Source: a virus
Strand: one strand, 5' to 3'
DNA length: 64,000 nt
IMG/VR virus record: IMGVR_UViG_3300046453_000179
Span: 1-64,000 of that record
Shown: in pieces, positions 1-64,000 of the stretch
Layout of the letters: each line of letters opens with the position of its first letter
Position numbering within the stretch: position 1 is the stretch's first letter
The notes under the pieces: generated by a model
Seen by the model: only the letters and a program-made list of their open reading frames with translations
The model's database searches: none
Told to the model about the DNA's origin: nothing
Translations under genes and position numbers: made by a program

Positions 1-681
1 TTATCGCTGAGGCTTCGGCGCCAACGAGCGAATGAATGCCACCTGTTCCGGAGTCTTGATATCGAACTCGATAATCCAGGCCTGACGCAGCAGCCGCGGA
101 GGCAGCTCAGCATATGCTTCGTAGTGCTGGAACCCGGAAAGTTGGAAGGTGCTCTCGCCCACCCAGTCCAATTCGCAGTCATGCAGCACCGCACCGGATC
201 CGTAGGGGTTGTCAAAAATGGCGTACGGCACGTGGCGATTCAAATGCTCGTTTAGCGCTTCACCAGCGGCGAGCTTACCCTCGCTGACATAGGACGGCCG
301 GTCCATCACTTGGCGACGCGGCAATGCCACGCCTCGATCATAGGATCCGCGCATCCGGTAGCCCACCGCGTGGAGCGGCTCGTCCAACTTGCACATCCAG
401 GACTGCGCCGCGTGGACCGGGCCGCACTCCTCGGCGGTGATATCCACGCCCTGGAGCACGAACTCGAAGCCTTTCAGCCACACCAGCTTGATGTTGGCCA
501 GCTCCGCGACGATTGCTTTTGATCCGGGTGCGTAGAGGCGCGCGACTTTCGTCGGTCGGCGCTTGCCTTGGTCAGTCACTTCGGTCACCAGCAACTCAAA
601 CGGTGCGGGTGTCCCGCTAAGCCGAATTGGCTCTGGCAGAAACTCGCCGCCGTTTCGCCGTTTTAAAATCCAGGCTCTCAC
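1..681 (-). CDS. Hypothetical SOS-regulated phage accessory protein
   Basis: A 226-residue soluble protein of unrecognised family; it has no signal peptide or membrane segment and only scattered cysteines. I chose the GTG at 681 because GAGG lies a few bases upstream, and the stop is at 1-3. The promoter just upstream has a LexA-type CTGT-N8-ACAG box in its spacer, so expression should rise after DNA damage. It sits beyond the lysis end of the late block and diverges from the membrane-protein gene at 804, a typical accessory (moron) position. It does not resemble the SRAP/YedK family, DinI or a Y-family polymerase. Function unknown. Confidence 0.75.
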   Translation of the reverse strand: MRAWILKRRNGGEFLPEPIRLSGTPAPFELLVTEVTDQGKRRPTKVARLYAPGSKAIVAELANIKLVWLKGFEFVLQGVDITAEECGPVHAAQSWMCKLDEPLHAVGYRMRGSYDRGVALPRRQVMDRPSYVSEGKLAAGEALNEHLNRHVPYAIFDNPYGSGAVLHDCELDWVGESTFQLSGFQHYEAYAELPPRLLRQAWIIEFDIKTPEQVAFIRSLAPKPQR

Positions 682-692
682 CTCAACCTCAC

Positions 693-722
693 AGAATACT
701 GTATGTAAATACAGTGTATCAA
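693..722 (-). promoter_or_regulatory. Sigma70 promoter with LexA (SOS) box in the spacer
   Basis: Read on the minus strand: TTGATA (717-722), an 18-bp spacer, and TATTCT (693-698). The spacer contains CTGT (699-702), eight bases and ACAG (711-714), matching the enterobacterial LexA consensus CTGT-N8-ACAG including the flanking TA/TA bases. A repressor bound here would cover the promoter of the gene ending at position 1. The box pattern is seen directly; LexA control is inferred from the consensus. Confidence 0.72.
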
Positions 723-768
723 AACATGTGATTATTTCGCAATACTTAATTTTCAGGAAGTGAATGAC

Positions 769-797
769 TTGACCACCACAGCGTTATCGCTTAATGT
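769..797 (+). promoter_or_regulatory. Sigma70 promoter for the membrane-protein gene at 804
   Basis: TTGACC (769-774), a 17-bp spacer, and TAATGT (792-797). The expected start of transcription is about position 804, which is the ATG itself. No Shine-Dalgarno sequence precedes the ATG, so a leaderless mRNA is likely. Confidence 0.6.
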
Positions 798-803
798 CAT
801 CAC

Positions 804-1685
804 ATGAAAAAACAAATAAAAAACTTACTAAATTTTTTTGAAATGGGCCCACAAACGGAGCTATTTAAAACACCATTGTTTCTGGTGTTAGGAGTGATGC
901 CATTCTTCGCAGGTCTTGGAGCATTTTTATGTATACTCTTAAATGAAGCAATTTTCTTACCGTTTAAGTTTAGTAGTGAAGGGTTTAGGAATCTGGCTGA
1001 TCTATATACGATTCCGGCAGCTTTCATTGCGGTAGGATTAAGCTTGGCAGGGCTCTGCGCTCTAAATTTGACCTCAGTTCAGACGAGGGAGCAAATTAAA
1101 CAGTCGATTTCTCAAAACAATCTATCCAATTATTTTAAGCATGCGGAAGAGTTCGCAACGTTTCTGGCAGGAAAATCAGACCTTCCTATAACGCACATGT
1201 CAGCGAGGGAGCATCATAGGCAAATTTTCCCCAACGCGATGAAAGGCGATTTTAGCGTTGACCCACGAACGCTTACTGGATTTGATTATAGTTTGAAGCA
1301 AATACGCGCCAAGGTTGAAGACCTAAACGAGTCTGCGGCCAGTGGAAATCAAATGAACATGCCTCACCACGGTGGGCACCCTGTTGTAGGTCTGCTCTGG
1401 GATATCAACACCATGTCCAATTTATTTGAAATAAGAGCAGTAAAGCGTAAGGTTTTCATAAACCCCAGAAAGCCAGAAGGCGCAATGGGCAGCCTTTTCG
1501 ATTTATTCCACGAGGCTTTTGCCATTGTGAATCTAATGGACTCTTTTTTTCAATTTTCACCAGAATACAAACAGCCTGAGAGTTTAAAATTTTTCTTAAG
1601 GATAGAATTTTCAAAAATTTCCACGGAGAGAATTGCAGATGTTAGATATGCCTTTTCTATACCTATGAGAGAAGTCCCGGTTTAA
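804..1685 (+). CDS. AT-rich accessory membrane protein (likely lysogenic conversion gene)
   Basis: A 293-residue protein. Two strongly hydrophobic segments lie in the first third (about residues 24-47 and 67-90), followed by a soluble, charged C-terminal domain of about 200 residues. The gene is clearly more AT-rich than the surrounding phage genes, a sign of separate acquisition. It lies on the strand opposite the lysis cassette and its stop overlaps the o-spanin stop tail to tail. A good promoter sits directly upstream and there is no ribosome-binding site. Position and promoter suggest expression in the lysogen, for example in host-surface change or defence against other phages. No family was recognised. 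Confidence 0.75.
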   Translation: MKKQIKNLLNFFEMGPQTELFKTPLFLVLGVMPFFAGLGAFLCILLNEAIFLPFKFSSEGFRNLADLYTIPAAFIAVGLSLAGLCALNLTSVQTREQIKQSISQNNLSNYFKHAEEFATFLAGKSDLPITHMSAREHHRQIFPNAMKGDFSVDPRTLTGFDYSLKQIRAKVEDLNESAASGNQMNMPHHGGHPVVGLLWDINTMSNLFEIRAVKRKVFINPRKPEGAMGSLFDLFHEAFAIVNLMDSFFQFSPEYKQPESLKFFLRIEFSKISTERIADVRYAFSIPMREVPV

Positions 1686-2011
1686 GTTGCGCAACCCGCT
1701 AAAGATGCTGCCAATGCCGCCTCATAGCGACGCCCGCGCACCCAGTCCCGAGCCAGCGCCAAAATTTTTTCACCGTCCGCCGCATCCAGTGGCAGTTTAT
1801 CGAACTCGTAGGCCGGCACGGCTGAAACCTCTTTTACGCAGGGCGTGTGCACCGGCACTTCGACGATCTGCGTCGGATACGGCACGGCGGCACAACCCTG
1901 CACCAGCGCGCAAGAAATAGCTACCAGCAGCCCAGGCAGAATCGCGTATTCATGCGGCCTACGGGCGAGCTTAATGCCCGCATGCGGCCACCCTATGCTT
2001 GCATTTTTCAT
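1682..2011 (-). CDS. Rz1-like o-spanin (outer-membrane lipoprotein)
   Basis: A 109-residue protein whose hydrophobic N-terminal stretch ends in a lipobox-like LVQGC (Cys about residue 40), followed by a Pro- and Val-containing segment and a helical tail. This is the layout of an outer-membrane spanin subunit, which joins the i-spanin to fuse the inner and outer membranes in the last step of lysis. The ATG overlaps the stop of the upstream i-spanin gene (ATGA), the usual Rz/Rz1 coupling. The first 20 residues before the hydrophobic stretch are longer than usual. I preferred this start over a much longer open frame because of the overlap and the lipobox. Confidence 0.72.
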   Translation of the reverse strand: MKNASIGWPHAGIKLARRPHEYAILPGLLVAISCALVQGCAAVPYPTQIVEVPVHTPCVKEVSAVPAYEFDKLPLDAADGEKILALARDWVRGRRYEAALAASLAGCAT

Positions 2012-2403
2012 CGCACACTCTTCAATAGCTGGTTCACGAATGGCATGGCCTCGTCGCAGGTAGTGGCGCGCACGCTGGACAGCTGAGCCTGCGCAACATC
2101 CAGGCGCCGGCCGGCGGCGGCAGCGGCGGCCCGAGCGGCATCGCCGCGCGCCTGGGCCTGCGCGGTGGCTCGCTGCATCGATTCCACCGCGCTGTTCTGG
2201 ATGCCGATCGAGGTGCGCAGCTCGGCGCCGACGCCCTGCTCCACCACCAGCCTGGCCAGCGCCTGGTCGCGCGCTGCCGCTGCCAGCCACCAGCCCGTGC
2301 CGGCGCAAGCAGTCACCACCAGCAGCAGGGCGGCCAGCACCACAGTCGCCGCCTTCCAGATGCCGCCGACGATGGCGCCGCCAGCAAACTTCAGTGCATC
2401 CAT
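2008..2403 (-). CDS. Rz-like i-spanin
   Basis: A 131-residue protein with one N-terminal membrane segment (about residues 15-38), then an Ala/Gln/Arg-rich region typical of a periplasmic coiled coil. Rz-type i-spanins have this plan: anchored in the inner membrane, spanning the periplasm and binding the o-spanin. The next gene starts at its stop codon. I chose the ATG at 2403, directly before the hydrophobic segment. Longer in-frame starts upstream would lie inside the preceding gene and add an Arg/Pro-rich sequence typical of a shadow frame. Confidence 0.78.
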   Translation of the reverse strand: MDALKFAGGAIVGGIWKAATVVLAALLLVVTACAGTGWWLAAAARDQALARLVVEQGVGAELRTSIGIQNSAVESMQRATAQAQARGDAARAAAAAAGRRLDVAQAQLSSVRATTCDEAMPFVNQLLKSVR

Positions 2404-2405
2404 GA

Positions 2406-2744
2406 TCAACTCCAATCGGGTATAGGAACGGTCTGGCCAGCCAGCGCGTGCGTGCAATCGTCGAGGAACTGGATCTGGCCATCGGTCACGAACGAATGGC
2501 ACACGCCGCACTTGAACGGCGACTTGCGGCCGGTGCGGGCCTCGTAGTTGCACCAGCACTCGTTCTTATCGCCATCCATGTGGTGCCCGTTGCGGGCGAG
2601 GACCGAGGGCGTGAACGTCGGCCGCGCCGGGTCGCCGTTGTAGCCCCAGATAGGCCGCTGGTGGCCGTCGGCGGCAGGGCCGACCGGCAGCACGTGCACC
2701 TCGCCGCACCCTGGGCAATCGAACGCCACCTGGTTGTCACTCAT
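2406..2744 (-). CDS. DUF6527-like phage protein, Cys-rich
   Basis: A 112-residue protein with CPGC near the N-terminus and later CWC, CGVC and C residues suited to metal binding. The central WGYNGDP...RPTFTPSVL block is what I associate with the DUF6527 phage family (recalled, not searched). Members often sit near endolysin genes, as here: it lies 23 bp past the endolysin and 2 bp before the i-spanin. Its biochemical role is not known. The ATG at 2744 (MSDNQ) was chosen; in-frame extension upstream would run into the endolysin gene. Confidence 0.7.
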   Translation of the reverse strand: MSDNQVAFDCPGCGEVHVLPVGPAADGHQRPIWGYNGDPARPTFTPSVLARNGHHMDGDKNECWCNYEARTGRKSPFKCGVCHSFVTDGQIQFLDDCTHALAGQTVPIPDWS

Positions 2745-2767
2745 CGGCGCGGCCTTGATGCCGACAC

Positions 2768-3250
2768 TCACGACACACCCGTCAGGCACAGGCTGCGCTC
2801 AGCGGCCCGGCGCTTGGTAAGGCCCGGCAGCGCCACCATGGCGCCCAGCACGCGCGCCTTGTCCCAGCGAGGCAGCTGGTTGCACGCGCCGACCAGGTCG
2901 CCGGCGTACAGCATGCGCGCGGCCGTCGAGCTGGCGCGGCTGCAAACCAACGTCGGGCCCAGGTTGAATACCGCGTCGGCGAAGGCGGCCAGCACCGGTA
3001 CCGGCAGGCCTGGCACGCAGCGCTCGACGGTAGCCACCGCCTTCTGCATGTCGGCCGTCAGCAGCGCGCGGCATTCGTCCATCGAGTACAGGCGCTTCGC
3101 CACCACGTCGGCGCCGGTGTGGCCGTAGCACACAGTCAGGATGCCAGGCGGGTCGTAGTAGGCGATCTGACGGATGCCTTCGGCAGGTACGGCGATGATC
3201 GTGGCCAGCACCGCAGCTGCGGCGGCGCGCTGTTTAGGCGTTGTTGCCAT
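2768..3250 (-). CDS. Endolysin, GH24 lysozyme with SAR-type N-terminus
   Basis: A 160-residue phage lysozyme that would cut the MurNAc-GlcNAc bonds of peptidoglycan. The T4/P21-type catalytic spacing is intact: Glu24, eight residues, Asp33, five residues, Thr39. Residues about 7-22 form a weakly hydrophobic Ala-rich helix directly before the catalytic Glu. That fits a signal-arrest-release endolysin, exported by Sec and activated when the membrane is depolarised. The start overlaps the end of the upstream holin gene by 17 bases. A longer in-frame start was rejected because it adds an Arg/Cys-rich shadow sequence. Confidence 0.9.
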   Translation of the reverse strand: MATTPKQRAAAAAVLATIIAVPAEGIRQIAYYDPPGILTVCYGHTGADVVAKRLYSMDECRALLTADMQKAVATVERCVPGLPVPVLAAFADAVFNLGPTLVCSRASSTAARMLYAGDLVGACNQLPRWDKARVLGAMVALPGLTKRRAAERSLCLTGVS

Positions 3251-3473
3251 TGGCGCTTCCCGACAATTCACGTTGCGCCACCAGGCGCGCGATCGCGGCC
3301 GACATCGACACCACCGAAGCGATGCCAGCGAACACGCCGCCCGGGATGCCGGCCGGCTGCACGAACTGCACACCCACCTCCAGGCCACCGAGGATGGCAG
3401 CCAGGATGCTGAATTTCATGGACCAGGCCCGGGTCATCACTGCGCGCCAGTCTTCGATCAGTTCAAGTTTCAT
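3234..3473 (-). CDS. Holin-like small membrane protein
   Basis: A 79-residue protein with two hydrophobic segments (about residues 20-37 and 45-62), a charged N-terminus and a polar C-terminus. Size, topology and place directly before an endolysin fit a class II holin or pinholin. With a SAR endolysin downstream, small membrane-depolarising holes would be enough for lysis. No specific family is certain. The gene overlaps the endolysin start by 17 bases. Confidence 0.78.
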   Translation of the reverse strand: MKLELIEDWRAVMTRAWSMKFSILAAILGGLEVGVQFVQPAGIPGGVFAGIASVVSMSAAIARLVAQRELSGSANGNNA

Positions 3474-3474
3474 A

Positions 3475-3849
3475 TCAGCCTTTCAGTTTGAAGATTCCAT
3501 ACAGCGCGCCGACGGCGCCTGCGATCGCAATAACCCACCGCGCGGGGCGCTCAAGCCAGCCCAGCACGCGCACGCCGCCGCGCATGCTGTTCATGTATTC
3601 CGCGATGTCTTTCAGGGATGGGATGTCCAACTGCGCCAATTGGCCCAGCTGCTGCTTGATGGCCTCGATCCCTTCGGCAGCCTCGCGGCTGAACGAAGTG
3701 TTCGCGGCCAGGTTGCCCTTCATGGCATGCACATCGGCGGCCAGCTTGCCGACAGCGTCCTCGACGCGCCCGATGCGCTCCTCCATCTGCACCATTCGGC
3801 GCTGGTTGTCGCCATGACGGGCGCTTTCTACTGCTTCATCTGCTGGCAT
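3475..3849 (-). CDS. Lysis-cassette protein with coiled coil and C-terminal membrane anchor
   Basis: A 124-residue protein. The first 75 residues are polar and heptad-like, in the manner of XhlA-type proteins. A single hydrophobic segment lies at the extreme C-terminus (about residues 104-119), followed by KLKG. It is the first gene after a strong terminator and stops one base before the holin start. It could be an antiholin, a second holin component or a regulator of the lysis proteins. Only the topology and place are seen; the role is inferred. Confidence 0.7.
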   Translation of the reverse strand: MPADEAVESARHGDNQRRMVQMEERIGRVEDAVGKLAADVHAMKGNLAANTSFSREAAEGIEAIKQQLGQLAQLDIPSLKDIAEYMNSMRGGVRVLGWLERPARWVIAIAGAVGALYGIFKLKG

Positions 3850-3870
3850 ATCTTCCCTTTCGTGGGACGT

Positions 3871-3893
3871 AAAAAAACCCGCCGGAGCGGGTT
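3871..3893 (-). terminator. Intrinsic terminator between tail and lysis genes
   Basis: A perfect 7-bp stem (AACCCGC / GCGGGTT) with loop CGGA, followed on the minus strand by a run of seven T. A copy identical over about 27 nt lies at 25377..25399. Confidence 0.85.
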
Positions 3894-3912
3894 GTGGTAA
3901 AGCGAGTGGTGC

Positions 3913-5091
3913 TTATGCGACCTTGACGATGATCCGGGCGCGGCCGTCGTCCTCAATGGCGATCACTCGGCCGATGGCGCGCATGTACTGAGCGAGGGTG
4001 ATGTCGGCCTCGTCGATGCTCAGGCCGGTGATGCCGTCGCCAGCCCGGACCGGCACGATGAACTGGCCGGGCGTGGCGCCTTGCAGGTTCACCGGCACCT
4101 GGCCTGCGAATGCGATGCGGTCGACGGTCTGGCGGGCCGTCTCGAGCGCCTCATCAAATTCTTGCTGCTCTACCAGGACTGCGGACAGCGCAGCTTCAAA
4201 TTCCTCTTGCACTTCTCGGTAGGCGGCATGCGCTTGTGCCCACTGCGCGTCGGTATCGCCATCCTGCCGCACCGGTACTGTGGGCGCCACAGGCGTTTGC
4301 GGGCGCGCGCCAAGGTTCGCCGCCCAGGTGTCGCCTCCTACCATGCAAGGGCTGGTGGATTTCACCGCGAACGAGATAGCCAATTCCCATTCGTCAGTGA
4401 GATGGCCGTCTGCGGCGATGCCGATGATCTGACCAGGCGCCACCGTACCGCAGTTGGCTGATTTTGCCATGTACTCGGCGTAATCGGCGCCACCGGCGTT
4501 GAGCGTTCCGGCGGCATTCAGGCTGCGGCCGTTGCCCGTGTTCACCGCTAGGTTCAACGCCGTGCCGTTCGAGCTGCCGTAGGCTCCGGAGCAGACCGCG
4601 AAATACGCGCTATTGGCTGCCCGCAACTTCACCACGCCCTGTTGCTCGGTATTTTCGACCCCAGCATAGATAACACCTGGGGCAGTAAAGCTGGTCCCCA
4701 CGCGAACGGTCCCGTCCCCCTGAATTGCGAGCAGGGTGGGGGTGTATTGTGCCGACTCGGTGTCATAGGCCTTAATTTCAAGGCGGTAGCCTTCCTTTTG
4801 GGGAGAGCCATTCCCTTGACTGGTTAAAAAACTCCAGCATCCTGCCCAGTTGGCGGGGGTCTGCGTTACGCCCAGGCGAAACGGTTCGGACGTCGTTCCG
4901 GCAGCAGCGTTTGAAGTAGCTGGAGGCGCAGTCAAGAAACTCGCAGAAATGCCGGTGCCCAGGAACAGGGTGCCGGACATACGCCCGCCAGTCAGCGGCA
5001 CCGCGTTATAAGGGCCGGCCGCGAACGCATCCCACATCTGGTTCAGCACCTCGATAAAGTTGAGCATGCCCGCTTTGAATTTGTTTGCCAT
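3913..5091 (-). CDS. Tail fibre/appendage protein with Peptidase_G2-like autocleavage region
   Basis: A 392-residue protein, the last tail gene before the lysis cassette. The N-terminal 40 residues (MANKFKAGMLNF...) fit a tail-attachment segment, followed by a repetitive beta-rich part. About residue 230 the GADYAEY motif begins a domain like the Peptidase_G2/IMC autoproteolytic chaperone regions of phage tail fibres, which help the trimer fold and then cut themselves off. An acidic helical stretch follows (about 295-335) before a compact C-terminus. The ATG at 5091 was chosen because the preceding in-frame sequence is Arg/Pro-rich shadow. Autocleavage is inferred from the motif. Confidence 0.72.
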   Translation of the reverse strand: MANKFKAGMLNFIEVLNQMWDAFAAGPYNAVPLTGGRMSGTLFLGTGISASFLTAPPATSNAAAGTTSEPFRLGVTQTPANWAGCWSFLTSQGNGSPQKEGYRLEIKAYDTESAQYTPTLLAIQGDGTVRVGTSFTAPGVIYAGVENTEQQGVVKLRAANSAYFAVCSGAYGSSNGTALNLAVNTGNGRSLNAAGTLNAGGADYAEYMAKSANCGTVAPGQIIGIAADGHLTDEWELAISFAVKSTSPCMVGGDTWAANLGARPQTPVAPTVPVRQDGDTDAQWAQAHAAYREVQEEFEAALSAVLVEQQEFDEALETARQTVDRIAFAGQVPVNLQGATPGQFIVPVRAGDGITGLSIDEADITLAQYMRAIGRVIAIEDDGRARIIVKVA

Positions 5092-5093
5092 TA

Positions 5094-5948
5094 TTAATAC
5101 CCTTCGATTTGAAGTGGTGCGGAGTAAATGTTGAAACTCGATGCGCTGATAGCGTCGAGGTTGGTGATGCGGCCGTAGACCATGTGCTGCTGCTCCAGCA
5201 CCGGATCGGCATTCTCTGGGAACAGGCTGCACAGCAGCGGGCGAACCGTGCCGCACTCGTCCACGATACGGGCCAGCCGCGCGCGGTCGGCCGGCGTCAG
5301 AAACTCCAGGTTGATGTTGAGCAGCTTGTGGCGTGTGCCGACGTTGGTTTTCGCGCCGCCGGCGGCTGTGCGGTACCCCTCGCTGGTATCCACCTGCGTC
5401 AGGCTGGCGCCGTAGCTCGCGTTGTATTCCGGCGCCCAATACATGCCGGCGACCAGGCGCGACACTTCGAGGTAGCCGTCAGGGTTGTCGACCGACGAAA
5501 GGTCGATGACCAGCTGACGAACGCTGACCGGCTCAAACCAGGCCACGCCATCCGAGCCGCCGCCGCGCGCCCAGGTGTTCACACCGCCCCATTTGTAGCC
5601 GTTCCAGCCCAGCGGCAGGTAGCCGAACGGAGAAGCGCCCAGCGGCGCCTCCGGGCATGGAAGCATCAGGCCAGTGTCGAGCACCGGCACCGCGTCGCCC
5701 AACCGCTCATAGCCTCGCACGCGCATGCGCGCCGAGCTGTTCATGTTCGTGCGCATCGGCGCCACACAGCCGATCAGTTCGGCTGTGGGCCACGTGGCCG
5801 TGATCGTCACTCCGGTACCGGTGGCGCGCAGCACCGCCGACCGCTCGTCGCGCTGCAGGTTGGCCGGGCCCAGCGTGCCGGCCTGGCTCGACGCCGTCAG
5901 CACCGCGCGATCGATGGCATTGTCGTGGAGGATTCGTAGGTTGTTCAA
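5094..5948 (-). CDS. Tail structural protein (distal tail/adhesion module)
   Basis: A 284-residue protein without a signal peptide or membrane segment, mostly beta-strand-like with many Trp, Tyr and Gly. Its place among the last tail genes points to a baseplate or tail-tip component; a carbohydrate-binding role is possible but not shown. It overlaps the upstream gene by four bases (ATGA) and ends 2 bp before the fibre gene, so the set is translated as a unit. The specific family was not recognised. Confidence 0.68.
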   Translation of the reverse strand: MNNLRILHDNAIDRAVLTASSQAGTLGPANLQRDERSAVLRATGTGVTITATWPTAELIGCVAPMRTNMNSSARMRVRGYERLGDAVPVLDTGLMLPCPEAPLGASPFGYLPLGWNGYKWGGVNTWARGGGSDGVAWFEPVSVRQLVIDLSSVDNPDGYLEVSRLVAGMYWAPEYNASYGASLTQVDTSEGYRTAAGGAKTNVGTRHKLLNINLEFLTPADRARLARIVDECGTVRPLLCSLFPENADPVLEQQHMVYGRITNLDAISASSFNIYSAPLQIEGY

Positions 5949-6694
5949 GGTAAAATCGCCCCCTCAAGGATGAAATATGCGCACCGGTTATAGGTATCAC
6001 CGTTACTGCCGTCCCGCGCCTCGGTGGCGTTGTATTGATAGCGCTGACTGACGATGGTGCCGCTGGAGAGCGTCGTGGTTGACGTGCGCATCCACGCCCC
6101 GAGCAGCTGCGTGAACAGAAAGGTGTTGTTGGTGCCGGGCGCGAGGCCATGAGAACTGAAGTCGTCTGCCGGCGCGCCCATCACTACCGGCCGCGTAACC
6201 GACACGATTTCTTGGGGCAACCCAGTATTAACCCCGCTGCCACGTGGAAAAAGTGGATACGGCTGCGACAGGTCGTAAGCCACCTGCGTTGTCGCCGGGT
6301 TCCGAAGCAGCACGCCGCGCGCGCCGTATTTCGTGGCAGCGGCAAACGCCCAGACATCAAGCTGGTACTGCACGGTGTCCATATTATTTGCGTCAGGTGT
6401 GCTGCCGCAGTAACACGTCGCTTCCCATACCCCAGTTGACACCTGAACGACGCTGATAACACCTACGCGCCGACCGATTGGCAAGTCCAGTGCGACTATG
6501 ATCGGTGTCGGTGAATTAATGCGATACCGGGCATAGCCTCCCACTCGACCCGGGACATCCAAGGTGGGGACACCGGTTGGCTGTACTACCGCACCCTGTA
6601 ACGCCATCTTGCCAATGCAAACCAGGCCGATAGCATCCGTGCTGAGCGTGAGCTCCCGAGCGCCATTGCGCAGACGCATGCCGCGTGCGCTCAT
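5945..6694 (-). CDS. Tail-tip associated structural protein
   Basis: A 249-residue, beta-rich, soluble protein with no recognised domain. It starts inside the stop of the upstream 89-residue gene (ATGA) and its own stop overlaps the next start. This tight coupling in the distal tail operon supports a virion role. A longer reading frame exists upstream, but the extension is basic, low-complexity shadow sequence lying across the neighbouring gene. Confidence 0.65.
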   Translation of the reverse strand: MSARGMRLRNGARELTLSTDAIGLVCIGKMALQGAVVQPTGVPTLDVPGRVGGYARYRINSPTPIIVALDLPIGRRVGVISVVQVSTGVWEATCYCGSTPDANNMDTVQYQLDVWAFAAATKYGARGVLLRNPATTQVAYDLSQPYPLFPRGSGVNTGLPQEIVSVTRPVVMGAPADDFSSHGLAPGTNNTFLFTQLLGAWMRTSTTTLSSGTIVSQRYQYNATEARDGSNGDTYNRCAYFILEGAILP

Positions 6695-6960
6695 TTGGCG
6701 AACAGCGCTACCTGCGCCCCCGCTGCTGCTGACGGGAAAGCAAATCGCAGGCGACCTGGTGGATTGCTGATTACTGCAAGTGGCGCGCCGCGACCGGTGC
6801 CGGCTGAAAGCGCAGTGCCCGTAGCGCCGGCGAAATCCGGGAAGTCGAAATTTCCGCCACCGGCAGGTACGGTGACAATGCCCAGACAAACCCCGCCAGT
6901 AGCTAGCGATGAGTCGAACACCACCACGTTGTTCTGTCGCACGCGGCAACCTGTCGTCAT
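6691..6960 (-). CDS. Small tail-associated protein
   Basis: An 89-residue protein rich in Gly, Ala, Val and Phe, with no charged clusters and no membrane segment. ATGA overlaps on both sides join it to the genes before and after. Probably a minor virion component of the tail tip. No family recognised. Confidence 0.6.
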   Translation of the reverse strand: MTTGCRVRQNNVVVFDSSLATGGVCLGIVTVPAGGGNFDFPDFAGATGTALSAGTGRGAPLAVISNPPGRLRFAFPSAAAGAQVALFAK

Positions 6961-8738
6961 GTGATGTACTCCCCAATTTCGATATAGGGCAATGCGTTCA
7001 AGCCATCATAGAAATACAGACCTGTGCCGTTCAGGTCGTAGCCGGCCGCATTGACGTTGCCGATACGAGATGGGCTCTGGATCAGATTGAAATAGCCGCT
7101 GACGCCCTGAACAGTTCCTGAGAACTTCGCGATGCCGCCAACTACGCTGAAACCTGGAGAAAATATCTCGCCGTCGCTGGTGACCTGGAAATATTTGCCG
7201 CTGGCCAGGCGACCAAACAACATGCCCTCAGGACCGACGTACATGCCGCCTCCGCTGGCCGGCCACGCGTACTGCGTGAACGAGCCGCCGGCGAGATTGC
7301 CGCGCAGGCGTACGCTGTTGGCGTAGAAATCGCCACTGCGCTGCAGGTACCAGCCGCTGCCATTGGCGCCGGCCACCCAGTTGCTCGACCAGATGTCGCC
7401 GCCGATTTTTGCATTGGTGATCGAGGCGTTCTGGATGAATGCGTCGGCGATGTAGACGCCGATGGGGATGGTGACGCCACCGATCACAGTTTCCGTGGTG
7501 CGCACGATGAACGGCACCGCCGACGGCACAGCGCTGCCAGCCGGGCCGGCGATGAAAAATGAAGTGGCGCGCACGCCAAAATCGATGCGCCCGCCGCCGC
7601 CGATCAACTCAAATCCCCCGGCCACGCCATCAGCGTCGAGTTGCACGGCATACCGGGCACGCGCACCATCCAGCGCGCTGGCCGTGGCGTCGGCCAACAC
7701 CTTCACGGCTGCGTATTTATCGATCAGGCCCGTAATCGGGTCGTTGAGAATCGCCTGGGCCTGCTGGACGAAGCCGGCCGCCGCCTGCGCGCTACCAGCG
7801 GCGTTGCCGGCTGCGCTAGATGCTGATTGACTGCTTTGCACAGCCGCGCCGGCGCTCTGCCCGGCAGAGGTAGCTGCCTGTGTTGCAACTCCAGACGCAC
7901 TGCTGGCCGACGCAGCCGAGCCTTTAGCATCGGTCGCAGATTGCGCCGCTTGCGATGCCGAGACGGAAGCAGCGACAGTGTCGCCCACGGCCAGCTTCAG
8001 CTCATCGATTAGGTCAATTTTCCCGCCCAGGTCGGCGAACAATTGGGACCGAGTGATCTCTCCGGTCAGCACCTGCAGCAGGTGCTCGACCTCGACGGCC
8101 GAAGCTCCGACCGTGCCAGTGCTGTTGTTGTACGGGCCGGGAATCGCCGCGCGCGACACGTATCGGATCCAGTAGTAGCGCGTGATGCCTGGGCCAACCG
8201 GATCGGTGAACTCGCGCCCATCAGCCCGTCCGACCGGCGCTGCCTGGGCGATATCGTTGACGGCGGCCCGCCAGATTTCGGTGTAGTCCAAGTTCGCGTA
8301 ATTGGCCGGCGGGGCACCCCAGTTCAGCCGAATCGCGGCCGGCTGGCCGGTGGTGGCCAGGCCGAGGGGCGCCGGTGGCGGGCGCAGGTCCAGCGCCTGC
8401 TGTTTCGACACAGTCTGGCGCGCGGTGTAGGTCAGGCCGTCGATCACGGTGGTCGCAGTGACTGTCACCACGCTGACGTCCATATCCTCGAATTTCAGCA
8501 CCGCATCACCGTTGGCCACGGCAAGTGGTACAGCCGGCGAACTATAAAACGTGATCTCGCCCACCGCGCCCAGCATCAGCGCCGAGAACGTGATCGACGC
8601 CGGCGATGGCGCACCGGCCACCGACACCTCAAACATCGTCGCGCTGGGTGTGAGCAGCAGCGCGCGGTCGATGGGCGCGGCGTAGCGCGGCACGGTGTTC
8701 ATGATGAGGGTATCGCGCTCGCCTACGATTAATGTCAT
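6957..8738 (-). CDS. Tail-tip protein with FN3-like and DUF1983/gpJ-C-type regions
   Basis: A 593-residue protein. Residues about 120-230 read as a fibronectin III-like domain (LRPPPAP...LNW...YTEIWR...YYWIRYVS). They are followed by a long Ala/Ser/Gln-rich helical spacer (about 260-335). The C-terminal half resembles the DUF1983-type central region of lambda gpJ-like tip proteins, with FIQNASITNAKIGGDI as the clearest landmark. Such proteins form the central tip that touches the host receptor. Upstream lies the 489-residue hub-like protein; the two together may replace a single lambda-type J. Confidence 0.78.
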   Translation of the reverse strand: MTLIVGERDTLIMNTVPRYAAPIDRALLLTPSATMFEVSVAGAPSPASITFSALMLGAVGEITFYSSPAVPLAVANGDAVLKFEDMDVSVVTVTATTVIDGLTYTARQTVSKQQALDLRPPPAPLGLATTGQPAAIRLNWGAPPANYANLDYTEIWRAAVNDIAQAAPVGRADGREFTDPVGPGITRYYWIRYVSRAAIPGPYNNSTGTVGASAVEVEHLLQVLTGEITRSQLFADLGGKIDLIDELKLAVGDTVAASVSASQAAQSATDAKGSAASASSASGVATQAATSAGQSAGAAVQSSQSASSAAGNAAGSAQAAAGFVQQAQAILNDPITGLIDKYAAVKVLADATASALDGARARYAVQLDADGVAGGFELIGGGGRIDFGVRATSFFIAGPAGSAVPSAVPFIVRTTETVIGGVTIPIGVYIADAFIQNASITNAKIGGDIWSSNWVAGANGSGWYLQRSGDFYANSVRLRGNLAGGSFTQYAWPASGGGMYVGPEGMLFGRLASGKYFQVTSDGEIFSPGFSVVGGIAKFSGTVQGVSGYFNLIQSPSRIGNVNAAGYDLNGTGLYFYDGLNALPYIEIGEYIT

Positions 8739-10204
8739 ACCAATACTCCTACGGTAGCTCGACCGGTGATCCAGTTCCGCTGCATCATTACCACCACGCC
8801 TGGCGCGCCGGCGGCCAAGCCCCAGCGCTCATCGCGCAGCTCCACCGGCTGGCCCAGTTCCAGCACCACCAGTTCCGGTTCTCCGTCGAACTCATACACA
8901 GTGCGCGGCACGCTGCGCAACGCCAGGCGTCTTTCTGCCTCGGCGCGCGCGTCGGCGCGCGTTTTCAGGCACGTTTCGATCTGCACTGGGTCGTCGGTCA
9001 GGCGGTAACGCGCCTGCACGGCCTCGTCCACGACCGTCTCGGTCAGCCACTCGGTAGCGTACAGGTCTGCATGCGCCGGCGGGATGCTGGTGGTCAGCGC
9101 GGCCTGGACGGTCCAGTTCCGGTCGAACGCGATTTTTACCGCGGCTACCACCGGCAGGCGCTCGGCTGGATGCAGCGAGTTGGCCAGCATCTGGTTCGCT
9201 CCGATCTCCACCGGCACGCCGGGAGCGGGCAACGCAATTTGCACAAGGTGCAGCTGCCCGGTGGCCGACATGATTGCCTGCGCGCCCACGCTGGCCGCCA
9301 GCTGCTGTATGGCCACGGCCTGGTTGGTCCGGTCGGCCACGTACAGCCCGACCGGCTGCGGATGCGCGGCATCGAATGCGGCCAGGTTCGCGAGGTCGAT
9401 ATCCGCGTCCGTAAAGCGGTCCGATTCTTTACCGTAGGCCGTGGCGATCCGCCGCACCAGAGGTGCAACGCGAGGCGCATAGCCGCCGCCGCTGTCACCC
9501 TGCACACTAGCCGTGATTACCTGCGCCTGCGGGTTCGTCGTCAGTTTGAAGCGCCCGGTAGAGTTACCTACCGTAGCCGCCACCGGCTTGCCATTAGCGC
9601 GCACCTCGAACGTGGATTCGACCGCGCCGAGAAATCCATATTCCAGCGCCACCGAGTCGGTGAGTAGCGGCGCCACGTTATGGCACTCGCCGAACGGGAT
9701 CGGCAGGACCGCGTCCTTGTTGGTCGACGTGCCGCCCAATTTGGTTTCGCTGATCGGCGTGTTCAGTCGCTGCATTTTGTCGCGCAGCACCAGGTTCACT
9801 GCGTCGCGGCTTGAACTGCCGACGTCATCGACGATGCCGTCGAACACTAGGCGGAAATCCGCGCGCGGCCACGACGGATCACCGGACCAGGCGCGAATAC
9901 GGCGATTGCGCCACACGTCGCCCAGCCAGCCATCGAGCGCACCGTCGCCGTTATCCAGCTCAATGTCGCCGCTGGACAGCGAGGCATCCCCGATCAGGTT
10001 GACCTGCTCGGTGAATGCCAGCCCACCCTTGGCCAGCGGAAGATACGCCGTGTTGGCTGGCGTGTCGCCCGGGCCGGTGACGTACTCGCGAGACGCGATA
10101 TACCGCGTCACCTCTGCGCCGTCCACGTTCACCTCCGCCTCGATCAGCACCATGCGCACTGCGGCTGGGTGTTTCAGCCAGGCCATGAATTGCTCATCGA
10201 TCAT
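8735..10204 (-). CDS. Tail hub / baseplate-like protein
   Basis: A 489-residue protein lying between the tape measure and the tip protein, the usual place for the distal-tail and hub proteins of siphophages. It is soluble and mixed alpha/beta, and the whole length reads as one continuous domain set. It overlaps both neighbours by four bases (ATGA). The role is assigned from gene order; no catalytic motif was identified. Confidence 0.68.
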   Translation of the reverse strand: MIDEQFMAWLKHPAAVRMVLIEAEVNVDGAEVTRYIASREYVTGPGDTPANTAYLPLAKGGLAFTEQVNLIGDASLSSGDIELDNGDGALDGWLGDVWRNRRIRAWSGDPSWPRADFRLVFDGIVDDVGSSSRDAVNLVLRDKMQRLNTPISETKLGGTSTNKDAVLPIPFGECHNVAPLLTDSVALEYGFLGAVESTFEVRANGKPVAATVGNSTGRFKLTTNPQAQVITASVQGDSGGGYAPRVAPLVRRIATAYGKESDRFTDADIDLANLAAFDAAHPQPVGLYVADRTNQAVAIQQLAASVGAQAIMSATGQLHLVQIALPAPGVPVEIGANQMLANSLHPAERLPVVAAVKIAFDRNWTVQAALTTSIPPAHADLYATEWLTETVVDEAVQARYRLTDDPVQIETCLKTRADARAEAERRLALRSVPRTVYEFDGEPELVVLELGQPVELRDERWGLAAGAPGVVVMMQRNWITGRATVGVLV

Positions 10205-13200
10205 GCATACTCTCCTTTCACAGTAGACGACCAGGCTGACGCCTTGGCCGATTTCTCGACGCCGGCCACCACAGTGCCGGCGGCCTTGGCGTTCGACTCA
10301 GTGGTAGCGCGCACCACGGCGCTGGTCTGGGCCGCCTGGTCAGCACGCAGCCCCTTCACTTCCTCGCGCAGTGCTTTGACCTCCGCTGCCAGCGCATCCG
10401 AGCCAGCATTCGACGCAGCCGAGTACCGGCTGTAGTCGACCGCCGGCGCGGCGCTGGCCACCACGGCCGGCACGGCCGGGGCTTCGGTGAACTTCACTCC
10501 CAAGCCATTGGTCACGCCCATTGCCACCTGCAACTCGGCGATGGCCTGGGCCACCGTCAGGGTGCCTGCATCAACGCTGTCCTTGAGGGACACCAGCCCG
10601 GCCACTTGAGCCGTCAGCGCGTCCAGGCTGGCCTGCTGTACGTCCACCTGCTGGCTTGCCCACTTGGCCGCTTCCTCGTTTGCCGCAACCACGCGCGCAT
10701 AATCTGCTGCGTACTTGGCATCCGAAGCGTTGACCACCTGGGAGGCGGTCAGGAACGCCTGCTCGGCGGCGGACAGCCCGGCCTGCGCCGTCGTGTCGCC
10801 AGAATTTGCTGCTGCCAGGGTCTTCTCGAACTGGGCCAGTGCCTCGGCGTACTTCTGCTCTGGCGTAAGGGTGGACAGGGTGCCCTGCGCCATACTGGCG
10901 TTCAGGCCGTTCAGCGTGGTCACCCATGCTTTCGATTTCTCGATCGCAGTTTTGGCTGCAGTGGCTTCCTTGTCGTACGCCGTGGCCAGCGCATCCTTGG
11001 CCGATACCACAGCCTTGGCCGCCTGCACCTGGTCGAACAGCGCCTTATTCACGTCCGCGATGCCGGCGCGCTGGATGGCCAGCAGTTCCGCGTCGCTTTT
11101 CGTGAGTTCGTTGAGCTGCTGTTGCAGGTCGCGATGCTCACTGGCGATCTCGCTGGCAGTTTTTGCGACTGCTGCGAATTCGCCCGTGGCAGCCGCCAAT
11201 TCGGCGGCGTAGTCGGCGGCCTGCTTAAATGGCTCTGCAATTGCAATCAGCTGGCCGTACAGCGCCTGGCCGGCCGCCGTGTTCAGGTCCTGCGCCAGCA
11301 CCAGCGCCTTGAATTGCTCGTTGGTGGTGACGCTCGAATACCCGAGCGCGGTCATTGCAGCGCTGACCGATTTGGTGATCGGCGCCATGCGCTCTGCTTC
11401 GCTGAGGAAGTTCTGGGCAAAGTAAGCCGTGCCCGACGTCAGTTTTTCCAGCCCACCGCCTGCCGCAATCAGATCCTGGCTGAGTTTGACCGCACCGAGG
11501 CCGGTCGAATTGAACGATTTACCCAGCACCGCCAGCACGTCATTGACTTGCATCTGTTCATTGGCAACCCGCACCAGCGTTTCCAGATACCCCTCACCCA
11601 CCTGCTGGAACTGCGCAATGCCTGCTACACTCCAGCGGGCCATATCGTCGCCCAGTTTTGAGAACGCTGTCTCAAGAGCCTTCTGCTGCTCCTCTCCCGT
11701 CAGGTCTTTCAGGCTGATCTTTCCGAGATCGACAACGAAAGAATTGAGCTGTTCGTTAAATGCCGCGCCGTCCAGGCCCAGCACGCCGGCTGCGCCACGA
11801 ATGGTGTCACCCATACCGGTGATAATCATCGTGAACTGGTCATTCATCTCATCGGACAAGTTCGCGTAATTGGTGTCGCTCTTGTTGCTGTACGTGACGC
11901 CGAACGCCTTTTTCTTTTTCTGCACATCCGCGTAGGCCTGCGCAGTGAAACCGAGATCATCGATCTGGCCGAGCGACATCGCTTTACCAGTGATGCCCTG
12001 GTCAGTGATCGACGTCGTGGATCCGAAAAGTTTCCCCAACTGTTTGCCCAGCACCGTGCCGAGGACAGCGCCGATGGCCAAACCAAGCGGGCCGCCCACG
12101 GCGAGCAGCGAGGTGCTCATGAAACTGCCCATGCCGACATAGGCACCGAGCGCGGCGCCGCCCAGGCCACCAGCAGCCATCCCTGCAGCGGTCCCGAGAG
12201 ATCCGCCTGGGATGGTCGTGCCCGTTTGAATCCCAGCAGCTGCGCCACCGCCAGCAGCGACAACGCCGCTGCGCGCCAGCAGACCGGCCAGATTGCCAAT
12301 GCCCGCAACCATCTGCTTCAGCGACAGGTCCATCGAAATCGTGTGCGCCAGGCCCAGTCCAGAGTTTTTCTCCATAATGGCCAGGCTATGTGCGATCGAA
12401 TCTGATTTGGCATTGCTGTCGCCCAGCACGGAGCCGGTACCATTGGCAGCTTGCCGCTGCTGTGACACACTCGCGCCACCGCCAACGCCGCCAAACATCT
12501 TGGCACCGACGGCTACGACTGCCGCGAGCGTCGCGGCGCCGGCTGCCAGATTTAGCGGGAACGGCAGCGAAGCCATGGCCTTGACCACCGCCGTGATACC
12601 CCAGGCGCTGGCCTCGGTCGCTGCCAGGCCCGTCGACGCCGCCGTCGTGGCCGCCTCGCCGGTAAGCTTCGTGGCGTTCAAGGCCACGTTTGCTGCCACC
12701 TCACCTTCCTTGAAAAAGATCTTCTTAACCATCGATTCGACGGCCATGGTCATCTCGTACGCGCGGAAAGCCTTTTCCGTCGTTTCGAGCAACTTGTAGC
12801 CCTTCGAGTTCTCTTTAAAGAAGCCTTTGGAGGCAGCGGCCATGTCGCCGTAGGATTTGATCTGCGCTTGGGCCGAGGCCTTCGACGCGGCGATTTCCGC
12901 CCGGGCGATTTTGTCCGTGCTGCTTTTCGGATCAGCCTTCACTGCCGCCAACTGCGCGGCCACGGCCTGCTGCTGCACGGCGTAATCGGTCAGCGCAGTG
13001 GTCAGGCCACCGATGGCGGTACCGACGGTGCCGAACGATGCGGCCATCCCCTCGGCCGCCGACTTCGCTGCGTTGTCCACGGCAACCAGGATGTCGAGCA
13101 GTTCCTTGGCTTTCGCCACACTGGTGCTTGTGTCCAGCACCTCGCCGACTTTCTGCATTCCGGCGAGGCGCGTGTACGCTGCGATCTTCGCGTCGATTGC

Positions 13201-15756
13201 GGCCACGGCCTTATCGCTCCCCTCGAACAGGGAAACAGTTGCCTTCTCGGCTTCCAGTTGCGCGATGGTCGCTGCGGTGACCGCCGACGGCAGTTTGTTG
13301 AATGCGGCAACCTGTCGTTCGGTCGCATCGATCTGGTCATTGATAGCGACCAGCTCCTTGGCGTTCGCCGCTTCAGCATCGCGAGCCGGCTTGTCGCGGT
13401 CGTACTCGTACGCCACGCGCAACTGCTCGGCGGCGACCAGTGACGAGCGAAGCACCTCGTTGCGCTGGGTGCCGAGTTGCTTGATCTTTGCATCGTTGGC
13501 GATCCGCTCGGCAACGTCCTTGCCGTTGTAGGCAGACAGCGCGGCGATCTCGGCGTCGAATACTTTTACCGAGTCTTCGCCGGCCTTGATTGCTGCACCG
13601 CGTCGGGCGATGTACACCTCGTAGTCGGAGGCCAACCCCTGCCGCTGCAACTCAGTGACCGAAGTCACGCCTTCCGCTCGCATGTTCTTCTCGCGCTCGA
13701 TGCCCGACTTAATCGCTTCAAGGTTTGCTTCGACCTGCGCCTTGCTGGTGGACACCATGTTTTTATCGATGAACTTGGCCCGTACCAGTTTTTCCATTTC
13801 CGGTGGAATGTCGCCGAACTGCTTCTTCAGCTTTTCCAATTCGGCAGCGAGGCGCTGCGCTGCCGTGCCGTTCTCGCCGTACCATTTGGTGAGTTGCTGG
13901 TTCCGAGTGCCGTCCGCAGCCTTTTTGACTTCAGCTTGCAAATCTGCTACACGCTTCAACGCGAGTTCATACTCGGCAGTCAAATTCTTTACTGCCAGAG
14001 AACGCCCCGACTCGGAACGGCCTTTGAAGCGCCCGGTGCCGCTCATCGCATCATCCATGTCGCGTTTCGCACGCGCGATTACATCCGCTTCAGCATCGTT
14101 TGCCCCCTTCGCGGCTGGTACTGCATCCCGAATCGCATTTCGCTCTTTCAGCTTCGAAATCTGCTTGTCGAGGCGATCAATCATTTCTGCTGTCGATTCA
14201 TCAAGCGCGACCTTAGCCTTGTCCGCCGATTCTTTGGCTTTGCTTCCCCACAGAATCCACGCTGTCACGCCGATGCCCAGCAGGCCAGTGATGATTCCGA
14301 CCGGGCCACCAAGAAAGCGAAGTGCGGTTGTGAGGACGTTTGCGGAAACAGCCGTTCGAGCAGCAGCACCGGCCAACCCGGCTTGAGCAGCTGCCTGCGC
14401 GGTTGTAGCAGCAGTGTTTGCAACGCTGGCAGCGGTTTGCGCTGCAGTCGCAGCGGTGATCTGGGTCGAGACGCGCGCCTGTGCCACGCCTAAGGAAGCG
14501 AGTTCAGCCATTGCTGCAACTCGCGCAGTTTCGGCCACTGAGAGCTGCGCTGTGGAAAGGGTCAAGATGCGCAGTGCGTAGCTCTGGGCGCCGGCTGCGG
14601 ACGCGGCAGCGATGGCAGCCTCGGCTGATGCGATTGCGGTACGTGCCTGAGCCAACTGCGCAACGACGCTCTCGCGGATTGCAATAATTTCCGCGCGACG
14701 TGCGACCAGGCCCGCCAGTACAGCCTCAGACTCGACCAACTTCGCAGCGGTAGATGCGGCCGTGGCTGCGGTGCTCAAGACCACCGCTTCGGCGCGCGCT
14801 ACCAGTGCGGCTTTCTCGGCCACCACCAGTGCGGCCAGTTCCGCATTCGCTGCAAAGTAGGCATTTACGGCAGCGGCGCCGGCGATGAAATAGCCCGCGA
14901 TTTTGATCGCGAACAGGCCACTCATCGCGGCCATCACCACGTCCAAATTATCAGCCAGAAGCGACAGGCTGCTGGTGAGCAGACGGACCATCCCGTTGGC
15001 TTCCGCTTTCACTGCGGTAAGCTCCATCACCTTGTTTTTCAGTACGGTGAAAGCCCCGGAAATGGTCTGAACTTGTTTTGCCTCTTCCCGCAGTTGCTCA
15101 AGCGCGTGCGGAAGAACAGTGGACATGATCTTCGATGTGATAGCCCCCTCTTCCGCCATTTTCTTCAGGGCGCCCACTGGGACGCCAATACCGTCCGCCA
15201 AAGCTTTCATCAGGCGTGGGGCCGCCTCATTCACTGCATTGAATTCTTCGCCGCGCAGGGTGCCAGAGGCGAACGCCTGCGAAAGCTGCAGCATTGCCGA
15301 GGCCGACTCGGACGCGGTGGCGCCGGACACTTTCAAGGCCAGGTTGACTACCTCGGTGATCGACGCGACCTGTTTCTGTCCCACGCCCAACTCGCGCGTG
15401 CCGTTCGCGATTCGCGCGTACAGCACCCCGGTGGAGGCAAGATCCTGCTGGGACGTGTTCGCGATGCGGCGCACGTCTTCCAGAGCGGCTGCATACTCGC
15501 GCGTAGACGTAGTGGCCAGGCGCAGCTGTGCCGTGAACTTCGTGTACTCGTCAGCCATGCGGATGATCGCGCCAATGCCGGCGCCGATACCGATCAGCGC
15601 CAACGTTTCGGTGAGCTTGCGGGTAGCCGTTTCCAGGCTACTGACTTGGCGCTCTGCCCGGCCGCCGGAATCGCGCATGCGGTCCATGTCGCGGGCGGCG
15701 TTGCGCGCTTCCAGCGAGTTGATGCGGATTGCAAGGGTTGCGACATCAACGGTCAT
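10201..15756 (-). CDS. Tape measure protein
   Basis: An 1851-residue protein, the largest in the window. The N-terminal 300 residues carry the tape-measure signature region (LSQAFASGTLRGEEFNAVNE...KKMAEEGAITSKIM). Hydrophobic and glycine-rich segments lie around residues 310-340 and 1160-1340, and Ala-rich coiled coil fills most of the rest. Tape measure proteins set tail length (about 0.15 nm per residue), so a tail near 280 nm is expected if it is unprocessed. It follows the G/GT chaperone genes, as is standard. The ATG at 15756 was chosen because the in-frame extension is shadow sequence crossing a terminator hairpin. Confidence 0.92.
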   Translation of the reverse strand: MTVDVATLAIRINSLEARNAARDMDRMRDSGGRAERQVSSLETATRKLTETLALIGIGAGIGAIIRMADEYTKFTAQLRLATTSTREYAAALEDVRRIANTSQQDLASTGVLYARIANGTRELGVGQKQVASITEVVNLALKVSGATASESASAMLQLSQAFASGTLRGEEFNAVNEAAPRLMKALADGIGVPVGALKKMAEEGAITSKIMSTVLPHALEQLREEAKQVQTISGAFTVLKNKVMELTAVKAEANGMVRLLTSSLSLLADNLDVVMAAMSGLFAIKIAGYFIAGAAAVNAYFAANAELAALVVAEKAALVARAEAVVLSTAATAASTAAKLVESEAVLAGLVARRAEIIAIRESVVAQLAQARTAIASAEAAIAAASAAGAQSYALRILTLSTAQLSVAETARVAAMAELASLGVAQARVSTQITAATAAQTAASVANTAATTAQAAAQAGLAGAAARTAVSANVLTTALRFLGGPVGIITGLLGIGVTAWILWGSKAKESADKAKVALDESTAEMIDRLDKQISKLKERNAIRDAVPAAKGANDAEADVIARAKRDMDDAMSGTGRFKGRSESGRSLAVKNLTAEYELALKRVADLQAEVKKAADGTRNQQLTKWYGENGTAAQRLAAELEKLKKQFGDIPPEMEKLVRAKFIDKNMVSTSKAQVEANLEAIKSGIEREKNMRAEGVTSVTELQRQGLASDYEVYIARRGAAIKAGEDSVKVFDAEIAALSAYNGKDVAERIANDAKIKQLGTQRNEVLRSSLVAAEQLRVAYEYDRDKPARDAEAANAKELVAINDQIDATERQVAAFNKLPSAVTAATIAQLEAEKATVSLFEGSDKAVAAIDAKIAAYTRLAGMQKVGEVLDTSTSVAKAKELLDILVAVDNAAKSAAEGMAASFGTVGTAIGGLTTALTDYAVQQQAVAAQLAAVKADPKSSTDKIARAEIAASKASAQAQIKSYGDMAAASKGFFKENSKGYKLLETTEKAFRAYEMTMAVESMVKKIFFKEGEVAANVALNATKLTGEAATTAASTGLAATEASAWGITAVVKAMASLPFPLNLAAGAATLAAVVAVGAKMFGGVGGGASVSQQRQAANGTGSVLGDSNAKSDSIAHSLAIMEKNSGLGLAHTISMDLSLKQMVAGIGNLAGLLARSGVVAAGGGAAAGIQTGTTIPGGSLGTAAGMAAGGLGGAALGAYVGMGSFMSTSLLAVGGPLGLAIGAVLGTVLGKQLGKLFGSTTSITDQGITGKAMSLGQIDDLGFTAQAYADVQKKKKAFGVTYSNKSDTNYANLSDEMNDQFTMIITGMGDTIRGAAGVLGLDGAAFNEQLNSFVVDLGKISLKDLTGEEQQKALETAFSKLGDDMARWSVAGIAQFQQVGEGYLETLVRVANEQMQVNDVLAVLGKSFNSTGLGAVKLSQDLIAAGGGLEKLTSGTAYFAQNFLSEAERMAPITKSVSAAMTALGYSSVTTNEQFKALVLAQDLNTAAGQALYGQLIAIAEPFKQAADYAAELAAATGEFAAVAKTASEIASEHRDLQQQLNELTKSDAELLAIQRAGIADVNKALFDQVQAAKAVVSAKDALATAYDKEATAAKTAIEKSKAWVTTLNGLNASMAQGTLSTLTPEQKYAEALAQFEKTLAAANSGDTTAQAGLSAAEQAFLTASQVVNASDAKYAADYARVVAANEEAAKWASQQVDVQQASLDALTAQVAGLVSLKDSVDAGTLTVAQAIAELQVAMGVTNGLGVKFTEAPAVPAVVASAAPAVDYSRYSAASNAGSDALAAEVKALREEVKGLRADQAAQTSAVVRATTESNAKAAGTVVAGVEKSAKASAWSSTVKGEYA

Positions 15757-15768
15757 GGGAGGCCCAAT

Positions 15769-15792
15769 AAAAAAAGCCGCCTCGTGGGCGGC
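15769..15792 (-). terminator. Intrinsic terminator upstream of the tape measure gene
   Basis: A 6-bp GC stem (GCCGCC / GGCGGC) with a 5-base loop, followed on the minus strand by seven T. It lies between the G/GT genes and the tape measure gene, so transcription has to read through it. Confidence 0.75.
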
Positions 15793-15824
15793 GTGTAAAT
15801 CGGTGGAGGCGGCGCGCGGCCGCC

Positions 15825-16166
15825 CTATTCGCTGGTCAGGAACACCTGGTCCAGCGCATCGATGCATTCGCCCTCAAAGGGCGACAGGCGAATGCCGTGG
15901 CGCCGCTCCCAGGCCATGATTTGCTCGTCGGAGATGGGATTGGCCGCCATGGCGCCGCAGGTGCGCTTAGCGCTCATCTGACAGAAGTACTCCCACACGT
16001 GCGTGAGCTCGTGCGGGATCTGCGGCGTGTCGAGCTGCGGGGGCGTGATGCCCGTCTGCTCGAGCACGCGCTCCAGGTGCCAACGCAGCGTCTTGCCGTC
16101 TTTCTGCTTGGCGGCCAACTTGAGCGACGCCTCGGCGTGCTCAAGCAGTTGCTGCTTTAGATCGCC
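15825..16166 (-). CDS. T extension of the tail assembly chaperone (GT), read by -1 frameshift
   Basis: This frame is open without interruption from the slippery heptamer at 16166..16172 to the stop at 15825 and encodes 113 residues. The only in-frame start codon I noted is a TTG at 16118, with no ribosome-binding site noted. The best reading is that it is made as the C-terminal part of a 264-residue G-T fusion, as in lambda gpGT, where the T domain recruits the tape measure to the tail tube subunit. It sits between the tail tube and tape measure genes, exactly where G/GT is expected. Confidence 0.75.
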   Translation of the reverse strand, partial: GDLKQQLLEHAEASLKLAAKQKDGKTLRWHLERVLEQTGITPPQLDTPQIPHELTHVWEYFCQMSAKRTCGAMAANPISDEQIMAWERRHGIRLSPFEGECIDALDQVFLTSE

Positions 16167-16618
16167 AAAAAATTGGCATCAGCTTCCAGCGCGGCGAGGA
16201 TCTTCTCCTGCCAGGTGGGCTGCGCGTCGAAGCACAGGTTCAGGAAGCCTTCGGTGAGCTCGACCGGTTGGCCGTTGGACACAAAGCCCGGCGCGGCAAC
16301 GACCACGGCGATGGCGATCTTGCGATTGCGGTCTTCGCCCAGGTCGTACAGCGTGCCGGCGCCTTTTTCGGTCTTCGCGTCGATCTGCTCTTTCTTGGTC
16401 TGGCTGCGCTTGATGGCGGTGACCGAGGTGGCGCGGATCACGTCGCGGTACTGGGTCGAGTTCTTACCGACGATGTCGAAGCCGGCCAGCATGTTGCCGT
16501 CGTCGTCGTGGGCGACTTCCACGGTATGAACCTTGGCGATTTTCTCGGGGCTGGCCAGCAGCGCGATGTCGAAGCCGGCGGATGCGATTTTTACTGCGTT
16601 GTTGGTGATAGCGTTCAT
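16157..16618 (-). CDS. Tail assembly chaperone G
   Basis: A 153-residue acidic soluble protein, the unshifted product of the G/GT pair. The motif WQEKILAALEADANF ends at the slippery site, three codons before the stop. Such chaperones bind the tape measure and prevent its aggregation before tube assembly; they are not part of the mature virion. Upstream is the tail tube gene and downstream the tape measure. The family is assigned from position, size and the frameshift arrangement. Confidence 0.75.
   Translation of the reverse strand: MNAITNNAVKIASAGFDIALLASPEKIAKVHTVEVAHDDDGNMLAGFDIVGKNSTQYRDVIRATSVTAIKRSQTKKEQIDAKTEKGAGTLYDLGEDRNRKIAIAVVVAAPGFVSNGQPVELTEGFLNLCFDAQPTWQEKILAALEADANFLAI
16166..16172 (-). 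promoter_or_regulatory. Programmed -1 ribosomal frameshift site (T TTT TTG)
   Basis: In the reading frame of the G gene the codons are AAT TTT TTG, giving the X XXY YYZ heptamer T TTT TTG three codons before the stop. After a one-base slip the frame is open for 113 more codons. The heptamer is of the same Phe-Leu type as the HIV-1 site U UUU UUA. Confidence 0.75.
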
Positions 16619-16720
16619 GGGTAGTACCTTTCGTCGGATGAATAGGTGCCGGTGCCGGCCGCTGCGCCGACGAAGGCGACAGCGTCCGGTCCGTGCTGGG
16701 GTGGCTTGCGCCGAAATAGA

Positions 16721-16741
16721 AAACCCGGCGCGCGGCCGGGT
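16721..16741 (-). terminator. Weak terminator-like hairpin after the tail tube gene
   Basis: A 6-bp stem (CCCGGC / GCCGGG) with a 5-base loop, followed on the minus strand by only a short interrupted T run. It may terminate weakly or act as an mRNA 3' stabiliser. Confidence 0.5.
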
Positions 16742-16749
16742 CGGATGGG

Positions 16750-17928
16750 TTACACCAGGGTGGTGTCTTGCAGCAGGATCGTGGACTTGCCCGCGCCGGT
16801 GCCGGCCGCGTTCGGGCCAGCAGAGTAGTCGTACTGACGGATGATTTCCTTGTCGCCGGACTCCCCGCCGCCGAACACTTTCACGTACGGCATGGCAATG
16901 ACGAACGCGCCGCCGATGCCGTCGTCCAGGCGGCTGATGATCGAAATCGCGGTTTCCTGGTCGAAGTAATCGTCCGCCGCACTGTTCTCGTAGTACAGGC
17001 TGAACTGGCCCGTTACATCGATCATGTCCATGAAAACGTCAGGAGTTACATTCGCACCCACGACCTTGCCGACCGACGCATTGCCGTTGATATCGCAAGT
17101 GAGGTTCGTGCAGACCTTCGTGCCAATGCCGTTGATGACTACCATCCCGGACGGCGTAACCAGCATGTCACCACCGCCAGGCGCGGCCGGGTTGGTGAAG
17201 TACTGCGCCGTCGCCTTCTGGCGGTCCTGGCCCATGTAGGCGATTTCCGCGCTGACCTTGTCATCGGCGGCCAGGCCGATGTTGACGGAGGCCACGCGCT
17301 GGCCGGTGAAGCGATACGACTCCGCCACGGCGCTGTACCACTTTTCGATGGTGTAGCTGTCGTTGGTGTGGCCCGTTTCGGGGATGTAGGTGATCTTGCC
17401 CGGCACGGTCAGGCCGATGGCGGCGGCGTTGGCAGCGGCCACGACCGACTCGGCCACGGTGATCTCGGTGGCGGTCAGCGCGATGATGGTGTACAGCTTG
17501 CCGTTGTTCGCCGCGGCGCCGGCGGTGAAGCCCGAGAACTTCACCAGCATGCCCAGCGCCAGGCCGTCGGTGATCCACGAGCCGGCCGAGCGCACAAAGT
17601 TCGGCGCGGCGACGCTGGCGGTCACGGTCAGGCCAGCCAGTGGCGCCACGGCCGTCCAGTCGCGGCGCACGACGGAGGCCAGTTCGGAATCGATCAGGCC
17701 CAGGGCCAGTTCGACGCCGATGTTGCCGTCGACGGTGCGACCGCCGTGCCGCGCCATCGGGCGCTGCGCGTTGGTCTGGATGGCAGCGGACTGGATTTTA
17801 TTCTTCTTCAACGCGATGCTGTCGCTGACCTTGCGAAACTCGCGCGCGCCAGCAGCGGCTGGCAGCACGCCGAATGCGGTCTCCTTCTTGCGGATGACCT
17901 TGGTCAGTACTTGGGTTTGAATTGCCAT
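16750..17928 (-). CDS. Major tail tube protein
   Basis: A 392-residue soluble, beta-rich protein. The N-terminal part (MAIQTQVLTKVIRKKET...) and the C-terminal part resemble siphophage tail tube proteins. An inserted Ala/Val/Thr-rich domain (about residues 95-180) probably decorates the tube surface. It is flanked by terminator hairpins on both sides, as expected for a highly expressed gene with its own transcript boundaries. It stands between the tail terminator gene and the G/GT chaperones, the standard place. Confidence 0.8.
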   Translation of the reverse strand: MAIQTQVLTKVIRKKETAFGVLPAAAGAREFRKVSDSIALKKNKIQSAAIQTNAQRPMARHGGRTVDGNIGVELALGLIDSELASVVRRDWTAVAPLAGLTVTASVAAPNFVRSAGSWITDGLALGMLVKFSGFTAGAAANNGKLYTIIALTATEITVAESVVAAANAAAIGLTVPGKITYIPETGHTNDSYTIEKWYSAVAESYRFTGQRVASVNIGLAADDKVSAEIAYMGQDRQKATAQYFTNPAAPGGGDMLVTPSGMVVINGIGTKVCTNLTCDINGNASVGKVVGANVTPDVFMDMIDVTGQFSLYYENSAADDYFDQETAISIISRLDDGIGGAFVIAMPYVKVFGGGESGDKEIIRQYDYSAGPNAAGTGAGKSTILLQDTTLV

Positions 17929-17949
17929 GGGGTTGCCTTTCTTCGGACG

Positions 17950-17972
17950 AAAAAAAAGCGCCCGAAGGCGCT
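17950..17972 (-). terminator. Intrinsic terminator before the tail tube gene
   Basis: A 6-bp stem (AGCGCC / GGCGCT) with loop CGAA, followed on the minus strand by eight T. Confidence 0.8.
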
Positions 17973-17998
17973 GGTGGAGTGTTTGGGGGTGATGCAGT

Positions 17999-18421
17999 TC
18001 AGCTGAAATCGTCAGCCGAGTACTTGATGGTGATGGGCGTCATCCAGAAGCCGTTGCCGTCGGACCGCGAGGCGGCAATCGACGGCGTCTGCATAATTCG
18101 AACGTTGAGACCCAACTTGGTGATGACCGTCGGGCACCCGAACAGCACCTCGATGGCATTGGCCAGGTCGTCGGCATCGCCGGTGCCCTCGTTCTCGGGC
18201 AGGAACACGCCCACCTGGTACATGCCGTGGTAGCGCCGGTGCTGCGCGCCCAGGCTGGGGTCGAGCGTGTCGGCCGGCATCAAGTCGGCACGCAAGTGGC
18301 GCTCGCCCGTGGCCGGCACCTTGCTGCGATTCTCAAGGAACACCGGCAGCGGCGGCACCTGCGCGCTGGCCCAGGCCTTGAGGTGGCCTTCGAGGGCTGA
18401 GCGAATAATCTTGTTGCTCAT
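17999..18421 (-). CDS. Tail terminator-like protein (DUF4128-like)
   Basis: A 140-residue protein of the size and place of tail terminator proteins, which cap the tail tube and join it to the head. The sequence matches my recollection of the DUF4128 phage family: a helical N-terminus, a central HRRYHGMYQVGVFLPENEG segment, and a C-terminus with ITIKYSADDFS. It overlaps the upstream HK97-gp10-like gene by four bases. The role is inferred from family and order. Confidence 0.75.
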   Translation of the reverse strand: MSNKIIRSALEGHLKAWASAQVPPLPVFLENRSKVPATGERHLRADLMPADTLDPSLGAQHRRYHGMYQVGVFLPENEGTGDADDLANAIEVLFGCPTVITKLGLNVRIMQTPSIAASRSDGNGFWMTPITIKYSADDFS

Positions 18422-18816
18422 TGCAGGCCTCGCACATAGTTCTCCAGCGCCGCCGGCAGGTTGGCCAAGGTGACCCGCACCATGCCGCTGGGCGCCTGCT
18501 GGCTGTAGCCGTATTCGAGCTTGCCGGCGTACGGTAGATTATTGACCACCCAGACTTCGCCGCCCGCCTTCACGCCCACCGTCTGGCCTGCGATGCGAGC
18601 GATTGCCGCCGCGCCGGAGGTGTCTAGCGTCGGGAGCACGCCCTGCGGCAGCACCTTGCCGAACTGCCAGTTACCACGGAAGCGGCCGGTGTCCACCGGG
18701 CTGCCCATCACCACGCCCTGCGCCACCAGCACGATGGCCATCCGGTGCGCCTTGTCGATGTTGCCGCCGGTGTGGCGGATGAAGTTGGTCAGGTCAGCGC
18801 TGAAAGATCCGGCCAT
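18418..18816 (-). CDS. HK97 gp10-like tail completion protein
   Basis: A 132-residue protein with the SPVDTGRFRGNW block typical of the HK97 gp10 / minor tail completion family, where newly synthesised heads acquire their tail interface. It lies between the head-closure-like gene and the tail terminator gene. ATG and stop overlap the neighbours by one and four bases. Confidence 0.8.
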   Translation of the reverse strand: MAGSFSADLTNFIRHTGGNIDKAHRMAIVLVAQGVVMGSPVDTGRFRGNWQFGKVLPQGVLPTLDTSGAAAIARIAGQTVGVKAGGEVWVVNNLPYAGKLEYGYSQQAPSGMVRVTLANLPAALENYVRGLQ

Positions 18817-19190
18817 CAGTTGCCTCGCAGTTGCAGGGTGTAGAGGATCACGACGTTGGTCGGCTCGAGCTTGGCGACGTTGTGGATGGAGAACTTGGCG
18901 CCGTTGATAAGCATCAGGTCTCCGGTGGTCGGTTCAGGCAGCGGCTGGCCGTTCCGTTGCAGCGGCGACAGCAGCAGTTCCTGGTCACCGGCTTGGATCA
19001 GCTCACCGTCGATGCGCTCGGCCACGTAGCCGAACTTGACGCCGGCGGCCGTGTAATCGCGCTCCTCGCGCGTCGGCTTGCCCGTGTCCGGATCGTCATC
19101 GCCCAAGACAATGCGCCGCAGCGTGACCGTGCCGCCCTTTTTGCGCAGCTTGACGTCGGTCTCGCGGGCTTTCTTGGCGTAGTCAGTCAT
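18816..19190 (-). CDS. Head-closure / connector-like protein
   Basis: A 124-residue protein with a basic N-terminus (KKARETDVKLRKKGG) and a beta-rich remainder ending in ILYTLQLRGN. Size, fold impression and order (after the adaptor and before HK97 gp10) suggest a neck stopper protein. No direct family match. Adjacent genes overlap its ends. Confidence 0.65.
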   Translation of the reverse strand: MTDYAKKARETDVKLRKKGGTVTLRRIVLGDDDPDTGKPTREERDYTAAGVKFGYVAERIDGELIQAGDQELLLSPLQRNGQPLPEPTTGDLMLINGAKFSIHNVAKLEPTNVVILYTLQLRGN

Positions 19191-19561
19191 GTGGGCGCCT
19201 GGAGGTAATCGTGCGGCGGCGTCTTCGCGAATCGCACCGCCTTGATCGTGGCCTTGCCGTCGATCAGTGCGCGCAGCACCCGGTGCCAGCCGTCCATAAT
19301 GAAGCCCTCTTCGCAGAGGATGATCGGGTAGCTGGTATCGACGTCCAGCGCGCGGCGCATGTGGAAGGCCATGCCGTAGGCCGATCCGGTCGGCGTCCAG
19401 ACATCAACCCCCGCATAGATCGCCGCCAGCGGCAAGTCGAATGGCTCGAAGCCCTTGGCGCGCGCCACCAGGTTGGTGACGGTCCAAACTTTGCCGCCGG
19501 AGGTATAGGTATTCTCGTGCACGGCGCAGCCTTCGATGTGCACCACAGGGTATTTGCTCAT
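19187..19561 (-). CDS. ParB/sulfiredoxin-like protein embedded in the neck module
   Basis: A 124-residue protein. The C-terminal half (EEGFIMDGWHRVLRALIDGK...IKAVRF) reads like the nucleotide-binding core of ParB/sulfiredoxin-fold proteins, in which a G-x-HR motif binds phosphate. The N-terminal half matches less well. Its place inside the tightly overlapping head-tail joining genes suggests a virion or assembly role. It could alternatively modify DNA or a structural protein. Catalysis is not shown; the domain call comes from motif recognition only. Confidence 0.6.
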   Translation of the reverse strand: MSKYPVVHIEGCAVHENTYTSGGKVWTVTNLVARAKGFEPFDLPLAAIYAGVDVWTPTGSAYGMAFHMRRALDVDTSYPIILCEEGFIMDGWHRVLRALIDGKATIKAVRFAKTPPHDYLQAPT

Positions 19562-20076
19562 CCGCGCACCAATTTAATCATGCCGCCGCCACCGGTCGCG
19601 CCGAAGAACGGCGCCAGCGCGGCATCGACGGCCACAAAGCGCTCACGCGCCTCGGTCGTGTTCTGGAAGTACTCAGTTTCCAGCGGCCCGGTCTTGTCGC
19701 GCTTGACGACGTTCGAGCCAGTGTCAAGGTCGGGCATCAGCTGCTCGCCGCGCCCTGCCCGCGCCGCCAGGTCGATGCAGGCGCTGACTACCTCGGCCGG
19801 AACCACGGTGCTCAGCACCGGGAAGTCGTCCACGCACACGCCGTAGCGCGGCCAGTCCAGAGCCTGGGTGTGATACAGCCGACGGCCGCCCCATCGCAGG
19901 CGGTAGTTCGTGCGCATGAAGCGCGTCGCGTTGCGGAGCGCGATTTCCTTATCGGCCTCGTCCAGCGGCGCCCAGTCAGTGACGCCCAGGTCGGCCAGCT
20001 GGCGATCAGCCTCGGCCACACTTGCATAGCTGTCAGCATCCGGCAGGCCGGCGCCGGTTTCGATGATGAGGGTCAT
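19558..20076 (-). CDS. Head-tail adaptor (DnaT-like PF20557-type protein)
   Basis: A 172-residue protein beginning TLIIETGAGLPDADSYASVAEAD, the recognisable start of the phage family named putative DnaT-like ssDNA-binding protein. In phage genomes this family lies between capsid and tail genes and probably serves as the head-tail adaptor, with the DnaT name reflecting weak similarity. The core (residues 40-130) is helical and ends in a Gly-rich tail. It directly follows the head fibre gene. Confidence 0.75.
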   Translation of the reverse strand: MTLIIETGAGLPDADSYASVAEADRQLADLGVTDWAPLDEADKEIALRNATRFMRTNYRLRWGGRRLYHTQALDWPRYGVCVDDFPVLSTVVPAEVVSACIDLAARAGRGEQLMPDLDTGSNVVKRDKTGPLETEYFQNTTEARERFVAVDAALAPFFGATGGGGMIKLVRG

Positions 20077-20078
20077 GG

Positions 20079-22457
20079 CTATCGATTCCGAAGTTGTTGA
20101 AGTGTCACCACCTCGGCGGTTCCTGCCACCTCCAACGTACGAATGTAGGCCGCCAGCATCACCACAGCAGCACTGATCGTGCCATCGCTAAAGCCGGTGT
20201 GCGTGCTTAAAATTGCGATACCCTTGTTTGCCACTGCCTGATCGACGTAGGCCTTCATTTTGTCGAAGCACTGCTGCGCGGTCTGGCTGCTGATGTAGCT
20301 GTCCATGTTGTAGGCGCGCATGTTGTAGGGGTCGCCTGGCGGGTTGGTGTCTGCGAACGGAAACGGTGCGACACCGTCGCCGGCCGTGCCACTACCATTG
20401 TCGAAGCGACGGATGGTGGCAAACAAGCGTTCGCAGGCTTTGGTGATCGGGCCGTCGATGCCATAGGTGTAGCCCCCATAGAGCGAGCCGTCGCGCATAC
20501 CGTCCAGGTCGAAACCGAGCTGCGCGGCCATGATAAGGTTTTTACGCGACTCCACCAGCCACTGCTGGGGCGTACGGTCCTGATCCGATACCGTGCCGTC
20601 GAAGTAATCCTGCGACGCCATCTGCCAGCCGTAGCGCTGTTGCAGTGCCACCAATTGTTCAATCGACGGATTTCCATCCGTGTTCGCGTTACCGCCCAGC
20701 ATGCGACTGGCCGGCGACATATATAGCACCACCGGATAGCCGTACGGCGAAAGGATGCGCAAGGCATCCCAGATCGCTTTGCCGTGGTTGTCATCGATCG
20801 AGAAGATAATCGATGCCTTGTTCGACGCAGCCGGAACGAATGAAACGTCGCCGGGAATCACCACCGTGTTGAACGCACCGGCGATGCGGATGCGGGCGAA
20901 GGTGATCGCGGTCAGATCGGCGCCCGCACCTACCGCAGCGAAACGACTCGCGCCGTAGCTGCGCGACCCGTAACCACTCAGGCCACTCATGCCACCACTG
21001 ATGTCCGCGAATACGTTCAGCGTGTGGTAGTCCGCACCTGGCGAGGCCGGCGTGCCGGTGGAGAACAAATCGATGTTCATCGCGGTGAAGCCGCCCGTGG
21101 TGGGCGTGACTTTTTGCACGGTTACATGGATCGAGCCGCCGGTTACATCGATCGGTGCAGGCGTGTTGTCGTTCGTCAAAATGCTGGCCGTAGTATCCGT
21201 TGTGAACGTGACGTTCGGGGCGGTGGACGCGCCGAACTGAGCGACGGAGCCATACGTCGCATAAACCTGCTCGGCGGCCAGCGCGACGTTTGCCACACTC
21301 AATCCGGCGGTTACCACCGTTTTCGCAGCCGTCGACCACTGCGAAATGGTTTTGCGCTTGGCCCTGATGCGCTTGAACGGAGCAAAATCCGCGATTCCCG
21401 CCGGCTGGTCGTATGGAGCCTGCTGCATATCTCCCAGCGGGAGGGTTGCCTCGGGGCTGAGGATATCGGCACGGGAATACTCGCGCGCCGGCGCGCCTGG
21501 TCCTGGCATCCGGGAGGTAAATGCCTGAACGCACATCGCGGCGCCTCCGGTACTATCCGGCGACACGCAGCTGATCTGGTTGATATTGGTCACGCCTACC
21601 ACCATCGATTGATTGCGGTTCAGCTTGGTGATACCCGTGCCGATTTTGACAAGAATGTCTTTGTTGTAGTTGTTGGTCAGCTCAGCGCCGACGCAGGCCT
21701 GCGCGGGGGCGACCTGGTAAGCCGTGCCGGACGCGGTACCAGCCACCAGCTGCACTACTGGGTAGGCCAGCGACGTGTTGGCGAATGTGAGATTCACGGC
21801 CACGCGCAGGCTATCGCGCGATGCGGCATAGTCGCGGCGGCGGAAGCCGATTTGATTTGCGTTGGTGATGCCAAATACCGGGAATACCTCACCAGGGCGG
21901 ATGCGGTAGAACGTGGTTCCGCCGTTGCGGTTGAACTCGACCACAACACCGGTGTTGTTGCGCACGATGACGCAATTGCAATCGGTGGCAACTGGGGAGG
22001 CGACCGCGCCGGCGGTGGGACTGGCGGGCGTGGTCACCGAACCAAAGCCCAGCACCGAGAAACTCTCTGCAGCATTGCCGCCTGGAGCGCTGATCTTGCC
22101 TTGGCCATCAACAGTAATGGATGTTCCATCGGGTTTGACGCCACCCAGTGTGTCAGGCGTCGCCACAGGGAGCGTATAGCTTCCGCCGCCGCCCTGAGCG
22201 ATCTTGATTTGCGCGGTGATGATGCCGGCGTAGCAGTACACCAGCACCTTGCGCTGCTGATCGAACGGACCGATCTGCGGCAGCGAGCCCGGCGCTACCG
22301 TCCACGACTGGGTGGAGTTCGTGCCACCGAGGACAGGATCGAGCAAGTACGCCACGCCGGCCGCGTCGTCCGAACCGGAGAGCACCAATACCTTTCCTTC
22401 TGGGATTGGGAGGGTCTTGGCGGACTCGCCTACTTTGATCGTGGTGGTGTTGGACAT
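20079..22457 (-). CDS. Head fibre-like protein with C-terminal NodB/polysaccharide deacetylase-like domain
   Basis: A 792-residue virion protein. Residues 85-125 (LPVATPDTLGGVKPDGTSIT) match the repeat found in phage head fibres and collar spikes. Residues 140-320 contain two similar beta domains that share an FGITNANQIG / VGVTNINQIS motif. Residues about 545-792 read as a NodB-fold domain: strand SIIFSIDDNHG (Asp555-Asp556), strand YPVVLYMSP, and strand IAILSTHTGF (His753). At the expected zinc HxxxH site the sequence is WQMASQDYF, without His, so activity is doubtful. It may bind rather than cut host polysaccharide. It lies between the capsid-side genes and the adaptor. Confidence 0.7.
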   Translation of the reverse strand: MSNTTTIKVGESAKTLPIPEGKVLVLSGSDDAAGVAYLLDPVLGGTNSTQSWTVAPGSLPQIGPFDQQRKVLVYCYAGIITAQIKIAQGGGGSYTLPVATPDTLGGVKPDGTSITVDGQGKISAPGGNAAESFSVLGFGSVTTPASPTAGAVASPVATDCNCVIVRNNTGVVVEFNRNGGTTFYRIRPGEVFPVFGITNANQIGFRRRDYAASRDSLRVAVNLTFANTSLAYPVVQLVAGTASGTAYQVAPAQACVGAELTNNYNKDILVKIGTGITKLNRNQSMVVGVTNINQISCVSPDSTGGAAMCVQAFTSRMPGPGAPAREYSRADILSPEATLPLGDMQQAPYDQPAGIADFAPFKRIRAKRKTISQWSTAAKTVVTAGLSVANVALAAEQVYATYGSVAQFGASTAPNVTFTTDTTASILTNDNTPAPIDVTGGSIHVTVQKVTPTTGGFTAMNIDLFSTGTPASPGADYHTLNVFADISGGMSGLSGYGSRSYGASRFAAVGAGADLTAITFARIRIAGAFNTVVIPGDVSFVPAASNKASIIFSIDDNHGKAIWDALRILSPYGYPVVLYMSPASRMLGGNANTDGNPSIEQLVALQQRYGWQMASQDYFDGTVSDQDRTPQQWLVESRKNLIMAAQLGFDLDGMRDGSLYGGYTYGIDGPITKACERLFATIRRFDNGSGTAGDGVAPFPFADTNPPGDPYNMRAYNMDSYISSQTAQQCFDKMKAYVDQAVANKGIAILSTHTGFSDGTISAAVVMLAAYIRTLEVAGTAEVVTLQQLRNR

Positions 22458-22480
22458 TGGCTATCTCAGTGGCAAAATTA

Positions 22481-22503
22481 GAAAAGCCCGCGCGCGGCGG
22501 GCT
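22481..22503 (-). terminator. Intrinsic terminator-like hairpin upstream of the head fibre gene
   Basis: A 7-bp stem (AGCCCGC / GCGGGCT) with a 5-base loop, followed on the minus strand by four T. Confidence 0.7.
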
Positions 22504-22524
22504 GGTAGCGGTGCTGGTGGTGTG

Positions 22525-22896
22525 TTACTTCTTGACGGCGTCCGCTGCGGCCTTCTCGGCAGCCTTGGCAGCAGCCTTGTCGGCGGCAACCTTGTCCGCT
22601 GCGGCCTTCTCGGCGGCGACGCGCTCGTCGGCCAGGCGCTGGGCCTCGGCTTCATTGGCGCGGGCCTGTTCCGCCAGACGCTCGCGCTCAGCGTCCATTT
22701 CACGCTCGCGCGCCTGCAGTTGGTCGCGGGCTGCGAGCAACTCGGCCATGGTCGGTGCACGCTCGATGGCGCCCATGCCCTGGTCGGTGCCGTCGTCGTA
22801 CAGCTCGTGCACGTCGGGGTTGAAGTCTGCCTTGTCGATGATGACGAACGGGCCCTGGGTGACCGGGTCGGTGGATTTGATTTTGATGGTTGGCAT
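22525..22896 (-). CDS. Head-module protein with C-terminal Ala/Glu/Lys coiled coil
   Basis: A 123-residue protein. A compact N-terminus (TIKIKSTDPVTQGPFVIIDKADFNP) is followed by about 70 residues of Ala/Glu/Lys/Asp-rich helix ending in ADAVKK. It comes directly after the major capsid gene. The coiled coil could make it a capsid accessory, a head fibre adaptor or an internal protein. No enzyme motif. The codon use fits the neighbours. Confidence 0.68.
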   Translation of the reverse strand: MPTIKIKSTDPVTQGPFVIIDKADFNPDVHELYDDGTDQGMGAIERAPTMAELLAARDQLQAREREMDAERERLAEQARANEAEAQRLADERVAAEKAAADKVAADKAAAKAAEKAAADAVKK

Positions 22897-22950
22897 TGCG
22901 TTCTCGCAGGTTGCCCGGCGCCGTACTGGCCGCCGGGTGGTGTGGATGGT

Positions 22951-24306
22951 TTAGCCGCCGATCAGCAGACCGATGTGGCGTGGAGCGATGGCTTTCACGC
23001 CCCACGCCAAGTTGACCTCCCAGCGGACCGAGCGCTTGCCGCGATACAGGCAGAACTCGTAGGTGATGCCGGAATAAGGATCGCTGATAAGCACCACGTC
23101 ATCCGCCGAGTCGCCGCCTTCTGGCATGGCTGGCGCGCGTGCAGCCAGCTGGATGGCCGAACGGTGGAAGAACATATTGCGCGTGGTCGCAGCAACCAGG
23201 GTCAGTGCGGTCGCAGCCGGTGCGATGGCTTTTTGCAGGCCCGGCTCGGCGATGGTGATCGTGCCGCCGTTGGACACGTCGGTATCGCCACTCACGATCA
23301 CATACTTCTCGGTGTCGCCAGCCACGCCCAGAATATCACCCGCAACGACGTTGCCGGTACCAGCCGACGCGATGGTGATGACGGTGGCGCCGATGGCGTA
23401 GCCTGCATTGTTGGTCGTCGCGGACGTTGCGGTGCCGGCCGGTACAGCCTTCTTGACCTGGCCCGAGTTGTGCAAGTCGAAGCCTTCTACTTCGCCGAGC
23501 GCGCCACGGCGCAGCAGGTCGCTGCTGCCAGCTTCGTTCACCTTGAACAAGCCCGACTGTTTGCCACGAATGTTCGCTACAGCCGACGAACCCAGTACCA
23601 TGTGCAGGTCCGCCTGAGGCGCACCATTATCGTCCAGAATCTTACGCGACTGAGCAAAGTCGCTCAAGTCGGCAGCAATACCGAACGGAGCGATATTGGC
23701 GGTGCCATATGCGCGCGAAGCGTAGATGTGCAGCGCCGCCAGGTCGGATTCCACTTCGTTGGTCAGCGTGCGGAACGCCTGGACGATGCTATCGCGGTTG
23801 ATGGTGCCCAGCGTGCCGGCACTTTGCAGGCCGCGCGTTTCTTCACCGGTGATACCGAATGCCACCGAGCGCGCCTTCTGGATCGTCATCTGGACATTGT
23901 TAATGGAGCGACTCGGCGCCAGATCGGCATATGCAGCAGCCTGCAAATCTTCGGCTACCATCGGGCCAACAACTGGCGACGTAACCACTTGTCCAACTGC
24001 GGCACGCTCGGCGCTGGAATCACGGGACACGGCCGGGATGAAGCCGACCAGCTCGCGCGAGACGGTATCCATGGCTTCGTAGATGGTCGGGATCAGACCG
24101 TTCAAGGTCAGGATGCCCAACTGCATGCCGGAGGCCGACATGTGGTTTTGCAGGTGCGCGCGTGCGATCTCGGCGAATGCCTTGCCATACAGCTCGACCT
24201 TCTGCGCGGCCGGGCCGCCGACGCCGGTCACTTCAGCGAACAGTTTTGCCACAGGGGCCAGGGCCAGGACGAGCAGAGCCGCCACGGCGAAGAGAATCAT
24301 CTTCAT
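22951..24306 (-). CDS. Major capsid protein, P22-like coat with inserted domain
   Basis: A 451-residue HK97-fold coat protein of the P22 type. From residue 56 the sequence (LTLNGLIPTIYEAMDTVSREL) aligns in style with the start of P22-like coats. An inserted beta-rich domain (about residues 295-385, ATTNNAGYAIGATVITIASAG...) corresponds to the P22 I-domain position. Oddly, the start with the good ribosome-binding site (GAAAGG, 6 bases before the ATG at 24306) adds a signal-peptide-like N-terminus (residues 3-24, hydrophobic). A second ATG at 24141 (residue 56) has no clear ribosome-binding site. The gene is followed by the coiled-coil protein and preceded by a terminator and the scaffold. Confidence 0.85.
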   Translation of the reverse strand: MKMILFAVAALLVLALAPVAKLFAEVTGVGGPAAQKVELYGKAFAEIARAHLQNHMSASGMQLGILTLNGLIPTIYEAMDTVSRELVGFIPAVSRDSSAERAAVGQVVTSPVVGPMVAEDLQAAAYADLAPSRSINNVQMTIQKARSVAFGITGEETRGLQSAGTLGTINRDSIVQAFRTLTNEVESDLAALHIYASRAYGTANIAPFGIAADLSDFAQSRKILDDNGAPQADLHMVLGSSAVANIRGKQSGLFKVNEAGSSDLLRRGALGEVEGFDLHNSGQVKKAVPAGTATSATTNNAGYAIGATVITIASAGTGNVVAGDILGVAGDTEKYVIVSGDTDVSNGGTITIAEPGLQKAIAPAATALTLVAATTRNMFFHRSAIQLAARAPAMPEGGDSADDVVLISDPYSGITYEFCLYRGKRSVRWEVNLAWGVKAIAPRHIGLLIGG

Positions 24307-24417
24307 GGAATTGCCTTTCAGTTGGTGTTTTGGGAGGTTTCACAGCAGCAGGCCATCCAGCCCAAAGCGCCAGCTTGCCCATCCAGGCGCCGGCAAAGTG
24401 TTGCGATGTTGCTTACA

Positions 24418-24445
24418 CAAAAAAGGCCCGCGAGAAGCAGGCCTT
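24418..24445 (-). terminator. Terminator-like hairpin between scaffold and capsid genes
   Basis: A stem AAGGCC / GGCCTT around an 11-base loop, followed on the minus strand by T residues. A weaker, imperfect extension of the stem is possible. Confidence 0.6.
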
Positions 24446-24467
24446 CGGTTCGGGAGTCTTGCGGGCA

Positions 24468-25262
24468 TCATTCGCTGATCGTCGCGCCGCCTTTCATTGC
24501 GACAGCGCGTGCCGCGCCATCCATGGCGTCGAACTGGGCGCGGGTGATGGATTTGGCGCCAGCAGCACCACCACCACCGCCGGCGGCGCCGCCACCCGAA
24601 GCACCAGAGCCTTTGAGGATCATGTCCTTATTGGCATACCCGTTGACCATCACCTGGATGGCTTCATCGAAATCGGCGTGATTGCCGTGGTTGGTGGCGG
24701 AAAAGATCGGCTGGCCGTTTTGATCCATCGGCACGAGCTTGCCCGCCTCGACCTTGAACCGATCGCCGAATACTTTTTGGGCGATGTCGGCGGGGATGGC
24801 CAGCTTGTCGGCGATGAATTTGGAGCCGCTGAACGAACCGCCGATGATGTGGGTGTTCAATTCCGTTGTGCGCTGCGCCAGTTGGTCGCTGAGCTGCTTT
24901 TCCTTCTCCTGCGCGGCGCGGGTGGCGTTGGCCACGGCTTCCTGCGCGGACTTGGCGGCGGCGTCCTTGATCTCCTGCACCTTGGCGGCCGTGGTCAGGT
25001 CGCCGGCCTTGATGTTCTTGACGGTTTCCAGCGCAGCCAGCGCGGCCGGACCGTCTTCGATGCCTTCAAACGACTTCAGGCGCAGCTCAGCGGCTTCCTT
25101 GGCTTCACGGTGGCTCTTGGCCTCTCCGTTCAGGCGACCGATGGTGGCGACGGTACCGTCAGCATCGAATGGTGCTTCGCGGCCGTCCGAGTGCATGAAG
25201 ATCGGCAGTTTCTTTTCGGCGTCCACAGCGATGGTGCCGTCGGCATTGAATTTGAATGGCAT
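24468..25262 (-). CDS. Capsid scaffolding protein (DUF6651-like)
   Basis: A 264-residue highly charged, helical protein. N-terminal 30 residues (MPFKFNADGTIAVDAEKKLP) are beta-like, the central part (50-140) is coiled coil, and a Gly-rich linker (about 218-235) leads to a short helical C-terminus. This is the plan of scaffolding proteins, whose C-terminal helix binds coat subunits. It lies immediately before the coat gene, the usual order. The DUF6651 name is recalled from similar phage proteins. Confidence 0.75.
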   Translation of the reverse strand: MPFKFNADGTIAVDAEKKLPIFMHSDGREAPFDADGTVATIGRLNGEAKSHREAKEAAELRLKSFEGIEDGPAALAALETVKNIKAGDLTTAAKVQEIKDAAAKSAQEAVANATRAAQEKEKQLSDQLAQRTTELNTHIIGGSFSGSKFIADKLAIPADIAQKVFGDRFKVEAGKLVPMDQNGQPIFSATNHGNHADFDEAIQVMVNGYANKDMILKGSGASGGGAAGGGGGAAGAKSITRAQFDAMDGAARAVAMKGGATISE

Positions 25263-25335
25263 GGTCTAACTTTCCGGGCATCCGCCCTATCGATGGCCTT
25301 CCGGCCGTGCACCGCGTCGCGTCCGCTTGCGGCAT

Positions 25336-25356
25336 AAAAAACCGCCTCGAGGGCGG
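25336..25356 (-). terminator. Intrinsic terminator, first of a tandem pair
   Basis: A 5-bp stem (CCGCC / GGCGG) with a short loop, followed on the minus strand by six T. It lies 40 bp past the second terminator in the direction of transcription. Confidence 0.72.
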
Positions 25357-25376
25357 CTTGGTAAATCTTGGGGCGT

Positions 25377-25399
25377 AAAAAAACCCGCCGGAGCGGGTT
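25377..25399 (-). terminator. Intrinsic terminator, second of a tandem pair
   Basis: A 7-bp stem (AACCCGC / GCGGGTT) with loop CGGA, followed on the minus strand by seven T. It is identical over about 27 nt to the terminator at 3871..3893. Confidence 0.85.
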
Positions 25400-25418
25400 G
25401 GTATGGTTTGCTGTCGAG

Positions 25419-25643
25419 CTATGCGGCGGCCACGCGTTCACCTTTGAGCAAGCAGCCCACGCAGATGATCTGCCGGGTGCCGCCCTTGAGCTTGCGCGCC
25501 TGGAGCATGGCACCAATGATCGTTTCAATGAACTCCCGGCCCTGGCAGCGCGGGCACTGCAGCATGTCAGCCGGCTTGCTGGCGCGCGAGGTGCGCGTCT
25601 TCGGCTTGTCCGGCGGGGGAGCATCGGGAACGAGGTGCAGCAT
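25419..25643 (-). CDS. Small zinc-ribbon protein
   Basis: A 74-residue protein with two Cys pairs (CPRC about residue 30 and CVGC about residue 62), giving a single four-Cys zinc ribbon, and a Pro-rich N-terminus. Its start overlaps the stop of the 56-residue upstream gene by one base (TGATG). Located between the minor head protein and the scaffold, just before the tandem terminators. Function unknown; similar small ribbons are common in phage head operons. Confidence 0.7.
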   Translation of the reverse strand: MLHLVPDAPPPDKPKTRTSRASKPADMLQCPRCQGREFIETIIGAMLQARKLKGGTRQIICVGCLLKGERVAAA

Positions 25644-25813
25644 CAGTCGGCCACGCGAGGATCGTTAGGCTCGAGCACGTCGCTCAGATCGCCATCGTAG
25701 AAGCAAATTTCATCGTCTGGCCGCACGGCGGCGCGGGCGCACCAAACAGAATACCCCTTGCGCTCGACGATCACGTCGTCAATGTGCTTTTCCGGCCATT
25801 TTTGCAGTTCCAT
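25643..25813 (-). CDS. Short head-operon protein (56 residues)
   Basis: Translates as MELQKWPEKHIDDV... and ends at LEPNDPRVAD. It is acidic, without membrane segments, and contains CARAAV and CFYDG. The stop overlaps the next ATG and the start lies one base before the stop of the upstream minor head gene, which supports coupled translation. Function not recognised. Confidence 0.65.
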   Translation of the reverse strand: MELQKWPEKHIDDVIVERKGYSVWCARAAVRPDDEICFYDGDLSDVLEPNDPRVAD

Positions 25814-27415
25814 CTACGAATTCTCCCTGGTGTACCGCATACCGAGCTGCTTCGCCACTCGCTCCCACAGAACGTGGGCGGTTTCGGCGGCTTTGAACTT
25901 TGCTTGCAACTCGCCGCCAGTGACACGATTGTGCACGTCCAGCTTAGCGTGCTCCAACTCAGCATTATAAGCCTTTCGGATCTCGCCAACGCCTGGCCAT
26001 TGTTTGCCGGGCATCATACTGAAGCGCTGCAACGGCGTTACAGCGCGCAACTCCGCAAGATTGAGGTCGGCGGAGTTTGCCACGTCGGCCAGCGAGAATG
26101 ACGTGCCGCCTGGGTGATTGTGCGTGAATACCGCGCCTTCGACGCCTTGCAACTCCGCTCCCCTGAACGTTACCTTATCCGGCAGGCCTTGGCGCTGCAC
26201 CAGCACTCTGCCATCAGCCGCGACGAAGGCTCCCGTCTCCAGCTTGTCGTGCCGGATCCTTTCTTCGATGGTCACAGCCTGCTGGCGCGCCGGCGTGGAT
26301 GTGTCGGGCAGTGTGCGCGGCCAGGTCGAATCGTAGACGGTAAATTCACCGGGCGGCTGCTTGAACGCGGCAGCGTCGCGCGCGCGTAGTTCCTTGAGTG
26401 AGGCCATGCGGCCACGGTCGTTTGTAAAGTCCTTCACGTCGAACTTGCCGGCACGGTACAGGTCGCCGCGCGCCGGGCCGATGACCTGGTCCTGCACCTC
26501 GGTGCTCTGCCGCTTGAACCAGTCCGCATAGGTCAAGTTCGCGTCGACCGGCCCGCCGGCAGCCGAGCGCGAACCGTACAGCGTCTTCTGGCCCTTGAGC
26601 AGCGCGATCGACGACGAGCGGCAGCACCAGTGGATGCGGCCCGGACCGGCGCGCCAGGGGATGTTGTGTCCCACTGGCTTGTGATCGACCTTCGTGTACA
26701 GCAGATGGTCGCGGGCGCGGCACTCTGGACTGGTACGACCGTCCAGCGTGCTCACCCACATCTCGTCGCCCAGGATGTCGTCGTTTTCGTCAACGAACCG
26801 CGTGCGCGTGATCTGGGCGGTGTGGCTCAGGGCCGTGCGCACCACCGCGTCAACCTCGCGGCGGCTGGTGTCCAGCAGGCCGTCTGCGTAGTTCAGTGCC
26901 TTCGTGCCGCGAATCTCGCGCACGATGTCGCCTGTAGTCTTGCCCTGGGTGTAGCCCACGGCGATCGTATCCTTGACGCGCTGGAGGCGGCTGGCGGAGA
27001 GGTTCGAAGCCCACTCTTTCAGCAGCCTACCCTGCATTGGCTGCGCCATGGCTGCCGCGTAGACCTGCTCAGGTACCACGCTGGCGATGCTGAACGTGGC
27101 TGGCACGACGTGGCGATAAAGATCGTACTGAAATTGCCCCTCGTACTCAACGTACGCCTGGAGCTCTTCCTGCATGCCGCCGTAAAGCGCGGCATAGGCC
27201 TGGGCGTTCACCTCACGCACGCTGGCCAGCAGCTTGTCCAGGCGCTGGACCTTGAATGAGTCCGCGTCCATATCCTCCAGCGCCGCATTCAGGGCGCCGA
27301 TCATGTCGGCATCGGACAGATTCAAGATCCGGATCATCTTCGCCAGCACGTAGTTGCCGTACTGGGTCATGTTCACTTGGTGGCGGACTGTGTGGTCGAG
27401 CAGCGGATCGATCAT
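25814..27415 (-). CDS. Minor head protein (SPP1 gp7/Mu gpF-like) with C-terminal JAMM-like domain
   Basis: A 533-residue protein. The helical N-terminal half and the block around residues 150-265 (DTSRREVDAVVRTALSHTAQ...DGRTSPECRARD) belong to the phage head morphogenesis family, a few copies of which enter the procapsid near the portal. The C-terminal part carries THNHPGGTSFSLAD (His432, His434, Ser441, Asp444), resembling the zinc-binding HxH-S-D core of JAB/JAMM metalloproteases such as RadC, one residue shorter than usual in the loop. The same position in relatives often holds toxin or enzyme domains. The gene follows the portal with a four-base overlap. Confidence 0.8.
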   Translation of the reverse strand: MIDPLLDHTVRHQVNMTQYGNYVLAKMIRILNLSDADMIGALNAALEDMDADSFKVQRLDKLLASVREVNAQAYAALYGGMQEELQAYVEYEGQFQYDLYRHVVPATFSIASVVPEQVYAAAMAQPMQGRLLKEWASNLSASRLQRVKDTIAVGYTQGKTTGDIVREIRGTKALNYADGLLDTSRREVDAVVRTALSHTAQITRTRFVDENDDILGDEMWVSTLDGRTSPECRARDHLLYTKVDHKPVGHNIPWRAGPGRIHWCCRSSSIALLKGQKTLYGSRSAAGGPVDANLTYADWFKRQSTEVQDQVIGPARGDLYRAGKFDVKDFTNDRGRMASLKELRARDAAAFKQPPGEFTVYDSTWPRTLPDTSTPARQQAVTIEERIRHDKLETGAFVAADGRVLVQRQGLPDKVTFRGAELQGVEGAVFTHNHPGGTSFSLADVANSADLNLAELRAVTPLQRFSMMPGKQWPGVGEIRKAYNAELEHAKLDVHNRVTGGELQAKFKAAETAHVLWERVAKQLGMRYTRENS

Positions 27416-28842
27416 GGCGCCTCGGGGTCAGCTTTCGGCTTTGGTTTCGGCACCGGCGGCGCATCGTCCATCGTGCCCAGGGCCGGGCCCTGCGCGTCGA
27501 TGCGCCCTTGCTCTTCCGCCCAAACAGCGTCGGGGCGAATGATGCCGCGCCGCTGCAATTCGCCGTACAGCGATTCGTTGGACAGCTTGCCGGCCTGATT
27601 GACTTTGAGCAGCAGCTCGGCGCTGGCCTCGGCCAAGGTGGCGGCACCGAAGTCCTTAAACACGGTGATATGGCCGCCTTCGGCCTCACCCACCCATTCG
27701 GCCATGAACTGCAGCGCCTGGTCGCCCGAGTCCTCGATGTTCTCCGCGACCTTTTGCAGCGCGCAGGCGCCCTGCTCGTTGTCGGCCAAGGTCTGGGTCT
27801 CGGTTACGTTGCCAGGCTTGATGACCAGCAGCTCTGCGCCCGCCTGGCGCATGCGGTCTTCGAGGTCGAGGATGGAAAGGCGACCCGCCTCGATCGCAGC
27901 GCCCGTGTGTTCCACGAACTTGAGGTCAGCGTCGGGGCGGTCGCTCTTGATCATGGTGCCTGCACCGACCGTGACGGAGGTATCGGCGTCCAACCCTTTG
28001 CCAAACAGGATCGGCACACGGGCGACGTGCAGGATGTTCTGCTGGTCGCTCTTGCTCTGCCAGTGCTCGACGTTGGCGTAAGCCAGCTCGAGCAGTGCCG
28101 GACGGGCCCGCATGAAGCCCAGGCGGTTGCCATAGACCGGAACGAACGGGATGTCTTTGACGGTAGTGACGCCGTTATCGTGCGGCGCCCAGTCGTCCTG
28201 CTTATTTCCGCCCTCAACCTTGCGCCAAGTGGCCCAGGCGCCGCGCGTAAGTACGCGGACCTGCTCAACTTCCTTCGTCGCGAATTCACCGTCTTCCTCG
28301 GTGGCGGTTTCCAACAGTCGCAGCTGCTTGAGCCCATCCTTATCGGTAAGCCAACCCAAAGTGTTCTTCGGATGAATCTGCACGAAATACGGACGGACAC
28401 CGGCTGCATCCTCGGCGGCCTTGGTCACGTACAGCGCCTTGCCGTCCTTGTCTTGGGTCGGTGGGTAGTCTACGAGGATGCCCGAGAATCCGTAGCCCAG
28501 GGCCTCCTGGCCGACCTCAGCGAGGAAGGCATGCAGGTTGCGGCCTTGGCGGTCGACATCCTCCAGCCACGGATGCAACTTCTTCGGCACGTCCTTGCCC
28601 AGTGTGACCGGCTTGCTGAACGGCTTGGCGCCCAGCACCTCGATCGTGCGCTGGTAGGCTGGAAACAGCGTTGCCACCTTCAGGCGCGTCTCGTACGATT
28701 CTTTATCTTCCGCCGGCCAGCGCGGCATGTATTCGACCGCAAGCCGCATGGCCTTGGTGCCGCCCAGCAGCGCGTCGATCAAGGCGCAATGCTCGTTCAG
28801 CGCGTCGGCCTCGGGTGAGCGATTGCGTACTGGGTGGGTCAT
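27412..28842 (-). CDS. Portal protein (DUF4055-type)
   Basis: A 476-residue protein. The N-terminus (ALIDALLGGTKAMR...YMPRWPAEDKESYETRL) and the central VPVYGNRLGF segment are typical of the DUF4055 family of portal proteins, the dodecameric gate for DNA packaging. The C-terminus is Pro/Lys-rich and disordered. It follows TerL and precedes the minor head gene, the expected order terL-portal-head morphogenesis. Recognised from family memory and order. Confidence 0.85.
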   Translation of the reverse strand: MTHPVRNRSPEADALNEHCALIDALLGGTKAMRLAVEYMPRWPAEDKESYETRLKVATLFPAYQRTIEVLGAKPFSKPVTLGKDVPKKLHPWLEDVDRQGRNLHAFLAEVGQEALGYGFSGILVDYPPTQDKDGKALYVTKAAEDAAGVRPYFVQIHPKNTLGWLTDKDGLKQLRLLETATEEDGEFATKEVEQVRVLTRGAWATWRKVEGGNKQDDWAPHDNGVTTVKDIPFVPVYGNRLGFMRARPALLELAYANVEHWQSKSDQQNILHVARVPILFGKGLDADTSVTVGAGTMIKSDRPDADLKFVEHTGAAIEAGRLSILDLEDRMRQAGAELLVIKPGNVTETQTLADNEQGACALQKVAENIEDSGDQALQFMAEWVGEAEGGHITVFKDFGAATLAEASAELLLKVNQAGKLSNESLYGELQRRGIIRPDAVWAEEQGRIDAQGPALGTMDDAPPVPKPKPKADPEAP

Positions 28843-28856
28843 GGGAATCCTTGCTG

Positions 28857-30143
28857 TTACACGCGCAGCGGCGACACGGTGGTCTCGCGCTTCACGATTG
28901 GGTACCGCTTCACGATGAAGTAGCCGTTGGCGTCGTTCGGGTGGTCGTGGCCGGACTTCTTGTCAGGCTGGCCGTCGGCGCCCCACACCTGCTGCTCGAG
29001 CGCCTCGGTGGTGGTCGGGCACAGGTCGGTGTTGATCTTCCACTGGCGCTCGCCGGCGGCGTTCAGGATCATCGCGTTGTAGGCGTTGACCCGGTCCTTC
29101 ACGGCCGGGTTGGTGTGGTTCACCTCCAACTGGAAGCCAGCGGCGCGCAGAATCGACAGATCCGATTCGCTGGCGTTCTTGCTGCTGGTGTTCTGGCCGG
29201 AGGCATCCGGGTAAATCTTGACCTGGTGGCCCTTGTTGGCGAAGTCCTCTTTCAGGATCCGGGCCATGGCTGGCGTGTCGCGCACCTTCACGCGCTCGGC
29301 CAGCGTGAGCGGCATGCCCTCGCGGACCACGTTGATGCAGGCGGTCATGTTCTGCACGTTGAAGTCGAGGCCCACCTGCAGCGGCTCGCCCGGCAGGATG
29401 ATCGCCGTACTGCGGTTCTTGATGCGGTCGAAATCGGGATAGACTGAGCCGCTGGTCAAGTTGGTGAACTTGCCGCGCAGGTAGGCGTCGATCAGCGCCG
29501 GCGGGTAGCTGGCCAGCAGCGACGGAATGTAGTCGGCTGGCAGGTTGAGCTCGTTGTCGAACGTGCTGGCCTGGATCAGGCCGTACAGTGCCGCCAGCTC
29601 GGGCTTGTCGCGTACGGCCTTCACGAACTGCGCGTAGACGAATTTAAAGCCCTCCGGCGTGGTCGTCACGTCGATGCCGTTTAACAGGCCCGGCACGTTG
29701 TAGCGCATCCGCGCGATGATCTTGCGCCAGGCCGTCTCGGCCTTCTTCATCGGCATCACGTCGAGCTCGTCGATCAGCGCGTGGCCGATCTTGAAGCCCA
29801 CGATGGTCTCAGGCTTCTCCATCGAACGGCAAATGACCGTGCCGCGATACAGCCGGCCCTCGTACACCTCGACCTCGTGGTCGCCCTGCTTGACCTTGAT
29901 CTTCAGGCCCATCGCATAGGCCACCTCCTCCATCGTGGGATAGAAGATGTCGCGAATCTGCGGATAGGTCGGTGCGAAATAGCCCTGGCTGATGCCCGGC
30001 CACTGCCAGAAGTGCATGCAGATGCCCACGCAGCCCACGAACGTCTTGCCCGAGCCGAAGCCGGCCACGTACGCTTTGTACTTATGCGGCAGGTTGAGAA
30101 AGTTCGCCTGTGGGATGTTCAGTTCGAGTGCTGGTGTCGTCAT
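28857..30143 (-). CDS. terL: Terminase large subunit
   Basis: A 428-residue DNA-packaging motor and nuclease. Walker A is GFGSGKT (residues 28-34) and Walker B is LIDE (123-126). The RNase H-like nuclease shows acidic residues Asp260 (GLDFN), Asp313 (YPDASG) and Asp400/Asp404 (GHDHPND). Both domains are complete. Start and length are normal for the family. It overlaps the small subunit gene upstream by 62 bases and is followed by the portal. The specific packaging type (cos or pac) cannot be decided from the sequence. Confidence 0.93.
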   Translation of the reverse strand: MTTPALELNIPQANFLNLPHKYKAYVAGFGSGKTFVGCVGICMHFWQWPGISQGYFAPTYPQIRDIFYPTMEEVAYAMGLKIKVKQGDHEVEVYEGRLYRGTVICRSMEKPETIVGFKIGHALIDELDVMPMKKAETAWRKIIARMRYNVPGLLNGIDVTTTPEGFKFVYAQFVKAVRDKPELAALYGLIQASTFDNELNLPADYIPSLLASYPPALIDAYLRGKFTNLTSGSVYPDFDRIKNRSTAIILPGEPLQVGLDFNVQNMTACINVVREGMPLTLAERVKVRDTPAMARILKEDFANKGHQVKIYPDASGQNTSSKNASESDLSILRAAGFQLEVNHTNPAVKDRVNAYNAMILNAAGERQWKINTDLCPTTTEALEQQVWGADGQPDKKSGHDHPNDANGYFIVKRYPIVKRETTVSPLRV

Positions 30144-30672
30144 GCCGCGCGGCGTCCTTAACGCCGATCACGATCTGCACCGGTGTCGGTTTGTCGTCTT
30201 CGGGCTTGATGTCCTTGGTGGCCTTGATCAGGTCCAGGCCGATCTCGGCGGCGCCATTGGCAAGGCGGGTAAGCGCACCGATGTCGCTCAAGGCAACGCG
30301 GCTCGCATCGTCCATCGGCTTGGCGTCATCGATCTCGTTCACCTTGGCGTGGGCAATGCCCGACAACCGGTGCGCGGTCGCAGCGCCATATCGTGCGGCC
30401 CCGGCCAGGTGCATCGAGATTTCCTTGAGTTCGTCGGCCAAGGTGCGCGCCTGAATTTGCGCACTAATCGGAAGTGCGCGGAAGGCTGTCTCTGCTGCAA
30501 CCAATTGATTTGCAACATCTTTTACCTGCTTCGTCTGCGCACCACAGCGTTTGCGTATGGCCGCTTCGGAGATATCGAATTCGCGGGCGAGGGCTCTGCC
30601 CTTCTCCCCTGCAAGGAGGCGTCGCTCGATCTCCGACCACTGCTTTTCTGTCAGGGATGATTTGCGCCCCAT
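30082..30672 (-). CDS. Terminase small subunit-like protein
   Basis: A 196-residue protein. The N-terminal 45 residues form a helix-turn-helix (SLTEKQWSEIERRLLAGEKGR...FDISEAAIRKRC) of the type that recognises packaging sites. The rest is helical, for oligomerisation, with a disordered acidic tail. It lies directly upstream of terL with a long overlap, the standard order. It is the first recognisable late gene of the minus-strand block apart from the 81-residue gene before it. Confidence 0.85.
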   Translation of the reverse strand: MGRKSSLTEKQWSEIERRLLAGEKGRALAREFDISEAAIRKRCGAQTKQVKDVANQLVAAETAFRALPISAQIQARTLADELKEISMHLAGAARYGAATAHRLSGIAHAKVNEIDDAKPMDDASRVALSDIGALTRLANGAAEIGLDLIKATKDIKPEDDKPTPVQIVIGVKDAARHDDTSTRTEHPTGELSQPAA

Positions 30673-30698
30673 GGCTACCTCTGTTTCTGTTCCCTACC

Positions 30699-30944
30699 TT
30701 ATTGAGCGTCTACCGCCAGCATCACCGGCGGCATGGTCGAGCCGATCACCCACAGGGCAATCGAGCCGCCGCCAGCCAGGATGGCCAGCTCGTTCTCAGA
30801 CGGCTTCCAGTAGCTCACCACGGCGGGGATGCCGTCGCACTCGGTGCGGGTGATGGGCAGCGCACTGCATGGCAAATGCGCCTGATCCCAGCCCTTCGGC
30901 GCGCCCAGCACGTCGTTGTTGGTGTGGTGCTGATGCTTGTTCAT
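30699..30944 (-). CDS. Conserved-type phage protein of unknown function
   Basis: An 81-residue protein with the recognisable phage pattern LPCSALPITRTECDG...SYWKPSENELAILAGGGSIALWVIGSTMPPV. I have seen this pattern in phage genomes next to terminase genes, without a known role. The hydrophobic C-terminal part is probably buried strand rather than a membrane segment. The gene begins the late block; upstream of it no minus-strand gene occurs for about 820 bp. Confidence 0.65.
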   Translation of the reverse strand: MNKHQHHTNNDVLGAPKGWDQAHLPCSALPITRTECDGIPAVVSYWKPSENELAILAGGGSIALWVIGSTMPPVMLAVDAQ

Positions 30945-31767
30945 ACGAGATCCTGGTCTGAGGCTGACGATTGCTGAGGTGGCCTATACCAGAAGTCGGA
31001 AAGGTGCTTAGCTCAGCATCGCACATTACTGACTTTGTCGCCGCCCGCTCCAGGCTGGGGCCGCAGGGCGCGATGTTCTGTACCCGGCGGCCGGACCCAC
31101 CTGGTCATGTTTCGTCGGCGATCTGCACCCGCTTTTGCAAGCCCTGCCGCTGGAGTGCGATGGCAGGTACGCGCCCTATCTTATGTGTACGGCCGGTTTG
31201 GCCGCACGGATTCAGTTCGTTGGGTGGCTGGTACAGGCACGTGGCGCCGTACGTTGATTAGACCCTAGGCGCGTACAGCAACGGTTTCATACGCCGCTAC
31301 TGATGAAAGAATTGCCGCTGTTACGTCGGCATCTGGGGCGAATGCATCACCATTCGCTTGGAAAGGTCTGCTCAGGCAAGCGCGCGTCCTACGCCAGCGC
31401 GGCGCGAATGTGGCTTACAGATCTGCGCGCCTTGACGCAAGATTGCGGTCTCAACACAAAAAGGTGGACCCGTTGCTTAATCTCACCACCCAGGATCGAA
31501 ATTTCTTAAACTACGTCGAGGCTTTGGGAATCGACGCCTTAGGTCACGAGATATTGCTTGGCCTATCTCACGGCGAATCCAATTCTTTCTTGCAATATCA
31601 GGCACACAAGGCTATGGCAAAAGCGAACGCGCCTGCCTACAGCTGTATGGTTGACCGCCATCTTGTTGCCCGCAGGCTTAAGATTTCAACCAGCCGCAGA
31701 CCTCCCAGGTAGGTTCGCGGCATCTCCGGCGATGTCGGCCATCGCGCGGTCGACGGCACGCTCAGTT
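30945..31767. other. Sparsely coding stretch upstream of the late block
   Basis: No convincing minus-strand gene. The late promoter, and possibly the packaging site for the terminase, would be expected here, but I could not point to a defensible -35/-10 pair or cos/pac element. One short hairpin (CGGCC / GGCCG near 31186-31200) has no T run. No tRNA was found on either strand. A weak plus-strand open frame occupies the right end (see 31464..31712). Confidence 0.4.
31464..31712 (+). CDS. Possible small plus-strand gene
   Basis: An open frame of 82 residues from a GTG. The peptide (NYVEALGIDALGHEILLG..., then HKAMAKANAPAYS) looks protein-like and the opposite frame does not. There is no clear ribosome-binding site, and a longer ATG start exists at 31410. 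It stands alone on this strand in the sparsely coding region. Treat as tentative. Confidence 0.35.
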   Translation: MDPLLNLTTQDRNFLNYVEALGIDALGHEILLGLSHGESNSFLQYQAHKAMAKANAPAYSCMVDRHLVARRLKISTSRRPPR

Positions 31768-32085
31768 CTATTCCTCGCGGTCCGGCTGGCGGAAGGACGG
31801 CAGCAGGTGCCAGCCCAGTTGGCGCCGGATCTCTTCCAGCGTGGGCGGCGCCTCCAGTGGCGCGTGCGTCCGGCGCTCCAGGTACTCGCGGACGGTTTCT
31901 TTCGATGGGCGCGTCGTGTCGGTCATGCGCGGCCCTTCGGTGGGATTCAGGAATGCGGCCAGCCAGCAGCGCCAGGGCGCTCGCCAGCGGCACGCCTCGG
32001 TCAGCCAAAAACGCAGCGGCAATGAATACGCCTGCAGTCGAGATAGCTCGAGCGCGACGAACTGAAATCGAGAATGCATATCCAT
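31768..32085 (-). CDS. Small accessory phage protein
   Basis: A 105-residue reading from the ATG at 32085. The peptide contains HSRFQFVALELSRLQ and a Trp/Arg-rich middle, then a hydrophilic end (SKETVREYLERR...EIRRQLGWHLLPS). An internal ATG at 31926 would give a 52-residue protein with a better-looking N-terminus, so two genes or two starts are possible. No ribosome-binding site is obvious for either. Function unknown. Confidence 0.5.
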   Translation of the reverse strand: MDMHSRFQFVALELSRLQAYSLPLRFWLTEACRWRAPWRCWLAAFLNPTEGPRMTDTTRPSKETVREYLERRTHAPLEAPPTLEEIRRQLGWHLLPSFRQPDREE

Positions 32086-32143
32086 CGTGCGAGCGTATCG
32101 CACCGGACGACCTACGCCTTGATGAAAATCAAAGCGGATACAG

Positions 32144-32167
32144 AAAAGCCACCGCAATGGGTGGCTT
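32144..32167 (-). terminator. Intrinsic terminator downstream of the membrane-protein gene at 32350
   Basis: A perfect 8-bp stem (AAGCCACC / GGTGGCTT) with a 6-base loop and a short T run on the minus strand. It would end the transcript of the gene at 32350..33135. Confidence 0.72.
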
Positions 32168-32349
32168 GGAGTGTGCTCCCGTGCTATCTGCGCGGTGAGC
32201 GGAACATACATGCGAGCGGAAGCACATCGGCCGGTCTACTCGCAAATCCCTGCTATCGGTGCCGCCGGAGCGATCATTACGAGTGCAAGAAGTAAGTGGG
32301 CAGATGTTAACGTACTTTTCGAAAAAAAGGAAAGACTATCGGAAAGACT

Positions 32350-33135
32350 TTACTTCGAATCTTTGCCGCCAGCTGGTTTTTCACTAATGGTATGAGTTTT
32401 GAAAAATTCGTTGGCGGGGCCTGGTGGTTGGGGATCCACGTTAAACGGCGCTGGAGTTGGAACTGGCGCAGTTGCAGGCGGCTGCGAGCGCTCAGGCTGG
32501 GGTGTGCTAGCTGGCACGTCGGGTAAATTATTAGACATCGCGGGCTCCGGGGAATAAGCACTGCAAATATTGGGTTTGCCTAACAATTGTACGCTATAGA
32601 TCTTGTCTGTTGATGACACTTTGTTAAAAACATAGAGCCCTCCTGATGGAATAAGCACTACCACCGCACACGCACATGCCAATAAGGCTCGCTGAACATA
32701 TGCTCCGCGATCACGGTTTACGTTCCCATTCCACGCAGCAGCATCAGCGAGAAGCTCATTTAAATATTCCTCGAAGTCAACTTTAGACAACGCATCAGCC
32801 TCGCTGACGGGTAGGCCCTGCCTGCGTCGCCAATTCTTCAGGGTAAAACTATGCTCGCGAAGTGCCTTGGGATTCGGCAGTTTTTTGTAGTTGGGGGAGA
32901 TCGCTGCTCTGCATAGAAAATACAAACCGCACAGCAACGACAGGAGGGACGCTCCTGCCGTCACGCCAAACAAGTAACACTGGATTGTGTATTGGTATTG
33001 ATAGTCAACGAGAACTATTGAAACCGCACTCGTTAGCGCAGCCATCACTACGAGAGGAATATTTACCGTCGTTGCAATGGCATTACGTTGATCAATTTCG
33101 AACTCGTAGAACTTTTGGAAGTGACTCGAATCCAT
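32350..33135 (-). CDS. Accessory membrane protein with Pro-rich tail
   Basis: A 261-residue protein with two adjacent membrane segments (about residues 24-45 and 52-77), a soluble helical region (85-140), a third membrane segment (about 148-170) and a Pro/Ala-rich C-terminal tail. The two-helix hairpin with a cytosolic region recalls SLATT-type and other defence-associated membrane proteins, but no motif is decisive. It is AT-rich, preceded by AAGGAG and followed by its own terminator. It stands apart from the late operon, so it is probably expressed in the lysogen, possibly for exclusion of other phages. Confidence 0.72.
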   Translation of the reverse strand: MDSSHFQKFYEFEIDQRNAIATTVNIPLVVMAALTSAVSIVLVDYQYQYTIQCYLFGVTAGASLLSLLCGLYFLCRAAISPNYKKLPNPKALREHSFTLKNWRRRQGLPVSEADALSKVDFEEYLNELLADAAAWNGNVNRDRGAYVQRALLACACAVVVLIPSGGLYVFNKVSSTDKIYSVQLLGKPNICSAYSPEPAMSNNLPDVPASTPQPERSQPPATAPVPTPAPFNVDPQPPGPANEFFKTHTISEKPAGGKDSK

Positions 33136-33512
33136 TTTTTGGCTGCTCCTTAGAACGCCATAGCGGTTGCTTCTTGGGATACGATATCAAGAATATCACC
33201 TTAGGCACAAGGATGGGCTCCCATAACTCAAATTGCGCCCGCCATCCCGAATTTTATTGGCCGTCCTCCTTGATATTCGATTGACTTTTCTCAACTACAG
33301 CTTCGCGAATGAATATTAGCCTCAGCGGATGAAAAATCACATTCCCCTCTGCTGGGCTGCGCGCAGACTTACCCCTACCCACGGTCTTAAATTTGCTGCC
33401 GCGCTTCTTTGTGACCAGGCCGTACCCGTCGAACTGGCGTTACGATTTTTGACGCTGCCGCTTAAACGGCTATCCTGTGCTTGTTGGCCCTACCGTTACC
33501 AGGAGCTCGAGG
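33136..33512. other. AT-rich intergenic region before the serine recombinase
   Basis: No gene I can support. The stretch is AT-rich compared with its surroundings and would hold the promoters of the divergent genes at 33135 and 33513. If the recombinase is the integrase, an attP site would be expected here or just upstream, but I found no convincing dyad core. Confidence 0.4.
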
Positions 33513-35045
33513 ATGAAGCCCACCCAAGCACCATCGACCGTACGCCGCCGTGCTGCAGCGTATGTCCGTATGTCGACCGAGCGCCAAGTCTATTCGACGG
33601 CGAACCAATTGGACCGGATCCGGGAATACGCAGTGAGCCATGACCTCGACCTGGTAACGATCTACGAAGATGCGGGAAGAAGCGGCCTGACGAAAAAGGG
33701 GCGGCCAGGCCTCACTCGCATGATCGAAGACGTACAAGGACAGCACGACTTCACGGTGATACTCGTATATGACATTAGCCGGTGGGGCCGGTTCCAGGAT
33801 CTGGACGAGAGCGCGCATTACGAGTACTTATGCCGCGTGAACGGTGTCAACGTGGCCTACTGCGCCGAGGTGTTCGAGAACGACGGGTCGCCGTTCACAG
33901 CGATCATCAAAGCCCTCAAGCGCGCGGCCGCAGCGGAGTACAGCCGCGAGCTCTCCACGAAGGTCTTCGCTGGCCAGTGCCGCATGATCTCGATGGGATT
34001 CAAGACGGGTGGCCCATCTGGGTACGGGTTGCGGCGCGCCCTGCTCGCCCCCGACGGAAAAATCATCCAGATCCTGAAAGCGGGTGAATGGAAAACAGTG
34101 CAAACTCAGCGCGTGGTGTTGGTGCCGGGACCGGCGGATGAAATAGCGATCGTCAATCAGGTGTTCAACTGGTATCTCGCGGGCCGTGTCGGCGATAGGA
34201 AAATTGCCGCCGTGCTGAATGCCCAGTCGATTCCCACCCAGGCGGGCGGCCCGTGGACGGCCGACATTATCCGGGGCATGCTGCAGAACGAGAAGTACAT
34301 CGGGAACCTGATCTTTAACAAGGCCTCATTCAAGCTGCGCAAGGCTGCGGTGCGCAATCCACCAGAAGAATGGGTGCGATGCGACGGGGCCATCATCCCC
34401 ATCGTACCGCGTGAGCTTTTCGAGGCCGTGGCGCGTGAGCGGTACCGTCGCCACCGGCATTACAGCGACGAGGAGCTGCTGGCGTCAATGCGTAGAATCT
34501 ATGCGGCGCACGGCCGCATTTCGAGCGCGCTGATTGATGCTGATCCCCACATGCCGAACGCGAGACATATTTCCAGGCACTTCGGCACGCTGTTCGATGC
34601 CTGCATCATGGCAGGAGTGCGGCCGGTGAGGAGCAATGGTTTCCTGGTCACCAGGAGACAGAATTACGAGCTGCGCGACCAGATTGTTTTAGACGCAGAA
34701 CGGCTAGCCCGCGAGGCCGGCGCCACGACCGAGCGTTGCGCTACGCCGCATACGTTGCGGCTCGATGGCCAAGTGACAGTTTCGTTCCGAGTCATCCGCT
34801 GCGCCCACGACTTGAAATATGGCTACCGCCGATGGCACATCCGCCCCCACCTCGCCGATGGCTGCGACTTCCTGCTGTTGGCGTTGTTAGATCAATCCAA
34901 CAAGGCAATCACTTCGTACCTACTGCTCGCGTCAGCGGAGCTGAATAGCCAGGCGGTAGGCCTCACGGAGTCGAGCATTTCAAGGTATGCCGCAACCAAT
35001 CGTGAGACCCTTGCCGAATTCTTTTTACCGAAGCAGCGCTGCTGA
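33513..35045 (+). CDS. Large serine recombinase
   Basis: A 510-residue site-specific recombinase. The catalytic domain begins at YVRMSTERQ (Ser21 is the predicted nucleophile) and includes the typical DISRWGR motif. The Recombinase DNA-binding domain follows (about residues 165-290, YLAGRVGDRKIAAVLN...GMLQNEKYIGNL). A helical region (about 325-375) that looks like an extra DNA-binding module leads to a poorly recognised C-terminus. The ATG at 33513 has AGGAG 7 bases upstream and was preferred to the GTG at 33477. It is convergent with the Q-like gene (21-bp overlap). It could be the phage integrase or a later insertion. Confidence 0.88.
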   Translation: MKPTQAPSTVRRRAAAYVRMSTERQVYSTANQLDRIREYAVSHDLDLVTIYEDAGRSGLTKKGRPGLTRMIEDVQGQHDFTVILVYDISRWGRFQDLDESAHYEYLCRVNGVNVAYCAEVFENDGSPFTAIIKALKRAAAAEYSRELSTKVFAGQCRMISMGFKTGGPSGYGLRRALLAPDGKIIQILKAGEWKTVQTQRVVLVPGPADEIAIVNQVFNWYLAGRVGDRKIAAVLNAQSIPTQAGGPWTADIIRGMLQNEKYIGNLIFNKASFKLRKAAVRNPPEEWVRCDGAIIPIVPRELFEAVARERYRRHRHYSDEELLASMRRIYAAHGRISSALIDADPHMPNARHISRHFGTLFDACIMAGVRPVRSNGFLVTRRQNYELRDQIVLDAERLAREAGATTERCATPHTLRLDGQVTVSFRVIRCAHDLKYGYRRWHIRPHLADGCDFLLLALLDQSNKAITSYLLLASAELNSQAVGLTESSISRYAATNRETLAEFFLPKQRC

Positions 35046-35555
35046 ACGGGCATTGTGCGCCTGGAGCAAGCCTTCCAGTTCGCTGACCATATCCAACGCC
35101 TTCTCGCGTTCGAAGCCACCACCGCCAATCTCACCACGGCCACTGCCTTTGCACGGCTGGCAGATCATACGGTTGGCAGTGCCGGTGCCGTGGCAGGTAC
35201 CGCACTTACCGTCGAGCCAGTAGGCCAGCGAGCGCTCGGCGACGCGGCGGTACAGGGTCAGGGCGGCACGGATGTCCCACTCGGTCCCCTCCTTCACCCA
35301 CCTCCGCTCGCGACCCTTTTCCGTCACACGATTGGTCCAGATGCGCAGCAGCTGCGCCAGATTCTGCGTACCCGACTCGAACGTCTTGCTGATCGAGCCG
35401 TCAGCGTATTTCACGCGAGTCAGCAGCGCGCCAAATCCGGCGCCGGAAAGATCGGCGAGCGCAGCTGCAGCGAGAGGTTCGGCCGCGTGATGCTGCGCGT
35501 CGTCCTGCAACGTGCTGGCGTTCAAGCCCCATACGAACTGATCGGCGAAACCCAT
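35025..35555 (-). CDS. Q-like late antiterminator (zinc-finger type)
   Basis: A 176-residue protein. The DnaJ-like zinc finger CGTCHGTG...CQPCKGSG (about residues 118-140), within a helical protein, is the pattern of phage 82-type antitermination Q proteins. Those bind near the late promoter and let RNA polymerase read through terminators. It is the last gene of the minus-strand early operon, the place of Q in lambda, and the late block downstream is full of terminators. The start (MGFADQF) has AGGGAG upstream. A strong dyad lies 72 bp upstream. Q function is inferred. Confidence 0.72.
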   Translation of the reverse strand: MGFADQFVWGLNASTLQDDAQHHAAEPLAAAALADLSGAGFGALLTRVKYADGSISKTFESGTQNLAQLLRIWTNRVTEKGRERRWVKEGTEWDIRAALTLYRRVAERSLAYWLDGKCGTCHGTGTANRMICQPCKGSGRGEIGGGGFEREKALDMVSELEGLLQAHNARSAALLR

Positions 35556-35626
35556 GTGAAACTCTCCCTGGTTGACGGCAGGAACGTTAACACACGGAAA
35601 TCGCGAATACAATGGACCAACTGGCA

Positions 35627-35654
35627 ATGTGTTGCAAATTTTTACAACACATTT
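35627..35654. promoter_or_regulatory. Dyad (operator-like) upstream of the Q-like gene
   Basis: A perfect 9-bp inverted repeat (AATGTGTTG / CAACACATT) around a 10-bp AT-rich spacer. It has no T run on either side, so it is more likely a protein-binding site than a terminator. Confidence 0.5.
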
Positions 35655-35668
35655 CCTACTGGCCGTAA

Positions 35669-36079
35669 TCATTCACGCAATTGCCGCAGCGCCTTGTCGT
35701 ACGCCAGCGCGAGAACACCCACCTCCGCCACCGGCAGCGCCCGAAGGTAGTGCGCGATTGACAGCCGAATCGCTGCGTACTCGGCCGTCGTGAGGTCCAG
35801 CAGCACTGTCGGCCTCGCACACGCCTTAAGCAGCGCGGACCAGCCCACCACCGACTTGTCGTACAGCCGCTTATTGCCCATTTGCGACCAGATGGCGGCG
35901 CTGGTCAGCAAATGCTCCGTGAGCGTGTTTGCCAACGGTGCCGGCGCCAGGCCGCGCTTGGCCGCGTCGAGCGCGATCAGCACGACCAGCGCAGTGGCGT
36001 CGGCGTCCTCCTGGCCGACCACCTGCTTGGCGGCCAGGAGGTCGAGAGGGTTCGCGAGGAACGTCTGGCGCGCGCCCAT
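35669..36079 (-). CDS. Early-operon protein of unknown function
   Basis: A 136-residue helical protein, rich in Ala and Leu, without a membrane segment. The N-terminus (MGARQTFLANPLDLLAAKQ) and C-terminus (LALAYDKALRQLRE) look well formed. Its start overlaps the stop of the DUF6475-like gene by one base. Its place between replication genes and the Q-like gene suggests a nin-region role. No family recognised. Confidence 0.65.
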   Translation of the reverse strand: MGARQTFLANPLDLLAAKQVVGQEDADATALVVLIALDAAKRGLAPAPLANTLTEHLLTSAAIWSQMGNKRLYDKSVVGWSALLKACARPTVLLDLTTAEYAAIRLSIAHYLRALPVAEVGVLALAYDKALRQLRE

Positions 36080-36702
36080 CAGCCGGCTCCCAGCATCGGC
36101 ACGGCCGCGCGCTGCATCGTGAGCAGTGGCGCATCGTTGCCGCCCGCCAGCACACGCTGTGCGGCGGCCTGGTCACCCACCAGCACCGGCGCCTGTAGCG
36201 CGTAGCCCTGCTTTCCGTTCTGCGCGTTGGCCATGCCGATCAGCACTGGCGGATACGGCGGCGTCTCACCGCGCATCCGGTAGCCCCGGTACCGATTTTC
36301 GAACTCCTTGGCGATGAACGGCCAATCCGCCTCCGACTTGCTCACGATTTGCAGCCAGCCACCCATGTCGTGCAGTACGCGGTGGATCAGCGCATCATCG
36401 AACACGACGTCAGCGTACGAGCCGACCTGCCGCACCGCGCGGTCAACCTTCGACCAGGCCACCGCCGCCTGGTCGGACGTGCGCCCTTCGAGCATTTTCG
36501 CCACGTCCGCGACCTTCGGCATCCACTGCCCAGTGTCAGGATTCTTCGCGTGCGCCCACAGCGCCTTCTCAACTGCCTCCAGGTCGTACTCGCGGAGGCC
36601 TTCCCAGTACACGACCAGCACGCCCTTGGAGAGCTCTTTGCCGTAGTAGTCGGCCACGCCGATCAAAGTCGTGAAGAACCGCTTTTTTTCGTTTTCAATC
36701 AT
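36079..36702 (-). CDS. DUF6475-like protein, possible helicase-loading partner
   Basis: A 207-residue protein starting MIENEKKRFFTTLIGVADYYGK, which I recall as the start of the DUF6475 phage family. It follows the replication initiator directly (8-base overlap), the slot that lambda P or a DnaC-like loader fills. It has no Walker motif, so it would not be an ATPase loader of the DnaC type. The C-terminal third is less ordered. The role is inferred from order only. Confidence 0.68.
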   Translation of the reverse strand: MIENEKKRFFTTLIGVADYYGKELSKGVLVVYWEGLREYDLEAVEKALWAHAKNPDTGQWMPKVADVAKMLEGRTSDQAAVAWSKVDRAVRQVGSYADVVFDDALIHRVLHDMGGWLQIVSKSEADWPFIAKEFENRYRGYRMRGETPPYPPVLIGMANAQNGKQGYALQAPVLVGDQAAAQRVLAGGNDAPLLTMQRAAVPMLGAG

Positions 36703-37639
36703 GGCCCTGCTCCCTCAAAAGTTCTTCGACTGCACGTGCTGTAGCCTGGCCGGCCTTGCCCAGTTGCTGAGTGGCCGCTGCCAGCGGCGCGCTCCCCCGG
36801 CGCTTGATCGAGAGCTGATCCCACTTCTCGCGCAGCTTGCCCGGCGACAGGATGTTCGCGTGCCAGAAGCCGTCGTCCTGGGTCCAGCCGAACAGCTCGC
36901 AGATCTCGCGATGAGTGCGGCCGTCTCGCTCACGCATCAAGCGCACCTCATCGGCCCAGGCATCGAAGTTCGGCTGCTTGTGGCCAGGGCTACCAGCCAG
37001 GATGCGGCCGTAGAGCCAGCGCGCGCACGTCTCGTCCTCTGCAGTGCTGCGGCGTTGCTTCCGGCGCTCTTTGCCCTCGTCGTCATCCTCGACGGTGGGG
37101 CTCGGCGCCACGGCGGCGCTTTTCGCCGACGTGTTGTTTCCTTCTCCTGTTCCTGCTCCTGTTCCTGTTCCTGTTTCGGGGCTCAGTACCGAAGGGTTTC
37201 GAAAGGGTTCGTTTTCCGCCTCAAATTTATCCAAAATCGCGACCGGAAAAACAGGCGAGAATTCGCGCAAAGCCGCAGCCAGAGCCGCTTTCGCCATGGA
37301 TGGAGCCGACAGGGAGTCGAACAATTTCCCTGCCGCTTTGCCAACATTCGGGTTTTCGAACTGGTTCCACTTCAAGTAGCGCAGGATGACCACCCAATTT
37401 GACCTCTCGCAACGGTAGATATAACCCTTCGAGACAAGTCCACTAAACCCTTTCGATACCCTTTCCGCGCTCCATTTAAGGTCATCGGAAGCGTATGCCT
37501 CAGGTAGCCGGAAGCAGCCCACCATGTTCCCGTGCGGACACGTCAAGAGATAGAGCGCGAGAGTGCGCTCGTCCTCCGTCATCGCCGTCACGTCTTCGCT
37601 GGTCCAGAATGCGGTGTACACCTTGCCGTATTCACGCAT
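36695..37639 (-). CDS. Replication initiator, O-like, with winged-helix N-terminus
   Basis: A 314-residue protein. Residues about 1-100 (REYGKVYTAFWTS...LKWNQFENPN) form the winged-helix DNA-binding type of phage replication initiators. A low-complexity linker (PETGTGTGAGTGEG, about residues 158-172) leads to a helical C-terminal domain with WTQDDGFWHANILSPGKLREKW. The gene itself contains a hexamer repeat and a pair of inverted 18-bp sites (below), as lambda O contains the origin. The ATG at 37639 was chosen; it overlaps the upstream small HTH gene by 8 bases. Confidence 0.8.
   Translation of the reverse strand: MREYGKVYTAFWTSEDVTAMTEDERTLALYLLTCPHGNMVGCFRLPEAYASDDLKWSAERVSKGFSGLVSKGYIYRCERSNWVVILRYLKWNQFENPNVGKAAGKLFDSLSAPSMAKAALAAALREFSPVFPVAILDKFEAENEPFRNPSVLSPETGTGTGAGTGEGNNTSAKSAAVAPSPTVEDDDEGKERRKQRRSTAEDETCARWLYGRILAGSPGHKQPNFDAWADEVRLMRERDGRTHREICELFGWTQDDGFWHANILSPGKLREKWDQLSIKRRGSAPLAAATQQLGKAGQATARAVEELLREQGHD
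37138..37177. repeat. TGTTCC-type hexamer repeat inside the initiator gene
   Basis: About five to six consecutive imperfect copies of a CCTGTT/CCTGCT hexamer. It encodes the Gly/Thr-rich linker of the initiator. By analogy with lambda O, where iterons lie inside the gene, it may be part of the replication origin, but it could also be plain low-complexity coding. Confidence 0.5.
37191..37210 (-). promoter_or_regulatory. Candidate origin site A, AACCCTTTCGAWACCCTT
   Basis: Read on the minus strand this matches the 18-base consensus AACCCTTTCGAWACCCTT. A second copy in opposite orientation lies at 37445..37465. The two copies fall in different codon phases of the same gene, so the match is not due to similar protein sequence. 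Confidence 0.5.
37445..37465 (+). promoter_or_regulatory. Candidate origin site B, AACCCTTTCGAWACCCTT
   Basis: Plus-strand copy of the 18-base element found inverted at 37191..37210; they differ only at the W position and just outside it. It lies in the N-terminal coding part of the initiator. Confidence 0.5.
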
Positions 37640-37811
37640 TGCGTACCCCCGCGACATACCGCGTGCGGCCCGTCAGCGCATCGCGCACGGTGGACACGGC
37701 CAAGCCGAACTGGCGCGCCAGCGATTCGTACCCACCGCCGCGCACGCCCGGCTTATGGGCTTCGCGGATCGCGCGTACCTGGTCATCGGTCAATGCTCGA
37801 CGGCGCGTCAT
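37632..37811 (-). CDS. Small helix-turn-helix protein
   Basis: A 59-residue protein, MTRRRALTDDQVRAIREAHK..., with a clear helix-turn-helix (about residues 27-47, YESLARQFGLAVSTVRDAL) of the resolvase/Hin DNA-binding type. It has no other domain. It overlaps the helicase-methyltransferase stop (ATGA) upstream and the initiator start downstream, so it is translated with them. It may bind DNA at the nearby origin region or regulate the operon. Only the fold is recognised. Confidence 0.75.
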   Translation of the reverse strand: MTRRRALTDDQVRAIREAHKPGVRGGGYESLARQFGLAVSTVRDALTGRTRYVAGVRNA

Positions 37812-40438
37812 AATCCATTCTCCCCGTCCATGGCTTCCATATCGAACAGCGTGGGTACGCTGATCTGCTTCTCCATCGCGCGCAGGTAATGCACCTGGTC
37901 GGTGAAGTAGCCGCCGTTGAGCTCGGAGCCGCCGCCCAGGCGCCCCAGCTTGATCGCCCGTACCGGCACCGTACCCAGGCCGCAGAACGGGTCATAGACC
38001 AACTCGCCAGGGTTGGTGTAGCGATTGATGATGCGATCGACGATATCGATCTGGAACGGGCAGACGTGCTTTTCGACTGCGCGCGCGGACTGTTCACCGT
38101 TCAAAGTGCGCATGCGCACGATGTCGTGCCAGACAGTCGGATCGGCGCTACCCGGCGCCAGGCTCATGAACGTGGCCGGCAGCGTCTTGTTCGCCAGCAT
38201 GGCCTCGCCCACGGCCACGTGGTATTCGTAGTTGTAGACGTTGTCCAGCGACATCTCGGTGAAGACCTTGGCCAGCTTGCCAGGGCCGAAGCTGGCCAGC
38301 TCATGGGCGCTGAGCAGCCGGTCGCCGCTCGATCGCCAGAATGCGTGCGCGTCAACCTGCCAGCGCGCGACGCTGTAGCCGGTACCGGGCACTGGTGGCA
38401 GCTTGCGGTCGAATGGCACGGTGGCGCCCTGCTCGTCCAGGCACATCGGCTTCATCTTCGTCACCGGCACGTCCGCGTAGCCGCGCGCGCGGTCGGTCTG
38501 CGGCTTGTGGAACAGCAGGACATATTCCGGCATACCCACGCCCATCTTGCTGCCGTCCTTGCATACCTCGGAATAGCCCAAGCGGTAGGTCTGGTTGTTC
38601 TCGCGCACCACGTCGGTGACGACCGTGATCATGCCCATGTAGTCGAAGCCATGCTTGGTAGCGTGGAAGATCGCTTCGGCGTGGAACGGGCTCACGGTGG
38701 GCACGCCGGCGCCGGTCACGTTGCCGAACAGGATTCGGTCTTTCACGTGGCAGGCGTACATGCGGCCCGGCTGCAGGATGCGCAACAGCTGCGGCGTGAG
38801 GAAATCCATCTGGCGCCAGAACTGATCATTGTCTTGCGTATGGCCGAAGTCGTTATAGCTCGGGCTGTATTCGTACTGATTCCCGAAGGGGATCGAGGTC
38901 AGCACCAGACCCACCGAGTTGTCGGGCTGCTCGAGCGCTTCCAGCACGCAGTCGTTATGCGCCACCTCGAAGCGGTCGCCGGCGACCACCTGGCGCTGCA
39001 CGCCGATGGTACGCGCGAGCGAGTCCTGCATCGAGAGCTGGTCGAGGCCGTAGGTGCGGATGATCTCGCCCATCTTCGCCTGCATTTCTTCGTGCTGCCG
39101 CCACTTCGTCTGCAGGTCGGCCAGCACCTTGCGCTCGACCTCGGTGTGCACGATGTCGATGATGACCGGGTGTGCCTGCTGGAAGCGCTGTACGCGGTGA
39201 ATGGCCTGGATGAAGTCGTTGAACTTGAAGCCGATCCCCGCGAAAATCTCACGGTGGCAGTGCTGCTGGAAATTGCAGCCGCTGCCGGCAATGATGGGCT
39301 TGGTGGACAGGATCTGCACCTTGCCGTCGCTGAAGTCGGCGATGCGCTGCTCGCGCTCGTCGATCTGCTGCGTGCCCCACACGCTTACGGCGGCCGGGAT
39401 CGCCGCCTGGATGGCGTGGCGCTCGTCCTCCAGGTCGTGCCACACGAGGAAATGGTCAGCGGGATCCGCCGCGATGATATCAGCCACCTTCGCCACGCGC
39501 GCAGCCATGCTGTCGCGCTTCTCGCCGGCTGCGGCAGACAGGCCCATCGCGACGTTGGGGATCAACAGGCCCTGGCCATTCTTCTCGGCGCCGGCCGTGC
39601 CGTAGTTGCTCGGCACCTCGTGGTATCGGACCTCGATCGGCGGCAGGTCGTAGCCTTCGTCCGAGTGGCCCAGGTCGCTCGGCTTCTGTATGAACACCGC
39701 CCAGCTGGCTACCCACAACCAGAATTCGTGTTCCTTGTGCGGGTAGAGCGTCAGGTTGCCGGCCTTCTCACTGTCGCGCTGGAAAAAGCGCGTCAGGGCC
39801 TGGCCGGTGTCCATGACGCCCAGGTAGCCGGCGTAGTGGATCAGTTCCTTGAACCGGTTGGGGCTCGGCGTGGCGGTGTAGACGAACTTGAATTCCACCG
39901 GCGCGAACATCGGCAGGAACTCCTGGTAGGTCTTGCTACCGTAGCTGCGCAGCACACTGGCCTCATCGAGGCCTGAGGCTTGCCACTTCGTCACGTCCAC
40001 CTTGGCCTCGCGGACTGACTCGTAGTTCGTCATGTAGATCGTGGCCGGGTCGTCGATCTCGGCGTCAGAGCGGATGAAGCGCAGGTCGATGGCTTGGTCG
40101 CCGGTGAAGCGCTTCGCCACCTCGCGCGAGAACTCCTGGCGCACGCCCAGCGGCGCGACGATGCCACGGATCCCGCCCGGCCGGTGGATGCCAATCTGGC
40201 GCATGACCTCGAGGTTGGTGCTGGTCTTGTGCAAGCCGAACGATGCGAACACGGCGCGCTGGCCGCCGGCGAGTGCCCAGCGGACGATCTGGCGGGTGTG
40301 CGGCTTGAGACCGGGGTGAATCTGGTCCAGCGGCACGTCGAAGCCCTTCGACGGCGCCAAGCGGATTTTGTCGCGCAGGAACTGGCTGTATTCGGCCTGG
40401 ATCAGGTGCTTTTGTTCTTCGCTGTTGAATGCGCTCAT
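37808..40438 (-). CDS. Fusion of an SF2 helicase-like domain and a beta-class amino-DNA methyltransferase
   Basis: An 876-residue protein. The N-terminal part (1-450) carries SF2/SNF2-type motifs: Walker A-like FGLHKT (Lys71; the usual Gly is His), motif II LDEAS (Asp158-Glu159), TATPSP, and QAIHRVQRFQQ (about 411-421). The C-terminal part holds methyltransferase motifs in beta order, catalytic TSIPFG (514-519) before the SAM-binding DPFCGLG (816-822), as in N4-cytosine or N6-adenine enzymes. It may methylate phage DNA during replication or resist restriction. The ATG at 40438 with GGA upstream was preferred to an in-frame TTG. Confidence 0.82.
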   Translation of the reverse strand: MSAFNSEEQKHLIQAEYSQFLRDKIRLAPSKGFDVPLDQIHPGLKPHTRQIVRWALAGGQRAVFASFGLHKTSTNLEVMRQIGIHRPGGIRGIVAPLGVRQEFSREVAKRFTGDQAIDLRFIRSDAEIDDPATIYMTNYESVREAKVDVTKWQASGLDEASVLRSYGSKTYQEFLPMFAPVEFKFVYTATPSPNRFKELIHYAGYLGVMDTGQALTRFFQRDSEKAGNLTLYPHKEHEFWLWVASWAVFIQKPSDLGHSDEGYDLPPIEVRYHEVPSNYGTAGAEKNGQGLLIPNVAMGLSAAAGEKRDSMAARVAKVADIIAADPADHFLVWHDLEDERHAIQAAIPAAVSVWGTQQIDEREQRIADFSDGKVQILSTKPIIAGSGCNFQQHCHREIFAGIGFKFNDFIQAIHRVQRFQQAHPVIIDIVHTEVERKVLADLQTKWRQHEEMQAKMGEIIRTYGLDQLSMQDSLARTIGVQRQVVAGDRFEVAHNDCVLEALEQPDNSVGLVLTSIPFGNQYEYSPSYNDFGHTQDNDQFWRQMDFLTPQLLRILQPGRMYACHVKDRILFGNVTGAGVPTVSPFHAEAIFHATKHGFDYMGMITVVTDVVRENNQTYRLGYSEVCKDGSKMGVGMPEYVLLFHKPQTDRARGYADVPVTKMKPMCLDEQGATVPFDRKLPPVPGTGYSVARWQVDAHAFWRSSGDRLLSAHELASFGPGKLAKVFTEMSLDNVYNYEYHVAVGEAMLANKTLPATFMSLAPGSADPTVWHDIVRMRTLNGEQSARAVEKHVCPFQIDIVDRIINRYTNPGELVYDPFCGLGTVPVRAIKLGRLGGGSELNGGYFTDQVHYLRAMEKQISVPTLFDMEAMDGENGL

Positions 40439-40472
40439 GTCATTTCCGTTTTGGTTGATCAAGCAGCGGCCA

Positions 40473-41150
40473 TCAGGCCGTCGCCTTCAGTTCTTTTAAA
40501 AGTTTGCGGTAGTGCGCGGTCAGGGCGATCAGGTCGTCCACCGAGTAGTGGCGCGGTTCGTTGTCAGATTCGAGGGCTTCGACCGCCGACAGGCCAATGC
40601 GCTTGATCAGGCCGATGCGGTAATCGACCGCGCGGCCGGCGCCGTAGCGGTTGCAGTGCACGAGCTGGCGGTGGACGTTGTTCGGATTGAAGCGCAGGTG
40701 CGGCGCGCTGCCGACGCTACGGTAGTGGCCAGCATCCCAGCCGTGGGCGCCCAGGCCGTCCACGCCGGTCACAGCGCGGCCGCAGCAGATGCATGGCAGC
40801 AGCCGGTCGCGGAACCGTACCCAGGCGTTAAAAGCCTTCTGGCATTCGGCCGCGTGGTCAGCCTTGCGCTTGAACTTGGCCAGCTTCTCTTGGCGGTCCT
40901 TGCGCTCCGCTTTCGCCGCGGCCGATTTCTGCTTGGCGACCTTGGCCAGCGCCACCACAGTGCCGCAATCGGGCGAACACCAGGTCACAAACGGCTGCGG
41001 CCGGACGAACTCGGTACGGCAAGTGCGGACAGCGCACTTGTGCTTCTTCTCGCGCGCGGCTTTGGTAATGGTCTTCGTCACCTCACGTACTTCGATGCGC
41101 TCGCCGCGCGCGAACGCGTTGCGCCTCATGAGTGCGGTGCCGGGTTTCAT
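40473..41150 (-). CDS. ninG: NinG-like recombination protein (Rap)
   Basis: A 225-residue protein of the NinG/Rap family, which in lambda is a structure-specific nuclease helping recombination. It has a basic N-terminus, a Cys pair region (CAVRTC...WCSPDC), a Lys-rich helix (about residues 70-105), and the family core CICCGRAVTG...HGWDAGHYRSVGSAPHLRFNPNNVHRQ. The start at 41150 (MKPGTALMRR) was chosen; an ATG five codons upstream is also possible. It belongs to the nin-type part of the early operon. Confidence 0.88.
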   Translation of the reverse strand: MKPGTALMRRNAFARGERIEVREVTKTITKAAREKKHKCAVRTCRTEFVRPQPFVTWCSPDCGTVVALAKVAKQKSAAAKAERKDRQEKLAKFKRKADHAAECQKAFNAWVRFRDRLLPCICCGRAVTGVDGLGAHGWDAGHYRSVGSAPHLRFNPNNVHRQLVHCNRYGAGRAVDYRIGLIKRIGLSAVEALESDNEPRHYSVDDLIALTAHYRKLLKELKATA

Positions 41151-41251
41151 GGGTGAGCGCCTCATACTGACCGTCCCGAAAGGACAATATTAATTGGCAA
41201 GTTTGATAACGATTTAGTGCTAATATGAAGCTCCGCCCTAGTGAGAGCACT

Positions 41252-41515
41252 ATGTGCCATACCGTACAACGGACGTACCTCGGCTGGGACATCACAATTC
41301 GATGCTCTACCCGCGCCGCCTCTACCCCTTCCAAGGCAGCGACCTACACAGCAATGGCTGTAGCCGAACTGCGCACCGACGAGGATCCCTCGCAGTGGGT
41401 TGATGCGAGATTGCAGTTGATCAACACTGGCAATCGATCGTGGAGTGCGTCGGATCACTGCGTTGACGATCTTTTTGACGAAGTGAAGCAGCTCATTGAC
41501 GCTTTGAAGATATAA
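41252..41515 (+). CDS. Small antisense accessory protein in the early operon
   Basis: An 87-residue protein (MCHTVQRTYLGWDITIRC...) ending in an acidic helix (DDLFDEVKQLIDALKI). It runs against the surrounding minus-strand operon. The ATG at 41252 is preceded by GAGAG at good spacing; an earlier ATG at 41225 has no ribosome-binding site. No family recognised. Its small size, acidic nature and isolated reverse placement are those of accessory genes such as anti-defence proteins, but that is inference. Confidence 0.6.
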   Translation: MCHTVQRTYLGWDITIRCSTRAASTPSKAATYTAMAVAELRTDEDPSQWVDARLQLINTGNRSWSASDHCVDDLFDEVKQLIDALKI

Positions 41516-41611
41516 AAACCCCACGTTCGAGTAGGATTGCGTTCTCTGAATCGCATCGGCCGCAAAAACTGCGGGCTGGCTCGTACTGTTTTTCACTCTG
41601 AGGAGGCTGCA

Positions 41612-41779
41612 ATGTGGAAGTGCAAGCGATGCACCGCTGACTTGAAGTTCGCAGACTGCGAGCCCGCCATTGACCACTTCGGCGCTTACTTCCTTTGCCC
41701 GCGATGCGGGTACAGGAATAAGCTGAAGAACGTCGGCAAGTCCGACGGCCCAACTGAACTGGTCCAGATCGGCGACTGA
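41612..41779 (+). CDS. Small zinc-ribbon protein, antisense to the early operon
   Basis: A 55-residue protein with two Cys pairs, CKRC (residues 4-7) and CPRC (29-32), forming one zinc ribbon; the rest is polar. The ATG is preceded by a very strong GAGGAGG, which fixes this start. It follows the 87-residue gene by about 95 bp on the same strand, so both may share a transcript. Function unknown. Confidence 0.72.
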   Translation: MWKCKRCTADLKFADCEPAIDHFGAYFLCPRCGYRNKLKNVGKSDGPTELVQIGD

Positions 41780-41793
41780 GGAAGTTGACGACT

Positions 41794-42126
41794 TCACGGC
41801 GCCGCCTCATCCGGCACGGTGTCGCCGTAGATGCTGGCCACCAGAGCGCGCATGGCGGCGATGAGGGGTGTCGGGCCGCGCCCGGACCGGAGCGTGATGT
41901 GGTCCTCGGCGAGCCACTCGGCATCGCTGATTGGCTCGAAGCCGATCGCGTACGCCTCCAGCAGCGGGCCGCCCTGCGCCCAGTCTTCATGAGGTGCAAA
42001 ATCGATGGGCGCAAATAGCGGCCCGACGCGGCAAATATCCAGCGCAATGCGGGGCCACTCGAGCTCCGCCGCGCGCGCCGCCCACAGCGCCAGGTCAGCG
42101 CCGGTCAGTTCAGCGACGGCCGTCAT
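41794..42126 (-). CDS. NinX-like (DUF2591) protein
   Basis: A 110-residue protein of the DUF2591/NinX type: ELTGADLALWAARAAELE near the N-terminus, DWAQGGPLLE in the middle and GPTPLIAAMRALVAS at the C-terminus are the family landmarks. Its role in phage biology is not known. The true start is the ATG at 42126; the frame continues upstream only as Arg-rich shadow. It overlaps the next upstream gene by four bases. Confidence 0.82.
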   Translation of the reverse strand: MTAVAELTGADLALWAARAAELEWPRIALDICRVGPLFAPIDFAPHEDWAQGGPLLEAYAIGFEPISDAEWLAEDHITLRSGRGPTPLIAAMRALVASIYGDTVPDEAAP

Positions 42127-42551
42127 GGCTTCGCTCCCATCGCACGGTTCATGGCCGCAGCGCTCAGGCCGGCCAGCTTGCAACCGTCCTGGGTGGCGTG
42201 GAAGTAGCGCATGTCCAGCAGCGCGGCGCCGGCGCGCACAAAGCCGGCAGCGACCAAGCGGTCGAGCGCGGCCTTGTCGCGGCGATTGGCCAGGTACTGG
42301 TTGCGGAAGCCCCAGTGCGCTTTCGGACGGTGCAGCGTGGCGCCCAGCATGTGGTGCAGCACGTCGAGGTCGTCGTCTTGCAGCGTAGCGACGCGCGCGG
42401 CGAACAGGCAGGTCACACACTTGCCGTGCTGTGCAAGTTGCTTGGCCGGCGCGGCTTTGGTGCAGCCGCAGCGCTGAGGAATCAACGAAAACTCCGGCGC
42501 CTTCTGGTTTGCCAAGTGCTGACGCGTTGTTTTTGAGAGGTCCGGTATCAT
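42123..42551 (-). CDS. Early-operon protein with Cys cluster
   Basis: A 142-residue protein. A CGC / CVTC pair (about residues 27-46) could bind a metal, followed by helical sequence with HHMLGATLHRPKAHWGFRNQYLA and a compact end ALLDMRYFHATQDG. It overlaps the NinX-like gene (ATGA). A DNA- or RNA-related role is possible given the basic middle part. Not recognised. Confidence 0.65.
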   Translation of the reverse strand: MIPDLSKTTRQHLANQKAPEFSLIPQRCGCTKAAPAKQLAQHGKCVTCLFAARVATLQDDDLDVLHHMLGATLHRPKAHWGFRNQYLANRRDKAALDRLVAAGFVRAGAALLDMRYFHATQDGCKLAGLSAAAMNRAMGAKP

Positions 42552-42585
42552 GCTATGCTGTCCTATTGTTAATAATGAGGTAACT

Positions 42586-42888
42586 ATGCTTTTCAACTTT
42601 GAGATAGCCATTGGCCTGGATGGAGTAGCAGCGGCATCGCTCAATGGATCCACAGCTGAAGTTTTCCTTACGTTCGGCCCCGGATCTACAGCATCCCCAG
42701 TCCAGTACAAAATCATGTTCGGTGGGCAGTCTTGGGCCTGCGAATGGACGCGCGAACAGATTCTTGAGGATGCAGCGCGGATTGCTATTGCCCAGTACGC
42801 TGCAAGTTTCAACAAGCCGTCTGCGCCACTGCACTTCACGGCGACCCAGGAAATGGGACGTTGGCCCGGCAGTCTGGAGACTCGATAA
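42586..42888 (+). CDS. Small antisense accessory protein in the early operon
   Basis: A 100-residue protein (LFNFEIAIGLDGVAAASLNGST...), beta-rich at the N-terminus with a helical, acidic part (REQILEDAARIAIAQYAA). It runs opposite to the surrounding operon and is convergent with the HNH gene. The ATG at 42586 is preceded by GAGGT; an ATG at 42550 has no such signal. No family recognised. Confidence 0.6.
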   Translation: MLFNFEIAIGLDGVAAASLNGSTAEVFLTFGPGSTASPVQYKIMFGGQSWACEWTREQILEDAARIAIAQYAASFNKPSAPLHFTATQEMGRWPGSLETR

Positions 42889-42901
42889 ATGAGTTCGAGC
42901 A

Positions 42902-43306
42902 TCACGCCACCCAACCCACTTCGCGCTCATGTATGAAGTTCGCCTGAATCAGCGCCCGCGCCATCGGCGGAAGGCTTTTCGTGGCCTTCTCTGACTTTGA
43001 GCGCAAAGCGTTTGCACACGGCGTGGAACATGATTTGGCCCGAGCGCGCTTCGTTGGCGCCGGCGTGAATATCTTGCCGCAATGCTGACAGGGCAATTGC
43101 AGAGGATGTTTCTGCTTATGCTCAGCCATGTGATCTTTGGCTGTCATGACCACCAGATTACTGATGTCATTGTTCCGAATATTCTCATCACAGTGGTGCA
43201 CCTGCTCACCCGGCAACAGCGCACGACCAAGGTGCTGTTCCATGATGTGTCGATGCTTCAACTTCGTTTTCCCGTCGACCTTTACGGTGAGGTATCGGTA
43301 AGTCAT
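42902..43306 (-). CDS. HNH endonuclease with a borrowed methyltransferase C-terminus
   Basis: A 134-residue protein. The HNH core is VHHCDENIRNNDISNLVVM (about residues 36-54), preceded by the RYLTVKV and KLKHRHIMEQHLGR segments usual in homing HNH proteins. A Cys-rich segment (CQHCGK...CSTPC) follows. The last 25 residues contain PPMARALI-x-ANF-x-HE, matching the C-terminus of the adjacent methyltransferase at 13 of 16 positions. It starts four bases inside that gene's stop. Probably a homing endonuclease inserted into, or recombined with, the methyltransferase 3' end. Confidence 0.82.
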   Translation of the reverse strand: MTYRYLTVKVDGKTKLKHRHIMEQHLGRALLPGEQVHHCDENIRNNDISNLVVMTAKDHMAEHKQKHPLQLPCQHCGKIFTPAPTKRARAKSCSTPCANALRSKSEKATKSLPPMARALIQANFIHEREVGWVA

Positions 43307-45486
43307 GCTGCGGCCCCTTGAATAAGCTTTTCGTGTGAAAAATTCGCGAAGATGAGGGCGCGGGCCATCGGCGGGCACACAGAATTTCCCACCATGCGCA
43401 CCTGGGCTGACTTCGTGAGCGCCACGCGCGGCAGGTCTAGCGGGCTGCCGTCCACCTGGCGCCCGTCCTTGAACAGCAGCGCCGGGTTCGGAATCTCGCG
43501 GATCACGTAGTCGGCCGGGAAGCCCTGGGCGCGGTACAGTTCGGACGGATCCAGCATACGCAGGCCAATGTCCACGATCTGGTAGTCCACGCCCTGGATG
43601 GTGACCAGGCCGAATCGGTCCCGGCTGGTCACGGTTGCAAGCGGGGAATCTGGAGACTGGTCCTGATCGCAGCCGTAGTACGCCAGCAGGAACGCGCGCA
43701 CCTCGGCGTGGTGCTGGCCGCCGGCGCTGATCGTATGCAGCGGCTCGTCCACGCTGGCCGTGCTGCTGGTGCCGCGCAGCTTCACTAGGTTGCTGGTCAT
43801 CACCGCATGGCGAGCGCTGGCGGTGACCGTCTTGATCGGCTCGCGCGCATCCTGGCCGCGAGATTCATCAACCTTCTGCGAATACATCGCTTCGATGTGC
43901 GCTGTCACGATGCCCAGCGCGTGCGGAGCGCCAGCCGGGTTTTCCTTCGGGCCGGCCGTGATGGTCGGTACCGGCTCCATCATGTCGCTGCCGGTGGCGC
44001 CGGTGCGGAATTTCGTAATGTGCGCCGTCACCAGCGCCTGGTTGCCCGCTGCGGTCACGGTCGGCACCGGCGCACCGACCTCAGCACCAGGGTGTCCGGT
44101 GGTGTTGGTCATCACGAACGGTGCCAGCTCAGCGGTGACCACGGCGGTGTCGCCCTTGGCTGTTACGGTCGCCACGGGCTCGTCGGCGCCGCGCGGGCGG
44201 CTGTCGCCAGCCCGGCCGCCCACACCTACCAGCGTGGCAGATACCGCGCTAATATGGCCGCCTTTCACCTGGGCGCAGATCGTGCGCAGCGGTTCGTCTA
44301 CGGGCATCACGCGCTGGTTGCTGGAGTTGGCGTGCTCGTTCAGGAACGCGCTGACCAGCGCGGCCTTGCCGCCGCCAGCGGTGATCGTGCCCAAGGGCTT
44401 CTCGATGTCGAGCGCGCGCGGCGCCTGACCTTCGCGCTCACCATAGCCGACCTGCACCATCGAGGCCACGGCCAGCGCCTTCTCGCCACGGTTCGCGCTT
44501 GTGATGGTGCGGAAGGGCTCCAATACGGAATCGTTGCGGTCGCTGCCCTGGTGGGTAACGGGAACGATGGTGGGCACGACAACGGCGCGGTGGTTCTCAG
44601 TGGTCAGCGTGCCGAAGGGCTGCGCCGCCGGCACGGGCTTGCCCGAATAGATCGGGCCGCCTTGCCCGACGATGAACGGCGCGGGCGCGTCCACTACGTA
44701 GCGCATGATGCCCTTAGCGATGCGGCGCAGCGTGGCCGGCGCCAGTGGTCGCTTGCGCTCGAAGATCGATGGGCAAGCAATATTCCAGTCGATGCATTCG
44801 GCGGCCGTGCGGTGCGGCAGCAGCTTCCCGGCCAGCACGCCAGGCGAGGACGGCGCGCCGTGTGTCGCGGCTGGCCAGCGGATCGGCAAGCCATCGCGGC
44901 GGGCGACCAGGAAGAAGCGCTTGCGAATGGTCGGGGTGTCGTAGTCGCTGGCGCGCAGCTCACGGTGGTCGACCGTGTAGCCATGGGCTCGCAGCTGGCG
45001 CAGGAAGCTTTCGAACGTTTTGCCTTTCTTCGCCGGATCCGGACGGAAGTTACCCTCGGCGTCCACCAGCAGCGGGCCCCAAGTTTTGAATTCCTCAACG
45101 TTTTCCAACATGATCACGCGCGGCTTGCACTTCGCCGCCCAGCGCAACGTTACCCACGCCAGGCCGCGAATGTTCTTCGCCACCGGCGTGCCGCCCTTGG
45201 CCTTGCTGAAATGCTTGCAGTCGGGCGACAGCCAGACCAAACCAACCGGCTGGTTGTTCGTTACCTTGATCGGGTCAACGTCCCACACGCTCTCGCACAG
45301 GTGCTTCGTATGCGGGTGGTTCATAGCGTGCATAGCGAGCGCCTCGGGATCATGGTTTATGGCAATATCCACCGGGCGACCGAATGCCTCTTCGAGGCCT
45401 GTACTGGTGCCTCCGCCCCCAGCAAAGTTGTCGATGATCAGCTCGTGGCCCAAGTCAAGTGACAGGGTGAAGGAATCGCGCTTCAT
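43303..45486 (-). CDS. C5 cytosine DNA methyltransferase with an expanded repeat-built target region
   Basis: A 727-residue enzyme that would methylate cytosine at C5. Motif I is FAGGGGTSTG (21-30), the catalytic Cys90 lies in SPDCKHFS, motif VI is ENV (128-130), motif VIII is RKRFFLVARR (188-197), and the last motif is RMVGNSVCPPMARAL near the C-terminus. Between about residues 280 and 650, where most relatives have a short recognition domain, there are about ten copies of a unit with the core EPxxTITA followed by ALV. It probably protects the phage from host restriction. An HNH gene follows, and a small reverse gene begins just upstream. Confidence 0.88.
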   Translation of the reverse strand: MKRDSFTLSLDLGHELIIDNFAGGGGTSTGLEEAFGRPVDIAINHDPEALAMHAMNHPHTKHLCESVWDVDPIKVTNNQPVGLVWLSPDCKHFSKAKGGTPVAKNIRGLAWVTLRWAAKCKPRVIMLENVEEFKTWGPLLVDAEGNFRPDPAKKGKTFESFLRQLRAHGYTVDHRELRASDYDTPTIRKRFFLVARRDGLPIRWPAATHGAPSSPGVLAGKLLPHRTAAECIDWNIACPSIFERKRPLAPATLRRIAKGIMRYVVDAPAPFIVGQGGPIYSGKPVPAAQPFGTLTTENHRAVVVPTIVPVTHQGSDRNDSVLEPFRTITSANRGEKALAVASMVQVGYGEREGQAPRALDIEKPLGTITAGGGKAALVSAFLNEHANSSNQRVMPVDEPLRTICAQVKGGHISAVSATLVGVGGRAGDSRPRGADEPVATVTAKGDTAVVTAELAPFVMTNTTGHPGAEVGAPVPTVTAAGNQALVTAHITKFRTGATGSDMMEPVPTITAGPKENPAGAPHALGIVTAHIEAMYSQKVDESRGQDAREPIKTVTASARHAVMTSNLVKLRGTSSTASVDEPLHTISAGGQHHAEVRAFLLAYYGCDQDQSPDSPLATVTSRDRFGLVTIQGVDYQIVDIGLRMLDPSELYRAQGFPADYVIREIPNPALLFKDGRQVDGSPLDLPRVALTKSAQVRMVGNSVCPPMARALIFANFSHEKLIQGAAA

Positions 45487-45506
45487 GATATTATTTCCCC
45501 ATTGAA

Positions 45507-45755
45507 ATGGATTCGCATATGAGCGCAGCTGAAGAGCGAATACAGATTGGGATGTGGCAAATGACCATCCGCACTACCGTCGATACCGCGACGGGGCAGT
45601 ACGCGTTTGCCGTCACCAATATCCGAAAAGTGTGCGATGACACGTTCCGCACTCTGCAGGTGGTTGCCGATCACAGTGATGCCAGCAGCCAATTTCCCAC
45701 TGAGGCCGCTGCTCTTGCGGCAGCCTACTTTTGGGCCACCGAGAATTTGAAATAG
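45507..45755 (+). CDS. Small antisense accessory protein next to the methyltransferase
   Basis: An 82-residue protein (IQIGMWQMTIRTTVDTATGQYAFAV at the N-terminus, EAAALAAAYFWATENLK at the end), alpha/beta and soluble. It starts 20 bp from the methyltransferase start and runs away from it. The start could be the ATG at 45507 or at 45519; the second has GGA upstream. A plus-strand terminator lies about 600 bp downstream (46349..46371). No family recognised. Confidence 0.6.
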   Translation: MDSHMSAAEERIQIGMWQMTIRTTVDTATGQYAFAVTNIRKVCDDTFRTLQVVADHSDASSQFPTEAAALAAAYFWATENLK

Positions 45756-45763
45756 CAGGCGGC

Positions 45764-46096
45764 TCATGCGCGCGCTCCCGCAGCACGGCGCGCGATAAGC
45801 ACCGGCATCGAGCGCGCCGGGCCGCGATGGGCCGGGCCGGCAACTTCGCCAGCGTACGGCGCCGCCGGCGCCAGCGCGTTGCGCGCGGGCGTGGTGATGT
45901 TGTAGACCAGGCCGATCAGGTAGGCGTGGCGGCCGTCGACCAGTTCATCGAACAACGCGCGCTGGATTGCTTCGGCGCGGTCGTCCTCGATATCGACGTC
46001 GGCGCGCTCGCAAATTTGGTAGAAGGTGCCTGGGCCGGTCAGCAGCGCGGTGAGCAAGCGGTGCGCGCCGGAGCGCGGATTGGGGAGAACTTTCAT
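45764..46096 (-). CDS. Early-operon protein, probably winged-helix-like
   Basis: A 110-residue protein. The first 65 residues (HRLLTALLTGPGTFYQICERADVD...) have the helix pattern of a small winged helix; the C-terminus is Ala/Pro/Arg-rich and probably disordered. The start overlaps the upstream gene's stop. No specific family. Confidence 0.58.
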   Translation of the reverse strand: MKVLPNPRSGAHRLLTALLTGPGTFYQICERADVDIEDDRAEAIQRALFDELVDGRHAYLIGLVYNITTPARNALAPAAPYAGEVAGPAHRGPARSMPVLIARRAAGARA

Positions 46097-46284
46097 GGCT
46101 GGCCGCCCTCCGCCTTCATGAGCTGATCCGCGCAGTCGCGCAGCTTCTGCTCGTTGTGGCGGTGCTTCGTGCGCGCGCGGTCCTTCTCGGCTGCCGGCGC
46201 GGCGGTCTTGGCCTTGTCCGTGGTGCGCCAGTCCTTCACGGCCGCCAGGGTCTTGCTCTCGGTGTAGTTGATCGAGGTCGTCAT
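46093..46284 (-). CDS. Small charged early protein
   Basis: A 63-residue protein, strongly charged, with KDWRTTDKAKTAAPAAEKDR and a helical C-terminus. It has no membrane segment or Cys. The stop overlaps the next start (ATGA). Function unknown. Confidence 0.55.
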   Translation of the reverse strand: MTTSINYTESKTLAAVKDWRTTDKAKTAAPAAEKDRARTKHRHNEQKLRDCADQLMKAEGGQP

Positions 46285-46348
46285 GGCTCGGACCTAGTGG
46301 TGCAACGTGATATCATTGGGGCCTCTGTACGTTGTAATTGAATTGCTA

Positions 46349-46371
46349 AGCCGGCCTGCACGCCGGCTTTT
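46349..46371 (+). terminator. Plus-strand intrinsic terminator inside the minus-strand early operon
   Basis: A 7-bp stem (AGCCGGC / GCCGGCT) with a 6-base loop and a T run on the plus strand only. It points against the operon and would stop plus-strand transcripts such as the one starting near 45507. Confidence 0.65.
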
Positions 46372-46383
46372 CTATTTCCGCGA

Positions 46384-46617
46384 TCAGTCGTACTGCCCTG
46401 ACCTCTCGCGGATTTCTTGAACAGCCATGCCGTAGTACTCATGGATGAACAAAATGTGTTTCGCCGACAGGCGGCGCTTTCCTCGCACCAGGCAGCTGAT
46501 GACGCCTCGGTCCTCGCCCATTTCGACGGCGAGTGCGGTGTAATTTTTCAAATCGTTTTGTTTAATCAGGTAGTCCAGCAGTTCGCGCACGCTGGACGGC
46601 ACGGGGCCTGATGTCAT
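46384..46617 (-). CDS. Small HTH protein (XRE-like)
   Basis: A 77-residue protein with the helix pattern of a small XRE-type helix-turn-helix (YTALAVEMGEDRGVISCLVRGKRRLSAKHILFIHEYYG). It could regulate an early promoter or antagonise the repressor. The ATG at 46617 overlaps the upstream gene's stop (ATGA); longer in-frame starts add a basic shadow sequence. Confidence 0.68.
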   Translation of the reverse strand: MTSGPVPSSVRELLDYLIKQNDLKNYTALAVEMGEDRGVISCLVRGKRRLSAKHILFIHEYYGMAVQEIRERSGQYD

Positions 46618-46859
46618 GGCGGTGCTCCGGCGCCGGCCTTGGCAACGCGCTTGCGCTCGGCGTCCAGGCGCACGAAGCGGCCGGTTATGTGCGGGTATTC
46701 CTCGCGGTGCTGGGCGATGTCGTCTTTGCTGAAGCACTGCGCCTTCGTGATGTCGGCTACGAACACGGCCTTTCGGCCCCGACGAGCGATACCGTTCAGG
46801 TACATTGGCTTCGGCACCGATGTGCTATCGCGCAGGATGAAGTCTTTGCTCACCTGCAC
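46614..46859 (-). CDS. Small basic early protein
   Basis: An 81-residue protein (SKDFILRDSTSVPKPMYLNGIARRGRKAVFVADITKAQCFSKDD at the N-terminal half) with a net basic charge. It resembles small nucleic-acid-associated phage proteins but no family is certain. It overlaps both neighbours. Confidence 0.58.
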   Translation of the reverse strand: MQVSKDFILRDSTSVPKPMYLNGIARRGRKAVFVADITKAQCFSKDDIAQHREEYPHITGRFVRLDAERKRVAKAGAGAPP

Positions 46860-47032
46860 AGCTCCAGTGCCTGCTGCTCAGTGAAGCCTTCGGCCACGAG
46901 CGCCAGATACTTGGCCCGGCTGATCTTCGCGCTGAGCTGCGCTATCTCGATGTGGGCGGTCAGGTTCTCGCGCATTTCGCGCACCAGGACGGCCAGCTTG
47001 ACCCGGCCTTTGTCTTCGTCGTGGTGGCTCAC
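46850..47032 (-). CDS. Short helical early protein, GTG start
   Basis: A 60-residue helical protein (DKGRVKLAVLVREMREN...AEGFTEQQALELC). I chose the GTG at 47032 because it overlaps the upstream TGA (GTGA), the coupling used throughout this operon. Longer in-frame starts give Arg-rich shadow. Function unknown. Confidence 0.55.
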   Translation of the reverse strand: MSHHDEDKGRVKLAVLVREMRENLTAHIEIAQLSAKISRAKYLALVAEGFTEQQALELCR

Positions 47033-47580
47033 TTGACGCTCCCTGCGGCATGATCGATGGCCAGGCCGCCGGCGGTGTAGCCGCGCTCGACGCACGCGCG
47101 GCGCGCCGCCTGCATCAGGGGTGAAAATTCTGATGTTGGCGTCGGGTAGGCCTCGCGCTTCTCGGCCGGCAGCGACCAGTAGTGATCGACGGTGCAAAGC
47201 AGAGTACGGATGATGTCGACGGGATCTTCCTTGAGCGGATCGAGGCCTGTCGGCGTAGTCATCGCTGCATGCAGCGCGCCAGCGGCGGACGGCGACAGCG
47301 TGACGGAGCTACCCATGACCTTCGCCGTGGCCAGGTGGTCGCGCAGTTCGGGTAAGCCGGTGTCGGTGATGGTTGGCGCATGCAGCAGGCCGGCATTCAG
47401 GCCCATATTCCACGCAGCGCGTGCATGGGCGTCCATCTGCTCCGTGCTGAACCCGGAAGCGAGACGCTGCTGAGGCGTGCCCCAGTTCAGGGTGATGTCG
47501 CCAGCAGGTGCTGGCAGCGGCGGCAGTGCGCTGTGCGCTACCGTTGGCGGGCGCGGCTGATTGTTCGATGGGCTATTCAC
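47029..47580 (-). CDS. Early-operon protein, GTG start
   Basis: A 183-residue protein. A Pro/Asn-rich N-terminus is followed by a helical region (GFSTEQMDAHARAAWNMGLNAGLLH) and a C-terminal part with ARRACVERGYTAGGLA. The GTG at 47580 overlaps the TGA of the KilA-N gene. No recognised domain. Confidence 0.6.
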   Translation of the reverse strand: MNSPSNNQPRPPTVAHSALPPLPAPAGDITLNWGTPQQRLASGFSTEQMDAHARAAWNMGLNAGLLHAPTITDTGLPELRDHLATAKVMGSSVTLSPSAAGALHAAMTTPTGLDPLKEDPVDIIRTLLCTVDHYWSLPAEKREAYPTPTSEFSPLMQAARRACVERGYTAGGLAIDHAAGSVK

Positions 47581-48386
47581 AGCGCCACCTCCGCCAGGAC
47601 GGAATCTTTCCACTTCACCTGCTGGATCGGTGCGCCGCTACCGTGCCGCTTGCCGGTGTCGAGCACCGTCGCGTGTGCGCGACCCTTCTCCGTCGGCACC
47701 CAGTGTCCAGCAACGCTCTCTTGCAGGCCGGCGTCGGTCAGCCGCTGGTTGAAGCGGATGGCGCTCTGGCAGAAGCGCTTACCCAGCTCGGTGGGCGTGA
47801 AATAGATTTCTTGATCGGGCGTCGGCAGGTGCTGCTGGCCAGCCAGCGCAAGCAGGTTCACGCCGGTCTGCGCCGCGGCGATCTGGTTGGCGCCGATGGC
47901 TGCCGCGTTCTTGTCGATGCCACAGCAGCGCAGCGCGCGAACCAGGGCGGGCATCATGCCGGCCGCAACCATCACCGGCGACTTCGACGGTACCGCGCGC
48001 ACAGCCTTTGCTGCTGGTGCCGGCAGCGCGCCGGTGACCAGTGCGTCAAACGTGCGGATCACCTCCAGGTGGAACTTGGCGCTGATCCACATCGCGTATG
48101 CATACACAATTTCTTTCGCCGCAAAGGTGCCACCGTATCGGCCAGCCGTCGATGCCACCGGTTCGCAACTCTGCGCTGGCGCAGAATTAGAAATCTCGGC
48201 AATCAATTCCTGGGTTTCTGGGCGACGGGAGAAGAATGCCGGCTGATGGCGCTCCTCGCCGCCGGCGGCTTTATGCAAATCGTTCAGCGAGTAGCGGCCG
48301 AGGTCGTCGGCGCGGATTGGTACATTGGCGATGATCAGATTTTTCACTGTCGGGTCCGGTTGGGTTGAAGGACTGAAAAGGTTCAA
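47577..48386 (-). CDS. KilA-N domain protein (antirepressor-like)
   Basis: A 269-residue protein. Residues about 15-125 form a KilA-N/APSES-type DNA-binding domain: IANVPIRADDLGRYSLNDLHKAAGG, RPETQELI, GGTFAAKEIVYAYAMWIS, FHLEVIRTFDAL. The C-terminal part (about 190-265) contains FTPTELGKRFCQSAIRFNQRLTDAGLQ, as in phage antirepressor C-terminal domains. Such proteins act as antirepressors or regulators of early growth. The start overlaps the ParB-like gene's stop. Confidence 0.82.
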   Translation of the reverse strand: MNLFSPSTQPDPTVKNLIIANVPIRADDLGRYSLNDLHKAAGGEERHQPAFFSRRPETQELIAEISNSAPAQSCEPVASTAGRYGGTFAAKEIVYAYAMWISAKFHLEVIRTFDALVTGALPAPAAKAVRAVPSKSPVMVAAGMMPALVRALRCCGIDKNAAAIGANQIAAAQTGVNLLALAGQQHLPTPDQEIYFTPTELGKRFCQSAIRFNQRLTDAGLQESVAGHWVPTEKGRAHATVLDTGKRHGSGAPIQQVKWKDSVLAEVAL

Positions 48387-49138
48387 TGCGACTTAATGCC
48401 GCTCGCTTTGAGAATGGCAGCCTTGGCGTGCGCTGCGCCGCCGCCCTTGGCACCAGCTGCTGTTTGAAGTGCTGCGGAAATATTCATAATTTCGCGCGCG
48501 GTGGTTTTGCGGCGGCGGAGCTTTGCGGTAATCGCCGGCAGGTCGAACGCACCAGTCGCCAGCTCAAACATTCCGCGCAGGACGATGCCCGACCATGCGC
48601 AATCATCGTCGTGCCAAATGTTTTCGATGGCATCCATGGCGGCCTTTAGCGCGAGCGGATTGGACGCGGAGTATTGGCTGATCGCGCCAATAGCGTTGGT
48701 GCAACCCTTGCGCAAACCACCAGTGCTGATCACGATGCCGTACGCATCGAGCATCTTCTGGATCGCTATCGCGTTGCTGTCGCCAGCAACCAATGCGGCG
48801 ATATGCTTCTGCCGGGTATTAACACCTTCCGTTCCGCTCCCATTGATGATGCCGAACCAACGCGCCTCATCTTCTTGAGAGCCTTTAACCACCAGCGCCG
48901 GCACATGCGTGTACCCCAGTTGACGGGCCATATCGACGGTGTGCTGCCCATCAGTGATCATCATCTTTCCATCCGAGCGCAAGGAGACGTTGATGGCCTT
49001 CATCGCTCCAGGCTCGAATCGCTTCGCGTTGCGCTTGACGCGCGACGCCTTGAGGCTTCGCTGGTAATCGGGATCTACGATCAGGTCGCAGATTGCGACG
49101 AGACGCATTTCGACGTCTGGAGCGATTTGTTTGGACAT
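48383..49138 (-). CDS. ParB-like domain protein
   Basis: A 251-residue protein. The N-terminal half shows a ParB/sulfiredoxin-type core: VDPDYQRSLKASRVKRNAKRF, then MMITDGQHTVDMARQLGYTHVPALVV (DGQHT in place of G-x-HR). The C-terminal half is helical and ends in a Lys/Ala-rich tail. Related early-phage proteins are annotated as ParB-like nucleases, but no nuclease activity is evident here. SD AGGA precedes the ATG. Possible roles are DNA binding, segregation or regulation. Confidence 0.75.
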   Translation of the reverse strand: MSKQIAPDVEMRLVAICDLIVDPDYQRSLKASRVKRNAKRFEPGAMKAINVSLRSDGKMMITDGQHTVDMARQLGYTHVPALVVKGSQEDEARWFGIINGSGTEGVNTRQKHIAALVAGDSNAIAIQKMLDAYGIVISTGGLRKGCTNAIGAISQYSASNPLALKAAMDAIENIWHDDDCAWSGIVLRGMFELATGAFDLPAITAKLRRRKTTAREIMNISAALQTAAGAKGGGAAHAKAAILKASGIKSH

Positions 49139-49188
49139 CAGTTTTCCTATCTGGTTGAAGGTGCCGGCTTTACCCGGCGGAGATCTGT

Positions 49189-49479
49189 TCAGGAACGCAT
49201 CGGGCGCAGCGCACCGCGCGACACGCGGCGAACGCCCTGACCCTGACCTGGGAACGAGAAGGCCCGGCGCAGGCCTGCACTGGCCCCTTCTTGGCGGCCC
49301 GGGAAGCGGGTAACCTGCTGGTGTGCCGTTGCGATGCGCATGCCAGCCTGGCGGAGGAAGCCGCTGATGCTGATGTCTGCGGCAGCGCAGTGGCTCTGCA
49401 AAGTGGCCTGCTCCTCGTCGCCGAGGTAGACCTTGACGACGTTCAAGCGGGGATCCGGCTTGCGTTGGATGATGCTCAT
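49189..49479 (-). CDS. Ribbon-helix-helix protein (MobC/relaxosome-like)
   Basis: A 96-residue protein. Residues about 14-50 (VVKVYLGDEEQATLQSHCAAADISISGFLRQAGM) have the ribbon-helix-helix pattern of MobC-like accessory proteins; the rest is Arg/Gly-rich. In this position, second or third after cro, a DNA-binding regulator with a CII-like role is plausible. The ATG has AGGAG upstream. Confidence 0.68.
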   Translation of the reverse strand: MSIIQRKPDPRLNVVKVYLGDEEQATLQSHCAAADISISGFLRQAGMRIATAHQQVTRFPGRQEGASAGLRRAFSFPGQGQGVRRVSRGALRPMRS

Positions 49480-49569
49480 GTGTTGCTCCTATAGTGATGC
49501 GGACTTCAGGATTTAAACCGGCAGGTCTAGGGCCGGCGACGTTACAAATTTGGGGTCGGGTGGGCGCCG

Positions 49570-49941
49570 TCAGCCTGGCATGCCGGATGCGGCGGCACCG
49601 GTGGCAGGCGTGATGAACTCGGCGGCGTGGTCACCCTGCTTCGCCAGCACTTCGAGCAGCGTGTTTTGCTTGCGCATCTCGGCCAGGATCCGGGCTTGGG
49701 TTTCGTCGGACAGCGGCACGGAGTCGATAAATTCGCCGGCCTGCGCCATGAGCACGTCAGCGATTGCCGCCTCGGCCCGGCGCGCGGCATCGGCAAGGCG
49801 GTCGAGCTTGCTTATCGCGGCGCCCACCGGTGAGCTGTCGATCTCGAAGTCGAGTTCCATCGTGATGACGCTCGGCGCGAGCTTGGCCGGCGACGGCACG
49901 TAGCCGAGCATCGCAGCGATCCGGTTGAGTGCGGCTTTCAT
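49570..49941 (-). CDS. Early protein directly after the Cro-like gene
   Basis: A 123-residue helical protein (KLDRLADAARRAEAAIADVLMAQAGEF...QARILAEMRKQNTLLEVLAKQGDH in the centre and C-terminal half), suited to a coiled-coil dimer. It has a very strong GGAGGAG ribosome-binding site and overlaps the Cro-like stop. This is the lambda cII position, but no helix-turn-helix is visible, so CII function is not supported. Confidence 0.62.
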   Translation of the reverse strand: MKAALNRIAAMLGYVPSPAKLAPSVITMELDFEIDSSPVGAAISKLDRLADAARRAEAAIADVLMAQAGEFIDSVPLSDETQARILAEMRKQNTLLEVLAKQGDHAAEFITPATGAAASGMPG

Positions 49942-50174
49942 GCGGCTCCTCCCGCATGATTGACGTTTGTAGATACCGGGCAGCCGTAAATATCGTCAAA
50001 TGACAGCGAGTGGCCGCGCTCGGCAGCGAACGTAATTAGCCGCTTCGCAACTTCCGGCGGCATGCTCTGGCCTCGCTCGTAGTGGGACACGTTCCCTTGG
50101 CTGACCTGAAGCACGTCGGCGAGGGCCTTTTGGGTGACGGCGAGCTGAGCTCGGATGTGTGAAATTCGGTTCAT
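49938..50174 (-). CDS. Cro-like repressor
   Basis: A 78-residue protein with an XRE helix-turn-helix (residues about 14-36, TQKALADVLQVSQGNVSHYERGQ), the standard Cro size, divergent from the cI-like gene. It should bind the AGTCSGACT operators and shut off early transcription and repressor synthesis. PR is expected to start transcription at about 50175, next to the ATG at 50174, and no ribosome-binding site is present, so its mRNA may be leaderless. Confidence 0.85.
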   Translation of the reverse strand: MNRISHIRAQLAVTQKALADVLQVSQGNVSHYERGQSMPPEVAKRLITFAAERGHSLSFDDIYGCPVSTNVNHAGGAA

Positions 50175-50181
50175 GAAACAA

Positions 50182-50210
50182 ATATTAGTCGGACTGCTAG
50201 CTATTGTCAA
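50182..50210 (-). promoter_or_regulatory. PR-type early promoter
   Basis: Minus strand: TTGACA (205-210 of 50 kb), a 17-bp spacer, and TAATAT (182-187). The spacer and -10 overlap operator 50187..50195. PL (52532..52560) has the same boxes and spacing. Confidence 0.88.
50187..50195. promoter_or_regulatory. Operator OR-a, AGTCSGACT
   Basis: AGTCGGACT, a palindrome with one free central base. Centre 25 bp from the second operator at 50212..50220. It lies on the PR -10 region. Confidence 0.82.
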
Positions 50211-50211
50211 C

Positions 50212-50220
50212 AGTCGGACT
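50212..50220. promoter_or_regulatory. Operator OR-b, AGTCSGACT
   Basis: AGTCGGACT. It lies just upstream of the PR -35 box and immediately before the PRM -35 box, so repressor bound here can touch both promoters. Confidence 0.82.
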
Positions 50221-50222
50221 AA

Positions 50223-50251
50223 TTGAAATATATTAGGCTTACTTATATTCT
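50223..50251 (+). promoter_or_regulatory. PRM-type promoter for the repressor gene
   Basis: TTGAAA (50223-50228), a 17-bp spacer, and TATTCT (50246-50251). The start of transcription would be about 50258, the A of the repressor's ATG. This gives a leaderless mRNA like lambda cI from PRM. Confidence 0.72.
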
Positions 50252-50257
50252 GCTCAT

Positions 50258-51004
50258 ATGCCCGCACAACCACTATCATCTGAACAACTTTCCGAAGCTG
50301 CAGCGCTCAAAGAGCTCTTCAAGTCTTGGCAGGCAACTCGCAAGGAATCCGGCCTCCCCTCCTCTCAGGAAGCGGCAGCGGATATGCTCGGGTTCGGCCA
50401 AAGCGCACTTGCGCAATACCTCAACGGGAAAATCCCACTGAACATAGACGCGGGCGCCAAGTTTGCTGCTTTACTTGGTGTCGGCATGTCGGATTTCAGC
50501 CCATCACTTGCAGATCAAGCGGTTCGTGTGGCTGGATCGGTAACCGGCGTGCGCGTCACCGATGACGATGACCATGCACCCGCGACCATCGCAATTCAAA
50601 TGGTTTCCATGCACGTTCAGGCCGGCATCGACGATTTCGCCTTTGAGCCAATTCTCGATGAGGAGGGTCAGCATCATGTTCCGCGAAACTTCCTGGAAGA
50701 GAACGATCTGCGCCCTGCCGCGCTCGTTGCGGTAAAGGTCAAGGGTGACAGCATGCAGCCCCTCATGTACGAGGGGGACATCGCGGTTGTGAACACCACC
50801 GACCGCTCCCGCAAGAATGGCGGCGTGTTCGCCATGAACTACAACGGCCAGGCCGTCGTTAAACGTCTGGTCTATGATCGTCGCGAGTGGTATTTAGCGT
50901 CCGACAACCCCGAGTTCAAACCCGCTCCGTGTCGCGGCGCGGAGTGCATTGTCATCGGCCGGATTGTCCACTTCACCCCGAAAAATTTCAGGGATCGGCT
51001 TTGA
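50258..51004 (+). CDS. CI/LexA-like prophage repressor (S24 peptidase)
   Basis: A 248-residue repressor. The N-terminal helix-turn-helix lies at about residues 37-60 (SQEAAADMLGFGQSALAQYLNG). A linker contains the Ala122-Gly123 cleavage site, and the S24 peptidase domain has Ser165 (KGDSMQP) and Lys202 (QAVVKRL), the autocleavage pair. RecA-stimulated self-cleavage would induce the prophage. It maintains lysogeny by binding the four AGTCSGACT operators. It starts a plus-strand lysogenic operon with the three genes downstream. Confidence 0.92.
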   Translation: MPAQPLSSEQLSEAAALKELFKSWQATRKESGLPSSQEAAADMLGFGQSALAQYLNGKIPLNIDAGAKFAALLGVGMSDFSPSLADQAVRVAGSVTGVRVTDDDDHAPATIAIQMVSMHVQAGIDDFAFEPILDEEGQHHVPRNFLEENDLRPAALVAVKVKGDSMQPLMYEGDIAVVNTTDRSRKNGGVFAMNYNGQAVVKRLVYDRREWYLASDNPEFKPAPCRGAECIVIGRIVHFTPKNFRDRL

Positions 51005-51035
51005 AGCGCCCGAGCGCGTCACTTTTGGAGTTTTG

Positions 51036-51422
51036 ATGAGCACTTTCACGCCTGGCCCGGTTCACCTCGCCACCATCGACCGACAAACAGTTAGGGGCCT
51101 TGTTGACGTCGAAGGTGAATATCTCAAGTCCATCGCAGTTGCTGGCGGTAACGTGCATCAGACTGCACTGGACCGCCAAGATGCAATCCAAATCTTCACG
51201 TCCACACTCTCACCAGACGAGTCCCTTAAGTTTTACGAGCTCTACAACCAGGAGATTGCGGCAGCTACTCAGGCCGCGAACGACAAACTGCTCGCCGCGA
51301 ACACGGCAGTAAGCGTACAGCTGTCGCAGCGAGTGCAGGATGCCAGCAACTTCAGCACATGGGTGTCGATCATCGCATTCTTCGTCATACTGATAAGCGC
51401 GATAAGTATCGTAAAGAATTGA
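51036..51422 (+). CDS. Lysogenic-operon protein with C-terminal membrane anchor
   Basis: A 128-residue protein. The first 100 residues are soluble and helical (IDRQTVRGLVDVEGEYLKSI...LSPDESLKFYELYNQEIAAATQAA), and a single membrane segment (about 108-125) ends the protein. It follows the repressor by 31 bp with TTGGAG before the ATG. Its position resembles lambda rexA/rexB, so a role in excluding other phages is possible, but there is no sequence match to Rex. Confidence 0.7.
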   Translation: MSTFTPGPVHLATIDRQTVRGLVDVEGEYLKSIAVAGGNVHQTALDRQDAIQIFTSTLSPDESLKFYELYNQEIAAATQAANDKLLAANTAVSVQLSQRVQDASNFSTWVSIIAFFVILISAISIVKN

Positions 51423-51498
51423 TTTTGCGCTGACCCGCTCACCACCGCGCGTACACAGTGTTAAAGGTAGACATTGAAATATTTGACCGGAACCTCAT

Positions 51499-51822
51499 AT
51501 GACAGAACATAACGAAGCGCCACGGAAAGAAGGGGTTACTACCCTCGACATGGCCAATGTGACCGAGCAGGATTTTAAGCAGTTTTTGTCTGAAAAGATT
51601 AAAAATCATGGGTGTCCGTGCTGCCTCTCTAATAACTGGATGATTCTCGACGTTCCTAACATGGTCTTCGGTTTGGTTGCACTTCCGAAGCTTGGGGGAT
51701 TCAACATGCCTCCGCCTCATGTCCCGATGTTGAGCATGAGTTGCGTGACGTGCGGCTATATTCGAAATCACGCCACGGGAATTGTGGCTCAATGGAAGGC
51801 AGACAAAAAGGCTGCAAAATGA
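51499..51822 (+). CDS. Zinc-ribbon protein of the lysogenic operon
   Basis: A 107-residue protein with CPCC (about residues 39-42) and CVTC (about 82-85) pairs, forming one zinc ribbon, with LSMSCVTCGYIRNHATGIV as the most structured part. It overlaps the next gene start by four bases (ATGA), so both belong to the repressor transcript. Function unknown. Confidence 0.7.
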   Translation: MTEHNEAPRKEGVTTLDMANVTEQDFKQFLSEKIKNHGCPCCLSNNWMILDVPNMVFGLVALPKLGGFNMPPPHVPMLSMSCVTCGYIRNHATGIVAQWKADKKAAK

Positions 51823-52400
51823 CATATGACGCCCGTGCGGATGAAATCTTGCGGAGCATCATCCAGAGTCCACCCGAGAGTGAGGTAAAATTCGAGAACA
51901 CGGGCATTCAGCTTGTGACCAACGATGTAAACGCGGAAAAAACTTCAAAGGCACCCGTGAGCGCTACCACTGACAAAGATTACATCGACGCCCGCCTTAA
52001 GGCGATGTCCGATAGTCTCGACCAGAGGCTAGAGACGGCTGCGGCAAAATCTGATGGGCGACTTGAAGTGATTGAAACTCGCATCGATTCTCGTATCGCA
52101 TCGCTTGATGCCAAGCTTACTACAGGCATCGCTGCAATGGATGCTAAGATGGATGTGAACTTCGCGCGTTTCGAGGCGCTTCTTCACAAAACAACTGCAG
52201 ATGTCCATAAAACTTCCACAGACACACTATCCAGAGTCGTTGCAATTGTCTCAGGGTTGATGGGGGTCGGGATTGCTGTGATTGTTTTGGTGATAAACAA
52301 CATGGCGCCGAAGCCAGCAGTCGCCGCAGCGCAGCCTACGCCGATCATCGTGTACTCTCAGCCAGCACCTCAGACGCCGTCTGCTCCTCAAGCTAAGTAG
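51819..52400 (+). CDS. Coiled-coil membrane protein of the lysogenic operon
   Basis: A 193-residue protein. Residues about 45-125 form a long coiled coil with repeats of the LDxxL/IDxRI type (RLEVIETRIDSRIASLDAKL), followed by one membrane segment (about 144-166) and a Pro/Ala-rich tail. It resembles phage coiled-coil proteins that oligomerise at the membrane. It overlaps the upstream gene and is followed by a strong terminator. It is expected to be made in the lysogen. Confidence 0.7.
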   Translation: MTYDARADEILRSIIQSPPESEVKFENTGIQLVTNDVNAEKTSKAPVSATTDKDYIDARLKAMSDSLDQRLETAAAKSDGRLEVIETRIDSRIASLDAKLTTGIAAMDAKMDVNFARFEALLHKTTADVHKTSTDTLSRVVAIVSGLMGVGIAVIVLVINNMAPKPAVAAAQPTPIIVYSQPAPQTPSAPQAK

Positions 52401-52406
52401 AGCACC

Positions 52407-52429
52407 AGCCCGCACCAGCGGGCTTTTTT
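52407..52429 (+). terminator. Intrinsic terminator of the repressor operon
   Basis: A perfect 7-bp stem (AGCCCGC / GCGGGCT) with loop ACCA and a run of six T. It separates the lysogenic operon from PL. Confidence 0.9.
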
Positions 52430-52521
52430 ACGCCTGCAGCATTCCCCCCTGGGGTCTCCACACTCTCTACACCGAAAAACAGCGCGCACCCGGACGAAAT
52501 GAAAAAATACTATTTTTTATT

Positions 52522-52530
52522 AGTCCGACT
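52522..52530. promoter_or_regulatory. Operator OL-b, AGTCSGACT
   Basis: AGTCCGACT, immediately upstream of the PL -35 box; centre 25 bp from the other PL operator, as in OR. Confidence 0.82.
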
Positions 52531-52531
52531 G

Positions 52532-52560
52532 TTGACATATATAAGTAGTCGGACTAATAT
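52532..52560 (+). promoter_or_regulatory. PL-type early promoter
   Basis: TTGACA (52532-52537), a 17-bp spacer, and TAATAT (52555-52560). It has the same hexamers, spacer length and operator geometry as PR. Confidence 0.9.
52547..52555. promoter_or_regulatory. Operator OL-a, AGTCSGACT
   Basis: AGTCGGACT inside the PL spacer and abutting the -10 box. Confidence 0.82.
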
Positions 52561-52597
52561 TCACTCCATCGACACACGAACAGCGATGGAGAACGAA

Positions 52598-52678
52598 ATG
52601 TCACCAGCCGAACTTGCAGCACTTGCCGAAGCCCAGCACCGCGGAGATGCCGCACATGCCGCCCAGGTGCGGAAATGA
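52598..52678 (+). CDS. 26-residue leader-type peptide at the head of the PL operon
   Basis: Reads MSPAELAALAEAQHRGD... and ends QVRK. GGAG lies 6 bases before the ATG. The stop overlaps the next ATG (ATGA), suggesting translational coupling. It is too short for a known family; no N-type basic region is evident. Confidence 0.5.
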   Translation: MSPAELAALAEAQHRGDAAHAAQVRK

Positions 52679-53013
52679 TCGCCCTGATCGTCGGCGTCCA
52701 CGCCGGCAGCACCTTCAACTTCACCGAGCTGGCTGGCGATGCCATCCGCAACCTGGTCCCGGCGCGCAAGTTGGTCCTGGTGCCGAACCTGGCACCAGCC
52801 GCAACCGGCATGGTCACCGTGGCCCAGTTCTGCGCTGCACGCGGCGCCGACCTGCCGCTGGCGACGCTGAGCCGCATCGGTCGCAAAGCTGCGGCACTGA
52901 GCCGCGCTGACGGCTTGCTGATTGGCCGCGCCATGGAGCAGTTCGGCGAGGTCAACACCTACGACGCCAACGTGCTAGCCACCGCCTTCGACGCGATCCA
53001 GGCCGCCCAATGA
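52675..53013 (+). CDS. PL-operon protein, unknown
   Basis: A 112-residue protein. An N-terminal beta-alpha pattern (MIALIVGVHAGSTFNFTELAGDAI) leads to an Ala-rich helical remainder. It overlaps both neighbours by four bases. No family. It is coupled to the leader peptide and the next gene. Confidence 0.6.
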   Translation: MIALIVGVHAGSTFNFTELAGDAIRNLVPARKLVLVPNLAPAATGMVTVAQFCAARGADLPLATLSRIGRKAAALSRADGLLIGRAMEQFGEVNTYDANVLATAFDAIQAAQ

Positions 53014-53381
53014 ATGCCCCGATCAACCTCGCCCTGCTGCAGGCCGCCGCCGGCGTCGCTCCGATCAGGCCGCGCACCGAGCAACCGTCGGTAGCGCCCG
53101 GCAGCCGTGTGCTGGTCGTCGGCCACGAGCACGACGGCGTGTTGCTGGACCTGCACGGGATGCTCGACAGCGCCGGCTACGACGTGGTCGACGTGACGCT
53201 GACGGGGGACACGGTGGCGTTGACCGCTCTCTTCTCCCGCGACCAGCTGCTGCAGTTCAACGACTGGTGTGACCACCACTTGCCCAGCGCCCACGAGTTG
53301 CGCCTGGTGTCGATCGACGAAGCGCGCATCGAGCGCCGCGAATGGGAACGCAACTTCAACGTGGAGCGCCCACCGATGTGA
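53010..53381 (+). CDS. PL-operon protein, Rossmann-like pattern
   Basis: A 123-residue protein with alternating strands and helices (SRVLVVGHEHDGVLLDLHGML; GYDVVDVTLTGDTVALTAL), suggesting a small alpha/beta fold. It lacks a recognised catalytic motif. It ends in WERNFNVERPPM. Function unknown. Confidence 0.6.
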   Translation: MNAPINLALLQAAAGVAPIRPRTEQPSVAPGSRVLVVGHEHDGVLLDLHGMLDSAGYDVVDVTLTGDTVALTALFSRDQLLQFNDWCDHHLPSAHELRLVSIDEARIERREWERNFNVERPPM

Positions 53382-53432
53382 TCTCTCGCCGGATGTTGCA
53401 GGTAATTCACCCAACAAATTTAGGAGTCCATC

Positions 53433-53771
53433 GTGAAGAAAATCATTGTAGTAACAGCGCTGTTGACCGCCCTCGCCGCTCACGCAGCACCAGTCGAAAA
53501 GCAGTGCGCCGCGCTGGCCAAGGTCGCTGATGTTGTCGTGTTGTTGAAGGCCCAGGGTGCACCGGAAGCACAGGTACAGAAAGAGCTCAACGGCGAGAAG
53601 CCGGACCGCCGCCTGGGTCAAGCCATCCGCGACGTGTACGCCGGCGCCAGCTCTGCGCAAGTCAAGGCCGAGTGTCTGGCCGATGCCGCGCCCGGCCCGC
53701 TGCGCCCTGGTCGCACGCCCACTGACTCGAACGGCGCGCAATCGATCAGCGACGTGCTGATCACGCACTAA
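53433..53771 (+). CDS. Secreted (periplasmic) early protein
   Basis: A 112-residue protein with a clear signal peptide: KK, a hydrophobic core, then AHAA cleavage before APVEKQ. The mature domain is about 90 residues with three Cys and the helical segment AKVADVVVLLKAQGAPEAQVQKEL. A secreted product in a phage early operon is unusual; interference with incoming DNA entry or with cell-envelope processes is possible. No family recognised. Confidence 0.7.
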   Translation: MKKIIVVTALLTALAAHAAPVEKQCAALAKVADVVVLLKAQGAPEAQVQKELNGEKPDRRLGQAIRDVYAGASSAQVKAECLADAAPGPLRPGRTPTDSNGAQSISDVLITH

Positions 53772-53784
53772 ACCGAATGCGGTC

Positions 53785-53807
53785 GCCGGGCGCTGCTACC
53801 GCCCGGC
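53785..53807 (+). other. 8-bp GC hairpin after the secreted-protein gene
   Basis: Stem GCCGGGCG / CGCCCGGC with a 7-base loop and no T run. It may be an RNA structure element or an mRNA 3' boundary within the PL operon. Confidence 0.5.
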
Positions 53808-53921
53808 TAGTCCTGGCCAAGCGAAGAAACCGGCCCAGTGGGATCTGAAATGCTCGCGTCGCACTCGCCCCGTGCCGCCGGCCGGCGTATCCGGCCACCA
53901 CCAACCATAGAAAGGCATCAC

Positions 53922-54104
53922 ATGGCAGCAGCTACCCCGACCTCTTTCAAACCTGGCCAGAAGGTCACCGTCCGCGCCCGCAGCAAGGTCGTGCAAGGAA
54001 AGTTCCTCAAGGAGCGCCCAGGTGCAAAAGGTCCGTACTACGACATCGACCTGGGCGACAACAAGGTCGGCAGCTACCGCCCTTCGCAGGTGCAGGCGGC
54101 GTGA
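53922..54104 (+). CDS. Small basic KOW/SH3-like protein
   Basis: A 60-residue basic protein (FKPGQKVTVRARSKVVQGKFLKE...DLGDNKVGSYRPSQVQ), with the pattern of a small SH3/KOW barrel that might bind nucleic acid. It sits between two strongly structured non-coding stretches (53785..53807 and 54111..54321). The ATG at 53922 was chosen; the extension upstream has no coherent protein pattern. Confidence 0.6.
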   Translation: MAAATPTSFKPGQKVTVRARSKVVQGKFLKERPGAKGPYYDIDLGDNKVGSYRPSQVQAA

Positions 54105-54110
54105 CACAAC

Positions 54111-54281
54111 GGCGGCGTTAAGGCCGCCAGTACTACCCGTCCCGCGCCGGGCAAGCGCGGGAACCACAAGTGATCCGGTTGCAATAAGGGTGGACGGTCC
54201 GTCTGCAGACGCGCCGGCAATCCGCACCAACCTGCTGGTGTCGCCCGAATACGTGGGCCACGCAGCCGGATCACTTGTGGT
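54111..54281 (+). ncRNA. Candidate structured RNA with 20-bp closing stem and multi-branched core
   Basis: No convincing gene lies between 54105 and 54399. The stretch contains, in order: a 6-bp hairpin (54111-54116 with 54123-54128); a 7-bp hairpin (54140-54146 with 54156-54162); and, directly next to it, a long stem 54163-54182 paired with 54262-54281, 19 Watson-Crick pairs and one G-U. Inside that stem lie three hairpins: CGTC-TGCA-GACG (54200-54211), CACCA/TGGTG (54225-54240) and GCCC/GGGC (54243-54258). A further 6-bp stem (54293-54298 with 54316-54321) lies downstream. This could be an operon RNA element, an antitermination-type RNA or a small RNA. It was folded by eye only; the strand is inferred from the operon. 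Confidence 0.6.
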
Positions 54282-54399
54282 GTAGCGCCGAAATGGGAGA
54301 AAGACGGCCCTTGAATCCCATCTAAAAACAATAGCAGCAGTAGCTGGGCCTGACCGGGGCAGAACCGGTACCAACAACGAAAAGAACAGGGAGAGCGCG

Positions 54400-54711
54400 A
54401 TGCGCGAGGTGAAGATTTTCAAGTGGGAGCGACGAAACATCAAAGGCAAGCTCACCACCGTCAAGGAACTTGAGACGGTCGGTTGGTTTCACCAGTTCGC
54501 CCAAGACGACAGCGGAGAAGGCTTACAGATTCCGGTTGCGGTAGTGGAGCTTGCCGACGGCACCGTTCGCGCCGTCTACGCGGAAATGGTGCAGTTTTTG
54601 GAGCACCGCGAAGGCGCCGACCTGGTCACAGCGCTGCGTCAAATCGCCAAGAACGAAAGCAGCGAAGGTTACATCGCCATGCGCGCCCTGACCGCAGCGG
54701 GTGTTGCATGA
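54400..54711 (+). CDS. PL-operon protein, unknown, after the structured stretch
   Basis: A 103-residue soluble protein (REVKIFKWERRNIKGKLTTVKELETVGWFHQF at the N-terminus), alpha/beta, with an acidic C-terminal half. AGGGAG lies before the ATG. It overlaps the next gene by four bases. Unrecognised. Confidence 0.6.
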   Translation: MREVKIFKWERRNIKGKLTTVKELETVGWFHQFAQDDSGEGLQIPVAVVELADGTVRAVYAEMVQFLEHREGADLVTALRQIAKNESSEGYIAMRALTAAGVA

Positions 54712-54929
54712 CGCTGCGCCACATCACCGCAGGCCGCGCCTCGCGCCTCGCCGTGTCGAGCGCCCTGGCCTTCGACTATCAGGACAGTGGCTTTGAGGAT
54801 GCGCTCACCGTCGGCAACCTCGACGCGGTTGAGCACGTGCCCGCCGGCGGCTGCTACGGCGCGCCCGCCACCGCCAGCCGCAACGCCATCCGCCTGCAAC
54901 TGACCGACCGTGAAGGAGCCGCATTTTGA
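54708..54929 (+). CDS. Small early protein
   Basis: A 73-residue protein (TLRHITAGRASRLAVSSALAFDYQDSGFED...). It overlaps the previous stop and the next start. Small, soluble and Ala-rich. Function unknown. Confidence 0.55.
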   Translation: MTLRHITAGRASRLAVSSALAFDYQDSGFEDALTVGNLDAVEHVPAGGCYGAPATASRNAIRLQLTDREGAAF

Positions 54930-55042
54930 AGACTCGCTACATCCGCGCCGCGCTGGTCGGCGCCACCGCCGGCTTTGTCTTGGGTAGTGCCGTCGCCGGC
55001 GCGCTCTGGTTCGGCGCCCTGCAATCGGCGGTGTCGCCATGA
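54926..55042 (+). CDS. Short membrane peptide, TTG start
   Basis: A 38-residue peptide with one glycine-rich membrane segment (ALVGATAGFVLGSAVAGALW). AAGGAG lies 7 bases before the TTG, and the stop overlaps the next ATG, which support translation. It might modify a host membrane complex. Confidence 0.55.
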   Translation: MKTRYIRAALVGATAGFVLGSAVAGALWFGALQSAVSP

Positions 55043-55173
55043 TCTACCAGCTCACCATCAAGCACGCGGACGGCAGCACTGAGCGCCGCACCGCCATTGG
55101 CAAGCTGGCCGCCATTGTTGACGCGCTGTACGACGCTGGCGCGCTGGGCGTAACCGCCATGGTGCGCACGTGA
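55039..55173 (+). CDS. Short early protein (44 residues)
   Basis: Reads MIYQLTIKHADGSTERRTAIG...; it is a small alpha/beta peptide coupled by ATGA on the left and GTGA on the right. No family. Confidence 0.55.
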   Translation: MIYQLTIKHADGSTERRTAIGKLAAIVDALYDAGALGVTAMVRT

Positions 55174-55439
55174 GCGCCCTGGAGCCGGGCCTGGTCGCCC
55201 AGTTGCTGGCGCACGAGGCGGCGCCGGCCGAGAAGGCGCTGCGCAAGATCGTCTCGCTCTTCACCGGCAACGCCTTCATGAGCGGCCACGAACTGCGCGT
55301 GCTGGAAATTGCGATGGAAGGTCTGGGCGCGCCGGCGAGTGAGCGGCGCCAGGCGGTCGAGGCGGCAATCCAGTTGCGGCGCAACCGGGTCATGGGCCGC
55401 TACACCGAGCAAGGAAGGGTTGGTCATGAAACTGCGTGA
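55170..55439 (+). CDS. Small early protein, GTG start
   Basis: An 89-residue helical protein (SALEPGLVAQLLAHEAAPAEKALRKIVSLFT...), moderately basic C-terminus (QLRRNRVMGRY). The GTG overlaps the preceding TGA. No recognised family. Confidence 0.6.
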   Translation: MSALEPGLVAQLLAHEAAPAEKALRKIVSLFTGNAFMSGHELRVLEIAMEGLGAPASERRQAVEAAIQLRRNRVMGRYTEQGRVGHETA

Positions 55440-55560
55440 AATTCTGACCATCGGCGCCCTGCTCACCCTGGTCGCGGCCACCTACGGCTACATGCAGGAA
55501 GCAGACGCACGCGCCGCGCAGCACGAGCAAGAAATCTGGACCGGCAAGGTCGATAAGTAG
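55426..55560 (+). CDS. Short membrane-anchored peptide
   Basis: A 44-residue peptide with an N-terminal membrane segment (ILTIGALLTLVAATYGY) and a charged tail. GGAAGG lies upstream and it overlaps the end of the previous gene. Function unknown. Confidence 0.55.
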   Translation: MKLREILTIGALLTLVAATYGYMQEADARAAQHEQEIWTGKVDK

Positions 55561-55627
55561 CCGGCGCCGCAGCACCACGAATTTACCCGCCACCGGCGGC
55601 AATAGCGAAGTCAAAACGGAGAGTGAT

Positions 55628-56491
55628 ATGGGAAGCATGAACGAGGTCATCGATATGGAACGGCCGACCACCGGCGGCGAAGTCGCAGCGCCGGCCCCGC
55701 AGCACCTGGCGGCAGCGCAGCGCCAGGTGGCCACCACGGCATTCGAGCTGGTGGCCCACGCCGCCGCGCGCGGCGCAAGCATGGATGAACTGCGCGCCTT
55801 CATCGAGTTGCAGGAGCGGATTGAGGCGAACGATGCCCGCAAGGCCTACGTCGCCAACATGGCCGAGTTCAAGCGCAACCCGCCCAAGATCGTCAAGGAC
55901 AAGCTGGTCGGCTACGAGAACCGCGACGGCTCCTTTACCGGCTACAAGCACGCGACCCTGGGCAGCGTCTGCGCAGCGGTGGCAGAAGGCCTGGGCACGC
56001 ATGGCTTCTCGCATCGTTGGGACACCGAGCAACCGCCGAGCGGTCTGATCGCGGTGACGTGCGTGATCACCCATTCGATGGGCCATTCCGAGGTGACGCG
56101 CATGGAAGCGCCGCCGGACAACTCCGGCAAGAAAAACGCCATTCAACAGGTGGCATCGACGATTACCTATTTGCAGCGCTACACGCTGCTGGCCGCGTGC
56201 GGCCTTGCCAGTCATGAGCAGGTTGATGACGACGGCAACGGCGGACACCACGGCGGCGAGAGTGCCCAGCAGACAACCACCACACAGGCTGGCGGTGGCG
56301 CCGGAACCCAGCCCGGCGGGCTTGCCGCGTACACCGAAGAGCGCTTCAACGAAAAAGCGCCGGAGTGGAAGAAGCTGATCGAGGACGGAAAGAAAACTCC
56401 GGCCGCAATGATTCGCTTCCTCAGCACCAAGGCCACGCTGACCGAAGCGCAGCAAAAAACAATCAACTCGTGGGCAGCATCAGCCAATTAA
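55628..56491 (+). CDS. erf: ERF-family single-strand annealing protein
   Basis: A 287-residue recombinase of the ERF superfamily. The core (about residues 75-190) contains VANMAEFKRNPPKIVKDKLV, YKHATLGSVCAAVAEGLGTHGFSHRWDTEQ and KNAIQQVASTITYLQRYTLLAACGL. A disordered Gly/Thr-rich linker follows (about 200-235) and a helical C-terminus. It anneals single strands coated with SSB and works with the YqaJ nuclease encoded next, as Redbeta does with lambda exonuclease. Confidence 0.88.
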   Translation: MGSMNEVIDMERPTTGGEVAAPAPQHLAAAQRQVATTAFELVAHAAARGASMDELRAFIELQERIEANDARKAYVANMAEFKRNPPKIVKDKLVGYENRDGSFTGYKHATLGSVCAAVAEGLGTHGFSHRWDTEQPPSGLIAVTCVITHSMGHSEVTRMEAPPDNSGKKNAIQQVASTITYLQRYTLLAACGLASHEQVDDDGNGGHHGGESAQQTTTTQAGGGAGTQPGGLAAYTEERFNEKAPEWKKLIEDGKKTPAAMIRFLSTKATLTEAQQKTINSWAASAN

Positions 56492-56524
56492 TCCGCGCCC
56501 GGCGCACATTAAAGGAATCGAATT

Positions 56525-58471
56525 ATGCAACGCGACAACAACCTCACCCGCCAGACCCATGACTTGGTCCAGGGCTCGCCTGAATGGCACCAGTTCCGGT
56601 TCGAGCACGACGGCGCCAGCGAGGCGGCCGCAATGCTCGGCCTGTCCAAGAAGACGAAGCGCTCGGAGCTGATCCGCATGAAGGCCACCGGCATCGGCAA
56701 AGAGTTCTCGGACTGGGTACAGGCGAACATCCTCGACTACGGCCACGAGGTGGAAGCGCTGGCGCGCCCACTGGTCGAGGCGATCATCGACGATGAGCTC
56801 TATCCGGTCACATGCTCGCTGGGCCATCTGAGCGCTTCGTGCGATGGCCTCACGATGTCCGAAGCGATCGCCTTCGAGCATAAGCAGTGGAATGCCGCCC
56901 TGGCCGCCGCCGTCGGCGCTGGCGAACTGCCCGACGAGCACGCGCCTCAGTGCCAGCAGATCCTGATGGTCACAGGCGCCGAGAAGCTGATTTTTGTAGT
57001 GTCTGACGGCACGCCCGAAAACATGGTCCACATGTGGGTCTACCCGGACGCGGCCTGGTTCGAGCGCATCGTCGATGGCTGGGAGCAATTCGACCTCGAC
57101 GTGGCAGCATATATGCCGGTCGAGGTAGTCGAGAAGCCGACGGCCAAGGTGATCATGGCGCTGCCGGCACTGGTGGTGCAAACGCGGGGCGAAGTAGTGC
57201 AATCCAACCTGCCGCAGTTCGAGGCTGCCGCCACGGCATTCATAGCCACGATCAAGACGGAGTTGGCCACCGACGAAGATTTCGTTAACGCAGACGCAGA
57301 TGTGAAGTTCTGCCAGCGGGCGGAAGACGATCTTGAACACGCAAAATCCGCCGTTATGGGCCAGGCCACGACCATCGACCAAGTCATGAAGACGATCGAC
57401 AAGATCAAGGAGCAGTTGCGCGCGAAGCGCCTCGCCCTCGGCAAGCTGATCGACAGCAAAAAGCTGCAGATCAAGGAAGGCATCCTGGCTGCCGTGAAAC
57501 TGGCCTACAACAATCACGTCGAAAAGCTGGAAGCCGAAATCAAGCCGTTGCGCTTGCCTGCCGGTATGCCCGACTTCGTCGGCGCCGTAAAAGGCAAGCG
57601 CACCTTGGCGACTATGCAGGACGCTGCCGACACCATGCTGGCCGGCGCCAAAATCAGCACCAACACCACGGCAGCCGACTACCGTGCCAAGCAGGCCTGG
57701 TGCAAAGAGAACGCCGCCGGCTACGGCCACCTGTTCATGGACATGGCGCAGATCATCGCCAAGCCGATGGACGACTTCCAGCTGGTGGTGCGCACGCGCA
57801 TCGCCGACCACGAGCGCGCTGAGGCCGCCAAGCAGGAGGCGCTGCGCGCCAAGATCGCGGCCGAAGAAAAGGCCAAGGCGGAAGCCGCCGCCGCTGCCGA
57901 GCTGGCCGCCCAGCGCCGCGCCGACGCCGAACGCCAGGCGGCCGAGGCGAAAGCCGCTGCCGAGCGCCAAGCGGCCGCCGACCAGGCTGAGCGCGACCGC
58001 GTTGCCGCCGCGACCAAGGCGCAGATGGAGCAGCAGGCTGCCCATGTGTCCGCGCAGCGCGCAGCACAGGCCGAAGCAGACCGCGCAGCCCAGCCCACGC
58101 AGCCCACCCGCGAAAGCGCCCTCGCCGCCGCCCACCAGAGCCTGGCGCAGGAAAAGGCCGCCGCACTGGCCGACCAGGGCCAGCTCACGGACCTCGCCAA
58201 CGCACAGGCCGGCACTGCCATCGCCGATGACCTGTTTTCGGCCGGCAGCGCCGCCAGCGCAGGTGACGCCACCACGGCTCCGGCACTGCGCCTGGGCCAG
58301 ATCGGCGAGCGCCTGGGTATTTCCCTCACGGCCGACTTCCTGACCTCGCTGGGCTTCGCGCCGGTGGCTACCGACCGCGCCGCCAAGTTGTACCACGAAG
58401 CAGATTTCCCGCGCATGTGCGCCGCGCTGAGCCGCCATATCGCAGCCGTCCAGGCCAAATTTTCCATCTAA
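56525..58471 (+). CDS. YqaJ-type recombination exonuclease fused to a long helical region and C-terminal domain
   Basis: A 648-residue protein. Residues about 1-200 form the YqaJ viral recombinase nuclease domain: GSPEWHQFRFEHDGASEAAAMLG, SCDGL (catalytic Asp) and EHKQ (Glu-x-Lys). About residues 210-520 are charged and helical, with an Ala/Glu/Arg coiled coil at 415-540. The last 80 residues (GQIGERLGISLTADFLTSLGF...) form a compact domain of unknown role. The nuclease would produce 3' tails for the ERF protein encoded upstream. Most YqaJ proteins are around 300 residues, so this is an extended form. Confidence 0.85.
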   Translation: MQRDNNLTRQTHDLVQGSPEWHQFRFEHDGASEAAAMLGLSKKTKRSELIRMKATGIGKEFSDWVQANILDYGHEVEALARPLVEAIIDDELYPVTCSLGHLSASCDGLTMSEAIAFEHKQWNAALAAAVGAGELPDEHAPQCQQILMVTGAEKLIFVVSDGTPENMVHMWVYPDAAWFERIVDGWEQFDLDVAAYMPVEVVEKPTAKVIMALPALVVQTRGEVVQSNLPQFEAAATAFIATIKTELATDEDFVNADADVKFCQRAEDDLEHAKSAVMGQATTIDQVMKTIDKIKEQLRAKRLALGKLIDSKKLQIKEGILAAVKLAYNNHVEKLEAEIKPLRLPAGMPDFVGAVKGKRTLATMQDAADTMLAGAKISTNTTAADYRAKQAWCKENAAGYGHLFMDMAQIIAKPMDDFQLVVRTRIADHERAEAAKQEALRAKIAAEEKAKAEAAAAAELAAQRRADAERQAAEAKAAAERQAAADQAERDRVAAATKAQMEQQAAHVSAQRAAQAEADRAAQPTQPTRESALAAAHQSLAQEKAAALADQGQLTDLANAQAGTAIADDLFSAGSAASAGDATTAPALRLGQIGERLGISLTADFLTSLGFAPVATDRAAKLYHEADFPRMCAALSRHIAAVQAKFSI

Positions 58472-58495
58472 CCCGTTCACCACCAGGAGCCATCC

Positions 58496-58795
58496 ATGAA
58501 CGCAAACAGCATCCCGCTCACCCCGGTCAAGTCCAGCAAACTGCACGCCATCGGCCACGACCCCGCCAGCCAGACCCTGGCCATCCAGTTCTTCGCCAAA
58601 GGCGCGCCCGGCAACGTGTACCACTACGCCAATTTCACGGCACAGGAATACACGGCGTTCGCCAGCGCGGAATCGGTCGGCAAGCACTTCATCGCGCACA
58701 TTCAGCCGCACAAGGACAAACACCCGTACGTGAACATGGGCGTGCCGGCGGCGCCGGTCGCGGCCGAAACGGCGGCGCCAGGAGTTGCGGCGTGA
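58496..58795 (+). CDS. KTSC domain protein
   Basis: A 99-residue protein with the KTSC pattern: SSKLHAIGHDPASQTLAIQFF, GNVYHYANF and ASAESVGKHF. KTSC proteins have been linked to RNA- or nuclease-associated functions, but their activity is unproven. It is followed by a GTGA-coupled gene. The C-terminal 20 residues are Ala/Pro-rich and disordered. Confidence 0.82.
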   Translation: MNANSIPLTPVKSSKLHAIGHDPASQTLAIQFFAKGAPGNVYHYANFTAQEYTAFASAESVGKHFIAHIQPHKDKHPYVNMGVPAAPVAAETAAPGVAA

Positions 58796-59022
58796 GCCGC
58801 CGCATTCCATCGGCCGCGAGCTTGCAGGCCGCGTGCGACAAGTTCAACGCTGCGAATCAGGTCGGCGCCGCCGTCACGGTCCAGCTGGACGGTGGCGAGG
58901 TGCGCGAGACGTTCACCACCAGTGAAGCTCAGGTGCTCAGCGGCCACAGCGCGGTGATCTGGCTGGATGGCATTCGCGGCTGCTACCTGCTGGACCGCGT
59001 GACGTCGGTGGCGGCCGTATGA
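58792..59022 (+). CDS. Small early protein, GTG start
   Basis: A 76-residue protein (SRRIPSAASLQAACDKFNAANQ...), beta-rich after residue 25 (VTVQLDGGEVRETFTTSEAQVLSGH). The GTG overlaps the KTSC stop and the stop overlaps the next ATG. Function unknown. Confidence 0.6.
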   Translation: MSRRIPSAASLQAACDKFNAANQVGAAVTVQLDGGEVRETFTTSEAQVLSGHSAVIWLDGIRGCYLLDRVTSVAAV

Positions 59023-59711
59023 GCGTCTGCACAGAAGAGCGCTTCCTGCGCGACGTGGCGCAGCACGAAATGACCGTGATCCGCGACGACGGCGTGAGCC
59101 GCCACATCCGTTTCAAGAAACCGGACAGCAGCAATATGTTCTTTGACCTGATCACGTGGCCAGGCTTCCTGTGCTACTGCGGCGATATGGGTACCTACGT
59201 TTTCCAGCGTACAAATGACATGTTCGGTTTCTTCCGCAACGGCGGACGCCTGGGCCAAATCGATCACCACTATTGGGCCGAAAAAATCCAGGCAGCCGAC
59301 CGTGAAGGCGTGCGCAAATTTTGCCATGCGAAGTTCCAGGCGATGGTGCGCTCGTGGGTGGATGATCACGCGGAAAGCTACAAGCCGGACGACGAAGATG
59401 CCGAGGCGGTCGCCAAACACGCGGCAGCATATTGTGAACTGCGTGCCGAGGTTGAAAGTGAAGTAGCTCGTGCTGACGACAACGCGACGCGATGCTATGA
59501 CGCGGCGACCGATTTCCGCCACAACGGCGATGCGTGGCAGGAATTCCATGGCAAGGACGCCGAGTTTGAGTTTTCCGATATTTGGGACGGCTTTGACTAC
59601 GCGACGAGCGGATACACATTCCGCTTTCTGTGGTGCTGCTACGCCCTGGCCTGGGGCATCGAGAAGTACGACGCGGCCAAGCAACCGACTGCCGAGGCGG
59701 TGCCAGCATGA
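59019..59711 (+). CDS. Phage early protein of a common unknown type
   Basis: A 230-residue, Trp/Tyr/Phe-rich acidic protein. The N-terminal half contains FKKPDSSNMFFDLITWPGFLCYCGDMGTYVFQR, a pattern I recall from phage recombination operons without a known role. The C-terminal half (FSDIWDGFDYATSGYTFRFLWCCYALAWGIEKYD) also recurs there. It is placed between KTSC and NinB genes. No catalytic motif identified. Confidence 0.7.
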   Translation: MSVCTEERFLRDVAQHEMTVIRDDGVSRHIRFKKPDSSNMFFDLITWPGFLCYCGDMGTYVFQRTNDMFGFFRNGGRLGQIDHHYWAEKIQAADREGVRKFCHAKFQAMVRSWVDDHAESYKPDDEDAEAVAKHAAAYCELRAEVESEVARADDNATRCYDAATDFRHNGDAWQEFHGKDAEFEFSDIWDGFDYATSGYTFRFLWCCYALAWGIEKYDAAKQPTAEAVPA

Positions 59712-59896
59712 TCACCGCCGGCACGCTGGTCGAGGTCGGCCAGCTCGACGACGACGGCACGCTCGGCGCGGTGGTCCAGCGCCCGAATGGCGAACTGATC
59801 ACCATCACCGGCATGACGCTGGACGAGACGCGCGCGGTGGCGCCGCGCCTGTTCCTGTCGGTAGTGATCACGATCGCTGCGGGAGCACCGCCATGA
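59708..59896 (+). CDS. Small early protein
   Basis: A 62-residue beta-rich protein (ITAGTLVEVGQLDDDGTLGAVVQ...). It is coupled by four-base overlaps to both neighbours. Function unknown. Confidence 0.58.
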   Translation: MITAGTLVEVGQLDDDGTLGAVVQRPNGELITITGMTLDETRAVAPRLFLSVVITIAAGAPP

Positions 59897-60306
59897 CGCG
59901 CCAGACGTTTTTTCTCGTCCATGCCGAGGCCCGGCGCCGCGCTGCTGCATTCGCCGGCACGGCGCCGGAAGGCTGGATGGTCGTATTTTCGGAGCCGCGC
60001 AAGAAGCGCGCCCAAGAAGAAAAGTACCACGCGATGATCGGTGAGATCGCGAAACAGATTGAGCACATCGGCCGCAAGTGGGACGCGGACGACATGAAGC
60101 GCCTGCTGGTGGACGAATTTGCCGAAGAGATGCGCCTGGCCTGCACGCCGCTGCATCACGACGGCCGCGTCACCGTGAGTTTCGACGGGCGCCGCACCGT
60201 ACAGCTCGGCATCCAGACCGCCGAGTTCTACGTGAAGGAAGCGGCGCAGTTTATTGAATTTTTGTATGCCTTCGGCACCGCGCGCGGCGTCGTATTTTCA
60301 GAATAG
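59893..60306 (+). CDS. ninB: NinB
   Basis: A 137-residue protein of the NinB (Orf) family, a recombination mediator that binds SSB and single-stranded DNA in lambda. Landmarks are RKKRAQEEKYHAMIGEIAKQIEHIGRKW, WDADDMKRLLVDEF and the C-terminal AQFIEFLYAFGTARGVVFSE. It sits next to the RdgC fusion, which strengthens the recombination module. The ATG at 59893 overlaps the preceding stop. Confidence 0.9.
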   Translation: MTRQTFFLVHAEARRRAAAFAGTAPEGWMVVFSEPRKKRAQEEKYHAMIGEIAKQIEHIGRKWDADDMKRLLVDEFAEEMRLACTPLHHDGRVTVSFDGRRTVQLGIQTAEFYVKEAAQFIEFLYAFGTARGVVFSE

Positions 60307-60313
60307 GATCACC

Positions 60314-61774
60314 ATGTTCAAAAACCTTCAGATCTACCGCCTCCCGCGCAATTGGCCCATGACCGCCGAGGCGCTGGCCGCCGCGCTGGAGCCGCACGCA
60401 TTCACACCGGCCAGCAGCAATGAGCTGGTCCGCCAGGGCTGGGACGCACCTCGCAAGGACGGCGGCCTCGTGCATGCCGTGAACAAGCAAATGCTGATCC
60501 GCCTGCGCGGCGAGAAGAAGCTGCTGCCAGCCACCGTCATCAACCAGGTGACGAAGGCGCGCGCCGCCGAAATGGAAGAAGCGCAAGGCTTCGCGCCGGG
60601 GAAGAAGGCGATGAAGGAATTGAAGGAGCGAGTCGCCGACGAACTGCTGCCGCGCGCTTTCAGCATTGAATCGAATATATGGACCTGGATCGATCCCGTC
60701 AACGGGTGGCTGGTGGTGGACGCGGCCAGTCCGTCGAAGGCCGACGAGGTAATCAAACTGCTGCTCAAGGCCGTCGACCGCCTGCCTCTGGAAAGCCTGC
60801 GCGTGCAGCGCTCGCCGGTGGGCGTGATGACCGAATGGCTGCAAACGGACGAGGCGCCGGCCGGCTTCACCGTGGACATGGACGCCACGCTGCGCGCCAC
60901 CGGCGAGAGCAAGGCCCAGGTCGCGTACAAACGCCACACACTGGAGCCGGGCGAGGTCCGCCGCCACATCGAGGCGGGCAAGCAGTGCACGCGCCTGGCC
61001 ATGACCTGGGACAGCAAGATCAGCTTCGTGCTGGACGAAACGCTGGCCATCAAATCGATCAAGCCGCTCGACGTGCTGACTGAAGAAACGCGCGGCACCA
61101 GCCGCAACGATGACGAGCGCTTCGACGGCGATTTCATGCTGATGACCGGCGAGCTGGCGAAGATGCTGGCGGACGTGGTCGATGCGCTGGGCGGCGAGGC
61201 AACGGCGGATTCGCCCGGCGTGGAGAAGCGCGCAGCGCCGGGCGTGCAGCCGAAGATCGAGCGCGCCGTGCGCCTGAGCGCTGATCTGTACAAGGTCCGC
61301 AGTCACTATCGTGACGGGCTGGCCGAGCTTTATCAGGAAACCATTGAGCCGGCCATCGCGAGCCTGCGCGAGAAGATGTCGGTCACTGGCGAGTGCGCGA
61401 TTACATGCGCCATTGCCCTGGCCAAGGCCCTGCCGGCGGGATCGCAAGCCGGGCAGCTTTACCTGGTGGCGGCGGTCGAAATCCTGGAGCCAAGCCTACG
61501 ACCAGCAGCCGGCGACGAGCCTGTGCGCGAGCAGCGCGGGGTGAAGAGCCTGGGCGCCGACGTTCCGGGCGGCGATGGCAGCACGAGCGATCCGCTGTAC
61601 GACCAGGCCGTGGCCGTGGTACGCACCAACCAGCGCGCGTCGATCTCGTTGGTGCAGCGCCACCTGCGCGTCGGCTACAACCGCGCGGCGCGCCTTCTGG
61701 AAGCGATGGAAGGCTCGGTGGTCGGGCCGATACAGTCGAACGGAATTCGCGATGTGATTGGCGTTCGACCTTAG
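60314..61774 (+). CDS. RdgC fused to a C-terminal FtsK-gamma winged helix
   Basis: A 486-residue protein. Residues 1-295 cover the whole of RdgC, the ring-shaped DNA-binding protein that modulates RecA: MFKNLQIYRLPRNWP at the start, LLPRAFS about 111-117, and DGDFMLMTGELAKML at 271-285 near the normal RdgC end. Residues about 310-395 form an unrecognised helical domain. Residues about 425-482 match the FtsK gamma domain (DPLYDQAVAVV, QRASISLVQRHLRVGYNRAARLLEAME), which in FtsK reads KOPS sequences. Normal RdgC is about 300 residues. The ATG at 60314 starts right at the RdgC N-terminus. Confidence 0.88.
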   Translation: MFKNLQIYRLPRNWPMTAEALAAALEPHAFTPASSNELVRQGWDAPRKDGGLVHAVNKQMLIRLRGEKKLLPATVINQVTKARAAEMEEAQGFAPGKKAMKELKERVADELLPRAFSIESNIWTWIDPVNGWLVVDAASPSKADEVIKLLLKAVDRLPLESLRVQRSPVGVMTEWLQTDEAPAGFTVDMDATLRATGESKAQVAYKRHTLEPGEVRRHIEAGKQCTRLAMTWDSKISFVLDETLAIKSIKPLDVLTEETRGTSRNDDERFDGDFMLMTGELAKMLADVVDALGGEATADSPGVEKRAAPGVQPKIERAVRLSADLYKVRSHYRDGLAELYQETIEPAIASLREKMSVTGECAITCAIALAKALPAGSQAGQLYLVAAVEILEPSLRPAAGDEPVREQRGVKSLGADVPGGDGSTSDPLYDQAVAVVRTNQRASISLVQRHLRVGYNRAARLLEAMEGSVVGPIQSNGIRDVIGVRP

Positions 61775-62004
61775 CCGACCAGCGCATCGACCGCACCACG
61801 GGCGATGCGGTCGGTATTTTCGAAGGCGTCGGAACGTGCGTCGAAAGGAGTGGCGACGGATGCACCGTGTAGCTGGTCAGCGCCACGAAAGATTCGATAA
61901 GCCCCCCGCCAGTCACCAGGCTCGGCCTCGAACGTTGATATCTGGACTGTATAGCCGTGGTAATCGAAAGGTTCTTCCAGTTGCGTCTCGCGCGGATATT
62001 GCAT
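61771..62004 (-). CDS. Small antisense accessory protein in the PL operon
   Basis: A 77-residue acidic protein (DYHGYTVQISTFEAEPGDWRG at the N-terminal half, then RARSDAF-type polar sequence). It runs opposite to the surrounding operon; the stop overlaps the RdgC fusion stop tail to tail. AGGGAG lies upstream of the ATG at good spacing. Its position mirrors the plus-strand genes inside the minus-strand early operon. Function unknown. Confidence 0.65.
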   Translation of the reverse strand: MQYPRETQLEEPFDYHGYTVQISTFEAEPGDWRGAYRIFRGADQLHGASVATPFDARSDAFENTDRIARGAVDALVG

Positions 62005-62037
62005 TTTTTATCTCCCTATTTGAATGGACATATTAGC

Positions 62038-62409
62038 ATGGCCCTCCCCTACGAAGACGCCACCAGCGGGGTTCAAGCGGGTGACGCCGTGACTGGCCGC
62101 ATCCTGATCGTCGGCAGCGGCGACGGCCGGCACCTGGCCGCAATGCTCGCCGTTTCCGGAACTCAATTGGGACAGGTGTTGATCGCGAAATTGAAGCAGC
62201 GTGACGAGGCAGCCGTACTCGATCGCCTCAATGCATCCCTCGTTGCCTTGGAACTCACTGCCATCGACTCGGCGGCGAAATTTCGCGACATGGTGGAGGC
62301 AGTGGCGAAACTCGAGGTCGCGCCGTTGAAGCTCCCCATGCAGCGCGCTGGTGCGCCGGCATTCGGTAGCCCGCGCCCATACCTGAAAAAGAAGAAAGGA
62401 CGGTCATGA
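62038..62409 (+). CDS. PL-operon protein, unknown
   Basis: A 123-residue protein. The middle is helical (LGQVLIAKLKQRDEAAVLDRLNASLVALEL) and the C-terminus is basic (YLKKKKGR). The ATG at 62038 follows a region without a strong ribosome-binding site. It overlaps the next gene (ATGA). Confidence 0.58.
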   Translation: MALPYEDATSGVQAGDAVTGRILIVGSGDGRHLAAMLAVSGTQLGQVLIAKLKQRDEAAVLDRLNASLVALELTAIDSAAKFRDMVEAVAKLEVAPLKLPMQRAGAPAFGSPRPYLKKKKGRS

Positions 62410-62507
62410 TCAGCAGTACCACCGCCCGCCGCGTCGTATGCATCGGCGCCCTCAAGCTGTACGGCCTGGGCTTGGCCGCCCTGCTCTGCGACTGGATGTC
62501 GAAGTGA
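62406..62507 (+). CDS. Short hydrophobic peptide (33 residues)
   Basis: Reads MISSTTARRVVCIGALKLYG... and has a weak membrane-like segment. It is coupled on both sides by four-base overlaps (ATGA and GTGA). Too short for a family call. Confidence 0.45.
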   Translation: MISSTTARRVVCIGALKLYGLGLAALLCDWMSK

Positions 62508-62737
62508 GCGCGCGCGACCCGCTTACGGCGGCCACCGAGCAGGACCAGGCCGACCAGCACGACCTGCGCATCCACCGCGCTAAGCAGCTGGCGCGGCCGG
62601 TGATGCACGACGGCCTCAAGAAATTCATTGCCGGCTTCTGCTGGCACAAGGGCGACCGTGGAATGGTCATTTACCTCGAGGGCAGCGCCGAACCGGTGCC
62701 GCCCTCTGAAATTACGATATTGGAGCAAGCAACATGA
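62504..62737 (+). CDS. Small early protein, GTG start
   Basis: A 77-residue protein (SARDPLTAATEQDQADQHDL...KKFIAGFCWHKGDRGMVIYLEG). The GTG overlaps the preceding TGA. The C-terminal half is beta-rich. Unknown function. Confidence 0.55.
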   Translation: MSARDPLTAATEQDQADQHDLRIHRAKQLARPVMHDGLKKFIAGFCWHKGDRGMVIYLEGSAEPVPPSEITILEQAT

Positions 62738-63540
62738 AATTATTCTCGATCGATGATATGAACAGTGGCCACGGCCACGCCCGGAAGCGACCGGACCGCA
62801 TGATGGCGCGCTGCGGCGGGCCGGCAATCTGCAAGGTCTGCGCGGTAGAGGTGGCCACCATCAATCGTGCGCTCGATGCTGAGAACGAAGGATCCTTCCA
62901 GACCCGCGTGCAGCCTTGGATGATGGCGTGCTTCGGCCCTATGATCGCCGGCGACCGCGAGGAGCGCAATCACCGTTTCCTGGAGGAGGCGCTGGAGCTG
63001 GTGCAGTCGACCGGGTGCACGGCCAGCGAAGCGCACCAGCTGGTGGACTACGTCTACGGCCGCCCGGCCGGCGAGCCGGCGCAGGAAGTCGGCGGCGTCA
63101 TGGTCACGCTGGCGGCGCTGTGCCTGGCCCAAGGCCTGGACATGCACAACGCCGGCGAGACCGAGCTGGCGCGCATCTGGACGAAGGTGGAAGCGATCCG
63201 CGCCAAGCAGGCGGCCAAGCCGAAACACTCGCCGCTGCCGCAGGCCGTGCAGCCGGCGAGCGGGCGCGAAACGGCGCTACTGGAACAAGCCGCGCAAGCG
63301 TGCGACCAGCAAGCAGACGGCGCCAACGGCCCATACCGCTCGGCGTGCCTGCAATGCACCAACGCTTTGCGCGCGCTACGCGATACACTTCGCCAATCCA
63401 ACAATATCGGGCCGACCTCCGAGCGCGACCTGATCGTGGCGCGCGCCATCCGTGATGCCATGTTTAATGGCTGGAACCCATGCCGTGAAGACAGCGATTT
63501 GCGCGGCGTGTTGGCGGCCCTCGATAAGCGGGGTGCCTGA
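62734..63540 (+). CDS. MazG-like nucleotide pyrophosphohydrolase-type protein
   Basis: A 268-residue protein. Residues about 70-130 (RNHRFLEEALELVQSTGCTASEAHQLVDYVYGRP...QEVGGVMVTLAALCLAQ) have the helical pattern of MazG-like enzymes that hydrolyse NTPs or dNTPs. The first acidic motif is intact; the second is EVGG where EXXD is usual, so activity is uncertain. The N-terminal CKVC and the C-terminal helical region are additions. It ends one base inside the next gene. Confidence 0.7.
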   Translation: MKLFSIDDMNSGHGHARKRPDRMMARCGGPAICKVCAVEVATINRALDAENEGSFQTRVQPWMMACFGPMIAGDREERNHRFLEEALELVQSTGCTASEAHQLVDYVYGRPAGEPAQEVGGVMVTLAALCLAQGLDMHNAGETELARIWTKVEAIRAKQAAKPKHSPLPQAVQPASGRETALLEQAAQACDQQADGANGPYRSACLQCTNALRALRDTLRQSNNIGPTSERDLIVARAIRDAMFNGWNPCREDSDLRGVLAALDKRGA

Positions 63541-63902
63541 TGGACGCCATCCATAAGGCCGGCACCAAGCTCGCCAACCTCGCCTTCAACCTGGCGCAGA
63601 GCAGCGCGCTGCCGGCGGAAGTGCGTGCCTCGCTTGACGAGTGCCGGAAGGAGTGGGATGCGGCCGTACGCGCGGCGCCGGCCTCGGCACTCGCCCCGGG
63701 CAAGCCGATGTCTGCGTGCTGGTGTGCCACTTGCCGCCCTGTGACGATGCAGGATTCGCGCATGGTGCTGTGCCCATCCTGCGGCAACAAGCGCTGCCCG
63801 CGCGCGAACGACCACCGGCCCGACTGCACGGGCAGTAACGAGCCTGGCCAGCCCGGCAGCGCCTATCACGCCACCGTATTCAATTTGGAGACGCCACCGT
63901 GA
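63540..63902 (+). CDS. Zinc-finger protein of the PL operon
   Basis: A 120-residue protein. Helical first half, then a Cys-rich part: CWCATC (about 60-65), CPSCGNKRCPRA and DCTG, suited to one or two zinc sites. Overlaps the neighbours. Similar Cys-rich proteins are common in phage early operons; the function is not known. Confidence 0.6.
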   Translation: MDAIHKAGTKLANLAFNLAQSSALPAEVRASLDECRKEWDAAVRAAPASALAPGKPMSACWCATCRPVTMQDSRMVLCPSCGNKRCPRANDHRPDCTGSNEPGQPGSAYHATVFNLETPP

Positions 63903-64000
63903 TCACCAGTGCCGCTGAACTTGAAATCATCGAGGAACTCGTGCGCAAGGTCGAGCGCCTGGAGTCCGCCCCCAGCACCTTCTTGTCGCCAGAAGACATC
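63899..64000 (+). CDS. Start of a further PL-operon gene, cut by the window edge
   Basis: The GTG at 63899 overlaps the preceding TGA and opens a frame (ITSAAELEIIEELVRKVERLES...) through the end. Only 34 residues are visible, helical so far. Family unknown. Confidence 0.55.
   Translation, partial: MITSAAELEIIEELVRKVERLESAPSTFLSPEDI

What the first reader, a model, noticed from the sequence alone, without database searches (positions are those of the whole stretch)
54111..54321. Large structured non-coding element in the PL operon
Between two small genes, about 300 bp without a gene contain a 20-pair stem (54163-54182 with 54262-54281) closing a core of three hairpins, with two GC hairpins directly before it and a 6-bp stem after it. 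Such dense nested pairing is unlikely by chance. Together with the 8-bp stem at 53785..53807 it brackets the 60-residue basic protein. Options are a phage small RNA, a put-like antitermination RNA or an mRNA processing element. No clear N protein was seen, which makes an RNA-based antiterminator worth testing.
Basis: seen in the sequence. Interest (0 to 1): 0.8.

Follow-up and report, generated by a model that had tools for sequence, protein, structure and literature searches.

The report
Swappable structured RNAs in phage operon
A group of viruses of soil bacteria carries, at one fixed place among its early genes, a folded RNA built as a constant handle with an exchangeable core, and at least 16 unrelated cores, one of them tRNA-like, have been swapped through that place.

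Summary
In detail: the 20-pair stem (54163-54182/54262-54281) and its three-hairpin core exist and fold far better than shuffles (z -5.2), with no Rfam match. Three distinct relatives of this exact element keep the fold; no reading frame is open in all three. The larger result is that it is one cassette of a modular RNA locus in prophages of Duganella and relatives. A GC hairpin stacks directly on a constant 6-bp clamp (ACCACA/TGTGGT; second version CCAACA/TGTTGG). The sequence inside the clamp is exchanged: 16 core types catalogued, apparently unrelated. One core is a tRNA by Rfam's cut-off but lacks a proper anticodon arm. Another core occurs in both clamp versions, with compensatory changes. 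The modules behind the unit are reshuffled too. Anchored on a neighbouring gene, 18 of 19 phage loci carry a unit. A put-like antiterminator is not supported: it lies 1.5 kb after PL, at about twice put's length, and its sequence is not conserved between phages. I think it most likely makes an early, trans-acting structured RNA, a host-takeover or counter-defence effector carried in a constant processing handle. Fold and modularity are shown by computation; expression and function are inferred.

The parts
52532..52560 (+). Probable PL promoter (TTGACA-17-TAATAT) within a repressor-operator-like inverted repeat; origin of the transcript that would contain the element
   Evidence: Consensus scan; sequence; the same -35/-10 pair is found at the divergent promoter 50210-50182
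54111..54128 (+). Upstream 6-bp GC hairpin (GGCGGC-GTTAAG-GCCGCC), variable between phages; accessory
   Evidence: present in close relatives, absent in L025
54140..54162 (+). Constant GC hairpin of the handle (8 bp, 7-nt loop), abutting the closing stem without a linker, so likely coaxially stacked
   Evidence: compensated variant CCTGCGC/GCGCAGG in relatives
54163..54168 (+). 5' half of the constant clamp, ACCACA (pairs with 54276-54281)
   Evidence: Same clamp around different cores
54276..54281 (+). 3' half of the constant clamp, TGTGGT
54163..54182 (+). 5' strand of the 20-pair closing stem
54262..54281 (+). 3' strand of the 20-pair closing stem
54183..54261 (+). Interior of the exchangeable core, here type A: unpaired AAUAA, then three hairpins (about 54190-54225 with inner hairpin 54195-54216; 54224-54241; 54243-54258)
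   Evidence: changes on both sides kept at three pairs in L007/L025
54282..54370 (+). Second module, type 2a: stem 54290-54318 and hairpin 54353-54369 (ACCGG/CCGGT; GCCGG/CCGGC in L079); found behind core A and behind core B'
53922..54104 (+). Neighbour, not part of the RNA: 60-aa basic protein predicted as a five-stranded SH3/Tudor-like barrel
54708..54929 (+). Neighbour used as an anchor: conserved 73-aa protein downstream of the RNA island

Best explanation
The element is a structured RNA on the + strand of the PL transcript and one cassette of a modular phage RNA locus. Constant part: a GC hairpin stacked on a 6-bp clamp that starts a long closing stem. Variable part: an independently folded core, exchanged between phages as a cassette. 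I infer that the PL transcript is cut around the long stem, as rRNA and tRNA precursors are cut around their processing stems. I infer that the released or stably folded core then acts in trans, early in infection or induction, as an RNA effector that binds a host or defence component. The exchange of cores would then reflect an arms race or host specificity. Shown by computation: fold, conservation, core exchange, one tRNA-like core. Inferred: transcription, processing, trans action, counter-defence role.
For: Fold: z -5.19 on + strand; three distinct type-A sequences keep 97% of cells paired, three pairs changed on both sides, none when partners are slid; other cores: F1 7 pairs changed on both sides, 1 of 500 shuffles reaches that, B 98.8% paired, 0 of 500, C 100% paired with changes on both sides in acceptor, D and T stems. 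Modularity: 16 core types at one position with the same handle, pairwise blastn among them at chance level or marginal; core F1 in clamp 1 (L025, L209) and clamp 2 (L226); core B with four different second modules, module 2a with cores A and B'. Fixed place: 18 of 19 phage loci found through the neighbouring protein and all 15 strong genome loci; one unit per phage record as a rule. RNA rather than DNA: core C scores 35.8 and 34.8 bits as Rfam tRNA, cut-off 29, on the + strand. No frame open in all type-A members. No host-genome source of cores A, B, C.
Against: No transcript data. Type A itself is known from only three distinct sequences, and its 20-bp stem hardly varies, so the covariation for this exact core is thin (within-shuffle for most measures). 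The wobble test of strand (13 G.U against 6 A.C in closing stems) leans to + but is weak. No defence target, promoter of its own or terminator was found. A cis role in the PL mRNA would also explain a fixed position.
Confidence: 0.5

Rival explanations
1. Cis-acting mRNA element: the long stem is an RNase III site or a stability/insulation structure of the PL mRNA that separates the upstream genes from the recombination genes. Only the existence of a long stem matters, so its sequence is free to change.
For: Long perfect stems of arbitrary sequence at a fixed position, always between two genes and in the same orientation; the hairpin-stem junction is constant.
Against: Cores are not arbitrary: inside one type the loops and hairpins are conserved while stems covary, one core is a tRNA fold and further tRNA-like modules follow. 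A simple processing site would not need these.
Confidence: 0.27
2. Put-like RNA antiterminator acting on RNA polymerase in cis.
Against: Wrong place (about 1.5 kb after PL), wrong size, one copy only, no conserved sequence at the position across phages; PMC9378689 gives ~70 nt, two stem-loops, putL and putR similar to each other.
Confidence: 0.04
3. DNA-level element: the palindromic unit is a recombination or replication site (cruciform or single-strand hairpin, like an integron attC), and RNA folding is a by-product.
For: Cores are exchanged exactly at the clamps; closing stems fold well on both strands; A.C mismatches are not rare.
Against: A tRNA fold maintained by changes on both sides in acceptor, D and T stems is an RNA feature; clamp sequences do not fit the attC boxes RYYYAAC/GTTRRRY (by inspection); in core B one-sided changes in the stem go to G.U far more often than to A.C.
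Confidence: 0.1
4. Decaying tRNA or RNA genes picked up by phages, carried without function.
For: Degenerate tRNA-like pieces in the islands.
Against: Pairing is kept across divergent copies by changes on both sides and nearly every locus keeps a unit.
Confidence: 0.06

Closest known systems
HK022 put RNA (putL/putR)
   Same: Structured phage RNA in an early operon of a lambda-like phage
   Different: put is ~70 nt, two stem-loops, directly after PL, in two similar copies, and acts in cis; here 119-142 nt, 1.5 kb downstream, one copy, sequence exchanged between phages
Phage tRNA / tRNA-array islands (discussed as anti-defence, e.g. PMC12803027, PMC13096335 as search hits; abstracts only read)
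   Same: Island of small structured RNA genes in a mobile element; one core type and several downstream modules are tRNA-like
   Different: Most cores are not tRNAs; the first cassette sits in a constant hairpin-plus-clamp handle; the tRNA-like core has no encoded CCA and no normal anticodon arm
RNase III processing stalks of rRNA precursors and of T7/lambda early mRNAs (own knowledge)
   Same: A long perfect stem encloses an independently folded RNA
   Different: Here the enclosed RNA is exchanged as a cassette; cutting has not been shown
Bacterial Y RNA-like RNAs such as YrlA (own knowledge)
   Same: Long stem formed by the ends plus, in some members, a tRNA-like module
   Different: No Y-RNA match in Rfam scans; no Ro-binding motif recognised; cores mostly not tRNA-like
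Integron attC cassettes (own knowledge)
   Same: Exchangeable cassettes bounded by short inverted sequences; single-strand folding
   Different: attC boxes absent; the cassettes are themselves the folded RNA, not protein genes

Membership tests
HK022 put RNA | ~70 nt, two stem-loops | tested here: not met
   119-142 nt, closing stem with three-hairpin core plus a 5' hairpin; put features from PMC9378689
HK022 put RNA | Located just downstream of PL (putL), second similar copy in the PR operon | tested here: not met
   ~1.5 kb after the PL-like promoter; no second copy in the 67 kb record
HK022 put RNA | Antitermination through the RNAP beta' zinc-binding domain | not testable with these tools
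   Needs a transcription assay
tRNA (Rfam RF00005) | Score above the curated cut-off | tested here: not met
   Window element: no hit in the whole-window scan or at E up to 10; met only by core type C of relatives (35.8/34.8 bits)
tRNA, core C of relatives | Acceptor, D and T stems | tested here: met
   100% of cells paired, changes on both sides in all three stems
tRNA, core C of relatives | 7-nt anticodon loop on a 5-bp stem with U33, 3' CCA end | tested here: not met
   Only 3 contiguous pairs, loop AGCGCGA/CGCGCGA with G at position 33, acceptor runs on into the clamp, no CCA
Any Rfam 15 family | Match at or above the gathering score | tested here: not met
   0 of 4227 families in the 64 kb window; best at E<=10 for 53750-54420 is a chance hit of 14 bits
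Integron attC | RYYYAAC / GTTRRRY boxes at the ends | tested here: not met
   Ends are ACCACA/TGTGGT or GCCAACA/TGTTGGC (by inspection)
RNase III processing stalk | Long double-stranded stem enclosing an RNA | tested here: met
   15 to 24 pairs in nearly all types
RNase III processing stalk | Cleavage by RNase III | not testable with these tools
   Needs RNA from wild type and rnc mutant
Protein-coding gene | One frame open in all homologues | tested here: not met
   All six frames have a stop in at least one of window, L007, L025

The most novel reading that the evidence does not exclude
A previously undescribed class of phage weapon made of RNA: a constant handle (GC hairpin plus clamp) that displays interchangeable RNA effector cores, tRNA mimics among them, from the early operon. 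It would be the RNA counterpart of the swappable anti-defence protein genes of phages.
Probability: 0.35. Interest if true: 0.9.

Novelty: categorically new. Interest (0 to 1): 0.74.

Why it matters
Phage anti-defence and host-takeover loci are known as fixed places where different protein genes are swapped. Here the swapped items are folded RNAs in a constant RNA handle, with a tRNA mimic among them. If the cores act in trans, each of the 16 is a candidate RNA inhibitor, decoy or trigger for a host factor, and the locus gives a simple rule for finding more: look between clamp and clamp in the PL operon of Oxalobacteraceae prophages. Even if the role is in cis, it shows how a phage operon tolerates and exchanges large folded RNA domains. 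'Categorically new' refers to the architecture (constant handle, unrelated exchangeable RNA cores), for which I found no counterpart in Rfam or in a limited open-access literature search; it does not refer to a shown function.

Tried and rejected
DNA-level search in INPHARED phages and PLSDB plasmids: only chance pieces. The neighbouring protein has no match in INPHARED. The first relatives search used the 60-aa gene one base out of frame (53923 instead of 53922); it still brought in true DNA relatives, and the correct frame was used later. tRNA scan of the window: none. The pattern for the stem alone returned 45 stretches, most of them chance; only those with the extended 7-bp outer match were kept. 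G.U versus A.C as a strand test: too weak to decide. Plus against minus strand z-scores over all units: mixed. Host origin or host target of cores A, B and C: no convincing match in four Duganella-type genomes. A boxA/nut-like repeated motif: CCAACAACGAA occurs exactly once. Type-A model in 379 Burkholderiales genomes: only the Duganella genome already known. Papers: nothing matching a modular phage RNA handle.

Full report
What is in the window. The record is a 67 kb IMG/VR virus contig laid out like a lambda-type prophage. A Cro-like gene lies on the minus strand, a repressor with HTH and peptidase S24 domains is at 50258-51004, a terminator-like site at 52407-52424 and a PL-like promoter at 52532-52560 within an inverted repeat. 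Small genes follow, then an ERF single-strand annealing protein and a YqaJ exonuclease. The finding lies about 1.5 kb into this operon, in the 295 bp between a 60-residue gene (53922-54104) and a 103-residue gene (54400-54711).

Check of the observation. The region folds at -124.8 kcal/mol, z -5.19 against 200 dinucleotide shuffles on the + strand and z -2.56 on the minus strand. It is the best stem with a loop of 40-260 bases in the whole window. No Rfam family matches the window at its cut-off. The only match for this region at E up to 10 is a 14-bit chance hit.

Direct relatives of the element (type A). Pattern scans found the same element in L007 (IMGVR 3300031084_000035), L008 (3300031133_000013, identical over the unit) and L025 = L087 (Duganella guangzhouensis FT80W prophage). 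On their alignment 97.4% of cells pair, three pairs are changed on both sides, and sliding the partners by one to three columns drops pairing to under 40% with no change on both sides. The 20-pair stem is almost invariant, so covariation for this core alone is modest, and most shuffle measures are not exceeded. All six reading frames contain a stop in at least one of the three sequences.

The unexpected part: the core is exchangeable. The GC hairpin and the first six pairs of the stem (ACCACA/TGTGGT) recur in many prophages with entirely different sequence inside. I catalogued 16 core types, A to N with B' and F1/F2. Pairwise blastn between representatives gives only chance or marginal matches. 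In each case the clamp continues into a long stem of type-specific sequence, usually 15 to 24 pairs. The hairpin itself has a compensated form, CCTGCGC/GCGCAGG instead of CCCGCGC/GCGCGGG. A second handle exists, hairpin CGCCGG-CGTAA-CCGGCG followed directly by GCCAACA...TGTTGGC. Core F1 occurs in the first clamp in L025 and L209 and in the second clamp in L226. Its three copies have seven pairs changed on both sides, which 1 of 500 shuffles reaches. Handle and core are therefore separable.

Position and shuffling. To avoid the bias of searching with the RNA, I used the conserved 73-residue protein encoded downstream (54708-54929). In viral contigs it gave 19 loci, 18 with a unit (L136 has none). 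In 394 genomes of the family the 15 strong loci all have a unit; the two sets partly overlap. A model of the type-A unit finds one full-length unit per record in 16 of 19 related phage records although their cores differ. The model finds 11 of 394 Oxalobacteraceae genomes and, in 379 Burkholderiales genomes, only the one already known. The sequences behind the unit are modules too: core B is followed by modules 2b, 2c, 2d or 2e and several tails, and module 2a (the one in the window) follows core A and core B'. One prophage (L025/L087) has two units in tandem.

Some modules are tRNA-like. Core C passes Rfam's tRNA cut-off (35.8 and 34.8 bits, cut-off 29). Three copies keep acceptor, D and T stems by changes on both sides, but the anticodon stem has only three contiguous pairs, position 33 is not U, and the acceptor runs on into the clamp without CCA. 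Core E and modules 2d, 2f and 2g carry T-arm-like hairpins, and several islands end in a CCA-terminated tRNA-like sequence. Core C is the best evidence that the units act as RNA and on this strand. The G.U/A.C count in closing stems (13 to 6) points the same way but is weak.

Mechanism. Shown by computation: a conserved RNA fold, a constant hairpin directly abutting a constant clamp, exchange of cores and of downstream modules at one place of the early operon. Inferred: the unit is made as part of the PL transcript, the long stem is cut or protects the RNA, and the core works in trans on a host or defence component. I prefer trans action because cores conserve loops and internal hairpins, because at least one is a tRNA mimic, and because exchange of unrelated items at a fixed early position is what phage accessory effector loci look like. 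A cis role in processing or insulating the mRNA is the main rival. A put-type antiterminator does not fit position, size, copy number or lack of sequence conservation. A purely DNA-level recombination site is hard to reconcile with a tRNA fold kept by changes on both sides.

The neighbouring 60-residue protein is predicted as a five-stranded barrel (pLDDT 79.7) and resembles Tudor/chromo/SH3-like barrels (best Foldseek E 5e-3). It often lies directly upstream, but not always (L025, L070, L142), so the RNA does not depend on being next to it.

Novelty. No counterpart was found in Rfam or in a limited search of open-access papers. The architecture, a constant RNA handle with unrelated exchangeable RNA cores, appears new. 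The function is unproven and the label refers to the architecture only.

Noticed in passing
window 52532-52560 (+) and 50210-50182 (-): The divergent PL-like and PR-like promoters share the same TTGACA/TAATAT arrangement; at PL it lies in an inverted repeat TTAGTCCGACT...AGTCGGACTAA, a likely repressor operator.
   Followed up: partly
window 53922-54104: 60-aa basic protein with a predicted SH3/Tudor/KOW-like barrel, common directly upstream of the RNA island; no Pfam family reaches its cut-off.
   Followed up: yes
L025 / L087 (Duganella guangzhouensis prophage): Two RNA units in tandem (core A then core F1), each with its own GC hairpin and clamp.
   Followed up: yes
L118, L138, L142, L173 (end of the islands): CCA-terminated tRNA-like sequences that seem to lack a normal D arm (e.g. 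GCCCCG...GTTCGATTCCCTGC CGGGGC GCCA); the one in L118 was called neither by ARAGORN nor by Rfam.
   Followed up: partly
L006 and L142, module 2d (CTTGTG...GGTTCGAA.CC...CACAAG): tRNA-like module whose T stem differs by compensatory changes (CATGG/CCATG against CGCGG/CCGCG).
   Followed up: partly
L058 4845-4928 / L076 4674-4757: ARAGORN reports a tRNA with a four-base anticodon (aact) in the same island.
   Followed up: no
cores C, E, F1, F2 (L058, L070, L025, L141): All end with a T-arm-like hairpin (GCTGG...CCAGC) directly on the 3' strand of the closing stem, so these cores may descend from a tRNA-like ancestor.
   Followed up: no
L065 5252-5346: A 40-position, 30-pair hairpin with a 15-nt loop in another phage contig.
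   Followed up: no
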